39,983 bases of DNA from Thiohalomonas denitrificans. Its GTDB lineage: Bacteria > Pseudomonadota > Gammaproteobacteria > Thiohalomonadales > Thiohalomonadaceae. A program made the translations under genes and the position numbers. Positions 1 to 39,983 of this stretch are shown in pieces; the stretch's first letter is position 1; each line of letters opens with the position of its first letter. A model generated the notes under the pieces. The model searched no databases and was not told where the DNA came from. It worked only from the letters and a program-made list of their open reading frames with translations. The stretch covers positions 1-39,983 of the forward strand of contig NZ_JAENYR010000029.1 in assembly GCF_016841685.1 (NCBI RefSeq), in the 5' to 3' direction.

Positions 1-130
1 GAGCCACAGCGACGCGGCAATCTGGGGTTTGGGAGCAGGAGATTACTTCGTCGCCTGGGGCTCGGCTTTGGCATCCTGCGTCGCTCTACCACCTACATCC
101 ATGTAGGCGTCCTCGTAATGACAGCGGGGG
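1..130. repeat. Composite palindromic intergenic repeat upstream of narJ
   Basis: This non-coding stretch combines two repeat motifs. The outer part (AGCGACGCGGCAATCT near 9-24, AGATTACTTCGTCGC near 40-54 and CCTCGTAATGACA near 111-123) resembles the common proteobacterial repeat that carries GAAGCAATCTC and GAGATTGCTTCGTCGC arms. Inside it, at about 57-108, lies a hairpin module with CTCGG, GGCATCCTGCGTCGCTCTACC and the stem CCTACAT-CC-ATGTAGG. The same module recurs inside MITE-like elements near 8593, 8955 and 39901. The window starts inside the element, so its left limit is unknown. The upstream narG and narH genes are presumably outside the window. Confidence 0.6.
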
Positions 131-170
131 GAAGTTCATCATGGCCCTCTGGGCCAAAGGAGAAACACCC

Positions 171-893
171 ATGCTGACGTTCAAAGTGCTCTCACTGCTG
201 CTTCGCTATCCCAGTGAAGAGATACATGCGGCGCTGCGTGAAATGCCTGCCGTTCTCGAAGAGGAGCAGCTGGTGCCGGCGCCGCGTCGAAAGGCATTGC
301 TTGCGCTGATCGGGGAGTTGCAGGGGATGGACGTTATCGCAGCCCAGGAGCGCTATGGGGAGCTGTTCGATCGCGGCCGCAAACTTTCGCTACATATCTT
401 TGAGCACACCCATGGCGAGTCGCGTGATCGCGGTCCGGCGATGGTGCAGCTGATGAATAATTATCAGGAATGCGGCTTTGAATTGGCGGCACGCGAGCTG
501 CCCGATTATGTCCCTCTGGTACTGGAATTCCTGGCCGAGCGGCCGCTAGAAGAGGCAACGGAGATGTTGGGCGAGGCAATGCCGGTACTCACACTGGTTG
601 CGGCCCGGCTGCATGAGCGCGGTAGCCGATATGCCGCGGTACTCGATGCCTTGGAGGCGATTGCCGGGGCACCGGATGCTGCAGACGAACTACGCCGCAA
701 GGCGGCGGAAGAGGGGCCCGACGAAGCGATCATCAATATGGACAAAATATGGGAGGAAGAGGCGATCACCTTCACTCACGAGTCGGCGCTGGAGGGTTGC
801 GGCAACAACGGGGCGGCAACCACACTCGAGCAGCCGGTGCAATGGGATATCGGGCTGCGGCGCACCACTACCGCTCCGGATTCTAATCGCTAG
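171..893 (+). CDS. narJ: Nitrate reductase molybdenum cofactor assembly chaperone NarJ
   Basis: Dedicated cytoplasmic chaperone that binds the NarG catalytic subunit, helps load molybdenum cofactor and iron-sulfur clusters, and holds NarGH back from the membrane until mature. It does not stay in the final enzyme. The 240-residue product is all-helical and close to the usual NarJ length of about 236. It carries the family stretch with LSLHIFEHTHGESRDRG, matching the conserved H/E-rich region of NarJ/NarW. The ATG at 171 was chosen because AAAGGAGA at 156-163 is well spaced from it; an in-frame ATG at 141 lacks such a site. narI follows after 12 bases, so the two are cotranscribed. Family assignment is firm; only the start is open. 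Confidence 0.93.
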   Translation: MLTFKVLSLLLRYPSEEIHAALREMPAVLEEEQLVPAPRRKALLALIGELQGMDVIAAQERYGELFDRGRKLSLHIFEHTHGESRDRGPAMVQLMNNYQECGFELAARELPDYVPLVLEFLAERPLEEATEMLGEAMPVLTLVAARLHERGSRYAAVLDALEAIAGAPDAADELRRKAAEEGPDEAIINMDKIWEEEAITFTHESALEGCGNNGAATTLEQPVQWDIGLRRTTTAPDSNR

Positions 894-905
894 CGAGGCG
901 TTGTC

Positions 906-1586
906 ATGGAGTATCTCAATCAGCTCATCTTCGGCGTTGGCCCCTATCTGGCAGGCACGGTCTTCATCCTCGGCAGCATCCTGCGCTACGAACGGGGCCA
1001 GTACACCTGGCGTGCCATGTCCAGTCAGATGCTGCATAACACCCGAAGTTACCGCGTCGGTAATCTCCTGTTCCATATCGGCATCCTGTCGCTTTTCCTT
1101 GGTCACCTGGTAGGGCTACTGACGCCGCAGCCCCTCTATCACGCCATCGGGATTACTTCCGGCACCAAGCAGATTCTGTCGATGGTCATTGGTGGAGCGT
1201 TCGGGATCATCTGCCTGGCGGGCATCTCCGTCATTCTGTGGCGCCGCTTTATGGTGCCCGCCGTCCGCGCCAACAGTTCGCCGATGGATAATTTCATTCT
1301 GGTGTTGTTGGGGCTGCAGCTGATCACCGGCTTTGTGACGATTTATGTCTCGCGCCACCATCTGGAGGGCCAGGTGATGACCGAGCTGGCGAACTGGGCA
1401 CAGCACATCGTCACCTTCCAGTCCGGGGCCTGGCTATTCGTGCTGGAGGTGCCGTGGCCCTACAAGATCCATATTGCGCTTGGACTGTTGATGTTCGCGG
1501 CCTTTCCGTTCAGCCGCCTGGTCCATATCTGGAGCTGGCCGTGGGCCTACCTGCGGCGCAACTATCAGGTCGTGCGGGCGCGGTGA
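906..1586 (+). CDS. narI: Respiratory nitrate reductase gamma subunit NarI (cytochrome b)
   Basis: Membrane anchor and quinol oxidase subunit of the NarGHI nitrate reductase. It carries two b hemes and passes quinol electrons to the NarH iron-sulfur clusters. The 226-residue product has about five hydrophobic spans. Histidines at 57, 67, 189 and 207 fit the four heme ligands of the E. coli protein (56, 66, 187, 205). The N-terminal MEYLNQLIFGVGPYLAG and the C-terminal helix with FSRLVHIWSWP are typical. It lies 12 bases after narJ and before a rotamase gene. With narG/H presumably just upstream of the window, this points to anaerobic nitrate respiration. Nothing looks damaged. Confidence 0.96.
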   Translation: MEYLNQLIFGVGPYLAGTVFILGSILRYERGQYTWRAMSSQMLHNTRSYRVGNLLFHIGILSLFLGHLVGLLTPQPLYHAIGITSGTKQILSMVIGGAFGIICLAGISVILWRRFMVPAVRANSSPMDNFILVLLGLQLITGFVTIYVSRHHLEGQVMTELANWAQHIVTFQSGAWLFVLEVPWPYKIHIALGLLMFAAFPFSRLVHIWSWPWAYLRRNYQVVRAR

Positions 1587-1621
1587 GGAGTGTTTAACCG
1601 CAAAGGCGAGAAACAGAAAAG

Positions 1622-1759
1622 AATGCACCGCAGAGGCGCAGAGTACGCTGAGGATCGAATTTCCTGAGATGGACGTCACTGCTTCATCTTTATCTTTGGC
1701 TTTTGGTGCGACCATAAGCATCGGTGTTCTCTGTGTTCTCTGCGTCTCTGCGGTGCATT
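1622..1759. repeat. Inverted repeat in the narI-rotamase gap
   Basis: AATGCACCGCAGAGGCGCAG starting at 1622 is mirrored by CTGCGTCTCTGCGGTGCATT ending at 1759. The arms are about 24 bases with roughly two mismatches, separated by about 90 bases. The motif CCGCAGAGGCGCAGAG is widespread in intergenic repeats of proteobacteria, so this is probably a dispersed palindromic element inside the nar operon rather than a gene. It could fold in the mRNA between narI and the downstream gene. Confidence 0.65.
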
Positions 1760-1786
1760 TATGAATATTCGGGCAAGAGGAGCCGC

Positions 1787-2575
1787 ATGATGGATATCGT
1801 CGTGAACGGCAGAACGATCAGCGAAGCCGACATCCATCGGGAGATGCAGTACCACCCGGCGGGCTCGGCCGCCGAGGCCAGAGAGGCTGCCTCGCGGGCC
1901 TTGGGGATCCGGGAATTGCTGCTGGATGAGGCCGCGCGTCTGGAGATCGAGACCTGTCCCGAACCCGGCGAGGAGGATGAAGAGGCACGCATCCGGTCTC
2001 TCATCGAGCAGGAGGTGAAGACCCCGGAACCCGATATCGAGAGCTGCCGGCGCTACTACGAAAACAATCGGCAACAGTTGCGCTCGCCCTGGCTCCATGA
2101 GGTCTCGCACATCTTCCTGCCGGTGCCCGAGGAGCCTGTGGCACGCGGGCAAACGGAGCAGCAGGCCCGCGAATTGATTGCCGAGCTGGGGGATGACGTT
2201 CACCGCTTTGCCGATTTAGCCCAGCGCTATTCGGCCTGTCCGTCTCGTGAATCCGGCGGTAGCCTGGGGGTGCTGGGCCCGGGACAGACCCCGCCCGAGT
2301 TCGAGCGCGCACTGGCGCGGTTTACACCCGGCGGCATTGCCCCAGCTCCGGTGGAAACCCGCTATGGCTATCATGTAGTTTACCTGCAGTCCCGTCAGGG
2401 AGGGCACCTGTACAGCTTTGAGGAGGCACAGCCACTGGTGGCCGATTATCTGCGGGAAAGCCTTTTCCGGCGTGCCTTACTGGAGTATGTGCAGTCGTTG
2501 GCGAGTCGTGCCGAGATCAAGGGGGTCGATCTCGAATGTGCTGGAGAGGGTACGCCGATGGACTGTGGCGTGTGA
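1787..2575 (+). CDS. Parvulin-type peptidyl-prolyl isomerase of the nar operon
   Basis: PpiC/NifM-like prolyl isomerase of 262 residues, with an N-terminal helical part and a rotamase domain at about 105-215. The domain contains EVSHIFLPV, the FADLAQRYSACPSRESGGSLG stretch, PGQTPPEFERAL and YGYHVVYL, all parvulin signatures. No signal peptide is visible, so it should be cytoplasmic. A rotamase gene after narI is known from pseudomonad nar operons; a folding role for the nitrate reductase is an inference. The ATG at 1787 (or ATG at 1790) follows AGAGGAG at 1776-1782. Upstream in-frame sequence runs through a palindromic repeat and is unlikely to be coding. SPW gene 35 bases downstream may be in the same transcript. 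Confidence 0.87.
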   Translation: MMDIVVNGRTISEADIHREMQYHPAGSAAEAREAASRALGIRELLLDEAARLEIETCPEPGEEDEEARIRSLIEQEVKTPEPDIESCRRYYENNRQQLRSPWLHEVSHIFLPVPEEPVARGQTEQQARELIAELGDDVHRFADLAQRYSACPSRESGGSLGVLGPGQTPPEFERALARFTPGGIAPAPVETRYGYHVVYLQSRQGGHLYSFEEAQPLVADYLRESLFRRALLEYVQSLASRAEIKGVDLECAGEGTPMDCGV

Positions 2576-2610
2576 CGGGGCGCCGATAATCGAATCAGAG
2601 GGAGTAGCTC

Positions 2611-2961
2611 ATGGCAATGCGTTGGCAGGACTGGATGAATCTGTTGTTGGGGATATGGCTTGTCGCCGCGCCTTACCTGATGATCTATGACCCGGGTTTT
2701 GATGGTATTGCCTCCTGGAATTCGTATCTGGTTGGCGCTGCCCTGGTCATCGTCACCGGCATTGACTTGATAAAACCAATGCCCTGGCGCGAGTGGGTGG
2801 TTCTGGTACTGGGCATCTGGCTGATCATCTCCGCATTCCTGCTCGGTTTTCTTGCGGGTAATCAGATCGCTCTCTGGAACGGGATCGTCACCGGGATTGT
2901 AGTTGTCATCGGATCGGCCAGCGCACTACGCGCCCCGGAAAAGGGCCCGCGCGGGGCCTGA
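2611..2961 (+). CDS. SPW-repeat integral membrane protein
   Basis: Small membrane protein of 116 residues made of two copies of the SPW motif unit. Each unit has a W-x-x-W start, LGIW, then a hydrophobic span and a WN pair (WQDWMNLLLGIWL...WNSYLVG and WREWVVLVLGIWL...WNGIVTG). Four transmembrane segments are expected. The biochemical function of SPW proteins is not known to me. GAGGGAGTAGCTC precedes the ATG at 2611. It lies 35 bases after the rotamase gene and about 75 bases before an exported hydrolase, so it may extend the nar transcript. Confidence 0.85.
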   Translation: MAMRWQDWMNLLLGIWLVAAPYLMIYDPGFDGIASWNSYLVGAALVIVTGIDLIKPMPWREWVVLVLGIWLIISAFLLGFLAGNQIALWNGIVTGIVVVIGSASALRAPEKGPRGA

Positions 2962-3037
2962 TTAAATCTCTTGAAGATACCGCTGCGCGGAACGATACTC
3001 CCTAACTTGAAAACAGGATGAACGAGGAGAAAACCCG

Positions 3038-3892
3038 ATGCCTGCACGGTTGGCCATTTTCATCATCGGCGCCTTTACGTGGGCCATTAGCAATACGGCG
3101 TTCGCGGCCGAGACCCGGATCACCTGGCACGGGCACGCCACCTTCGAGGTGGTGACGCCGAAGGGCAACGTCGTGCTCATCGATCCCTGGCTCAACAATC
3201 CGAAAAATCCCCAGGGGGGCGAGGACAAGGACCTGGTCGAGGAGCTCAAGCGGGCCGACTACATCCTGGTCACCCATGCCCACACGGATCACATCGGCGA
3301 TTCCAGCGCCATCGGCACCAGGACGGGCGCCGAACTGGTTGCACAGCCGGAGCTTGGCAAGCAGCTTATCAAGCTGATGGGTTTCCCGGCCAAGCAGTTC
3401 GGCTGGAATACCATGATGAACATGGGCGGCAGCCTGAGCCTCGCCGACGGGGAGATCACCGTCTCCATGACCGACGCCAAACACTCCAGCGGCATGGACA
3501 ACCCTTTCGCCAAAGAGGATGAGAAGACGCCACCGGTGGTGTACGCCGGGAACCCGGCCGGATTCGTGGTGCGCATCGAAGGCGGCCCGACCCTCTACCA
3601 CAGCGGCGACACCGACTATTTCGGCGACATGAAACTCATCGGCGAGCGCTACGCCCCCGACCTCGCCCTGCTGTGCGCCGGCGACCACTTCACCATGGAC
3701 CCGAAAACCGCCGCCCACGCCGCCAAGGCGGTGAATGCCAAGCTGTCAGTGCCGATGCATTGGGGCACCTTTCCGGTCCTCGCGCAGAGCATCGAGCCCT
3801 TCGTCAGCGAGGCCAAGTCCCTGGGCGTCGAAACCCATGTAATGAAACCGGGTGAGACGCTGGTCTACGAAGGCGACACCCTCAAGCAGTAA
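3038..3892 (+). CDS. Exported metallo-beta-lactamase-fold hydrolase (UPF0173-like)
   Basis: Metal-dependent hydrolase of 284 residues. A signal peptide of about 23 residues ends in NTAFA, so the enzyme is probably periplasmic. The core carries the HxHxDH metal motif at 80-85 (HAHTDH), an N-terminal THGHATFEV-like strand, a second-metal region YHSGDTDYFGD, and a late PMHWGTFP histidine. This pattern fits the UPF0173/UlaG-like branch, whose substrates are often unknown. GAGGAGAAAACCCG gives a clear ribosome site before ATG 3038. The gene ends before a repeat-rich gap and converges on the AcuI-like gene. The substrate cannot be deduced here. Confidence 0.88.
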   Translation: MPARLAIFIIGAFTWAISNTAFAAETRITWHGHATFEVVTPKGNVVLIDPWLNNPKNPQGGEDKDLVEELKRADYILVTHAHTDHIGDSSAIGTRTGAELVAQPELGKQLIKLMGFPAKQFGWNTMMNMGGSLSLADGEITVSMTDAKHSSGMDNPFAKEDEKTPPVVYAGNPAGFVVRIEGGPTLYHSGDTDYFGDMKLIGERYAPDLALLCAGDHFTMDPKTAAHAAKAVNAKLSVPMHWGTFPVLAQSIEPFVSEAKSLGVETHVMKPGETLVYEGDTLKQ

Positions 3893-3900
3893 AGCCAACT

Positions 3901-4064
3901 ACTCCCTCGTCCTCGGGAGTGACGATTAAATCAAGCAGTTGCCACTCAGCAGGTCTCCTCAACAAAGTCAGAGGCTTGCCCCCTCTCCCTCCGGGAGAGG
4001 GCCGGGGAGAGGGCGATCAAACGAGAGCAGTCGCCTTTTCCCCTCTCCCTCGGGAGAGCCGTAG
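3901..4064. repeat. GC-rich hairpin repeats in a convergent gap
   Basis: The gap between the hydrolase gene and the AcuI-like gene holds several stem-loops. ACTCCC at 3901-3906 pairs with GGGAGT at 3915-3920 just after the hydrolase stop. CCCTCTCCC at 3981-3989 pairs with GGGAGAGGG at 3993-4001, followed by a further GGGGAGAGGG. CCCTCTCCC recurs near 4041-4049 with a shorter partner. CCTCTCCC repeats of this kind are common in proteobacterial intergenic DNA. They could serve as transcription barriers between the convergent genes, but no uridine tract follows. Confidence 0.55.
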
Positions 4065-4084
4065 GATGCATTCTTCAGGGAATT

Positions 4085-4182
4085 CTAAAAATTCATTTTT
4101 CGTCACTCCCGCGAAAGCGGGAGCCCAGTAAAATCAGACGGCTGGATTCCCAGCTTTCGCGGAAATAGCGAATTTATAGAAG
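4085..4182 (+). repeat. 98-bp double-hairpin repeat, copy a
   Basis: Nearly identical, in opposite orientation, to 10902-10998. It starts CTAAAAATTCATTTTTCGTC, contains the hairpin CACTCCCGCGAAAGCGGGAG, a spacer with CCCAGTAAAAT, and a second hairpin with GGATTCCC and TTTCGCGG, and ends GAATTTATAGAAG. In this copy the second hairpin carries an extra base and substitutions, so it is partly degraded, while the copy near apbE is intact. It is probably a small dispersed palindromic element. Confidence 0.8.
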
Positions 4183-4220
4183 CGCCCTTCAAATGCACCG
4201 AACATGCTCCCGACACGCAC

Positions 4221-5195
4221 TTACTCCGGCAACTGCACCACCAACCTCCCCCGCACCTTCCCGGCCAACAACTCCGAAGCCATCGGAATCACCTCTTCAA
4301 GCCCTATCGTCCGACTGACCGAATCCAGCCTCTCCGGCTCCAAATCCGTCGCCAACCGACGCCAGGCGGCTTCGCGCTCGGCCTTCGGCGCATAGACGCT
4401 ATCGATGCCAACCAAGGTCACCCCGCGAAGGATGAACGGCGCCACCGTCGCCGGAAAATCCATACCCTGAGCAAGACCGCAGGCGGCGACAATCCCCCGG
4501 TACTGCATGCCCGCACAGACATTGGCCAGGGTTACGCTACCGAGCGTATCCACCGCCCCGGCCCATTGCTCCTTGGCCAGCGGCTTACCCGGCCGGGAAA
4601 GGGACTCGCGGTCAATGACCCGAGCAGCCCCCAATGCCTTCAGGTGTTCGCTCTCCTCCAGCCGGCCGGTCGAGGCCACCACCCGGTACCCCCGCTTCAC
4701 CAGTAGCAGGATCGCCACGCTGCCCACCCCGCCATTGGCACCCGTTACCAACACCTCGCCGTCATCGGGCGAAACACCCTGGCGCTCCAGCGCCTCGACG
4801 CAGAGCGCTGCCGTATAACCGGCCGTGCCGATCGCCATCGCCTGCCGTAGCGAAAAGGCCTCCGGCAGCGCCAGCAGCCAATCCCCCTTCACCCGAGCCC
4901 GCGCTGCCATACCGCCCCAGTGCGATTCACCGACACCCCAGCCGTTGAGGATCACCGCATCACCCGGTTTCCAGCGCGAATCCCGGCTCTCCACCACCGT
5001 CCCCGCCAGATCGATACCCGGCACCATTGGAAAGCGCCGCACCACCGGCCCCTTGCCGGTAATCGCCAGGGCATCCTTATAGTTCAGAGAGGAGTAGGCC
5101 ACCCGAACCGTCACATCGCCCTCGGGCAGATCGCCTTCATCCACATCCGCCAGCCGGGCGTCCCCGGTATCGTTCAGCAACAGCGCCTTAAACAT
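4221..5195 (-). CDS. acuI: YhdH/AcuI-family NADPH-dependent acryloyl-CoA reductase-like oxidoreductase
   Basis: Zinc-free medium-chain dehydrogenase/reductase of 324 residues, the family that includes E. coli YhdH and AcuI, which reduces acryloyl-CoA to propionyl-CoA with NADPH. Diagnostic stretches are [19 protein letters not shown] near 35-53, [12 protein letters not shown], the nucleotide-binding [10 protein letters not shown] around 149-158, and HLKALGA. The length matches the family. AGGTGAACC sits directly before the ATG. The gene is alone on its strand and faces the exported hydrolase. Family membership is strong; the exact acyl substrate is inferred. Confidence 0.9.
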
Positions 5196-5358
5196 GGTTC
5201 ACCTGTTCTCCTGGTCCTGGTTTCGATTCTGCACCCCCCGCCACCTGTTCACACAAGGCCCGCCCGAGAGATCGGAAAATACGGTAGATCGGAATCTACA
5301 TGAAAACCGCATCCTAATCGTAGTCCTTGGTTTATGGCGAACGTTATTTTTCAGAGCC

Positions 5359-5675
5359 ATGAGTGATAAAATGACGAGTATAACCGTCAACATGCAGTGG
5401 CTCTATTCGAATGCGATCGGTGGGGTAAAAGTGCAGGTGCCGTCGCGCTTCGCGGAAGAGCCCAAGCCATCTTGGCTAAAGATTATTCTGAACTTCTGGA
5501 TGAGGAATTTGGAAAAGAGGAGATCACCTGTCCCCAATGCGGTAGCACAGACTTTGAGCCGTTTACTAACGGAAGGAGACCAGCTTTTGTTGTCTTTTTG
5601 TTGGTCGGGTTTCCTCTTTTCTTTTACCGTCATGGACTCAGGTGTAAATCGTGCGGGAATTTCATTCAAACATAG
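5359..5675 (+). pseudogene. Frameshifted DUF2007-like zinc-ribbon membrane protein
   Basis: Two overlapping frames together make one recognisable protein. The first frame (from about 5359) encodes NMQWLYSNAIGGVKVQVP and FAEE up to 5460, typical of the second half of a DUF2007 domain. The protein then continues one frame over from 5460 with AQAILAKDYSELLDEEFG, CPQCGSTD, a hydrophobic span FVVFLLVGFPLFFY and CKSCG. One missing G in GAG-GCC at 5460/5461 would restore the frame. The four cysteines form a zinc ribbon around a membrane segment. The start of the DUF2007 domain also seems to be missing upstream. Alternatively the GTG at 5397 could start a 92-residue product. I recognise the family by pattern only. 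Confidence 0.6.
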
Positions 5676-5922
5676 CTATCCGCGCGAAGCGACCCGCAAG
5701 AGCGCGGCTTACCTGCCTGCGCGCAGCCTGGAGGCGCTTGCGTGGCAGGTGATGGTGCTGCCTGGCGCGGTGCGGCCAAAGCGAGTGGCAGCTCCGCCCA
5801 CCGCCATCCAATAATTCGCTCAACCCGACGCCGGGAAGTGATGCGGCACTTACCGGTGAGGTTCCGGGCCGCGCGGGTCAGAGGTTCGATATGTGAAGAA
5901 AACAGGACGGAGTGAGGGACGA

Positions 5923-6453
5923 ATGTCCGAAATCCTAATTGCCTATTCAACAACCGATGGTCATACAAAGGAAATTTCCAGTAGGCTGCGGCAGATAATC
6001 GAGCAGCAAGGCCACCGGGTATCCTTGATCTCTATTGATGATGAGCCGGATATCGACTTGGACAGGTTTGACAAAATAATCCTTGGGGCAAGTATCCGCT
6101 ACGGGAAACACAGCAAGCAGGTTCACAAGTTTATAGAAAAAAACCAAAGCATCCTCGAAAGTAAACCGAATGCCTTCTTTTCGGTAAATATCGTCGCCCG
6201 TAAGCCAGGCAAAAATACACCGCAAACCAATCCATATTTGCAGAAGTTTCTGAAACGAATTAAGTGGAACCCCAAAGAATTGGCGGTCTTTGCCGGGAAG
6301 ATAGATTATCCCAAATATCGTTTCTGGGACCGGCAGATGATACGGCTAATAATGTGGATGACAAAAGGACCTACCGATCCCAAGGCAGTGGTCGAATTTA
6401 CTGATTGGGAGCAGGTTGAGGCGTTTGGAAATCTTGTCGGCACAATGGAATGA
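5923..6453 (+). CDS. hemG: Menaquinone-dependent protoporphyrinogen IX dehydrogenase HemG
   Basis: Flavodoxin-like enzyme of 176 residues that oxidises protoporphyrinogen IX to protoporphyrin IX in heme synthesis and passes electrons to the quinone pool. The FMN loop is YSTTDGHTKEIS near the N-terminus. Further HemG signatures are ILGASIRYG, FFSVNIVARKPGKNTPQTN, the membrane-interacting RFWDRQMIRLIMWMTKG and FTDWEQV. These align well with E. coli HemG in order and spacing. The ATG at 5923 gives the expected length; GAGGG lies just before it. Codon and base composition are more AT-rich than the neighbours, which hints at transfer. It ties in with the heme and cytochrome genes elsewhere in the window. 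Confidence 0.92.
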   Translation: MSEILIAYSTTDGHTKEISSRLRQIIEQQGHRVSLISIDDEPDIDLDRFDKIILGASIRYGKHSKQVHKFIEKNQSILESKPNAFFSVNIVARKPGKNTPQTNPYLQKFLKRIKWNPKELAVFAGKIDYPKYRFWDRQMIRLIMWMTKGPTDPKAVVEFTDWEQVEAFGNLVGTME

Positions 6454-6501
6454 ATAAAGGCTACGCTCATCAAGGCAAACATTCGACAGCGGACAAGCGA
6501 T

Positions 6502-6709
6502 ATGGCATTTGAGCTGAAAGAGTTCGTGCCTTGGGGCCGTTCTTTCCAGGAATATGTGGACATGTTCGCGCTCGCAGAAGAAGAGCTCGGAAAGGCGGTT
6601 CTCGGGTGTGGTGATGGTCCCGCCAGTTTCAACGCAGAACTGACAAAGCGTGGCGGAAGATTTGTCTCGGTTGATCCTCTCTACGCGTTCGGCGCAGATG
6701 CCATCTCGG
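6502..6709 (+). pseudogene. 5' fragment of a SAM-dependent methyltransferase
   Basis: About 69 residues starting MAFELKEFVPWGRSFQEY match the beginning of a class I SAM methyltransferase family. Motif I is seen as LGCGDGPASFN near 34-44 and the acidic end of the next strand as VSVDPLYAF near 55-63. At about 6709 the similarity stops. The frame then runs on for about 30 residues of unrelated sequence to a stop at 6801, while another frame picks up a transposase-like tail. The rest of the fold is missing, so it should be inactive. Family assignment rests on motif memory. Confidence 0.6.
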
Positions 6710-6853
6710 GCCTTCCTTGCTGGCGCCTGTACCATGCTGGAGATTGCAGAGCATTTCGGAATGCATTATTCGACAGTCAGCCGGGCGGTGCGCTGGTTTG
6801 AGGCGCGGAATGGGACATCTCCGCTGACTAACGGAAAGGAGGGGGAAGGGTGA
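6710..6853 (+). pseudogene. 3' fragment of a transposase with helix-turn-helix tail
   Basis: From about 6710, in a different frame from the methyltransferase fragment, the DNA encodes AFLAGACTMLEIAEHFGMHY followed by STVSRAVRWFEARNG. This is the C-terminal helix-turn-helix seen at the end of IS200-like/REP-associated tyrosine transposases. The catalytic part is absent. Its stop codon TGA at 6851-6853 overlaps the GTG start of pldA, and the strong AGGAGG before pldA lies inside this relic. It marks an old deletion or insertion junction. Confidence 0.55.
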
Positions 6854-7821
6854 TTTGCTGGGTGCCGACGTTTGGGGGCAAGACATTGGGGCGTATCAGG
6901 CGATTGAACCGCAGAAAGCGAGTGCGTGCGCCGGTGCTGCTACTGTTAGCGGGTACACTGTTGCCGACAGTGGCGGCTTCCGAGGATGGGCCGGGTGCCG
7001 GGTCTGAGTACGAGCCTGAGTACGAATCTGCGATCACACGGCGGCTCGAGCTGGAGTCGCGGCTCAACGACAATCCGTTTTCGATCACCCCCTACAAGCC
7101 GACTTACCTTCTTCCACTGGCCTACAGCTCGGACCGTCCCGTGAACGCCGAAGGCGATGAACTGGATCAGCTGGAGATGAAGTTCCAGGTGAGCCTCAAG
7201 GTACCGATTAGCAACAACCTGTTCGGCACTGGTACGCAATTCGCCTTCGGGTACACGCAGGTAGCCTATTGGCAGGCCTACAACAGCAACTATTCGTCTC
7301 CGTTCCGGGAGACCAACCACGAGCCGGAGTTGATGCTCGTCCATCCGCATCGCGCCACCTTGGGGCGAATTACCAGTCGAGTCTTTCGGCTCGGCGTCAG
7401 CCACCAGTCGAATGGCCGTTCTGGTCGAGAGTCGCGCAGTTGGAACCGGGTTTACGTCGATTTCATGATGGAGTCGGGCGATTGGTATTTAAGCCTCAAG
7501 CCATGGTGGCGCATACCGGAGTCGGAAAAACAGGACCCGGACGATCCCTCGGGTGACGACAACCCCGATATCCACCGGTACATGGGGAACTTCGAGTTCA
7601 GCGGGCTCTATTACCAAGGTGCCCGGACCTACGGTTTCATGGTTCGGAACAACCTGCGGAGTGACAACCGGGGTGCACTGCAGCTGGACGGGACCTTCCC
7701 CATTGGGGACCAGATGCGGGGCTACGCACAGTTGTTTAGCGGCTACGGTGAAAGTCTCATCGACTATGATCGCTACTCCAATCGATTCAGCCTCGGCGTG
7801 ATGCTGACCAATTGGCTTTGA
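6850..7821 (+). CDS. pldA: Outer membrane phospholipase A (OMPLA)
   Basis: Outer membrane beta-barrel lipase that hydrolyses phospholipids in the outer leaflet and helps keep membrane asymmetry; the enzyme works as a calcium-bound dimer. Of 323 residues, the catalytic set is H185, S187 and N199, in HQSNGR and SRSWNR, with the same spacing as H142, S144 and N156 of E. coli. Other family stretches are YKPTYLLP, YTQVAYWQAYN and SSPFRETNHEPEL. The chain ends in an aromatic-rich strand. The GTG at 6850 follows AGGAGG at 6837-6842; it gives a long basic n-region before a signal-like LLLLAGTLLPTVAA. A later GTG at 6922 is an alternative start. The start overlaps the stop of a transposase relic (GTGA). 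Confidence 0.93.
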   Translation: MICWVPTFGGKTLGRIRRLNRRKRVRAPVLLLLAGTLLPTVAASEDGPGAGSEYEPEYESAITRRLELESRLNDNPFSITPYKPTYLLPLAYSSDRPVNAEGDELDQLEMKFQVSLKVPISNNLFGTGTQFAFGYTQVAYWQAYNSNYSSPFRETNHEPELMLVHPHRATLGRITSRVFRLGVSHQSNGRSGRESRSWNRVYVDFMMESGDWYLSLKPWWRIPESEKQDPDDPSGDDNPDIHRYMGNFEFSGLYYQGARTYGFMVRNNLRSDNRGALQLDGTFPIGDQMRGYAQLFSGYGESLIDYDRYSNRFSLGVMLTNWL

Positions 7822-7855
7822 ACAGGCGGTTCTTGCGGCCGTCAATCCAGGGGTG

Positions 7856-7895
7856 TCCGGGTAAGCTTCCGTCCGGGTACGGTTCCGGGTAAGCT
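7856..7895. repeat. Short direct repeats TCCGGGTA x3
   Basis: TCCGGGTAAGCT occurs at 7856-7867 and again at 7884-7895, with a third TCCGGGTA at 7872-7879 between them. They lie between pldA and the cold-shock gene. No function is evident; they could be local slippage products or weak regulator sites. Confidence 0.45.
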
Positions 7896-7921
7896 CGCTG
7901 TTGAATCTAGGCACCAAAGCA

Positions 7922-8554
7922 ATGAATATGCGCCGTAAAGGGAAAATAACATCTTGGAACGATGAAAAAGGATTCGGCTTTATCACGCCGCTTACTGATG
8001 GCAATCGGGTGTTTGTTCATATCAAAGCGTTCGGGAGCCGCAGACGACGACCGGAGATTGATCAGACGGTGACTTATACCCTGTCTGCCGATAAGCAAGG
8101 TCGTCCATGTGCAATAAAGGCGACATTTCCTGGCAATCGCCTGCCACGAAATCCCAAGCCAAAGACGGGTTTATTATCAGCCTTCGGTGTTGCCGTTTCT
8201 TTCCTGGTGCTTGTTGGGATTTCTGTACTTACGTCCAAAGTGCCGCTTTGGCTGCTTGCAACTTATCTGTTTGCAAGCTTGTTTACTTTCGCTATGTACG
8301 CGGTAGACAAATTGGCAGCCAAGAATCGTGGATGGCGAACTCAGGAAAGTGCTCTGCACTTACTATCCCTGGCTGGGGGCTGGCCGGGAGCACTCGTCGC
8401 CCAACAAAAGTTGCGTCATAAATCCAGGAAACGCTCCTTTCGTGCAGTCTTCTGGGTAACCGTTCTATTAAACTGTGGCACATTCGTATGGCTGCTGACG
8501 CCAACCGGCTCATCTGCACTACAGTCTTTGGTTTCGCTGTTACGTTGGAGCTGA
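7922..8554 (+). CDS. Cold-shock domain plus DUF1294 membrane protein
   Basis: Protein of 210 residues with two parts. Residues about 4-65 form a cold-shock nucleic-acid-binding domain with KGKITSWNDEKGFGFITP and VFVHIKAF, the RNP1 and RNP2 motifs. The rest holds about four hydrophobic spans and the DUF1294 core, with AMYAVDKLAAKNRGWRTQES, LLSLAGGWPGALVAQQKLRHKS and FWVTVLLN. This fusion is common in gammaproteobacteria; its role is not established. The ATG at 7922 is preferred over a TTG at 7901; ATG 7928 is also possible. A MITE-like element starts within about 7 bases of the stop codon. Confidence 0.88.
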   Translation: MNMRRKGKITSWNDEKGFGFITPLTDGNRVFVHIKAFGSRRRRPEIDQTVTYTLSADKQGRPCAIKATFPGNRLPRNPKPKTGLLSAFGVAVSFLVLVGISVLTSKVPLWLLATYLFASLFTFAMYAVDKLAAKNRGWRTQESALHLLSLAGGWPGALVAQQKLRHKSRKRSFRAVFWVTVLLNCGTFVWLLTPTGSSALQSLVSLLRWS

Positions 8555-8681
8555 TCGCGTCTAGGAGCCTGTCGGACTTAACGCTGATCGACTCGGCTCG
8601 GGCATCGAGCTTCGCTCCAACTCCTGCATCCATGGAGTCGTGCCGAAAAGCCGGATTGGGCCAGATTTTCCGATCTTTTTC

Positions 8682-8940
8682 GGTAACTGCTCGCCCGGTT
8701 GATCATGCGCGGCATAGGAGATTCGTTATCCCCGCGCAGCCGAACCGTCATCCCCGCAGGCGAACCGTCATCCCGCAGCCGAACCGTCATCCCCACAGGC
8801 AAACCGTCATCCCCGCAGGCAAACCGTCATCCCCACAGGCAAACCGTCACTCCCCGCGCAGGCGGGGATCCATTTCGAGCCATGCCGCTGCTCTCTGGAT
8901 TCCCGCCTCCGCGGGAATGACGGGGGAGTGAGCAGTTACC
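8682..8940. mobile_element. Nested element with GGTAACTGCTC ends
   Basis: GGTAACTGCTC at 8682-8692 is mirrored exactly by GAGCAGTTACC at 8930-8940, delimiting a 259-base element inserted in the larger CTAG-ended element. It contains a 20-base tandem array and a hairpin of the type GATTCCCGCCTCCGCGGGAAT near 8898-8918. A 97-base relative is at 13767-13863. It has no coding capacity, so it would need a transposase from elsewhere. Confidence 0.65.
8743..8850 (+). repeat. 20-bp tandem repeat array
   Basis: Units beginning AACCGTCATCCCC start at 8743, 8763, 8782, 8802, 8822 and 8842. The consensus unit is AACCGTCATCCCCRCAGGCA; one unit is 19 bases and the last is diverged (GTCACTCCCC). Two alternating forms, with CCCGCAGG and CCCACAGG, suggest expansion by slippage or unequal exchange. 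There are no spacers of the CRISPR kind. Confidence 0.85.
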
Positions 8941-9068
8941 TTTCTCGTTAAATAGACCCACTCGGCTCGGGCATCCTGCTTCGCTCTACCGACTGCGTCC
9001 ATGCAGTCGTATTCGCCTCGAAAGATCGAAAAGTCGGTCTCCAACCGGCTTTTCCTCGGTACGATCGG

Positions 9069-9722
9069 TCAAGTCCGACAGGTTCCTAGCAGTTGCGACT
9101 CCAGTTTGGTCCTGATGGATGCAACCTCTTCTTCGATATCCACTATTGAGAGCTCGTTCAGATATTCGAAAAGTGGCATGGCTTCAAGGCACAGGTCGAT
9201 GATATAGGGGTCGATGTTGCCCGAGTCCTCGCCTTTGATAACCTTGATGGCTCTGCCGATATCCGGAGCTTCGAGCACGGTATCCTCGATAGAAGACTCG
9301 TATTTTTTCATGTCCTGCGCTATGTGACTGCGACCTTCCATGTTGGCATCGACCTGTGACTTTAATCGGGTCACCAGGTCGGTAAAATCGAGCGGCTTGA
9401 GGATGTAATCGTTGGCGCCACAGGCGTAAGCCCGCTCCCGGGTAATTTCATCTTCCGCGCCGGTGATGACAATGATGGGGTTGTTCCGGATATTCCCCTC
9501 ATTGGCAGCGCGAATTCGGCAGATGAATCCATAGCCGTCCAGTCTTGGCATTTGAATGTCGGATATTATCAATGTGATATCGGGGTTCTGCTGTAGAGCC
9601 TCCCAGCCGGCCTCGCCATCCTCTGCCTCGACGATAGTGAACTCATTGCTCAGATGTTTTCTTATGGTTGCGCGTACGGTACGTGAATCGTCAACGATAA
9701 GGACAGTATGTTTATCGGGCAT
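9069..9722 (-). CDS. Response regulator, CheY-like receiver with C-terminal extension
   Basis: Two-component response regulator of 217 residues. The receiver domain spans about 5-125, with acidic D11/D12, phosphoacceptor D55 in LIISDIQMP, T87 in VITGAE and K109 in ILKP. The extra roughly 90 residues are helical and have no DNA-binding motif I recognise; the output is unknown. ATG 9722 aligns with the usual receiver start, with an upstream in-frame ATG as alternative. The last codons, encoding LLGTCRT and the stop, come from the inverted-repeat end of the neighbouring MITE-like element, so the original C-terminus has been replaced. No histidine kinase is adjacent, although three orphan kinases occur at 25-37 kb. 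Confidence 0.87.
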   Translation of the reverse strand: MPDKHTVLIVDDSRTVRATIRKHLSNEFTIVEAEDGEAGWEALQQNPDITLIISDIQMPRLDGYGFICRIRAANEGNIRNNPIIVITGAEDEITRERAYACGANDYILKPLDFTDLVTRLKSQVDANMEGRSHIAQDMKKYESSIEDTVLEAPDIGRAIKVIKGEDSGNIDPYIIDLCLEAMPLFEYLNELSIVDIEEEVASIRTKLESQLLGTCRT

Positions 9723-9785
9723 GGTGGTCTTTGGCTCTTCTAAAGTCCGGTGAGCATCCAAACGTCGAACCCGAACCAGGTTCGT

Positions 9786-9835
9786 CGCAGAACCTAAGGG
9801 TCAGGTCTTTCGCAGAACCTAAGGGTCAGGTCTTT
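9786..9835. repeat. Perfect 25-bp tandem duplication
   Basis: The unit CGCAGAACCTAAGGGTCAGG plus TCTTT occurs at 9786-9810 and exactly again at 9811-9835, between the response regulator and apbE. GGGTCAGGTCTT-type sequences are often found around IS200-like/REP transposase genes, so this may be a remnant end. No gene lies in this gap (9723-9985). Confidence 0.8.
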
Positions 9836-9985
9836 CATCGTGCATGCGTGTCGCTCGCCTGGGGATACCGGGTAGAGTATACCAATTTTGCATAAAGTGC
9901 GGGTGGGAGGATGAATCGTGCCTTTGAACTTCTCTCTGGAATTACCAGGCACGCTGTTCGGTCGTTTCTTATACTGTGCCCTGGA

Positions 9986-10894
9986 TTAGCGCGCGGACCA
10001 ATACTGCACGCCTTCGGTGCGCAGGAAAAATTCCGCCTTAGCGCCCCGCAGCATGGCAAAGGTGGCGAGCAGGCCGGCCTCCGTGCAGGTCGCGGCGGCG
10101 GCAGTGACGGAGCGTGGCGCATCCTCGATCGGCCAGCCGGTGGCAGGGTTGAGGATATGGCCGTAGCGAATGCCGTTCGCAAGAAGGTAGCGGCGGGAAT
10201 CGCCGCTGGTGGCCAAGCCTCCATGCCGCAGCTCGAAACGGTGGATGCTTTCACTGCCTTCGGCCAAGGGTAGGGAGGAGGCCGGGTTCTCGACGCCAAC
10301 GAACCAGCCGCAGCCGTTGCGCCGAGGGGTGTTCACGTAGAGGTCGCCACCGTAGTTCACCAGTATGCTGGCATCGCTCTGCTCGGCGATCAGGCGCGCC
10401 GTGCGGTCGACCGCGTACTCCTTGCCGATACCGCCGAGGTCGATTTCCATACCGGACGGCACGGTGATCTTCGGTCGCCGCCAGATAATCTTGTGCCAGC
10501 CGATGAGCGGCAGGATGTTCGCCACTTCGTTCGTGGCGGGAATGCGGTCACTGCCATCGAAACGCCACACCCTTCGTAGCACACCCGACGTAATATCGAA
10601 CAGGCCTTCGCTCAACTCGTAACATTGATTCGCATAGTCGAGCAGGGCCGCAGTCTCTTCGTCGACTACCAAGGGCTGCCCGTCCGAGTGGTTGATCCGC
10701 TGTACGGCGCTGTCCTTCCGATAGCGACTGAATTTGTGCTCGATACGGGAGGCCTCGGCGTGTGCAATAGCGAGTAATCGCCGGGCCAGCCGTCGATCAT
10801 CAACCTCCATGAGGATTTCGCAAGGACTGGCCATGGCCTGGAAGCGGCCGAGCCAATGATCTTTGTTTCGGGTGAGGGAAGATGCTTCAGTCAT
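9986..10894 (-). CDS. apbE: FAD:protein FMN transferase ApbE
   Basis: Enzyme that attaches FMN covalently to Ser/Thr of client redox proteins using FAD and Mg2+. The 302-residue product shows ASPCEI, FSRYRKDSAVQRIN, GLFDITSGVLR, the core EIDLGGIGKEYAVDR, LVNYGGDLY, LATSGDSRRY and HILNPATGWPI. No signal peptide or lipobox is visible, unlike many periplasmic ApbE proteins, so its location is uncertain. In the C-terminal metal region typical members read ADALAT; here it is CTEAGLLAT, with Gly at the usual Asp position. It follows the DUF3570/DUF4266/TlpA genes on the same strand, but a terminator-like hairpin and a palindromic repeat lie between. The client protein is not evident. Confidence 0.92.
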   Translation of the reverse strand: MTEASSLTRNKDHWLGRFQAMASPCEILMEVDDRRLARRLLAIAHAEASRIEHKFSRYRKDSAVQRINHSDGQPLVVDEETAALLDYANQCYELSEGLFDITSGVLRRVWRFDGSDRIPATNEVANILPLIGWHKIIWRRPKITVPSGMEIDLGGIGKEYAVDRTARLIAEQSDASILVNYGGDLYVNTPRRNGCGWFVGVENPASSLPLAEGSESIHRFELRHGGLATSGDSRRYLLANGIRYGHILNPATGWPIEDAPRSVTAAAATCTEAGLLATFAMLRGAKAEFFLRTEGVQYWSAR

Positions 10895-10901
10895 AAGGGC
10901 A

Positions 10902-10998
10902 CTTCTATAAATTCGTCATTCCCGCGAAAGCGGGAATCCAGCCGTTTAATTTTACTGGGCTCCCGCTTTCGCGGGAGTGACGAAAAATGAATTTTTAG
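10902..10998 (-). repeat. 97-bp double-hairpin repeat, copy b
   Basis: Reverse-complement relative of 4085-4182, with both hairpins intact: ATTCCCGCGAAAGCGGGAAT at about 10918-10937 and CTCCCGCTTTCGCGGGAG at about 10960-10977. It starts 7 bases upstream of the apbE ATG, so it would form the 5' leader of an apbE transcript and could affect its translation. Confidence 0.82.
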
Positions 10999-11024
10999 AG
11001 GTTCCCATAAGCTGTGAAAGGTGA

Positions 11025-11046
11025 GGCGCGGCTAACGAGCCGCGCC
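11025..11046 (-). terminator. Strong hairpin after the DUF3570 gene
   Basis: GGCGCGGCT at 11025-11033, loop AACG, AGCCGCGCC at 11038-11046: a perfect 9-base GC-rich stem with a 4-base loop, starting 10 bases beyond the DUF3570 stop on the minus strand. The following minus-strand bases are TCACCTTTCACA, only weakly T-rich, so termination may be partial. It suggests apbE is expressed by read-through or its own promoter. Confidence 0.65.
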
Positions 11047-11056
11047 GTCGCCCGAG

Positions 11057-12292
11057 TTAGAACAGGAAGGAATAATTTGCCTGTAAGATGACCGCGTCAA
11101 CATCCTCGAATTGCCCGTCGTCATCTGACTGGGTCATGTATTCAAGGCGCACGCTGTATTCCTGTTTTTCGCTCGATGCAAAGCCATATTTCAGTCCGAG
11201 CGTGTTCGTCGTCATGTTACCGAGGCGATAATCGGCACTCGCATAGGTCGGAACGGCCCCTTCATCCAGTTTGAAATGGTAGAACTCGGCGGCGTTCTGC
11301 TTGTACCAGCGGACATGGGGTTGCAGATAGTGTCCGCCGCCCAGCTCGTGCCGATAACGCAGGTCCAGGGTATGGGAGCTGATATCCCAGTCGTCCCAGT
11401 AATAGCGGTAGGAGACGTCAGCCACATCTTCGGACAAATGATGCAGGGTTCGCCAAAAGATGGTCTGCCGGCTACGCTCGTCGGGACGATTCTCGTAGAG
11501 GTAGCCCGTCACGTTGCCTGTGTCGTCGGTGACACTGAGCAGCTTGTAGGGGTCACTAAGGTAGCCGTCATCAATGCCATAGGTGTAGTTGAACTGCATG
11601 AGCGTGCGCCGGTTCACGACCTGGGTCACACCCAGCAGAAGCTCGGACACGGTCTTGTCCTCGCTTGCGCTTTGCGTCTCCTTCACGTCGGGAAATTCCG
11701 GCATGGGGGTCAGCCCAACCGGTGCCCCACCCTCCGGTTCGATGGAGTCCTGACTGAAGGAGGCCCCTGCCGAGAGTGTGGTGTTGCGATTGTTGAAGTC
11801 GCGCGCCAGCGTCGCGGAAATCCCCGCGGACTGGTAATCGTGCTCGGTGGAGAAGTTGGCGGAGAAGATACCCTTGAGGCGTTCGCTCAAGGGTTTCTCC
11901 CATTCGCCGCTCAGTGCGATGCGGGTATCCCTGAACGTCGGGTCAAGCGGTGTCTCGCCGGGCTCCGCGGTGTAGGTGGAATTACCCGAAGGCGTGGTGA
12001 AGGTCTGCACCTCGTCCGTCGGAATCGCACCGTTTGGCGACGATCCGGTCAGCGTATCGACCACCAGGCGCACTCCGACGTACTCATCATCGCCTAAAGC
12101 CTTGCGCAAGCCGACCACCGGCTCGACTACGCTCACGCGATCACTGCCTTCCGAATAGAACAGCACCGCCGAATCAACTTCCCACTCCTCCTCGGATGCG
12201 GCATTCACTCCTTGTGAGGTGCCGGTCAGAAGCGAGCACGTCGCCAGCGCCAGCGCACCGCGAACCGATTTGGATTCTTTTTTCAGTTGCAT
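11057..12292 (-). CDS. DUF3570 outer membrane beta-barrel protein
   Basis: Protein of 411 residues with an N-terminal signal region (basic start, hydrophobic ALALATCSLLTG, cleavage near NAA) and a long series of alternating amphipathic strands ending in phenylalanine, the usual signature of barrels inserted by the Bam machinery. The stretch LVVDTLTGSSPNGA matches the conserved start of DUF3570. Function is unknown. Its start overlaps the DUF4266 lipoprotein gene by 10 bases, implying translational coupling; the TlpA-like gene is first in the operon and apbE follows. The grouping suggests a cell-envelope redox or modification role, which is an inference. Confidence 0.88.
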   Translation of the reverse strand: MQLKKESKSVRGALALATCSLLTGTSQGVNAASEEEWEVDSAVLFYSEGSDRVSVVEPVVGLRKALGDDEYVGVRLVVDTLTGSSPNGAIPTDEVQTFTTPSGNSTYTAEPGETPLDPTFRDTRIALSGEWEKPLSERLKGIFSANFSTEHDYQSAGISATLARDFNNRNTTLSAGASFSQDSIEPEGGAPVGLTPMPEFPDVKETQSASEDKTVSELLLGVTQVVNRRTLMQFNYTYGIDDGYLSDPYKLLSVTDDTGNVTGYLYENRPDERSRQTIFWRTLHHLSEDVADVSYRYYWDDWDISSHTLDLRYRHELGGGHYLQPHVRWYKQNAAEFYHFKLDEGAVPTYASADYRLGNMTTNTLGLKYGFASSEKQEYSVRLEYMTQSDDDGQFEDVDAVILQANYSFLF

Positions 12293-12504
12293 CCGCAGCC
12301 TCCACCGCCAACGGCCTGTCCACCGGACGATCCTTCTTTGCTGTAATAAATATGATCGTCCAGGTATTGATCAATCGGATACCCGTCAAGCTGCATCGCC
12401 CGTTTCGCCAGTAGATCCTTTTCCCAAGGCTGAACCGGTTCGAAGGCGCACCCGCCCTGAAGCAGGGCAAGAGCGAGTACCGTGCTCGTAATTCCTATGC
12501 GCAT
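12283..12504 (-). CDS. DUF4266 small lipoprotein with Gly/Cys C-terminus
   Basis: Predicted lipoprotein of 73 residues. The lipobox LQGGC places the lipidated Cys at 19, leaving a 55-residue mature part. It has VQPWEKDLLAKRAMQL, then DQYLDDHIYYSKEGSSGG, and ends in GGGGCGCN. The PWE-x-LAxxxM motif with HxYYSKE and the terminal Gly/Cys tail fits DUF4266, whose role is unknown. The CGC pair could bind metal, form a disulfide handled by the adjacent TlpA-like protein, or be a modified tail; none of this is shown. ATG 12504 follows GAGGA with good spacing. The gene overlaps the DUF3570 start by 10 bases. Confidence 0.86.
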   Translation of the reverse strand: MRIGITSTVLALALLQGGCAFEPVQPWEKDLLAKRAMQLDGYPIDQYLDDHIYYSKEGSSGGQAVGGGGCGCN

Positions 12505-12524
12505 GGCCAATTTCCTCTAACTAC

Positions 12525-13010
12525 TTAATTTTCCAAGACATCGCGGATGCCAGTCTCCAGTTCGCTTCTGTCTTTATCCCGAAAACCCACGTGCGACAGG
12601 CGTATTTCACCGTCACGATCGATCAAATAACTGCTGGGCATGCCCTTTACCCCAAAACGTTCCGCTGTCTCCCCCTTCGGGTCGTAAGCGACGGTAAACT
12701 GCGCCGGGTATTTGGCAAGGAACTGCTCGACCAGTTTTTGGTCCTTGTCCAGATTGACAGCGACGACTACCAGCCCCTGTTCGCCGTATCGCGTCTGCAA
12801 CTCGTTCATGAAGGGGAAGGACTTGCGGCATGGCGCACACCAGGAAGCCCAAAAATCCAGGTAGATCACTTTGCCGCGCAGCTGCTCCAGGCGGAGCTCC
12901 CCTCCCTCTACCGACCAGATTGCATCGGGTGCCGGAGCTGCAGGAGCTGCGGTGACAAAAAAAAGCGAGAGGAAAACGAGCGAGGCAGACCGGAGAATCG
13001 TGTTCTTCAT
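12525..13010 (-). CDS. TlpA-like periplasmic thioredoxin
   Basis: Exported thiol-disulfide oxidoreductase of 161 residues. The signal peptide has a hydrophobic core LVFLSLFFVTAAPAAPA. The thioredoxin fold carries the active site WCAPC (C58, C61), a FWASWCAPCRKSFPFMNEL helix, LVVVAVNLDKD and the cis-Pro loop KGMPSSYLID. This is the TlpA/ResA branch, which usually reduces specific periplasmic cysteine pairs, for example in apocytochromes or copper chaperones. GGAG precedes ATG 13010 with 6-base spacing. It is first in a minus-strand operon and only about 20 bases before the DUF4266 gene, so the Cys-rich tail of that lipoprotein is a plausible target. Confidence 0.9.
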   Translation of the reverse strand: MKNTILRSASLVFLSLFFVTAAPAAPAPDAIWSVEGGELRLEQLRGKVIYLDFWASWCAPCRKSFPFMNELQTRYGEQGLVVVAVNLDKDQKLVEQFLAKYPAQFTVAYDPKGETAERFGVKGMPSSYLIDRDGEIRLSHVGFRDKDRSELETGIRDVLEN

Positions 13011-13104
13011 TGTTGGCTCCGAATGTAAACGATCCGACAACATCTGTTCCTTGCCGGGTCCTTTAGCGAGGGGTCGGTGGACAAATTCTATCTGACTTAT
13101 AGTT

Positions 13105-13146
13105 AGTATATCATTCTAATTATGGATCGTGTCTAAATCGAGACAC
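13105..13146 (-). promoter_or_regulatory. Candidate promoter and operator for the TlpA-DUF4266-DUF3570 operon
   Basis: An AT-rich stretch upstream of the TlpA-like gene holds TATACT on the minus strand (13105-13110), a good -10 match. The upstream TAGACA (13130-13135) is a weak -35 at a long 19-base spacing. It overlaps an inverted repeat GTGTCT-AAATCG-AGACAC at 13129-13146, which could be a regulator site. This is assigned by eye only. Confidence 0.3.
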
Positions 13147-13149
13147 AAT

Positions 13150-13400
13150 CTGTGACCGTGTTCCTCCAAAGGGCAGGACCTCGCGACCTGACTCCCCGAA
13201 GCCGGAATCGAACAGGCGTGTGGGCCAAGGCAAGGCGCCCTGTGCTGCTTGGAAATCGCGCACCGGCTCGGTCCGGACGACCGTTGACGGCCGGTTCACA
13301 AGCCCCCTCGGCTGCGTTGCAGTCGCTCGAACTGGCACGGCCAGTCCTCCGCTCCTGCGCCTTGCCGATGGCGCTTGGGAGGCAAGCTGAGTGTTACACT
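13150..13400. repeat. Structured non-coding repeat with variable apical hairpin
   Basis: The gap between the TlpA-like gene and the DUF6694 lipoprotein gene has no convincing coding sequence. At 13311-13366 it holds GCTGCGTTGCAG, CGCTC, the hairpin ACTGG-CACGG-CCAGT (13331-13345), then CGCTCCTGCGCCTTGCC. The same flanks occur around a different hairpin at 27311-27366. The left part has CAAGGCAAGGCGCC, resembling CAAGGCGCGC in the 27-kb copy. Confidence 0.6.
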
Positions 13401-13439
13401 ATTTCCCGCATGGATCACTAGATGCAAAAAGGAGAAAAA

Positions 13440-13760
13440 ATGCGTAACAAATCAGTGCTGGTACCATTCATTGTGCTTCTCCTCGTGGGGTGCAGTGAAC
13501 CGAGGATAGATACGAGCAGTGCTCAAGTGATGGAAGCCTCAATAGAGGAAGTGCGTCAATCTTTGCCGCGGGATCAAAAGACCCATTTTGATGACGCAGT
13601 ACAAGTACTGGCGTTCAGTCGGCAAAATTTGGAAGAGTTCCTGGAAGAGGGAGTTTTAAGCATCCTCTCGACCAGAGAACAAATGAAGGATGTGCTGAAT
13701 GGCAAGACGGGGAGAGAAGTTATCCAAGAAGCTGAAAGAATCAAAAGGGAACGGAAGTAA
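13440..13760 (+). CDS. Small DUF6694-like lipoprotein
   Basis: Predicted lipoprotein of 106 residues. The signal has a hydrophobic PFIVLLLVGC lipobox with Cys near 18. The mature part is a charged helical protein containing IDTSSAQVMEASIEEVRQSL, FDDAVQVLAFS and a basic C-terminus IKRERK. The layout resembles DUF6694 lipoproteins; the function is unknown. ATG 13440 follows AAGGAGAAAA; an ATG at 13422 is too far upstream. A 97-base palindromic element begins 6 bases after the stop codon. Confidence 0.72.
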   Translation: MRNKSVLVPFIVLLLVGCSEPRIDTSSAQVMEASIEEVRQSLPRDQKTHFDDAVQVLAFSRQNLEEFLEEGVLSILSTREQMKDVLNGKTGREVIQEAERIKRERK

Positions 13761-13766
13761 AATAGA

Positions 13767-13863
13767 AGTAACTACTCACCCCCTCCGTCATCCCCCGTCA
13801 CGGGGGTGACAGGGGATGACGGATTTCCCGGGCCGTGTGCGATCACCCGGGCGAGCAGTTACC
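13767..13863. mobile_element. 97-bp MITE-like element of the GGTAACTGCTC family
   Basis: Left end AGTAACTACTC at 13767-13777 and right end GAGCAGTTACC at 13853-13863 are imperfect inverted repeats shared with 8682-8940. The interior forms a long stem from CCGTCATCCCC and GGGGATGACGG. It lies directly behind the stop of the DUF6694 lipoprotein gene and could act as a terminator. Confidence 0.65.
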
Positions 13864-13894
13864 AATAAAAAAGGCTCTGCTCTGAGACAAATCC

Positions 13895-13924
13895 AAGGGA
13901 CCGCGAACAAAGGGACCGCGAACA
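13895..13924. repeat. Perfect 15-bp tandem duplication
   Basis: AAGGGACCGCGAACA occurs at 13895-13909 and again immediately at 13910-13924. It sits in a gene-poor stretch (13864-14179) between convergent transcription units. No function is evident. Confidence 0.8.
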
Positions 13925-13934
13925 TCCGCGCTGC

Positions 13935-14120
13935 TCAGCCTGCCGGCAATCGCCATGCAGATATTCGCCGTTCCTCACCACTGCGGGAATAAAAAACGGG
14001 TCGGGGATTCAGAAAAAACCAGATAAAAAGCGGGAGCGGATTAGCCTTTCCCTCCCCCTTTTTGTTTTTCGGCCGGAATAGATAGGACGTTCCGAAATGG
14101 TGCCTATCACTCCCTTTCAT
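13935..14120 (-). CDS. Possible 61-residue hypothetical protein
   Basis: A short minus-strand frame starting at ATG 14120 has an almost ideal ribosome site, AAGGAGG, 5 bases upstream. The product starts MKGSDRHHFGTSYLF, has a basic KNKKGEGK stretch, a hydrophobic LPLFIWFFL run and a basic tail. I recognise no family. The start lies inside an inverted-repeat pair (14091/14171), so this could be part of a small mobile element or chance. The ribosome site is the main argument for it. Confidence 0.25.
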   Translation of the reverse strand: MKGSDRHHFGTSYLFRPKNKKGEGKANPLPLFIWFFLNPRPVFYSRSGEERRISAWRLPAG

Positions 14121-14171
14121 CTTAACCTCCTTCCTGAGGACAAAGGGACTATAGGTGACTACCATTTCGGA
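14091..14171. repeat. 81-bp unit bounded by 11-bp inverted repeats
   Basis: TCCGAAATGGT at 14091-14101 is mirrored exactly by ACCATTTCGGA at 14161-14171, with secondary similarity inside (CCTAT and ATAGG). It lies 8 bases beyond the stop of the PilJ-domain gene. It may be a minimal palindromic element or a long-range stem for termination. Confidence 0.55.
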
Positions 14172-14179
14172 GCGCGTAT

Positions 14180-14974
14180 TTAGGAGACGTCGAGTTGGGC
14201 GTACATCCCTGTTACGCGATTCATCTGTGTCAGGATTTTTTCTGCGGAACGCGTAACCAGCAGAGGAATATGCTCATCATCTTTCAACTGAAAGCTCATC
14301 CGGAAGACGATCCACTGCCGCTCGACCTCGGCAAGTCCCTGCTGGATTTCCAAAGTGTTCTCCGGCGTGGCTTTCAGATCGGCCAATGCGCCCTCGAACT
14401 CATAGCGTGCACGCTGCAGCTCCTCGCGAAGTCGGGCATCCTGCATTCCGCTACTGATTAGCACGTAGAATTTCGCAATACGCTGGGAAAGCATTCGCTG
14501 GCGGCCGGCAGTATTGACGAGTTGCGCCTGTACCAGTCCGGAAGAGTTTTGGAGCTTGATGACCACCTCGTGAGCCGCTGCAAGCAGTTTGTCGTCACTG
14601 TTCAACAGAAGCGATATGCCTTCCCGGTTGGCAGGGCCGGTAGCGATGGACCGGAAGGGATTCCACAGGCGCCGGACGTTGGCTAAAGCAGTGCGCACGT
14701 CGTCATTGGGTGCGTGCTGTTCAATTGTTTCCAGTTGCTCCGCGAACAGTTTCACCGCCTTTTTCAGCTGATCACGTGCTTCGGATGTATCGACTTCAAT
14801 CACCAGCTGTGAATAGGCCTTGACGATACGCTGTGTCAGCATGCGCTGACGGCCTGCCTGATCGATCATTTCTGAGAGGGAAGGTGCACCTGCAATGGCC
14901 GCGGTGGGTGGGAGCAACAGGAACATGGCCAGAGCACAAAGGCTTATCGATAAAAATGCTTTCATTCTTTTCAT
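14180..14974 (-). CDS. Periplasmic protein with two PilJ-type sensor domains
   Basis: Exported protein of 264 residues: signal peptide ending near AAIAGA, then two copies of a helical module, each starting with the P-box-like motif AGRQRMLTQRI (about 40-50) or AGRQRMLSQRI (about 157-167). This is the type IV pili methyl-accepting chemotaxis N-terminal domain (PilJ_N), related to the nitrate-binding sensor part of NarX/NarQ. There is no transmembrane anchor, HAMP, kinase or methyl-accepting part, so it is a free periplasmic binding protein rather than a full receptor. AAGGA precedes the ATG. Given the nar genes in the window, nitrate or another small anion is a possible ligand, but this is inference. 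Confidence 0.82.
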   Translation of the reverse strand: MKRMKAFLSISLCALAMFLLLPPTAAIAGAPSLSEMIDQAGRQRMLTQRIVKAYSQLVIEVDTSEARDQLKKAVKLFAEQLETIEQHAPNDDVRTALANVRRLWNPFRSIATGPANREGISLLLNSDDKLLAAAHEVVIKLQNSSGLVQAQLVNTAGRQRMLSQRIAKFYVLISSGMQDARLREELQRARYEFEGALADLKATPENTLEIQQGLAEVERQWIVFRMSFQLKDDEHIPLLVTRSAEKILTQMNRVTGMYAQLDVS

Positions 14975-15229
14975 GCGTTACGTCCTTCTTTATTCTTGAT
15001 GGAGACGGCTCCTCCCCTCCTTAAGCGCCGTCCACGTTACCTTTGTGTGGATTTGAACAAGCTTTTTCCGGGACTAATGGCCCCTGTTAGGAGCCGAAGT
15101 TTCGACTGCACCCGGCACGGAATCAAGTAGCTCACCAGCACTACCGCGGAGGTGGTAGGTGGGCCGCGCGTGATGCCTTGCGAAACGTGCCACGAGAGGC
15201 AGAGGGGGGGTGAGGGGTGGTTGTGGTGC

Positions 15230-16126
15230 TTATAGCAGCCAGTGATCGACCAGCAGCAGCGCGAACAGACCGAATAGATAAAAGATGGAGTAGCGGAAGG
15301 TGGCCATGGCATGCTCGTCACGTTCCCCGCGGTAGAGACGCCAGGCGTGCCAGATGAAGCCCAGTCCCAGCGGAATGACTCCGGCCAGGTAGAGTACCTC
15401 TGCGTTTCGGGTGGCGAAAGGCAATGGGGCGACCGCCATTAGTAGGATGCTGTAGAGCAGAACCCGGGTTTTCGTGAAGTGCAGGCCGTGAGTGACGGGC
15501 AGCATAGGGATTCCGGCATGACGATAGTCATCGACACGGCGGATTGCCAGCGGCCAGAAATGGGGCGGCGTCCAGATAAAGATAATCAGTGAGAGCAACA
15601 GCGCATCCAGGGTGATCTCCCCGGTAACGGCGGCGGCACCCAGCACAGGGGGAGATGCCCCGGCCGCGCCGCCCCAGACGATATTCTGCGGCGTGGTGTG
15701 CTTGAGAAAAGAGGTGTAGACGACGGCATAGCCGATCATGGCAGCGAAAGTCAGTGCTGCGCTCAACATGTTCACCAGGCCCGCCAGGATGGCCATGGCA
15801 CCCGCTGCAAGGGAAAGAGCGAAACCCAGCGCCTCGGTAGTGCCGATGTGCCCCGAGGGCATTGGTCGGTGCCGCGTTCGCTCCATAATACCGTCGATGC
15901 GGGCATCCAGCAGGTGATTGATTACGGCACCGGCGCCTGCCGCCAGTCCGATACCGAGGAGGCCGAACAGGATCCGGCTCCAAGGGAGGGTGGCGCCTTC
16001 TATGGCCAGGAGCATTCACACCAGCGCCGTGAACAGCATCAAGGCGACGATGCGGGGCTTTGTCAGCGAAAGATAGCGCTTCCATGGGGCTACGGCCGGT
16101 GCGCGAATGAGATCAGTGGCTCGCAC
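15230..16126 (-). pseudogene. cyoE: Protoheme IX farnesyltransferase CyoE with in-frame TGA
   Basis: Heme O synthase, which adds a farnesyl group to heme B for heme-copper oxidases. The frame starting at GTG 16126 (GGAG nearby) encodes RYLSLTKPRIVALMLFTALV, then a TGA at 16018-16016, and continues in the same frame with MLLAIEG to the end. Family members read ALVGMLLA here, so a conserved glycine GGA has become TGA by one change. The remainder is intact: INHLLDARIDGIMERTRHRP carries the first Asp motif, RVDDYRHAGIPMLP the second, and about nine hydrophobic spans follow. Full length, about 298 codons, is normal. It could be a real nonsense mutation, a reinitiating gene (an ATG follows the stop directly), or a sequencing error. 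Confidence 0.82.
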
Positions 16127-16232
16127 GGATACTCCGGTTTTGCAACATTGCGTTGAGCTGCTCCGCAATTGGCCGTTCGCTAGTGGGAATGGAAGTGATC
16201 CGCCGGCCGCCAGTGATTTGCCGAACCGCCCT

Positions 16233-16913
16233 TTATCGCTTCTCCCTTTGACGGCTCTTTCCAAGCACCATGAGGAACAACAACGACAATACGGCGAACG
16301 CGAACCACTGCAGCGCGTAGCCGATATGCATGCCCCACTTGTCGGCGCGGCCAAGCTCCGCGTCCAGCAACTCGCCTGCCAAACGCGAATCCTCCACCAG
16401 CACAAACGGTGCCACCGAAACCCCGTGTTCCCTGGCGTAGCGTTTCGGCTCCAGATAGGGCCACCGATCACCGAATACCTGGTTTGACCCGGTGAGCTGG
16501 AGTGCGGGAATGGCGGGGCGCACGAACAGTCCCTCGACTTCCGTGGGTTGTCGATCCCGCCCGACCGGGGCCTCCTGATTGGTCACCCATCCCCGGTTCA
16601 CCAGCACGCGCAGTTCACTGCCGGCAACGTGCAGGGGTACGATATGATGCAATCCACGTCGGCCGTCCGGCTTGCGACTCTCGACCCAGAAGTGGTGCTT
16701 CGTTTCGAACCGGCCTCGCGCGACTGCTCGCCGATAAAGGAGATCCGTGCCCACAGTTTCACTGCCCTCGATGATGACCGGTTCGCGGGCTGCCTGTTCC
16801 TGCACCATGGCACTCTGTGCCTCTGCCTCTTCTGCCCGGTCTAACTGCCAAAACCCCAACTGCAGACAAAGGGCACTGACGAGAACGACACCGATGCCGA
16901 TGAGTGCCCGCAT
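16233..16913 (-). CDS. SURF1-family cytochrome oxidase assembly protein
   Basis: Inner-membrane assembly factor of 226 residues, thought to help heme insertion into subunit I of cytochrome c oxidase. Layout fits the family: a transmembrane helix at the N-terminus (IGIGVVLVSALCLQLGFWQLDRA), a periplasmic domain, and a second helix near the C-terminus with HIGYALQWFAFAVLSLLFLM. Conserved pieces are GFWQLDRAEEAEA, LYRRAVARGRF, VLVNRGWV and NKWGMHIGYALQW-like sequence. The ATG at 16913 is the conventional start; an upstream in-frame start at 16949 is less likely. It lies between ctaG and cyoE. Confidence 0.92.
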   Translation of the reverse strand: MRALIGIGVVLVSALCLQLGFWQLDRAEEAEAQSAMVQEQAAREPVIIEGSETVGTDLLYRRAVARGRFETKHHFWVESRKPDGRRGLHHIVPLHVAGSELRVLVNRGWVTNQEAPVGRDRQPTEVEGLFVRPAIPALQLTGSNQVFGDRWPYLEPKRYAREHGVSVAPFVLVEDSRLAGELLDAELGRADKWGMHIGYALQWFAFAVLSLLFLMVLGKSRQREKR

Positions 16914-16994
16914 GACTTCAGTCTCTTCTCTCCTGTCTCCATTCGGCATCGGAGGGTCGAGCCGGGGCCATGAAACTCCTCGTTCGGATCGGAT

Positions 16995-17555
16995 TCACTG
17001 GTTTCTTCTCGACAGCAGGAAGCCCGCTGATGGTGTCGCTGTCCCGTCGACCCGCATAAACGTATAGGAGAGAGTCAGTGTGTCGATGTCGTCGGGCAAT
17101 TCCGGTGACACCCGAAAAGCCACCGGCATCTGTTTCGTCTCGCCCGGTGCGAGCGTCTGTCGGGAAAAGCAGAAACACTCGGTCTTGCTGAAATGGCGGG
17201 TTGCCTGCCAGGGCACTATCGACGGTATCGCCTGGCCAGTGATTGACGTGGCGGAGCGGTTGCTGGCCCGGAAATTGACTCGATGCGTGGTTCCTGCCGG
17301 CACCTGCACACTGTGCACGTCGGGCACGAACCCCCAGGGGAGCGTGTCATTGACCGACGAATTGAATGTAACCGTCACCATGCGCCCTTCGCCGTTCGCT
17401 TTCCCTTCCGCCCCTGCAAGCATCGCGGTAGCCGGCTGGACATCGGCCAACCGGCCGATCAGGAGCGGCACCATAACAACCCCGAAACCGACCATTCCGG
17501 CCACTATCAGTAACCGCTTCGGCACGGTGCTTCGCTTGTGCGTTCCCTCGCTCAT
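16995..17555 (-). CDS. ctaG: Cytochrome c oxidase assembly protein CtaG (Cox11)
   Basis: Membrane-anchored copper chaperone that delivers copper to the CuB site of aa3-type oxidase. The 186-residue protein has one N-terminal membrane helix (RLLIVAGMVGFGVVMVPLL) and a periplasmic immunoglobulin-like domain. The copper motif ECFCF has C127 and C129; other family stretches are NSSVNDTLPWGFVP, VNFRASNRS, ITGQAIPSIVPWQA and LPDDIDTLTLSYTF. GGGGAG precedes the ATG at 17555. Normally this gene is flanked by oxidase subunit genes; here NAD-glutamate dehydrogenase lies upstream and SURF1 follows, with no coxA, coxB or coxC in the window. Confidence 0.94.
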   Translation of the reverse strand: MSEGTHKRSTVPKRLLIVAGMVGFGVVMVPLLIGRLADVQPATAMLAGAEGKANGEGRMVTVTFNSSVNDTLPWGFVPDVHSVQVPAGTTHRVNFRASNRSATSITGQAIPSIVPWQATRHFSKTECFCFSRQTLAPGETKQMPVAFRVSPELPDDIDTLTLSYTFMRVDGTATPSAGFLLSRRNQ

Positions 17556-17855
17556 TGGTGTCTCCCCTCTCAGAGCATCACCCCAGCCCTGACTGTGACT
17601 TTTCAGGCAGCGGCCATTGGTGGCCGGTCACTCTGCTATCGAGTGGCGTTCCCTGTAGAGGAACACCTCGATCCGTTCCCAGGGTTGGTCAAGCCGTACC
17701 GCGAGCCAGCGTGAACCCATGAGGGTCGTGGATTGGTACGGAACGGGATCTGGAGCAGACGCCCTGTCTCCATCAGGATAGCTGTCGGACTCCTGACTGC
17801 CATGGGGAAAACACCGCAATCCACCCCTTCACAGGGTTCGAACAGAGTTCCATCT
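17556..17855. other. Gap between NAD-glutamate dehydrogenase and ctaG
   Basis: This 300-base stretch holds the stem-loop CGGCCA-TTGG-TGGCCG at 17611-17626, extended by GTGAC and GTCAC arms, in what would be the ctaG leader. A short minus-strand frame ending at 17628 encodes GSRWLAVRLDQPWERIEVFL; it has a possible TTG start after AAGGGGTGGA but no family I recognise. No oxidase subunit remnant was detected by eye. Confidence 0.4.
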
Positions 17856-20800
17856 TTAAATCCGGGTGGCATTGTCGTGCTCTCGGGACAATTTTCTGAG
17901 TTCGTTAAGCGCCACGCTGAGCAAGGCAAAATCCGCTGCCGGTGCGGTCTGAAACTGCCCCAGCCTGCGGTGAAGACGCTCCACTGTCTCGAGATTGGCC
18001 ACCACCCAGTTGGCGACCAGGGTACGAGCGTCCTCTTCACCGGGGCTGGTCTGCAACGCCTCGACGGTCAGCGTACGGTGCAGACGGTACAGTTCATCGC
18101 GGAGTGCCTCCCGCGCCAGCCGTGACCAATGATCTTCCGCCGAAAGCGCCCCAATCTGATCTCTTAGCCAGCGCATTCCCAGCATGGCTCCGAGAGCGAA
18201 GTAGAGGCGTGACACGCGTCCAATGGGAAGCTGTAGATGGGCAGCGACATTAGCGATATCCAGTGCCGCAAGCAGCAGTGGCAGAGTGGCAAAACGCGAG
18301 GCGGCTTGCGGCGACAGACCACGGTCGAACAACTCTTTTTTTCGCTGGTCGAGGTACGCGTGGTCAGCTGAGTCAACCAGCTCCGGCAGTGTGTCACGGA
18401 GTGTGTCGGCACTGTTTTGGTAGGTGTCGATAGCCGCTGCTACATCCAGAGGTTGCCCCCGGTTGCGCAACAGCCAGAGCATCGCCCGTCGTGCCAGCTT
18501 GCGGATATCTTCAAGGAGATAGAGCTGATAACGCGCCTCCACCTGGTTGTCCATCGATGCAACGCTCTGCCACAGGGCGGGCAGGTCGAAGATCTTGCGG
18601 CAGGCCATGAAGGCCCGGGCGATATCGGGTGCATTGCTCCCCGACAACTCTTCGATCCGGAATACCGCCGTCAACCCGAGCCGATTGATGAGGTTGTTGG
18701 CGACAAAGGTGGCAGTGATTTCCGGGCGCAGAGGATGCTGAGCGATTTCGCTGCCGTAGGCCTCGACGATCGGCTGCGGAAAGTATTCACCGAGTTCCTC
18801 GGTCAAACCGGAATCGTGACGGATATCCGAGGCCAGTAAATCGTCGAACAGGGCGATTTTGCTGTAGGAGAGCAGCACGGCGAGTTCCGGCCGCACCAGG
18901 CCTTCGCCTGTCCGGTGTCGCGCCTCCAGTGCTTCGTCATCGGGAAGGTTCCAGGTGTCCCGGTCCAGATAACTTCGCTTCTCCAGCCAGCGCATGAACG
19001 CGCTGTGTTCCGGCAACCGGGCGGCAGCGTGGTGTTCACTCATGGAGAGTGATTCGGTCTGTTGATAGTTGTTGCATAACACCGTGTTTGCCACCTCTTC
19101 GGTCATGTCCGATAGCAAACGGTTGCGGCGTGCCACCGTAAGTCGTCCTTCCCTGACCGTTTCGTGGAGCAGGATCTTGATGTTGACCTCGTGGTCCGAA
19201 CAGTCGACCCCACCCGAGTTGTCGATAAAATCGCTGTTGAGGCGGCCCCCCTGGCGGGCGTACTCGATACGCGCGGCCTGGGTGAGTCCCAGGTTTCCGC
19301 CTTCGCCGATCACCCGGCAACGCAACTCTCCGGCATTGACCCGTACAGTGTCGTTGCTGCGATCTCCGACCTCTTCGTCGCTTTCGTTCGACGCCTTCAC
19401 AAAGGTCCCGATGCCGCCATTCCAGAGCAGGTCGACCGGCGCCTTGAGAATGGCGCGAATGAGATCATTGGGAGGCATCGCCGCTCGCTCGATACCCAGC
19501 AGCCGGCGGACCTGAGGTGAAACCGGAATCGATTTGGTGGATCGGGAGAAGACACCCCCGCCTTCGGAAATGACCTGCGGGTTGTAGTCGGACCAGGAAC
19601 CGGCCGAACAGAAAAGCCGCTCCCTTTCCGTAAAGGTCGCCTCGGGATCCGGGTCGGGATCCAGGAAGATGTACTTGTGGCTGAAGGCCGCTACCAGCCT
19701 GATATGGCGTGACAGAAGCATGCCGTTGCCGAATACATCACCATTCATGCCACCGATCCCGGTGACGGTGAAGTCATTCGACCGGCTGTTGATCCCCATT
19801 TCGCGGAAATGACGCTCGACCGAAACCCAGGCCCCGCGCGCGGTGATGCCCATCTTCTTGTGGTCGTATCCGGTGGAGCCGCCCGAAGCGAACGCATCTC
19901 CCAGCCAAAAGTCGAATTCGGCCGCGATGCGGTTGGCGAGGTCCGAAAAGGCGGCGGTCCCCCTGTCGGCGGCAACCACGAGGTAGGGGTCGTCGCTGTC
20001 GTGCCTCACCATCCGAGGAGGCGGAATTACTCTTTCGCCGTCCAGGTTGTCGGTAAGATCGAGCAGGCCGCGGATGAAGGTGCTGTAGCAGGCTGCAATT
20101 TCCTCCTTCATCGCGCCGGGGTCCTCCGGGGGCTGCTTGACCACGAAGCCGCCCTTGGCACCGACCGGCACGATGACGGCATTTTTGACCATCTGTGCCT
20201 TCATGAGTCCAAAGATTTCGGTGCGGAAATCCTCGGGTCTATCGGACCAGCGGATGCCGCCGCGCGCGACTTTTCCACCCCGCAGGTGGATCGCCTCGAC
20301 GCGGGGCGAATAGACGAAGATTTCGAAGCGCGGACGCGGCTCCGGAATATCCGGCATCTGCGTCGCGTCCAGCTTGAAAGCCACGTACTCCCTATTCCTG
20401 TCATCACGCTGGTAGTAGGTCGTCCTCAGGCTGAACTGGATCAGTTGGTAGAAACGTCGCAGGATTCGGTCTTCATCAAGATTGGGGATATCCTCCAGGG
20501 AGCGCTCTACAGCATCGGCCAGACGCTCCATGCGATCGGCCGAGGTGTCTTGGCCGGCGGGATCGAATCGTGCCCGAAACAGATCCACCAGCAAACGGGT
20601 GATCTGGGCCCGACTGACCAGGACCTGCTCCATGTAGCCCTGGCTGAACGGAAAGTCCGTCTGCAGCAGGTACTTGCAGTAGCTGCGCAGCATGACGGCC
20701 TGGCGCCAGGTGCACCGGGCGTGCAGAACCAGGCGGTTGAAGCCATCGTTTTCGACACGGCCATCCCATACCCGGGCAAAGGCCTGATGGAAGCGATGGC

Positions 20801-22694
20801 GGACCGAGTCGGGTTCTACCGGTTCATTTTGATAAAACTCCATTCCCAGATCATGGATCCATATCGGTGGGCGGTGAGAGGAATGGATCTCATGGGGGCG
20901 TTCGTCAGAGACGCTGACGCCCATGTTTTCCAGCATGGGCAGAACGGTCGAGAGCGAAATGGGGTGTCGCTGGCGAAACAGCTTAATCCGCAAGTGACCG
21001 GAAGGGGCTTCCAGCGGGTGGTAGAGCTGAATGGCAACTCCCTCACCCTCCAGGGCTTCCATTTCAAGGATGTCGTGTACGGCAACGGGCGCCGTATACT
21101 CTTCGCAATAGGAGGAAGGGAAGGCCTTTCGGTAGTAGGTAAAAAGGCGGTTGCCCTTCTCTTCGCCCAGCTCCTGCAGGAGTGCCGTATGCAACGCCTG
21201 TGACCAGGAACGCGTCACCTCGACAATGCTCCGTTCGATCTCGCGAACGTTGTAGTCGGGAATGGCGCCGTCGGCATGTACCGTGAGATAGAGCCGGGCC
21301 AGCTGTGATTCGGAAATCGAGACATCGAAATCCATATGGGTCGCATCGAAGGCCTTGCGCATCACCTCCTGTACCTGCAGGCGTACGTCGGTATTGAAAC
21401 CCTCCCTGGGTAGAAAAACCAGACACGACAAAAAACGATGATAGGGATCGCGACGAATGAGAACGCGGACCTGCTGGCGCTCCTGAAGATGCAGGATCCC
21501 TGTCGCGATATCGAATAGTTCCGCGGGGCTGCCCTGAAACAGTTCGTCACGCGGCAGGGTTTCGATGATATTCAGCAGGGCCTTGGCAGAATGGCTGCCG
21601 GGCCTGAGTCCCGAACGCTGCATGATCTGTTGTACCTTGCGCCGTAGCAGCGGGATCTCGGTCGGGCGGCTGGTATAGGCGCCCGAGGTATAGCGTCCCA
21701 GGAATCGCCTCTCGCCGGTCGTATTGCCGGTGGCATCGAAGACCCTCACACCGACATAGTCGAGATAGCCGGGCCGATGGACCGTTGCCCGGGAACTTCC
21801 CTTGGTGAGGATGAGCGCAGCAGGGCTGACCGCAAGCTCTCGAAGTTCACCCGGTAGCCGCTCAAAGCTCTCGGAGAGGACCGCCCTCCGCGGCTCCCTG
21901 ACAATGCCGAGGCCCGAATCGGGAACCAGGCGCAGGTGCTTTTCACCGTCCGGTTCTTCGAGGGTGTATTCCCGATACCCGAGAAAGGTGAAACTGTCCT
22001 CGTCCAGCCAACGAAGGAAGGCCCGGGTTTCCTCTAGTTCCGAGGTTTCCACCGGCGGCGGCTGGCGGGTCAATGCCGCAACACAGTCATGGAGCTGCTC
22101 GCGCATCAACGGCCAGTCTTCCACGGCGGCTGCCACGTCATCGAGCACCCGGTTGATCCCTTCGTGAAGGGCGCCCAGCATTTCGGGGTCGGTCTGCCGG
22201 TCGATTTCGAAATGCAGGAAGGCTTCCGCCCGGGAGTCGCCGGACTCGCTCCCCTCTGGCAACACCTCCAGCAATTCCCCCTGTGCATTGCGGCGTAGAT
22301 TCATAACCGGATGAATGATCAAGTGAACCGTCAGCCCCTGGCGATTGAGCTCCATTCGGGTCGAGTCGACCAGAAACGGCATATCATCCTGAACGATCTC
22401 GACAATGGTGTGCGTGGTATGCCAGCCGTGCTCCTCGACTCGCGGGTTATAGACCCGGATGAGGCGTTCACCCTGGCGTCGGCGAGCGGCGAGATTCCAG
22501 TGGGCAAGCGCCGCACCGTAGAGATCCAGAAGGGTGCGATCGAGCAGATCGTCGGGTCCCACGCGGCGGTAGTATTCGCGGGAGAACGCCTCGATCGAAA
22601 CGGCCTGGGGGGCGGGGCATTTATCCCGTATTCGGGTGACGACCTGATCGACAAGGGAGTGCTTTTTCTCTTCCGTGGTGCGTGGCAGTCCCAT
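17856..22694 (-). CDS. gdhB: Large NAD-specific glutamate dehydrogenase (GDH180 class)
   Basis: Catabolic enzyme converting glutamate to 2-oxoglutarate and ammonium with NAD. The product is about 1612 residues, the size of the GDH180 class. N-terminal regulatory part has QDDMPFLVDSTRMELNRQGL and FLRWLDEDSFTFLGYREY; the central catalytic part has LRGGKVARGGIRWSDRPEDFR, the lysine motif VPVGAKGGFVVK near 850, STGYDHKKMGITARGAW and GGMNGDVFGNGMLLS; the C-terminal part is helical. ATG 22694 has AAGGA upstream and is preferred over a GTG at 22733. The gene is divergent from the dehydrogenase at 22841. In context it should release ammonium from glutamate formed by the two aminotransferases. Allosteric control is common in this class. 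Confidence 0.95.
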   Translation of the reverse strand: MGLPRTTEEKKHSLVDQVVTRIRDKCPAPQAVSIEAFSREYYRRVGPDDLLDRTLLDLYGAALAHWNLAARRRQGERLIRVYNPRVEEHGWHTTHTIVEIVQDDMPFLVDSTRMELNRQGLTVHLIIHPVMNLRRNAQGELLEVLPEGSESGDSRAEAFLHFEIDRQTDPEMLGALHEGINRVLDDVAAAVEDWPLMREQLHDCVAALTRQPPPVETSELEETRAFLRWLDEDSFTFLGYREYTLEEPDGEKHLRLVPDSGLGIVREPRRAVLSESFERLPGELRELAVSPAALILTKGSSRATVHRPGYLDYVGVRVFDATGNTTGERRFLGRYTSGAYTSRPTEIPLLRRKVQQIMQRSGLRPGSHSAKALLNIIETLPRDELFQGSPAELFDIATGILHLQERQQVRVLIRRDPYHRFLSCLVFLPREGFNTDVRLQVQEVMRKAFDATHMDFDVSISESQLARLYLTVHADGAIPDYNVREIERSIVEVTRSWSQALHTALLQELGEEKGNRLFTYYRKAFPSSYCEEYTAPVAVHDILEMEALEGEGVAIQLYHPLEAPSGHLRIKLFRQRHPISLSTVLPMLENMGVSVSDERPHEIHSSHRPPIWIHDLGMEFYQNEPVEPDSVRHRFHQAFARVWDGRVENDGFNRLVLHARCTWRQAVMLRSYCKYLLQTDFPFSQGYMEQVLVSRAQITRLLVDLFRARFDPAGQDTSADRMERLADAVERSLEDIPNLDEDRILRRFYQLIQFSLRTTYYQRDDRNREYVAFKLDATQMPDIPEPRPRFEIFVYSPRVEAIHLRGGKVARGGIRWSDRPEDFRTEIFGLMKAQMVKNAVIVPVGAKGGFVVKQPPEDPGAMKEEIAACYSTFIRGLLDLTDNLDGERVIPPPRMVRHDSDDPYLVVAADRGTAAFSDLANRIAAEFDFWLGDAFASGGSTGYDHKKMGITARGAWVSVERHFREMGINSRSNDFTVTGIGGMNGDVFGNGMLLSRHIRLVAAFSHKYIFLDPDPDPEATFTERERLFCSAGSWSDYNPQVISEGGGVFSRSTKSIPVSPQVRRLLGIERAAMPPNDLIRAILKAPVDLLWNGGIGTFVKASNESDEEVGDRSNDTVRVNAGELRCRVIGEGGNLGLTQAARIEYARQGGRLNSDFIDNSGGVDCSDHEVNIKILLHETVREGRLTVARRNRLLSDMTEEVANTVLCNNYQQTESLSMSEHHAAARLPEHSAFMRWLEKRSYLDRDTWNLPDDEALEARHRTGEGLVRPELAVLLSYSKIALFDDLLASDIRHDSGLTEELGEYFPQPIVEAYGSEIAQHPLRPEITATFVANNLINRLGLTAVFRIEELSGSNAPDIARAFMACRKIFDLPALWQSVASMDNQVEARYQLYLLEDIRKLARRAMLWLLRNRGQPLDVAAAIDTYQNSADTLRDTLPELVDSADHAYLDQRKKELFDRGLSPQAASRFATLPLLLAALDIANVAAHLQLPIGRVSRLYFALGAMLGMRWLRDQIGALSAEDHWSRLAREALRDELYRLHRTLTVEALQTSPGEEDARTLVANWVVANLETVERLHRRLGQFQTAPAADFALLSVALNELRKLSREHDNATRI

Positions 22695-22840
22695 GGGTCC
22701 TTCCGTGGTTCGGTTTGCATTTCCTACCTTCACTGTAGGCCAGGCACCCAGCTCGGGTGGTGCCTGCCGGTACCAACCCGAGCCAAAAACCCGCTCTCGT
22801 CTAACCTTGTATCAGACTGGACCCGATAACAGGAGGCATG

Positions 22841-23995
22841 ATGCAGGCAAGGACGCGTTGGCGTATCGCTGTCGCGCCGGGTGACGGCGTGGGACGCGAA
22901 GTCATGCCGGCGGCCCTCACGGCATTGCAGCAACTGATGAGGGATGATGGCCCACGGCTGCAACTGACCGAGCTGGAGTGGCCGGCAACCGCCTACCACC
23001 GTGAACACGGCCGGATGATGCCGGAGGAGTGGCGGACCCGGTTGGCCGACTTTGATGTGCTGCTGCTGGGGGCGCTGGGGGACCCGGGGCCGTCGAGCGA
23101 TGCGAAGCGTTACCGTTTGCCGGATGCAGTCTCCCTGGCGCCGATCCTTGCCATTCGCCAAGGCTTCGACCAATGGGTCTGCGAACGCCCGGCCATATCG
23201 CTGGAGGGGGCGCCTCGATACCTGGCCGACGAGAGGGCCGGTGCCATCGATATGCTGGTGATTCGGGAGAACAGCGAAGGTGAATACATCGGGCAGGGCG
23301 GGCGGACCGCCCCCGGAACCGGTCACGAAGTTGCAACCCAGGTGGAGGTGTTTACCCGTTTCGCGACCGAACGCCTGTTTCGACACGCTTTCCAACGAGC
23401 CCGGCAGCGGAGGGAGGAGCGGGCTGCGGGGCGGCGCGCCCTGCGCTTCGGTATGCAGGACCGGGCCGACGCTCAGGTGTGCCTGGTAACCAAGCGAAAT
23501 GCGCTCCGGCACTGGGGGGAAATGTACACGGAAATCTTTGCCGAGGTTGCCGCGGATTATCCCGATATCGATACCCACCATGAGCTGGTGGATGCCGCCT
23601 GTATGAAGTTCGTGACCTCCCCCTGGCGATTCGATGTGGTGGTGGCCAGTAACCTGCAGGGCGACATCCTTACCGATCTGGCGGCGGTACTGTGCGGCGG
23701 ATTGGGGGTGGCGCCCTCCTGCAACCTCAACCCGTCCAAACGTCACGTACCGCCCATGTTCGAACCGACCCACGGCAGCGCACCCGACATCGCCGGCAAG
23801 GACCTGGCCGATCCGCGCGCCATGTTGCTGACCACCGCCATGATGCTCGACTGGATGGGGGAGGAGGACGTCTCCGCCAGCAAGGCGGCACGTCGGCTTC
23901 GCCAGGCCATCGAGGTCGACTTGCGCGAGCACCAGGGGGAAATCCGACACGGCAGTGCCATCGCCGACAGCATCCTGGAACGGATTGGCGGTTGA
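22841..23995 (+). CDS. Isocitrate/isopropylmalate-family dehydrogenase (tartrate or D-malate dehydrogenase-like)
   Basis: NAD-dependent beta-decarboxylating dehydrogenase of 384 residues. It shows APGDGVGREVMPAAL at the N-terminus, DVLLLGALGDP, the substrate loop with LAIRQGFDQWVCERP, VIRENSEGEYIGQGG, CLVTKRNALRHW, the metal-binding VVASNLQGDILTDL with Asp ligands, and FEPTHGSAPDIAGKDLADP. The IRENSEGEYIGQGGR pattern is nearer to tartrate/D-malate dehydrogenases (TtuC/DmlA) than LeuB or Icd, so the substrate is likely a hydroxy-dicarboxylate; this is not certain. AGGAGG at 22831-22836 favours ATG 22841 over ATG 22838. A MITE-like element begins 8 bases after the stop. Confidence 0.88.
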   Translation: MQARTRWRIAVAPGDGVGREVMPAALTALQQLMRDDGPRLQLTELEWPATAYHREHGRMMPEEWRTRLADFDVLLLGALGDPGPSSDAKRYRLPDAVSLAPILAIRQGFDQWVCERPAISLEGAPRYLADERAGAIDMLVIRENSEGEYIGQGGRTAPGTGHEVATQVEVFTRFATERLFRHAFQRARQRREERAAGRRALRFGMQDRADAQVCLVTKRNALRHWGEMYTEIFAEVAADYPDIDTHHELVDAACMKFVTSPWRFDVVVASNLQGDILTDLAAVLCGGLGVAPSCNLNPSKRHVPPMFEPTHGSAPDIAGKDLADPRAMLLTTAMMLDWMGEEDVSASKAARRLRQAIEVDLREHQGEIRHGSAIADSILERIGG

Positions 23996-24003
23996 ATGGA
24001 CCA

Positions 24004-24099
24004 CTCGGGGCCTGTCGGACTTAACACTGATCGACTCGGAAAAAGCTGTCTCAAACCGGTTTCCCTCGCTAGGATCGGTCAAGTCCGACAGGCTCCTAG
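24004..24099. mobile_element. 96-bp MITE-like element, CTAG family
   Basis: Left end CTCGGGGCCTGTCGGACTTA (24004-24023) and right end AAGTCCGACAGGCTCCTAG (24081-24099) are inverted repeats of the family seen at 8561-9088 and 39870. The left CTAGGA has decayed to CTCGGG. This short form lacks the hairpin module. It sits between two plus-strand genes and would lie in the leader of the aminotransferase gene. Confidence 0.78.
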
Positions 24100-24163
24100 G
24101 ATTAATATTGAAGGGATGATAACCGCATGCTGGCATTTGCCCGAAACCAAAAGGAGCCGCACT

Positions 24164-25444
24164 ATGGAGAAGCACCCCGAAACCGGCGGTAAGGGTTGCC
24201 TGTCGCCTTTGTTGAAACAGTCGTCGGATATCACGGCCGTACGCGGTGAGGGTGTCTGGCTTTACGACGACAGTGGTGAGCGTTATCTCGACTTCACCTC
24301 GGGCATCGGGGTCACGAGTACCGGCCATTGTCACCCCAAAGTGGTCGAGGCGGCGCAAAAGCAGGTCGCCAATCTCATCCACGGCCAGTACGCCATCGTG
24401 CGCCACCAGCCCCTGGTGGAGTTGGCGCGACGCCTCGGCGAAAAGATGCCGGAGCCGATTGATGCCTTTTTCTTCGCCAGCGCCGGGACCGAGGCTATCG
24501 AGGCCGCCATCCGACTCTCCCGCCATGCCACCGGCCGGCCGAATCTCGTCGCCTTCCACGGCGGCTTCCACGGTCGTACCATGGGCTCTCTCAGCATGAC
24601 CAGTTCGAGCGTCGGTCTGCGCGCGGGTTTGCAGCCAATGATGGGCGGCGTGGTCTATTCGCCATTTCCGGATACCGATCGCTACGGCTGGGAAGAGGAT
24701 GTTGCTGCCGATTTTTGCCTGCGCGAGCTCGACCATGTGCTGGCCACGATGAGCTCACCCGGGGAGACTGCCGCCATGTTCATCGAACCTATCCAGGGCG
24801 AAGCCGGTTACCTACCCGCCAGCACCCGCTTCATGCAGGGGCTGCGTACCCGTTGTGATCAACATGGAATCCTGCTGGTGATCGATGAAGTCCAGGCGGG
24901 GTTCGGCCGAACCGGCAAGTTCTGGGGGCATCAGCACTTTGGCGTCGAGCCCGACGTGGTCGTCACCGCCAAGGGCCTGGCCAGCGGTTTTCCGCTCTCC
25001 GCCTTCGGTGCCTCATCATCGCTCATGGAACGGGGATGGCCCGGTTCTCAGGGCGGGACTTACGGCGGCAATGCCGTCGCCTGTGCGGCGGCGCTCGCCA
25101 CGATGGACGTTATGGAAGAAGAGGGACTGGTGGATAACGCCGCCGAGCAGGGAGCTCATCTCTTGGCACGACTCGAACAGCTTCGGGACAAGCACCCGGA
25201 AATCGCCGTTGTACGCGGACGCGGCCTGATGCTGGGCACCGAGATTATCGATAGCCACGGTAAACCCGACGGTCAGCGGGCGGCGCGGATCGTCAAGGAA
25301 GCGGAGCGGCGCAATCTGCTACTTATCCGTTGCGGGGCCTACGGCGGGCAGGTGATACGGTGGCTGCCACCGCTGATTGTGCAGCGGGCGCAACTCGATC
25401 AGGCAGTCGATACCTTTGAGCAGGCTTTGATGGCAGTCCGATAA
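24164..25444 (+). CDS. gabT: Class III aminotransferase, 4-aminobutyrate aminotransferase-like
   Basis: PLP enzyme of 426 residues that moves an omega-amino group, for example from GABA, to 2-oxoglutarate. Conserved sites are FTSGIGVTSTGHCHPKV, FFFASAGTEAIEAAIRLSR, FHGGFHGRTMGSLSMT, FIEPIQGEAGY, IDEVQAGFGRTGKFW with D241, and the PLP lysine K270 in TAKGLASGFPLSAFG. The start ATG at 24164 has AAGGAG 7 bases upstream; in-frame sequence before it overlaps a MITE and is not coding. A GABA role is suggested by a succinate-semialdehyde-type dehydrogenase gene at 29-31 kb, but other omega-amino acids are possible. A histidine kinase gene follows after 37 bases. Confidence 0.9.
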   Translation: MEKHPETGGKGCLSPLLKQSSDITAVRGEGVWLYDDSGERYLDFTSGIGVTSTGHCHPKVVEAAQKQVANLIHGQYAIVRHQPLVELARRLGEKMPEPIDAFFFASAGTEAIEAAIRLSRHATGRPNLVAFHGGFHGRTMGSLSMTSSSVGLRAGLQPMMGGVVYSPFPDTDRYGWEEDVAADFCLRELDHVLATMSSPGETAAMFIEPIQGEAGYLPASTRFMQGLRTRCDQHGILLVIDEVQAGFGRTGKFWGHQHFGVEPDVVVTAKGLASGFPLSAFGASSSLMERGWPGSQGGTYGGNAVACAAALATMDVMEEEGLVDNAAEQGAHLLARLEQLRDKHPEIAVVRGRGLMLGTEIIDSHGKPDGQRAARIVKEAERRNLLLIRCGAYGGQVIRWLPPLIVQRAQLDQAVDTFEQALMAVR

Positions 25445-25481
25445 AATAGAGACGGATCCAAAGCGGGGCGAGGAAAACAGC

Positions 25482-27110
25482 ATGTCCGACACGCCAGAGT
25501 GGATACTCGAGCAACTGCCCTATCCCGTGTCGTATGTCGACCGGCATGGGGTGGTGCAGCGCTGCAACGCGGTTGCTGCAGAGCTCATGGGCCGGTCAGT
25601 TACAGAGGTCGTCGGTCGATCCGTCGAGGTTGTACTGACCGAGCATCCGGATCTCCGCGGCCTCATCGAGCAGGGCTTGCGCTCGGGGAAGCCGCAGACC
25701 GCGCACCTGAATGCAGTTTTTTCCGAAAACCCCGAGTGCATGCGATGTTTTCATGTGCACATTCGGCCACACCCCGATAAGCACGGCAAGGTGCAGGGCG
25801 TGCTGCTGACAGGGGAGGATGTTTCCCCGTGGCGGGAGATCGAATTGGCCAGGGACCGGGTGGAAAGGGACCGGGAACTCGGCGAGGCGCTGAATCGCAT
25901 CAACGGGCTCATCCATTCTACCCAGGACTTCCGCACCATCATGTCTCGGGTGATCGTGGAGGCGGCCGAAGCCGTCGGAGCCGAATCGGCAGTCATCTAT
26001 GTCAATGAAGGAGCCGACTGGGTGGCGCGTTACACCTATGGGCTACTGGACTCGATCCGCGATCGGCACTTCACCGACCAGGAGCTGCGTGATTCGATTC
26101 GGGCGGTGCGCGAGGGTGAGGCAATCCTGATCAACGACGCGCAAGCCGATCCCGACGTCAACCGCGACCTGGTGAAGAACTATGGAGTACAGGCGGTGCT
26201 GGATGTCGCTCTGCAGATGGCAGAGCGCCCGGTTGGTGACTTCGGTCTGTACTACCACACGCCCGGCAAGCATTTTACTGAAGCGGAAAAGGGATTTCTC
26301 GACAAGGTGGGGGCGTCGGTGGGCCTGGCCCTGCAGAACGCTAGTCGGTTCACCAGGCTTCAACAGACGGAAGCGGCCCTGCGCGAGAGTGAAGCCGTGC
26401 TGCGCCGAACCAATGCGGAATTGCAACAGTTTGCCTATTCGGCTTCCCACGACCTGCGTGCACCGCTACGGGCTGTTTCCAATCTGGCTTCCTGGATAGA
26501 AGAGGACCTTGGGCCGCAGTTGTCCGGCGAAAGTCGCGGCCACCTGCAGTTGCTGCGTGAGCGCGTGCGCCTTATGGATGCCTATATTGAGGGGCTGCTC
26601 ACCTACTCTCGAGCTGGCGGCAGGACCAGCGAGGTCGAAGAGGTCGACAGTGCACAGTTGGTGGAAAATATTTTTACAGGCCATGACGTCGCCAAAGGCA
26701 TTCGCCTGACAGTAGCCGAAAATATGCCGCGGCTGGTTACCGACACGACCAAACTGCGGCAGGTCTTTGCCAACCTGATCGGCAATGCTATTCAATATCA
26801 CGATCGCCCCGATGGGCAGATCCGGGTCTCGGCCGATGACGCCGATGGGTTCTACGCATTTTCGGTGGCGGATGACGGGCCCGGTATTCCCCCCGAATAC
26901 CATGAACGGATCTTTCAGATGCTCCAGCGCGGACCCGGCTCTGAAAAGAGCGAGGGGACGGGCATCGGTCTCGCCGTGGTCAAAAAACTGGTGGAGGATG
27001 CCAGGGGGCACATTGAAGTCGACTCGGCTTCGGGACAGGGCGCCACGTTTCGTTTCACTTGGCCCAAGGTGATGGAACCGGAGGTCTTTGAGCCGCCCTC
27101 GACCGGATAG
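25482..27110 (+). CDS. PAS-GAF sensor histidine kinase (orphan)
   Basis: Soluble sensor kinase of 542 residues. A PAS domain is at about 5-115 (ILEQLPYPVSYVDRHGVVQRCN), a GAF domain at about 140-285 (VIYVNEGADW, GVQAVLDVALQMAE, VGASVGLALQNASR), a short coiled coil, HisKA with H323 in SASHDLRAPLRAV, and an HATPase domain with ANLIGNAIQYHD, DDGPGIPPEYHERIF and GTGIGLAVVKKLV. No membrane span is seen. GAGGAAAACAGC precedes the ATG. The C-terminal end resembles the kinase at 35-37 kb, so the two are paralogs. No response regulator is adjacent, so its partner is unknown; the gene may be cotranscribed with the aminotransferase. Confidence 0.9.
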   Translation: MSDTPEWILEQLPYPVSYVDRHGVVQRCNAVAAELMGRSVTEVVGRSVEVVLTEHPDLRGLIEQGLRSGKPQTAHLNAVFSENPECMRCFHVHIRPHPDKHGKVQGVLLTGEDVSPWREIELARDRVERDRELGEALNRINGLIHSTQDFRTIMSRVIVEAAEAVGAESAVIYVNEGADWVARYTYGLLDSIRDRHFTDQELRDSIRAVREGEAILINDAQADPDVNRDLVKNYGVQAVLDVALQMAERPVGDFGLYYHTPGKHFTEAEKGFLDKVGASVGLALQNASRFTRLQQTEAALRESEAVLRRTNAELQQFAYSASHDLRAPLRAVSNLASWIEEDLGPQLSGESRGHLQLLRERVRLMDAYIEGLLTYSRAGGRTSEVEEVDSAQLVENIFTGHDVAKGIRLTVAENMPRLVTDTTKLRQVFANLIGNAIQYHDRPDGQIRVSADDADGFYAFSVADDGPGIPPEYHERIFQMLQRGPGSEKSEGTGIGLAVVKKLVEDARGHIEVDSASGQGATFRFTWPKVMEPEVFEPPSTG

Positions 27111-27150
27111 CAAAAACCGGAGTGGCTATCGAACTATCCACCCCTTGTTT

Positions 27151-27470
27151 AGGACACTTCCAATAATCCAGCGCGGATTTCGTTGTGCCCAAAATCGCCG
27201 AGTACAAGGCGCGCTGGGCAGGCAATGGCCCGCCCTTGTCAAGTAGCGCAACGCCGTTGTCGGCGATTTTGGGCGCAACCCTTCGGGCTCGGGCCGTTTT
27301 GCCCGCTGGACTGCGTTACAGCTCGCTTGTGTAGAACAACTACACGTCGCTCGCTGCGCCTTGCCAGCGAACAAAACGGCCGCGCGCTCTGTCAGACCGT
27401 CCCGCGAATTGCGTTGCATTGCACCGAGCTTTCTTTCATTAGAATCACTCTTTTCGGCTAAGGACACTCC
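27151..27470. repeat. Large structured repeat with two stem regions
   Basis: The gap before the CHASE kinase gene holds CCCAAAATCGCCGA (27188-27201) mirrored by TCGGCGATTTTGGG (27260-27273), then GGCCGTTTTG (27292-27301) mirrored by CAAAACGGCC (27372-27381). Inside the second is CTGCGTTACAG, the hairpin GTGTAG-AACAA-CTACAC (27329-27345) and CGCTCGCTGCGCCTTGCC. AGGACACT occurs at 27151-27158 and 27461-27468 in direct orientation, possibly a target duplication. The apical part is related to 13311-13366. No coding sequence is apparent. Confidence 0.72.
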
Positions 27471-27621
27471 TTCTCCTTGAGCAAGACCATCTTGTTTGTG
27501 AACGTCTCCATTTTTGGAATGAATATAGCGGTGAATTTGAACCCGACATAAACAGATTTGATCCCGTCATTTCGGCATTCTCTGGCAGGCTGAAGCCTCC
27601 TATTGCAACCGGGTGCCGACG

Positions 27622-29436
27622 ATGAAACCGAGAACGCGTGAATGTCTGGAACGAGTGGGTATTTTTCACAACGAGACCCTGGCCTGGGTGGTTCTTGCCG
27701 TCTCCCTGGTCGTAACGGTCCTGGCCTCCTATGTCACCGGGGAAATTATCCAGAGTCGGGCCGAGGATCGCTTCGCGTTTGAGGTCGAAGAGGCGCGACA
27801 TCACATCACCGGGCGTATGCTGGAGTACGAGCAGGTTTTGTGGGGCGGCGTAGGACTGTTCAAAACCTTACGCGGGGCAGTGACACGCAAGCAGTGGCAC
27901 CAGTATGTCGATGCCTTGCAGTTACAGTGTTTCTATCCCGGAATTCAAGGCATGGGTTACGCCCTGATGCTTGGCCCCGACGACCTGGCAAGCCATATCG
28001 AGGAGGTCCGGTCGGAAGGTTTTCCCGACTACTCGATCACACCAGTGGTGGACCGGGACACCTATAGCACCATTATTTATCTGGAACCGTTTGACGTGCG
28101 CAATCGGCGGACTTTTGGCTACGATATGTTCTCCGAGGCAGTGCGCCGCACTGCTATGGAGCGGGCCAGGGATAGCGGACGGCCTGCTGTATCGGGACGG
28201 GTGACCCTGGTGCAGGAGAAGGTGGATGATGTCCAGGCCGGTTTTCTCATGTATCTGCCCGTGTACAAGCCGGGACTGCCCACCCGAACGGTTGAAGAGC
28301 GGCAGGCAGCACTGCTCGGTTTCGTTTACAGCCCCTTTCGCGTCGAGGATCTGATGGAAGGGATTTTGGGCAGTAGCACGCCTGAGTTGGAGTTTGAACT
28401 GTTTGACGGCGGGGAGCGGCTCGACGACAGCGAGCTTCTTTATAGCTCCGATCCGGGAAACCACCTTGAGGACGGGCAGGCGCACCCGGCCCACCAAACG
28501 ACCACCACCATCGAGTTGCCGGGCCGTACCTGGACCGCCCGCTTTCACAGCCGACCCGCCTTCGATGCCTTTGTCGGAAGTACTAAGCCGCTGTTGATCG
28601 CCATTGGCGGAGTGACAATGGACTTCCTTCTCTTCATCGTCGTTTGGTCGCTTGTGGGTCAACGAAAGCGCGTGCAGCAAACGGCAGAGGCGATGACGGC
28701 CCGCGTGCGGGAACGGACCCACGAATTGGAGATCGCGAATCGGGAGCTGGAGCTCGCCAATGGCGAGCTTGAGACGTTCTCCTATTCGGTCTCTCACGAC
28801 CTGCGCGGCCCCTTGCGGGCGATTGACGGCTTCACCCAGATGCTGAGGGAAGATTACGGGGAGCGACTCGATGCGACGGGACTGGACTATATCGCACGCG
28901 TCGACCGTGCCACGATCCGCATGGGGGCACTCATCGATGGTCTACTGGCTCTGTCACACCTTTCTCGTAGCGAGCTGCGTTCCGCCGAGGTCGATTTGGG
29001 TGCGCTGGCCGAAGAGACCGTTCGCCAGTTGCGAGCTGCCGAGCCGAACCGTGAGGTGAACGTCGAGATTGCATCCGGGTTGAGGGCGATGGGCGATCCC
29101 GCCCTCCTGCATGTCGCCCTGCAAAACCTGATCGGGAATGCCTGGAAGTTTACGGCGCAACAGCCCGACGCTCACATCAGCGTGGGACGGATTGCCAAGC
29201 TGGGCCGCGAGGTCTTCTTCGTTCGGGATAACGGTGCCGGATTCGAAGCTCAGTACGCTCACAAACTATTTGAGCCCTTCAAACGCCAGCATAGCGACAG
29301 TGAGTTTGAGGGAACGGGCATCGGGCTCGCGACCGTTCGCCGCATTATCCAGCGTCACGGGGGCGAGGTATGGGCCGCCGGGGCGACCGGTGAGGGTGCG
29401 TCCATCTACTTCACCCTGGGAAAACCGACGTCATGA
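27622..29436 (+). CDS. CHASE-domain membrane histidine kinase (orphan)
   Basis: Membrane sensor kinase of 604 residues: one membrane helix at about 20-42, an extracytoplasmic CHASE domain at about 70-300 (FYPGIQGMGYAL, SEGFPDYSITP, YLEPFDVRNRRTFGYDMFSE, ARDSGRPAVSGRVTLVQE), a second membrane helix at about 323-345, a coiled coil, HisKA with H392 in SVSHDLRGPLRAI, and an HATPase domain with QNLIGNAWKF, DNGAGFEAQYAHKLF and GTGIGLATVRRII. The motifs are those of active kinases. The start is ATG 27622; no clear ribosome site is seen. CHASE domains bind small extracellular ligands; this one is unknown. No regulator gene is next to it. Confidence 0.9.
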   Translation: MKPRTRECLERVGIFHNETLAWVVLAVSLVVTVLASYVTGEIIQSRAEDRFAFEVEEARHHITGRMLEYEQVLWGGVGLFKTLRGAVTRKQWHQYVDALQLQCFYPGIQGMGYALMLGPDDLASHIEEVRSEGFPDYSITPVVDRDTYSTIIYLEPFDVRNRRTFGYDMFSEAVRRTAMERARDSGRPAVSGRVTLVQEKVDDVQAGFLMYLPVYKPGLPTRTVEERQAALLGFVYSPFRVEDLMEGILGSSTPELEFELFDGGERLDDSELLYSSDPGNHLEDGQAHPAHQTTTTIELPGRTWTARFHSRPAFDAFVGSTKPLLIAIGGVTMDFLLFIVVWSLVGQRKRVQQTAEAMTARVRERTHELEIANRELELANGELETFSYSVSHDLRGPLRAIDGFTQMLREDYGERLDATGLDYIARVDRATIRMGALIDGLLALSHLSRSELRSAEVDLGALAEETVRQLRAAEPNREVNVEIASGLRAMGDPALLHVALQNLIGNAWKFTAQQPDAHISVGRIAKLGREVFFVRDNGAGFEAQYAHKLFEPFKRQHSDSEFEGTGIGLATVRRIIQRHGGEVWAAGATGEGASIYFTLGKPTS

Positions 29437-29494
29437 TGACCTCGTAAGTCAGGGCGCGTCGACCTTGCCGGAGCAACGTCTGCGGTATTCATTC

Positions 29495-30940
29495 TCAGGG
29501 TGGGCATGCGACGGTCTGTGTCTCGATGAATTCGACCAGGCCTTCCGGTCCGCCTTCACGCCCGAATCCCGACTGTTTCATGCCGCCGAAGGGGGCCTCG
29601 GGGGTTGGGCCGGAGCCGGTGTTCCATCCCACATGGGCGAATTCCAGACGGGACACTATATGCCCCGCACGTTCGGAATCGGCAGTGAAGAGGTAGGCGG
29701 CGAGGCCGAATTCGGTATCGTTGGCGCGGGCAATGACCTCCTCTTGGCTGTCGAATTCGGCGATGGGCACCAGCGGCCCGAAGGTCTCTTCGCGGCTGAC
29801 GAGCATGCCGGGTGCAACACCGCGAATCACCGTTGGCCGGAAAAAGCCCCGGGCGGTGGACCACTCGCCGGGATCGCCGCCCGAGATCATGCGGGCACCT
29901 TTGTCGATCGCATCGGTAAGGTGGCTACGCACTTTTTCATAGCCGCTGCGATCAATGAGGGGGCCGATATCGGTATTCGCGTCCATGCCGTTGCCGACCC
30001 TGAGGGCGGAGGCCTTCTCGGCCAGTTTCTCGGCGAAGGCCGGGGCGACCTTTCGTTCCACAAAGATGCGATTGGAGCAGACGCAGGTCTGCCCGCCGCC
30101 GCGGAACTTGTTGCTGACCAGCTGCTCTGCGGCATGGTCGAGATCGGCATCGGCGAAGATGATGAACGGGGCGTTGCCGCCTAGCTCCAGGGTTAGTCGC
30201 TTGATGCCGTCCGCGCTCTTTCGAATCAACTGCCGACCTACCGCTGTCGAGCCGGTAAAGCTGATTACCCGGACATCCGGGTGCTCCATCAAAGTATCGG
30301 TAATGGGACACGCACCGCCCATCACCAGGTTCACCTTGCCGGGAGGCAGGTCCAGGTGCCGATCGATCAGATCGAACAGCGCGATCATGGTGAGTGGCGT
30401 CTTGCTCGACGGTTTGACCACGCAGCTGCAATCCGCAGCCAGAGCGGCGGATAGCTTCTTGGCGATCATGCCGATCGGGAAGTTCCAGGGCGTCATTAGC
30501 CCTACCACACCGGCCGGGCGGTGATAGACGGTCCAGTTCAGGCCGCGTGGCTGTTCGGGCAGTGTATAGGGCTTCAATAGCCCGATGTTTTCGGCACAGT
30601 AATCGAAAAAGCCGGCCGCGTAATCGACCTCCCCGATGCCCTCCTTCCAGGGCTTGCCGTGCTCGTGAGTCAGAATGCGGCCGATTTCCTCACGGTGCGC
30701 GATAAGGGCCTCCGAGATCCCTCTTAGCCAGCCGCGCCGGGTTTCCAGGCCTGCACAGTGCTCCAGGGCGTGACGCCCGGCCTCGATGGCCTGGCGGGTC
30801 TCCTCGGCGGCCATCGTGGGGATCTCCGCAAGCACTTCGCCGTTGGCCGGGTTCGTCACCTGGAAAGAGTCCCCGACGCCTCGCTGCCAACTGCCATTGA
30901 TGTATCCGGCGGTATGGAAGAGGAGCGGTGATTCAAGCAT
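29495..30940 (-). CDS. gabD: NAD(P)-dependent aldehyde dehydrogenase, succinate-semialdehyde type
   Basis: Oxidises an aldehyde, probably succinate semialdehyde, to the acid. The 481-residue protein has the cofactor loop TPWNFPIGMIAKKLSAAL, VKPSSKTPLTM, SFTGSTAVGRQL, the general base E252 in LELGGNAPFI and catalytic C286 in GGGQTCVCSNR. The CVC pair and the LELGGNAPFI wording are typical of succinate-semialdehyde dehydrogenases. GGGAGA lies 7 bases before ATG 30940. The start overlaps the end of the amidase gene by 8 bases, which implies coupled translation. With the class III aminotransferase it would complete conversion of an omega-amino acid to a dicarboxylate; the true aldehyde is not proven. 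Confidence 0.9.
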   Translation of the reverse strand: MLESPLLFHTAGYINGSWQRGVGDSFQVTNPANGEVLAEIPTMAAEETRQAIEAGRHALEHCAGLETRRGWLRGISEALIAHREEIGRILTHEHGKPWKEGIGEVDYAAGFFDYCAENIGLLKPYTLPEQPRGLNWTVYHRPAGVVGLMTPWNFPIGMIAKKLSAALAADCSCVVKPSSKTPLTMIALFDLIDRHLDLPPGKVNLVMGGACPITDTLMEHPDVRVISFTGSTAVGRQLIRKSADGIKRLTLELGGNAPFIIFADADLDHAAEQLVSNKFRGGGQTCVCSNRIFVERKVAPAFAEKLAEKASALRVGNGMDANTDIGPLIDRSGYEKVRSHLTDAIDKGARMISGGDPGEWSTARGFFRPTVIRGVAPGMLVSREETFGPLVPIAEFDSQEEVIARANDTEFGLAAYLFTADSERAGHIVSRLEFAHVGWNTGSGPTPEAPFGGMKQSGFGREGGPEGLVEFIETQTVACPP

Positions 30941-32375
30941 AAATCGTCTCCCTGTCGTCGTCGTCGGTTCCGGGGGTGTCCAGCATGGGTGGCCGGCGTC
31001 TGATCGGCCGGGCCTGTTCAAAGGCGTGTGCCGCCCGCAAGACCAGCGCATCGTGATGACGCGCTCCCACCAGTTGCAGTCCGATGGGCAATCCTTCACT
31101 CGTAAAGCCGCACGGCACCGAGGAGGCGGGCTGGCCGGTCATGTTGAAGGGGAAGGTAAACGGGGTCCAGGACGGCCAGCGCCGTTTCGGCCAGCCGGGC
31201 GGCACTTCCAGTCCGGCCTCGAAAGCGGCAATCGGCAGCGTGGGTGTCAGCAGCAGGTCGAAACGGTCGTGAAAACGCGACATCTGTTCGAGGAGTTCCT
31301 TGCGGATGTTTTGTGCCGCAAGGTAATCCAGCAGAGGCATTTCGGCCGCATCTTCTGCCGATTCAACCAACCCGGGGTCCATCAGGCGGCGTTGGTCGAC
31401 ATCGATGGCGCGCAGGGCATTGGCCGCTCCGCCAAAGAACAGACGTTCGAACGCCTCTTCGGGATTGGGAAAACCCGGGTCGACGGAGTCGACGGCTGCC
31501 CCCAGAGACTCGAAGACCCTGGCCGCTTCCGCTACGGCAGCCGCAATTTCCGGGTCCACCTTGACGAAACCAAAGTCGGCGCTGAATGCGATGCGCAGCC
31601 CGGCAATGTGGCCGCCAAGTGCCCGCACATAATCGGTGCGGTCGGGCGGCAGGCTGGGGTCGCGAATATCCGGCTCCGTCAGTACGTTCATCAGCAGGGC
31701 GGCATCCTCCACCGTTTTCGTCATGGGTCCGGGGTGGGCGAGAACGCCGAAGGGGCTACCGGGCCACATGGGTACCCGGCCGTGGGTCGGTTTGTGACCG
31801 AACAGGCCCGAAAATCCGGACGGGATCCGGATCGAACCACCGGCGTCCGTGCCGAGTGCCAGCGCGCCCATGCCCAGCGGAATGGCAGCGGCGCTGCCCC
31901 CGCTGGAACCGCCTGCGGTGCGCGAGATGTCCCAGGGATTGCGTGTGATGCCATCGACCGGATTGTCGGTGACACCTTTCCAGCCGAACTCCGGGGTCGT
32001 GGTCTTCCCGACCGGGACGGCGCCATGCCGGCGCAGGGCCGCCACCGCAGGGGCATCGACACGCCAGGGCTGGTCGGGAGTGATGGTGCGGGAGCCCTTC
32101 AGGGTCGGCCACTCGCGGGTGAGGAAAACATCCTTGATGGCCACCGGCACACCGTCCAGTTCGCCCAGCGATCGGCCGCGCAGGTGGCGCTCCTCCGCCG
32201 CGCGGGCCGCCTCCAGTGTGGTCGCCTCGTCGACCAGGCAAAAGGCATTAACGGCCGGGTTGTAGCGGCGGATGCGATCGAGCGCGGCCCTGGCGGCTTC
32301 CACCGGTGATAACAGGCGGTGTCGGAACATCGCGGCCATTTCGGTGGCAGTCAAATCGGCTACATCCGTGTCCAT
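30933..32375 (-). CDS. Amidase signature family hydrolase
   Basis: Ser-cisSer-Lys amidase of 480 residues. The triad is K81 in GVPVAIKDVF, cis-Ser near 157-158 in AGGSSGGSAAA and nucleophile S181 in DAGGSIRIPSGFSGLFGHKP. C-terminal FNMTGQPASSVPCGF and LPIGLQLVG are family features. There is no GatA-specific operon (no gatB or gatC nearby), so it is likely a catabolic amidase rather than the tRNA amidotransferase. AGGAGG lies just before ATG 32375; an upstream in-frame extension to 32543 is not supported. Overlap with the aldehyde dehydrogenase gene suggests that the amide it cleaves feeds the same pathway. Substrate unknown. Confidence 0.9.
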   Translation of the reverse strand: MDTDVADLTATEMAAMFRHRLLSPVEAARAALDRIRRYNPAVNAFCLVDEATTLEAARAAEERHLRGRSLGELDGVPVAIKDVFLTREWPTLKGSRTITPDQPWRVDAPAVAALRRHGAVPVGKTTTPEFGWKGVTDNPVDGITRNPWDISRTAGGSSGGSAAAIPLGMGALALGTDAGGSIRIPSGFSGLFGHKPTHGRVPMWPGSPFGVLAHPGPMTKTVEDAALLMNVLTEPDIRDPSLPPDRTDYVRALGGHIAGLRIAFSADFGFVKVDPEIAAAVAEAARVFESLGAAVDSVDPGFPNPEEAFERLFFGGAANALRAIDVDQRRLMDPGLVESAEDAAEMPLLDYLAAQNIRKELLEQMSRFHDRFDLLLTPTLPIAAFEAGLEVPPGWPKRRWPSWTPFTFPFNMTGQPASSVPCGFTSEGLPIGLQLVGARHHDALVLRAAHAFEQARPIRRRPPMLDTPGTDDDDRETIYA

Positions 32376-32633
32376 GCCGTCCTCCTGTTCGTTTCCTGCC
32401 CTGTTACTATCAGGAACGGTTCCCGTAGGGCCCGGGACCACAAAGCTGTTTGTGGTTATTAAAGGGGTATAGCAGAAAGGGCTTGCATAGGCGTATTCCT
32501 TCCCCGAAAACCGAATCGAAGTGGGATTCCCGGTCCGGAACAATGTGACGCGTGTCTTATATGTTCGTGAATGGCTGCTATATGCTCCGCTGGTTAGACG
32601 CCACGCTTCAACAAAAAATCAAGAAGGATGAAA

Positions 32634-33005
32634 ATGAAAAACTCAGCACTCCTCCTCGCAATGTCTCTGGCCTTTTTCCTCGCCGCATGTGACAACAACG
32701 GCGATACGGCTCCCCAAAATCAGGAAACGTCGGCTCAGACTGACGAGACATCGGCCATGCCGACGACGCAAACGGACGCAGCGATGGGCTCCGAAACCGA
32801 AACCGAAGGCGAAACGGATGCCGCTTTGGAAGGGGCTGATGAGACCGGCGTCGAGCAATCGGCTACAGACGCAGAAGCGGACAATGGTGACGCAGCGGAT
32901 TCCGGGGAGCTTGCTGCGGAAGAGGCCGGAGAAGAAGCCGACGAAGAAATGCAGAGCGACGATACGGTTTCTGATGCCGCTGACAGTGAATCGACGGACC
33001 AGTAG
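32634..33005 (+). CDS. Acidic low-complexity lipoprotein
   Basis: Predicted lipoprotein of 123 residues. The lipobox is FFLAAC with Cys at 19, followed by Asp, a residue that in E. coli keeps lipoproteins in the inner membrane. The rest is almost entirely D, E, A, S, T, G and Q, with ETETEGE and AAEEAGEEADEE-like runs, no aromatic residues and no predicted fold. AAGAAGG is 6 bases before ATG 32634; ATG 32628 is an alternative. It is divergent from the amidase gene. No family is recognised. The composition resembles disordered, highly anionic envelope proteins of salt-tolerant bacteria, which is inference. Confidence 0.72.
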   Translation: MKNSALLLAMSLAFFLAACDNNGDTAPQNQETSAQTDETSAMPTTQTDAAMGSETETEGETDAALEGADETGVEQSATDAEADNGDAADSGELAAEEAGEEADEEMQSDDTVSDAADSESTDQ

Positions 33006-33020
33006 CTGATAGCCCGCAGC

Positions 33021-33060
33021 ACGACGGACCGGTCATGAGCATGGCCGGCCGGCCCGTCGT
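33021..33060. terminator. Hairpin between convergent genes
   Basis: ACGACGGACCGG at 33021-33032 pairs with CCGGCCCGTCGT at 33049-33060 with one mismatch, loop about 16 bases. It lies 16 bases after the acidic lipoprotein stop and about 85 bases beyond the stop of the convergent dehydrogenase gene. It could act in both directions; there is only a weak T-rich tail (CAGTTTGTTCT). Confidence 0.5.
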
Positions 33061-33144
33061 CCCTGCAGTTTGTTCTGGTGGTATCCCCTTCGACCTCGGC
33101 ACGTACCTCCTTGCAGTCCGGTGTCGTGATCCGGCAGCGACCCG

Positions 33145-34107
33145 TTAACGGCTCTTTTTAACGAGGTTGTTCAAGGGGGCTCCCCTGCGCCAGCGCTGGA
33201 AGTTCTCGACAAATTGTTCGCTAAGCGCTTCGCGCCAGCCGATGAAGTCACCGGCCATGTGAGGCGACACGATCACCTGGGGCATCTCCCACAACGGGTG
33301 TTCCTCCCGCAGGGGTTCATCCTCGAAGACGTCGAGCGCAGCCCCGGCGATCCGGCCATTTTGCAGTGCTTCCACCAATGCCTCTGTCTCAACGATCGGA
33401 CCCCGCCCGATATTGATCAGTCGTGCACTCGGCTGCATCCGCGAAAATGCCTCGGTTCCGAACAGTCCTTCGGTGCTGCGGGTCAGTGGAGCGGCGATCA
33501 CAACGAAATCGGCGTCGGGCAGGAGATCGTATAGCGAGTGGGCGGCATGGATGGCCTGGAAATCTTCATCGCCTGCCCGTTTCCGGCTGGCGATGCCCTC
33601 CACGTGCATGCCGCTGGCGCGAGCCAGATGTCCGATGCGGCGCCCGATGGAGCCGGCGCCAACCACCAGCACCCGTCTGCCGGCGATGCGTTCGCTGTCG
33701 CGGTGCCGCCAGCGGTGTTTGCGCTGATGTTCCAGGGTTCCGGGAAAGTCCTTGGCAAAGGCGAGCATCAGTCCCAGCACGTATTCGGCAATAGCGGCAT
33801 CGAATATGCCGCGCGCGTTGGTCACCGGGATGTGGCTGTCGATCAGTTCCGGAAACAGGATGGTATCCACGCCGGCGCTGGCGGCATGGATCCATTGAAG
33901 CCGTCGGGCCCGGGGCCACGCATCCCGCAGCCAGGTGGTACGAAAGTCGGTAACCAGCAATATATCCGCTTCGGGGAGTGCCGCCTGCAAGGCCTCGGGT
34001 GAATCCGCAAGGCGAAGCTGCGCTGCGTTTTCGAGCGATTCCAGGCCGGGAGGCCAGCCCTCCCCGGGGGCGCTCAACACGGCAATCGTGGGAACTGTCT
34101 CGGCCAT
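33145..34107 (-). CDS. D-isomer-specific 2-hydroxyacid dehydrogenase
   Basis: NAD(P)-dependent oxidoreductase of 320 residues interconverting a D-2-hydroxyacid and its 2-oxoacid. The nucleotide loop is VVGAGSIGRRIG near 148-159. Catalytic residues fit R235 in NIGRGPIV, E264 in DVFEDEPL and H283 in SPHMAG. The N-terminal substrate domain has HAASAGVD and NARGIFDAAIAEYVLG. The ATG is at 34107 with a weak ribosome site. It belongs to the GhrA/glyoxylate-reductase-like branch but the acid cannot be specified. It is divergent from the class I aminotransferase gene, which could supply 2-oxoacids. Confidence 0.9.
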   Translation of the reverse strand: MAETVPTIAVLSAPGEGWPPGLESLENAAQLRLADSPEALQAALPEADILLVTDFRTTWLRDAWPRARRLQWIHAASAGVDTILFPELIDSHIPVTNARGIFDAAIAEYVLGLMLAFAKDFPGTLEHQRKHRWRHRDSERIAGRRVLVVGAGSIGRRIGHLARASGMHVEGIASRKRAGDEDFQAIHAAHSLYDLLPDADFVVIAAPLTRSTEGLFGTEAFSRMQPSARLINIGRGPIVETEALVEALQNGRIAGAALDVFEDEPLREEHPLWEMPQVIVSPHMAGDFIGWREALSEQFVENFQRWRRGAPLNNLVKKSR

Positions 34108-34146
34108 CAGAAAACGTCCAGGTGTGCAGTACTCATACTACGAAAT

Positions 34147-34174
34147 CTAGCAGCCTGTCGTACTGGACGCTAAC
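34147..34174. repeat. Decayed end of the CTAG-family element
   Basis: CTAGCAGCCTGTCGTACT then GGACGCTAACC resembles the left end CTAGGAGCCTGTCGGACTT plus AACGCTGATC of the MITE-like elements, with several substitutions. No matching right end is visible. It lies in the intergenic region between the divergent dehydrogenase and aminotransferase genes, where it could overlap their promoters. Confidence 0.4.
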
Positions 34175-34209
34175 CTACTACTGAGGCACCGGTTAGGGAT
34201 ACAGCAGGG

Positions 34210-35409
34210 ATGTCGAGGGAGAAGACACAGGAGATTGATTCGGGCGGGGAGTCGGCATTTAATCCTGCCCTGCGTGTTTTGCCTATACCGGGTATCCGGC
34301 GGATGGTCAATTTGGCCGCCAACATGGATGATGTGATTCACCTCTCCATCGGTCAGCCGGATTTTCCTACACCGCCGCATATCGTGGAGGGCCATATCCA
34401 GGCGCTGAGAGACGGCCACACCGGCTACGCCATGGATGCAGGATTGCCTGAACTGGTCGCCGAACTGGTTTCTTACTACTCCGAACGCTACGGACGCCCG
34501 TTAAAGGGGGACAATTTCCTTGTCACCACCGGTGCGACCGAAGCACTCTACCTGGCTCTCAGCGCCACCGCTGCGCCGGGGCGGGAATTCCTCATACCCG
34601 AACCGACCTTCCCTCTCTACGCCCCCCTGGTGCGGATGAACGGAGGTGAAGTCAAGACGATTCATACCAGTGCAGACCGGGGCTATCAACTTGACCCGCA
34701 GGAGGTCATCGATGCCATCGGCATGTCGACCTACGCCATCGTCCTCAACTCCCCCAATAATCCCACCGGGGTGGTCTACCCCGGGGAAACGGTCGAGGCA
34801 ATCGTTCAGGAAGCGGCCTACCGCGGGGTCAAGGTGATCTCTGATGAGGTATACGATCATCTCGTCCTGGACGACATGGAGTACCCCAGCGTCATCCGCT
34901 GTGCGGCCGACATCGACCAGACCATGGTGGTGAGCAGTTTCTCCAAGACCTTCAGCATGCCCGGCATGCGGATCGGCTGGATCATCGCCAGTGAAGCGGC
35001 GATCAAGACGCTGCGTCGCTATCACATGTTCACCACCACCGTTGCCAACACGCCGGCACAGTGGGCCGGTGTCGCGGCCCTGACCGGCGACCGTGGTTTT
35101 CTGGACGACATGATCGCCGAGTATCGCCGTCGCAGGGACAAGGTCGTGCAACTGGTCAGTGATGCGCCCCATCTCACTGGCTATTGGCCGCAGGGGGCCT
35201 TCTACATCCTGCCTTCGCTCCCCGCCAATGCCGATGGTTCCTCGGTGGCACTGCGCATGCTGGAGGAAACAGGGGTGTGCACGGTTCCCGGCGAAACCTT
35301 CGGGGAATCGACCACGAACACATTCCGAATCAGCTTCTCCACTTCGCTGGAGAAGATTGAGGAGGCCTTCTCGAGGATGATTCCCTGGCTGGAAAGACAG
35401 CATTTCTAG
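34210..35409 (+). CDS. Class I/II aminotransferase (aspartate aminotransferase fold)
   Basis: PLP-dependent transaminase of 399 residues. Hallmarks are IHLSIGQPDFPTPPHI, TGYAMDAGLPELV, TTGATEALYLAL, VLNSPNNPTGVVY, ISDEVYDHLVL and the PLP lysine K246 in SSFSKTFSMPGMRIGW. Fold-type I subgroup Igamma-like proteins of this kind use aspartate, alanine or aromatic amino acids, so the substrate is open. ATG 34210 has only GCAGGG upstream. It converges on the histidine kinase gene at 35447 with a 37-base gap. It may feed glutamate to NAD-glutamate dehydrogenase. Confidence 0.9.
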   Translation: MSREKTQEIDSGGESAFNPALRVLPIPGIRRMVNLAANMDDVIHLSIGQPDFPTPPHIVEGHIQALRDGHTGYAMDAGLPELVAELVSYYSERYGRPLKGDNFLVTTGATEALYLALSATAAPGREFLIPEPTFPLYAPLVRMNGGEVKTIHTSADRGYQLDPQEVIDAIGMSTYAIVLNSPNNPTGVVYPGETVEAIVQEAAYRGVKVISDEVYDHLVLDDMEYPSVIRCAADIDQTMVVSSFSKTFSMPGMRIGWIIASEAAIKTLRRYHMFTTTVANTPAQWAGVAALTGDRGFLDDMIAEYRRRRDKVVQLVSDAPHLTGYWPQGAFYILPSLPANADGSSVALRMLEETGVCTVPGETFGESTTNTFRISFSTSLEKIEEAFSRMIPWLERQHF

Positions 35410-35446
35410 TCACAGGAGGGGTTAGCCCGACCCACAGAATTTGTTC

Positions 35447-36703
35447 TTAGTGTGTCTTTGGCCAGGTGAAACGGAAGGTGGTGCCCCAGCCGGGAGCGGA
35501 GTCCACTTCGATGTGTCCACCGACGCGCTCCACCACCTTTTTCACGATGGCCAGTCCTATGCCGTAGCCGTTGTGGTGCTGGGGAACAGGGCCGCGCTGA
35601 AACATGTGAAAGATGTGCTGGTGGTATTCGGTCGGGATCCCCGGGCCATCGTCCACGACCGAGAATTCCCAGAACCCGTGGAGATCCCGGCAGGACATCC
35701 AGACGTGACCGTCGGCCCGGTCGTGGTGCTCGACGGCGTTGCCGATCAAGTGCGTGAGTACCTGGGTGAACAGGGTTTGGTTGGTTCGTATCCGCGGCAT
35801 GGTCGGGGAGGCCGAAAACCGAAAGCTCTCCGGCAGGCCCTGTTGATTCGCTATCTGTCCCGCCAACTCGAAAGGCGAGATGTCGTGGGTACCACCGGCG
35901 GCGTGGCCGGCCCGGGAAAATTCGAGTGTCGCGTTGATCAACTCGTCCATGCGCTGCAGTCGGGCCCGCATCAGCTGCATATGATGAACCCCTTCGTCGG
36001 AGAGGTTTCCTCCGATCTCCTCTTCAATCCAGGAGGAGAGGGCGTGAGCGTTTCTCAATGGCCCTTTCAGATCATGAGAGGCGACGTAGGCAAACTCCTC
36101 CAGCTCCGCATCCCTCTGCTGCAGGATCTCCATGGTGCGCTGTCGTTCTTTTTTTGCCTCCCTGCGTTCGGAGATGTCGCGGATAATCAGCAGCGCATTC
36201 TCCACGCCGCGGTTCAGGTCGACATCGGGGAACACCCGCATTTCGAGATGGCGATCTCCGCCCCGGGTCGAGAGGCGAAATTCCTGGGTAAGACTCTGGC
36301 CGCTGGCAAACATCAACGCGAGCGTATCGTTCCAAAGCGTGGTGAGCTTCCGGGGAAATCCCGGCCCGGTACTGGATTTTCCGACGAATTGGTCAGGAGT
36401 GCGGTCCAGGCAGGCCTCTACCGCAGGATTGGCGTACCGGCAGCGCAGTTGTCGGTCATAAATGAGGACGGCGTCGGAAAGATTCTCTGCCAGGGTGCCA
36501 AACCGGTAGGCGGTTCCATATTCATCCGAGCTATCACGGTCCTCCCGAATGACAGGCGCTTGTCGCCACACCTTACCGAAGCCATAGTCGGTACCGCGGC
36601 GCCAAGTGGAGCCCAAACGCGAAAATCGGTGCCGCACCTTGGCGGTGGGTGCCAACGAAAGTAGTAAGCTGGATTGGCGATCCGTTGCACGCTGCCCTGG
36701 CAT
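35447..36703 (-). CDS. PAS-domain sensor histidine kinase (orphan)
   Basis: Sensor kinase of 418 residues. A PAS domain is at about 70-178 (LAENLSDAVLIYDRQLRCRYANPA, ALLIIRDISERREA), followed by a coiled coil, HisKA with H210 in VASHDLKGPLRNAHALSSW, and an HATPase domain with THLIGNAVEHHDRADG, DDGPGIPTEYHQHIF and YGIGLAIVKKVV. No membrane helix is predicted. AAGGAGAACGCT precedes ATG 36703. The wording around the kinase core (IGNAxxxHDR, DGPGIPxEYHxxIFxM, HIEVDSAxGxGxTFRFTWPK) closely follows the PAS-GAF kinase at 25-27 kb. No response regulator is adjacent. Confidence 0.9.
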   Translation of the reverse strand: MPGQRATDRQSSLLLSLAPTAKVRHRFSRLGSTWRRGTDYGFGKVWRQAPVIREDRDSSDEYGTAYRFGTLAENLSDAVLIYDRQLRCRYANPAVEACLDRTPDQFVGKSSTGPGFPRKLTTLWNDTLALMFASGQSLTQEFRLSTRGGDRHLEMRVFPDVDLNRGVENALLIIRDISERREAKKERQRTMEILQQRDAELEEFAYVASHDLKGPLRNAHALSSWIEEEIGGNLSDEGVHHMQLMRARLQRMDELINATLEFSRAGHAAGGTHDISPFELAGQIANQQGLPESFRFSASPTMPRIRTNQTLFTQVLTHLIGNAVEHHDRADGHVWMSCRDLHGFWEFSVVDDGPGIPTEYHQHIFHMFQRGPVPQHHNGYGIGLAIVKKVVERVGGHIEVDSAPGWGTTFRFTWPKTH

Positions 36704-36735
36704 AGCGTTCTCCTTACATTGCATACCTTAAGAGA

Positions 36736-37257
36736 CTAGCCATGAAAAGTAGAACTGCTAGTTTTTACGCCTGATCTTCGATAGTTCCGGCCACGGCTTC
36801 CGGTCAATACCAGGACGGCAAGGCCAAGCGCCAGCCCGTCTTCGAGGGCGCCGACGACAGGGTCCGGCACGCGGTATCTGGTGGTGATCCGGCTTCTGGC
36901 CGTAGCCAGGACATAGGCTCCCACCACCGAACTGAAAGCACCCATTATGGCCGATGATCTCCGTTCGGCACCCAACCGCGGGGCCAGTACGGCACAGGAG
37001 ATCGCCCCACTGGCTGCCCGAAACAGAAGGGGGCCGGTCTCCAGCCGTGAACCGACGACGGGCGACTTGTCGGCGATGAGCTCCGCAAGGGCCAGCAGGG
37101 TCGTCGTGATGGGAATCCGGGAAGGTTGTCTCCGAGGGGGCGCCTGAGGACCTGCCGCGCCTAACCGGCTGGCGACTGCGGGTGCCATCATGCTTCTCGA
37201 GCCGGCAATCAGACCCAGTGCAGCGGTGATAAGAAGAGTGCGTCCCGGCGCCCTCAT
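36736..37257 (-). CDS. DUF4126-family membrane protein
   Basis: Membrane protein of about 173 residues. It has ITAALGLIAGSRSMMAPAV near the N-terminus, LALAELIADKSPVVGSR, RAASGAISCAVLAPRLG and PDPVVGALEDGLALGLAVLVL. The G-x-R-S-M-x-A-P-A and ELxADK patterns and four hydrophobic stretches fit DUF4126. Function unknown. The start at ATG 37257 is tentative; a GTG at 37311 is possible. It follows the histidine kinase gene in the same direction by position, but is transcribed toward it with a 32-base gap. Confidence 0.7.
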   Translation of the reverse strand: MRAPGRTLLITAALGLIAGSRSMMAPAVASRLGAAGPQAPPRRQPSRIPITTTLLALAELIADKSPVVGSRLETGPLLFRAASGAISCAVLAPRLGAERRSSAIMGAFSSVVGAYVLATARSRITTRYRVPDPVVGALEDGLALGLAVLVLTGSRGRNYRRSGVKTSSSTFHG

Positions 37258-37440
37258 GATGGGTTGCCATTCTGCTTTTGGCTTACTCCGGTATGGTCGC
37301 TCATCGCCCACCTCTTCTGGTGGTCCGGTTGACGGTTGAAACGATTATAGAACGGGAGAGCCGGGCCGCGTGGTACCGCACGGTGGCAAACGTCCCGGCA
37401 ACAGTATGACGCGGTCGCAATTCGCCCTACCCTATTCTGT

Positions 37441-38019
37441 ATGGATGAGCGGCAATCGGCACTGCATGAGGGGCGGATCCGTCCCACCAGGTTGGACCTC
37501 GAAGCGGCCGTAGACCGGGAGGTTCCGGACCTGCTGGCGCCGGAGCTTTCAGTGGTGTTCTGCGGGATCAATCCGGGACTCTACAGTGCGGCAGTGGGCC
37601 ATCATTTCGCCCGTCCCGGAAACCGCTTCTGGCCCGCCCTGTATCAGGCCGGTTTTACCGAGCGGCTCTACTCCCCGTACGAAGAGGACCGATTGATGCT
37701 GTGCAGTATCGGAGTCACCAATCTCGCTGTCCGCGCCACGCGGGGCGCCAGTGATCTCACGACCCGGGAGTTGCGTGAGGGGGCCGAAAACCTGCGTCGC
37801 AAGCTGCTGCGCTACCGGCCCCGGGCCGTTGCGGTGCTCGGCCTGGGTGCCTACCGGACGGGGTTCGGCGAGCCACGTGCCCGTATCGGCCTCCAGCCGA
37901 ATGCCATCGGTGAAACCGCCGTGTGGGTCCTGCCGAGCCCGAGCGGTGCCAATGCCCACTACCAGCTGCCTGTGCTGGTTGCGTGCATGAAAGAGCTGCG
38001 CCGTTCGTTACAGACATGA
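37441..38019 (+). CDS. mug: G/U mismatch-specific DNA glycosylase (Mug/TDG family)
   Basis: Base-excision repair enzyme that removes uracil or ethenocytosine opposite guanine. The 192-residue protein has the catalytic-Asn motif CGINPGLYS with N44, FARPGNRFWPALYQAGF, LMLCSIGVTNLAVRATRGA, VLGLGAYR and a late LPSPSGANAHYQLP. In the usual motif the late stretch is LPNPSG; here S166 replaces the Asn that corresponds to N140 of E. coli Mug. The rest looks intact. ATG 37441 gives a normal length but no obvious ribosome site precedes it. Confidence 0.9.
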   Translation: MDERQSALHEGRIRPTRLDLEAAVDREVPDLLAPELSVVFCGINPGLYSAAVGHHFARPGNRFWPALYQAGFTERLYSPYEEDRLMLCSIGVTNLAVRATRGASDLTTRELREGAENLRRKLLRYRPRAVAVLGLGAYRTGFGEPRARIGLQPNAIGETAVWVLPSPSGANAHYQLPVLVACMKELRRSLQT

Positions 38020-38107
38020 GCACTGACTGAAGTTCACCGTGCGCCTGGGAGCCTGTCCGGGGAGTAGGCATCTGCCAGCCGCGAAGGCGTGCCTTCAGGC
38101 TAATTTA

Positions 38108-38138
38108 TTGCGCGCCATACCGCGGTATGGCGTACAAT
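38108..38138 (+). promoter_or_regulatory. Candidate deaD promoter with palindromic spacer
   Basis: TTGCGC at 38108-38113 and TACAAT at 38133-38138 are possible -35 and -10 boxes with a 19-base spacer. The spacer is almost wholly a perfect 20-base palindrome, CGCCATACCGCGGTATGGCG at 38113-38132. Dyads in a 19-base spacer are typical of MerR-type promoters; a simple repressor operator or a transcribed hairpin is also possible. It lies 53 bases before the deaD start. Confidence 0.45.
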
Positions 38139-38190
38139 TCGTACCTGATAAATGATTCGTGATTTGAAGCATCCCCCCGAGAGAATGTCC

Positions 38191-39873
38191 ATGTCCGATA
38201 AGCCGGTTCCCGTTTTTTCCCAGCTGGGCCTTGCTGCGCCCGTCCTTCAGGCCGTTGAGGAGGCTGGTTACGAAGCACCGTCCCCCATCCAGGCGGAGAC
38301 CATCCCGCCATTACTGGAGGGGCGCGATTTGCTTGGCCAGGCCCAGACCGGTACCGGCAAAACCGCAGCCTTTGCCCTGCCGCTTTTGAGTCGCATTGAC
38401 CTGGCGCAGCGCCGCCCGCAGGCCCTGGTGTTGACGCCGACCCGCGAGTTGGCCATCCAGGTGGCTGAGGCCATCCAGGCCTACGCCCGCCATCTCCCCG
38501 GTTTTCACATCCTGCCGGTCTACGGCGGCCAGGGCATGGGGACGCAATTGCGCGGTTTGAACCGCGGGGTGCACCTGGTGGTGGGCACACCGGGGCGGGT
38601 CATGGATCATCTCCGACGCGGAACCCTGTTGCTGGACGATCTCAAAACCTTCGTGCTGGATGAGGCCGACGAAATGCTGCGCATGGGCTTCATCGATGAC
38701 GTCGAGTGGATCCTGGCCCGTGCACCCCAAGAGCGGCAGATAGCGCTCTTCTCCGCAACCATGCCAAAGCCGATCCAGCAGGTGGCCCGCCGCCATTTGC
38801 GTGACCCGGTGGAGGTGAAGATCGCATCAAAGACCGCCACCGTGGAGACCATCACCCAGCGTTACTGGCAGGTGAGCGGGGTTCACAAGCTCGATGCCCT
38901 GACCCGGATCCTCGAAGTGGAACCGTTCGACGCCATGCTCATTTTCGTGCGCACCAAGACCGAGACGGTCAATCTGGCCGAAAAACTCGAAGCGCGCGGC
39001 TTTGCAGCCGCCGCATTGAACGGTGACATGAATCAGGTGCAGCGCGAACAAACCGTCGAAAAGCTGAAACGCGGTGCGCTGGACATCGTGGTGGGGACGG
39101 ATGTGGTGGCCCGTGGTCTGGATGTGGAGCGGGTCAGCCATGTGGTCAACTACGATATCCCATACGACACCGAGGCCTATGTGCACCGGATCGGGAGGAC
39201 CGGACGTGCCGGCCGCAAGGGTGATGCTATCCTCTTCGTCGCCCCTCGGGAGCGGCGTATGTTGAAGGCGATCGAGCGTGCCACCCGCCAGCCTATTACT
39301 CCCATGAGCCTGCCAAGCCGGGAGGCGGTGACCGATAAGCGGGTGACCCGTTTCAAGCAGCTCATCACCGAGACTCTCGAGAGTCACGATTTGAACTTTT
39401 TCGAGGATTTGGTCGATGGCTACCAGGAGGAGCACGACGTCGGATTGAGTGAAATCGCCGCGGCGCTGGCTTATCTGGTTCAGCGCGAACGGCCGCTGGA
39501 GGTGAAGGAGCAGAAGGCCCCGGTGGAGCGAGAGGGTCGTGATGCCAAACGCAGTGGCCCGAAGCGGTCCCGTTTTGATCGCGAACCGGATGCCGGCATG
39601 CAGAGCTATCGCATCGAGGTGGGACGGGAGCATGGTGTGCAGCCGAAACACGTCGTCGGCGCCATTGCCAATGAAGCGGGAATCGACAGCCGTAACATCG
39701 GGCGTATCCAGCTCTACGATACCTACAGCACGGTCGACCTGCCGGAAGGCCTGCCGATGGAGCTGCAAAACCACCTCAAGAAGGTCTGGGTCTGCGGCCG
39801 CCGATTGAACCTGAGCCCCACCAATGAAAAAGGCCGTAAACCGAAGCCTCGGCAGGGGAAGGACCGTTCCTAG
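38191..39873 (+). CDS. deaD: DEAD-box RNA helicase DeaD/CsdA
   Basis: ATP-dependent RNA helicase of 560 residues acting in ribosome assembly and mRNA turnover, mainly in the cold. Motifs in order: Q motif with SPIQAETIP, AQTGTGKT at 51-58, PTRELAIQ, TPGRVMDH, DEAD at 157-160, SAT at 188-190, then FVRTKTETVNLAE, VVGTDVVARGLDVERV and HRIGRTGRAGR. The C-terminus has a basic linker and a DbpA-like RNA-binding domain (YRIEVGREHGV, IGRIQLYDTYSTVDLP). ATG 38191 has GAGAGA upstream; ATG 38185 and 38152 are alternatives. The stop TAG at 39871 is the start of a MITE-like element, so the end of the gene is fused to it. Confidence 0.95.
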   Translation: MSDKPVPVFSQLGLAAPVLQAVEEAGYEAPSPIQAETIPPLLEGRDLLGQAQTGTGKTAAFALPLLSRIDLAQRRPQALVLTPTRELAIQVAEAIQAYARHLPGFHILPVYGGQGMGTQLRGLNRGVHLVVGTPGRVMDHLRRGTLLLDDLKTFVLDEADEMLRMGFIDDVEWILARAPQERQIALFSATMPKPIQQVARRHLRDPVEVKIASKTATVETITQRYWQVSGVHKLDALTRILEVEPFDAMLIFVRTKTETVNLAEKLEARGFAAAALNGDMNQVQREQTVEKLKRGALDIVVGTDVVARGLDVERVSHVVNYDIPYDTEAYVHRIGRTGRAGRKGDAILFVAPRERRMLKAIERATRQPITPMSLPSREAVTDKRVTRFKQLITETLESHDLNFFEDLVDGYQEEHDVGLSEIAAALAYLVQRERPLEVKEQKAPVEREGRDAKRSGPKRSRFDREPDAGMQSYRIEVGREHGVQPKHVVGAIANEAGIDSRNIGRIQLYDTYSTVDLPEGLPMELQNHLKKVWVCGRRLNLSPTNEKGRKPKPRQGKDRS

Positions 39874-39983
39874 GAGCCTGTCGGACTTAACACTGATCGA
39901 CTCGGCTCGGGCATCCTGCTTCGCTCTAACTCCTCCATCCATGGAGTCGTGCGGAAAAGCCGGATTTGGCCAGATTTTCCGAT
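39870..39983. mobile_element. Left part of a CTAG-family MITE-like element
   Basis: Begins CTAGGAGCCTGTCGGACTT at 39870, followed by the module CTCGGCTCGGGCATCCTGC, the hairpin CTCCAT-CC-ATGGAG and the stem CGGAAAA...TTTTCCG near 39952-39981. It is almost the same as 8561-8674 for over 100 bases. The element runs out of the window so its right end is not seen. Confidence 0.8.

What the first reader, a model, noticed from the sequence alone, without database searches (positions are those of the whole stretch)
9986..13010. TlpA / DUF4266 lipoprotein / DUF3570 barrel / ApbE set as a candidate uncharacterised envelope system
Four minus-strand genes put together an exported thioredoxin, a tiny lipoprotein ending in GGGGCGCN, an outer membrane barrel and a flavin transferase. 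The first three are tightly linked, two by a 10-base overlap. The parts suggest that the lipoprotein's C-terminal cysteine pair is reduced, metal-loaded or modified and works with the barrel at the cell surface. A flavinylation client motif is not obvious in the set, so what ApbE modifies is open. I recall DUF3570 and DUF4266 occurring together but cannot verify how widely.
Basis: partly seen in the sequence, partly recalled or inferred. Interest (0 to 1): 0.68.

Follow-up and report, generated by a model that had tools for sequence, protein, structure and literature searches.

The report
Flavin-loaded outer-membrane barrel gene set
The four genes are one copy of a redox gene set first described in 2021, in which an enzyme glues a flavin onto an outer-membrane barrel, and what is new here is that this enzyme lacks an export signal and lacks a metal-binding residue that normal versions have, so the flavin is probably attached inside the cell before the barrel is exported.

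Summary
In detail: TlpA, DUF4266, DUF3570 and ApbE lie together at 9986-13010 (-), in an order found in about 140 other loci. The set is not undescribed. Meheust et al. 2021 (PMC8238504) reported the same four families and showed that a DUF3570 is flavinylated by its ApbE. The window DUF3570 has D-T-L-T-G-S-S where 57/57 aligned relatives keep [ST]G[ASG][ST].

Not found in the literature searched: (1) DUF3570-linked ApbEs lack a signal peptide (109 of 113 loci scored; two of the other four are scoring artefacts), while other ApbEs in the same genomes have one. (2) The linked ApbEs form a separate clade in which the conserved metal-ligand Asp is Gly in 107/107. (3) The AlphaFold model (pLDDT 90) is a 16-strand barrel with the flavin site at its extracellular mouth. 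(4) Some relatives join the set to FTR1 iron permease, cupredoxin and two-component genes; DsbD is often adjacent. (5) The DUF4266 CGCN ending is protein-constrained.

Best model: DsbD/TlpA thiols pass electrons via DUF4266 to a surface flavin, perhaps reducing Fe(III). The relay and the acceptor are inferred.

The parts
12525..13010 (-). TlpA/ResA-like exported thioredoxin, WCAPC active site; nearest solved structure 3gl3 ('putative DsbE')
12283..12504 (-). DUF4266 small lipoprotein (ATG start 12504); two predicted helices and a disordered C-terminal tail
12286..12309 (-). codons of the GGGGCGCN tail of DUF4266, nearly invariant; kept in 16 of 17 loci where DUF3570 cannot start inside it
11057..12292 (-). 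DUF3570, signal peptide plus 16-strand outer-membrane beta-barrel, ApbE client family
   Evidence: PMC8238504
12038..12058 (-). flavinylation slot D79-T-L-T-G-S-S85 of DUF3570 (acceptor Ser85 = 12038-12040), at the start of the long extracellular loop 2
   Evidence: motif definition in PMC12052999
9986..10894 (-). ApbE-family flavin transferase without signal peptide, DUF3570-linked clade
10073..10087 (-). ApbE active-site signature C270-T-E-A-G274: Gly replaces the metal-ligand/triad Asp (Vc Asp285, Ec Asp280); Cys270 is clade-typical
10898..11005 (-). palindromic REP/MITE-like insertion at the ApbE start codon, flanked by CTTATG repeats, absent in the same-genus genome G481

Best explanation
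The genes encode a thiol-to-flavin electron relay across the outer membrane. Shown elsewhere: a DUF3570 protein is flavinylated by its cognate ApbE. Shown here by sequence and model: the window DUF3570 is a 16-strand barrel whose flavinylation slot lies at the extracellular mouth; its ApbE has no export signal, belongs to a separate clade and carries Gly in place of the metal-binding Asp; TlpA has a CxxC site; DUF4266 ends in a near-invariant CGCN. Inferred: the cytoplasmic ApbE puts FMN on Ser85 of the unfolded DUF3570 precursor; Sec and BAM then export and insert it. DsbD (elsewhere in this genome) reduces TlpA, TlpA reduces the CxC of the outer-membrane lipoprotein DUF4266, and its flexible tail passes electrons to the flavin at the barrel mouth, which reduces an external acceptor, perhaps Fe(III).
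For: DUF3570 is an ApbE substrate, proven by co-expression in E. coli on protein purified from the insoluble pellet, and the four-gene cluster was described with a proposed DsbD electron source (PMC8238504). Slot [ST]G[ASG][ST] in 57/57 aligned barrels and in 106 of 109 loci with an adjacent signal-less ApbE; the other three keep a site at slot 2 or have [ST]GPS. Linked ApbEs lack hydrophobic N-termini, whereas TlpA and DUF4266 of the same loci and unlinked ApbEs of the same genomes have them. Linked and unlinked ApbEs separate with SH-aLRT 97.8. Model pLDDT 90.3; 16-strand porins and BamA as structural neighbours. The shortest extracellular loops are the most conserved segments. ApbE could not modify a fully folded designed target, which its authors took to mean an inaccessible motif (PMC10722498); this fits modification before folding. 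DsbD is adjacent in 17 loci and a cupredoxin-FTR1-OMP-two-component block in up to 14, including same-strand arrays L061 and L127.
Against: The window slot is TGSS, not TGAS. The ApbE clade lacks the triad Asp, so its activity on DUF3570 is not guaranteed; whether the tested C. luteolum ApbE is of this Gly type could not be checked. Neither DsbD nor FTR1 is beside the window set, and the window genome has no FTR1 by Pfam. No Fur-box enrichment upstream. No electron transfer has been measured in any such system that I found. The extracellular side is inferred from barrel topology, not shown. A related extended operon keeps DUF3570, DUF4266 and TlpA while mostly losing the slot glycine, so the barrel can do something without a flavin. 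The lack of a signal peptide was judged by a hydrophobicity scan, not by SignalP.
Confidence: 0.5

Rival explanations
1. DUF4266 and DUF3570 are a metal-handling pair: the CGCN tail binds Fe or Cu delivered through the barrel, TlpA only keeps the cysteines reduced, and flavin on the barrel serves to release or reduce the metal during uptake.
For: Linkage to FTR1 permease, cupredoxin, a 240-aa OMP-like protein and a sensor kinase in up to 14 loci; VIT1 linkage reported in 25 clusters. The CxC lies at the very C terminus with fixed spacing.
Against: Most loci, the window included, have no metal gene nearby; no Fur-box enrichment; DsbD linkage is as frequent as iron linkage.
Confidence: 0.25
2. 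The linked signal-less ApbE does not flavinylate the barrel. It is a changed enzyme acting on a cytosolic client, and the barrel is flavinylated by the second, lipoprotein ApbE of the genome or not at all.
For: Triad Asp replaced by Gly in 107/107; no signal peptide; in three genomes without DUF4266 the same ApbE type sits beside an EF-hand protein without signal peptide that carries [ST]GAS; the window genome has a second, lipobox-bearing ApbE.
Against: Adjacency of this ApbE clade to slot-bearing DUF3570 in 109 loci; the slot decays mainly in the extended operons, where the nearest ApbE is of the signal-peptide type; a cognate pair was shown active in C. luteolum.
Confidence: 0.2
3. DUF4266 is an assembly factor: its tail cysteines, kept reduced by TlpA, help fold or load the barrel, and the flavin-bearing barrel works alone as a pore or sensor.
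For: The start of DUF3570 lies inside the DUF4266 tail codons in about half of the loci (72 of 141), which suggests coupled synthesis; the tail is predicted disordered.
Against: No conserved cysteine pair in the barrel columns of A3 for the tail to act on; DUF4266 is kept equally in loci without the overlap.
Confidence: 0.15

Closest known systems
ApbE / DUF3570 / thioredoxin-like / DUF4266 'DsbD system' (Meheust et al. 2021, eLife, PMC8238504)
   Same: Same four protein families in one cluster; DUF3570 as flavinylation client; DUF4266 with C-terminal CxC; thioredoxin-like partner.
   Different: Window has one site with TGSS instead of two [ST]GA[ST]; DsbD not in the cluster; thioredoxin is Redoxin/AhpC-TSA (TlpA/ResA) rather than PF13899. 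The passages read do not mention the ApbE's missing signal peptide, its Asp-to-Gly change, the barrel topology or an FTR1 link of this system.
Cytosolic ApbE of Klebsiella pneumoniae acting on a soluble fumarate reductase (reviewed in PMC12052999)
   Same: ApbE without signal peptide.
   Different: Client is a cytosolic enzyme; here the linked client family is an exported outer-membrane barrel. Whether the Klebsiella enzyme has the Gly change was not checked.
MtrCAB-type outer-membrane electron conduits (from general knowledge, not tested here)
   Same: Works like: a barrel that carries electrons across the outer membrane.
   Different: No hemes; thiols and a covalent flavin would be the carriers. 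Not homologous on any evidence here.

Membership tests
[quoted passage not shown]
Meheust 2021 ApbE-DUF3570-thioredoxin-DUF4266 system | DUF4266 with C-terminal CxC | tested here: met
   GGGGCGCN
Meheust 2021 ApbE-DUF3570-thioredoxin-DUF4266 system | ApbE flavinylation motif in DUF3570 ([ST]GA[ST]) | tested here: inconclusive
   D-T-L-T-G-S-S, six of seven motif positions; TGSS recurs in at least four other loci of the set. Strict Ala not met; acceptor Ser kept
Meheust 2021 ApbE-DUF3570-thioredoxin-DUF4266 system | DsbD co-located (optional, not defining: 316 clusters reported without it) | tested here: not met
   DsbD found only on other contigs of the genome; adjacent in 17 relatives
Meheust 2021 ApbE-DUF3570-thioredoxin-DUF4266 system | DUF3570 actually carries covalent FMN | not testable with these tools
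   needs co-expression and in-gel fluorescence or mass spectrometry
ApbE (PF02424) | family profile above cut-off | tested here: met
   217 bits vs 25.6
ApbE, canonical metal-dependent FMN transferase | catalytic triad Ser-His-Asp (Vc S241-H257-D285; Lm FmnB S257-H273-D301) | tested here: not met
   S230 and H246 present with the same 16 and 28 spacings; Asp position is Gly274, as in 107/107 linked ApbEs; so filed as an ApbE homologue of a distinct clade, activity inferred
ApbE, canonical metal-dependent FMN transferase | N-terminal signal peptide/lipobox, typical of most bacterial ApbEs (cytosolic exceptions known) | tested here: not met
16-strand outer-membrane beta-barrel | signal sequence, 16 antiparallel strands, C-terminal aromatic strand, structural match to porins | tested here: met
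   (predicted model, not experiment)

The most novel reading that the evidence does not exclude
A distinct class of cytoplasmic flavin transferases, lacking the metal-ligand Asp of known ApbEs, pre-loads FMN onto outer-membrane barrel precursors before Sec export (and onto EF-hand proteins in some genomes). The barrel then forms a heme-free, thiol-fed electron outlet in which the CGCN tail of a lipoprotein feeds a flavin at the cell surface.
Probability: 0.3. Interest if true: 0.78.

Novelty: new member of a known kind. Interest (0 to 1): 0.52.

Why it matters
ApbEs are described as mostly periplasmic, metal-dependent enzymes; the cytosolic ones named in the review read here act on soluble fumarate reductases or are fused to them. 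If a signal-less, Asp-lacking clade modifies an outer-membrane protein before export, covalent flavins can be installed in the cytoplasm on proteins bound for the cell surface. It would also give a route for electrons out of Gram-negative cells without cytochromes, linked in some species to iron uptake genes. One co-expression experiment in laboratory E. coli would test the core claim.

Tried and rejected
First named-genome scan with a diverse DUF3570 alignment gave no usable pattern; replaced by a DUF4266 alignment. Tail conservation as a by-product of gene overlap: rejected, since 16 of 17 loci without possible overlap keep GGGCGCN with varied codons. Fur regulation: no enrichment of Fur-like boxes upstream of TlpA in 127 loci against shuffled controls. 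Sequence relatives of DUF3570 in the PDB: none at E up to 1. Loss of the ApbE signal peptide as an effect of the insertion in the window: rejected, since relatives without the insertion, including same-genus G481, also lack it. Apparent exceptions to the signal-less rule: L096 is an over-long ORF start, L227 carries both ApbE types, and L235 and L238 are extended-operon loci with a signal-bearing ApbE and SSAS in the slot. FTR1 in the window genome by Pfam: none. Bacteroidota and Chlorobium loci could not be sampled, so the tested C. luteolum ApbE was not typed as Asp or Gly.

Full report
1. Observation. Pfam gives ApbE (PF02424), DUF3570 (PF12094), DUF4266 (PF14086) and a Redoxin/AhpC-TSA thioredoxin with WCAPC. 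DUF4266 starts at ATG 12504 and ends GGGGCGCN; DUF3570 starts at 12292, inside the tail codons.

2. Prior knowledge. Only one paper in the library names DUF4266 or DUF3570: Meheust et al. 2021, PMC8238504. [quoted passage not shown] it shows that C. luteolum DUF3570 is flavinylated by its ApbE at two [ST]GA[ST] sites, and notes the CxC of DUF4266. The set is therefore known, its physiological function is not.

3. Conservation. DUF4266 occurs in 30 of 398 phylum genomes and in 11 of 39 near relatives, including the same-genus genome G481. Order TlpA-DUF4266-DUF3570, usually followed by ApbE, recurs in nearly all loci. 349 relatives were confirmed in named genomes, 80 kept, mostly Gammaproteobacteria; a scan of the phylum of G398 (the genome holding L112, titled Latescibacterota) gave 28 of 78 genomes with DUF4266, most with the same cluster. 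The DUF4266 tail is [x]GGGCGCN in 108 of 112 loci, with GCAC variants in a few distant ones. It stays so where no gene overlap is possible, so the protein is what is conserved.

4. Flavinylation slot. In an alignment of 57 barrels, position 83 is Gly in 57/57, position 85 is Ser/Thr in 57/57, position 84 is Ala 50, Ser 5, Gly 2. The window has D79-T-L-T-G-S-S85. Published mutagenesis summarised in PMC12052999 shows that Ala-to-Val at this motif position only halves flavinylation, so Ala-to-Ser is plausible but untested. Most loci here have one site; eight of 109 have two.

5. ApbE lacks an export signal. Of 113 unique loci scored with an ApbE beside DUF3570, 109 are signal-less; of the four others L096 is an over-long start, L227 has both types, and L235 and L238 are extended-operon loci with a signal-bearing ApbE. 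TlpA and DUF4266 of the same loci score as exported. Unlinked ApbEs of the same genomes mostly have clear signal peptides or lipoboxes, including the window genome's second ApbE. Linked and unlinked ApbEs separate in a quick tree at SH-aLRT 97.8, the unlinked rows being one side of a branch. This rests on a hydrophobicity scan of longest ORFs.

6. Active-site change. Window S230, H246 and G274 have the spacings 16 and 28 of the triads S241-H257-D285 (V. cholerae) and S257-H273-D301 (FmnB). G274 and T278 have the spacing of the E. coli metal ligands D280 and T284. The position is Gly in 107/107 linked ApbEs that could be aligned there, and Asp (24) or Glu (2) in 26 unlinked ones; Cys270 is present in 101 of 107 linked and 4 of 26 unlinked. 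Uniform replacement argues for changed but maintained chemistry rather than decay; activity is not shown.

7. The clade beyond DUF3570. The window ApbE gives a bimodal score distribution over 398 genomes: 22 at E <= 7e-48, the rest at 2e-32 or weaker. Seventeen of the 22 have DUF4266. The other five also have the signal-less, Gly-type signature (C..[AV]G), and in three of them the neighbour is a small EF-hand protein without signal peptide bearing [ST]GAS.xMPP. This is a candidate new client and fits a cytoplasmic site of action.

8. Structure. The window DUF3570 model has pLDDT 90.3 and 16 strands after a low-confidence signal region. Foldseek and VIA-align 2 match porins and BamA. With termini in the periplasm, as in those barrels, the slot is at the top of strand 3 and the start of the 39-residue loop 2, thus extracellular. 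Short extracellular loops 1, 3 and 6 are the most conserved segments. DUF4266 is predicted, at low confidence, as two helices and a disordered tail.

9. Neighbours. DsbD lies near the set, mostly adjacent, in 17 loci. A cupredoxin, FTR1-type permease (PF03239 confirmed for L124, E 6.9e-17; others joined by BLAST), 240-aa OMP-like protein and a two-component pair form a block in up to 14 loci, in three arrangements, including same-strand arrays L061 and L127. The window itself has none of these beside it. An extended operon (L032-L034, L038, L042, L046, L049, L051, L052, L235, L238) keeps DUF3570, DUF4266 and TlpA; nine of these carry a protein joined by BLAST to one with an HZS_alpha domain (PF18582 confirmed for L042), and the slot glycine is lost in eight of 11.

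10. Verdict. A member of a known kind whose ApbE belongs to a distinctive, apparently unreported subclass. The client assignment is strong, cytoplasmic pre-loading is likely but unproven, the thiol-to-flavin relay and any iron role are inferred.

Noticed in passing
window 10898-11005: About 108-bp palindromic REP/MITE-like element inserted at the ApbE start codon, with CTTATG on both sides so that the ATG is kept; absent in same-genus G481. The half-element has 97 matches with up to 3 mismatches in the genome, none for the reversed control.
   Followed up: partly
L283 7867-8280, L286 6688-7023, L287 4140-4541: Small EF-hand proteins without signal peptide, carrying an N-terminal [ST]GAS.xMPP motif, next to the same Gly-type signal-less ApbE in genomes without DUF4266: possible new ApbE clients. 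The one paper holding the terms EF-hand, ApbE and flavinylation together is on another subject.
   Followed up: partly
L032-L034, L038, L042, L046, L049, L051, L052, L235, L238: Extended operon with DUF3570, DUF4266, TlpA, a large exported protein related to the hydrazine synthase alpha middle domain (PF18582), an SH3 protein and an OMP; flavinylation slot mostly SSAS or SNAS.
   Followed up: partly
L127 465-8992: Same-strand array TlpA-DUF4266-DUF3570-ApbE-DsbD-RR-HK-cupredoxin-FTR1-OMP in one gammaproteobacterial MAG, joining electron source and iron permease.
   Followed up: partly
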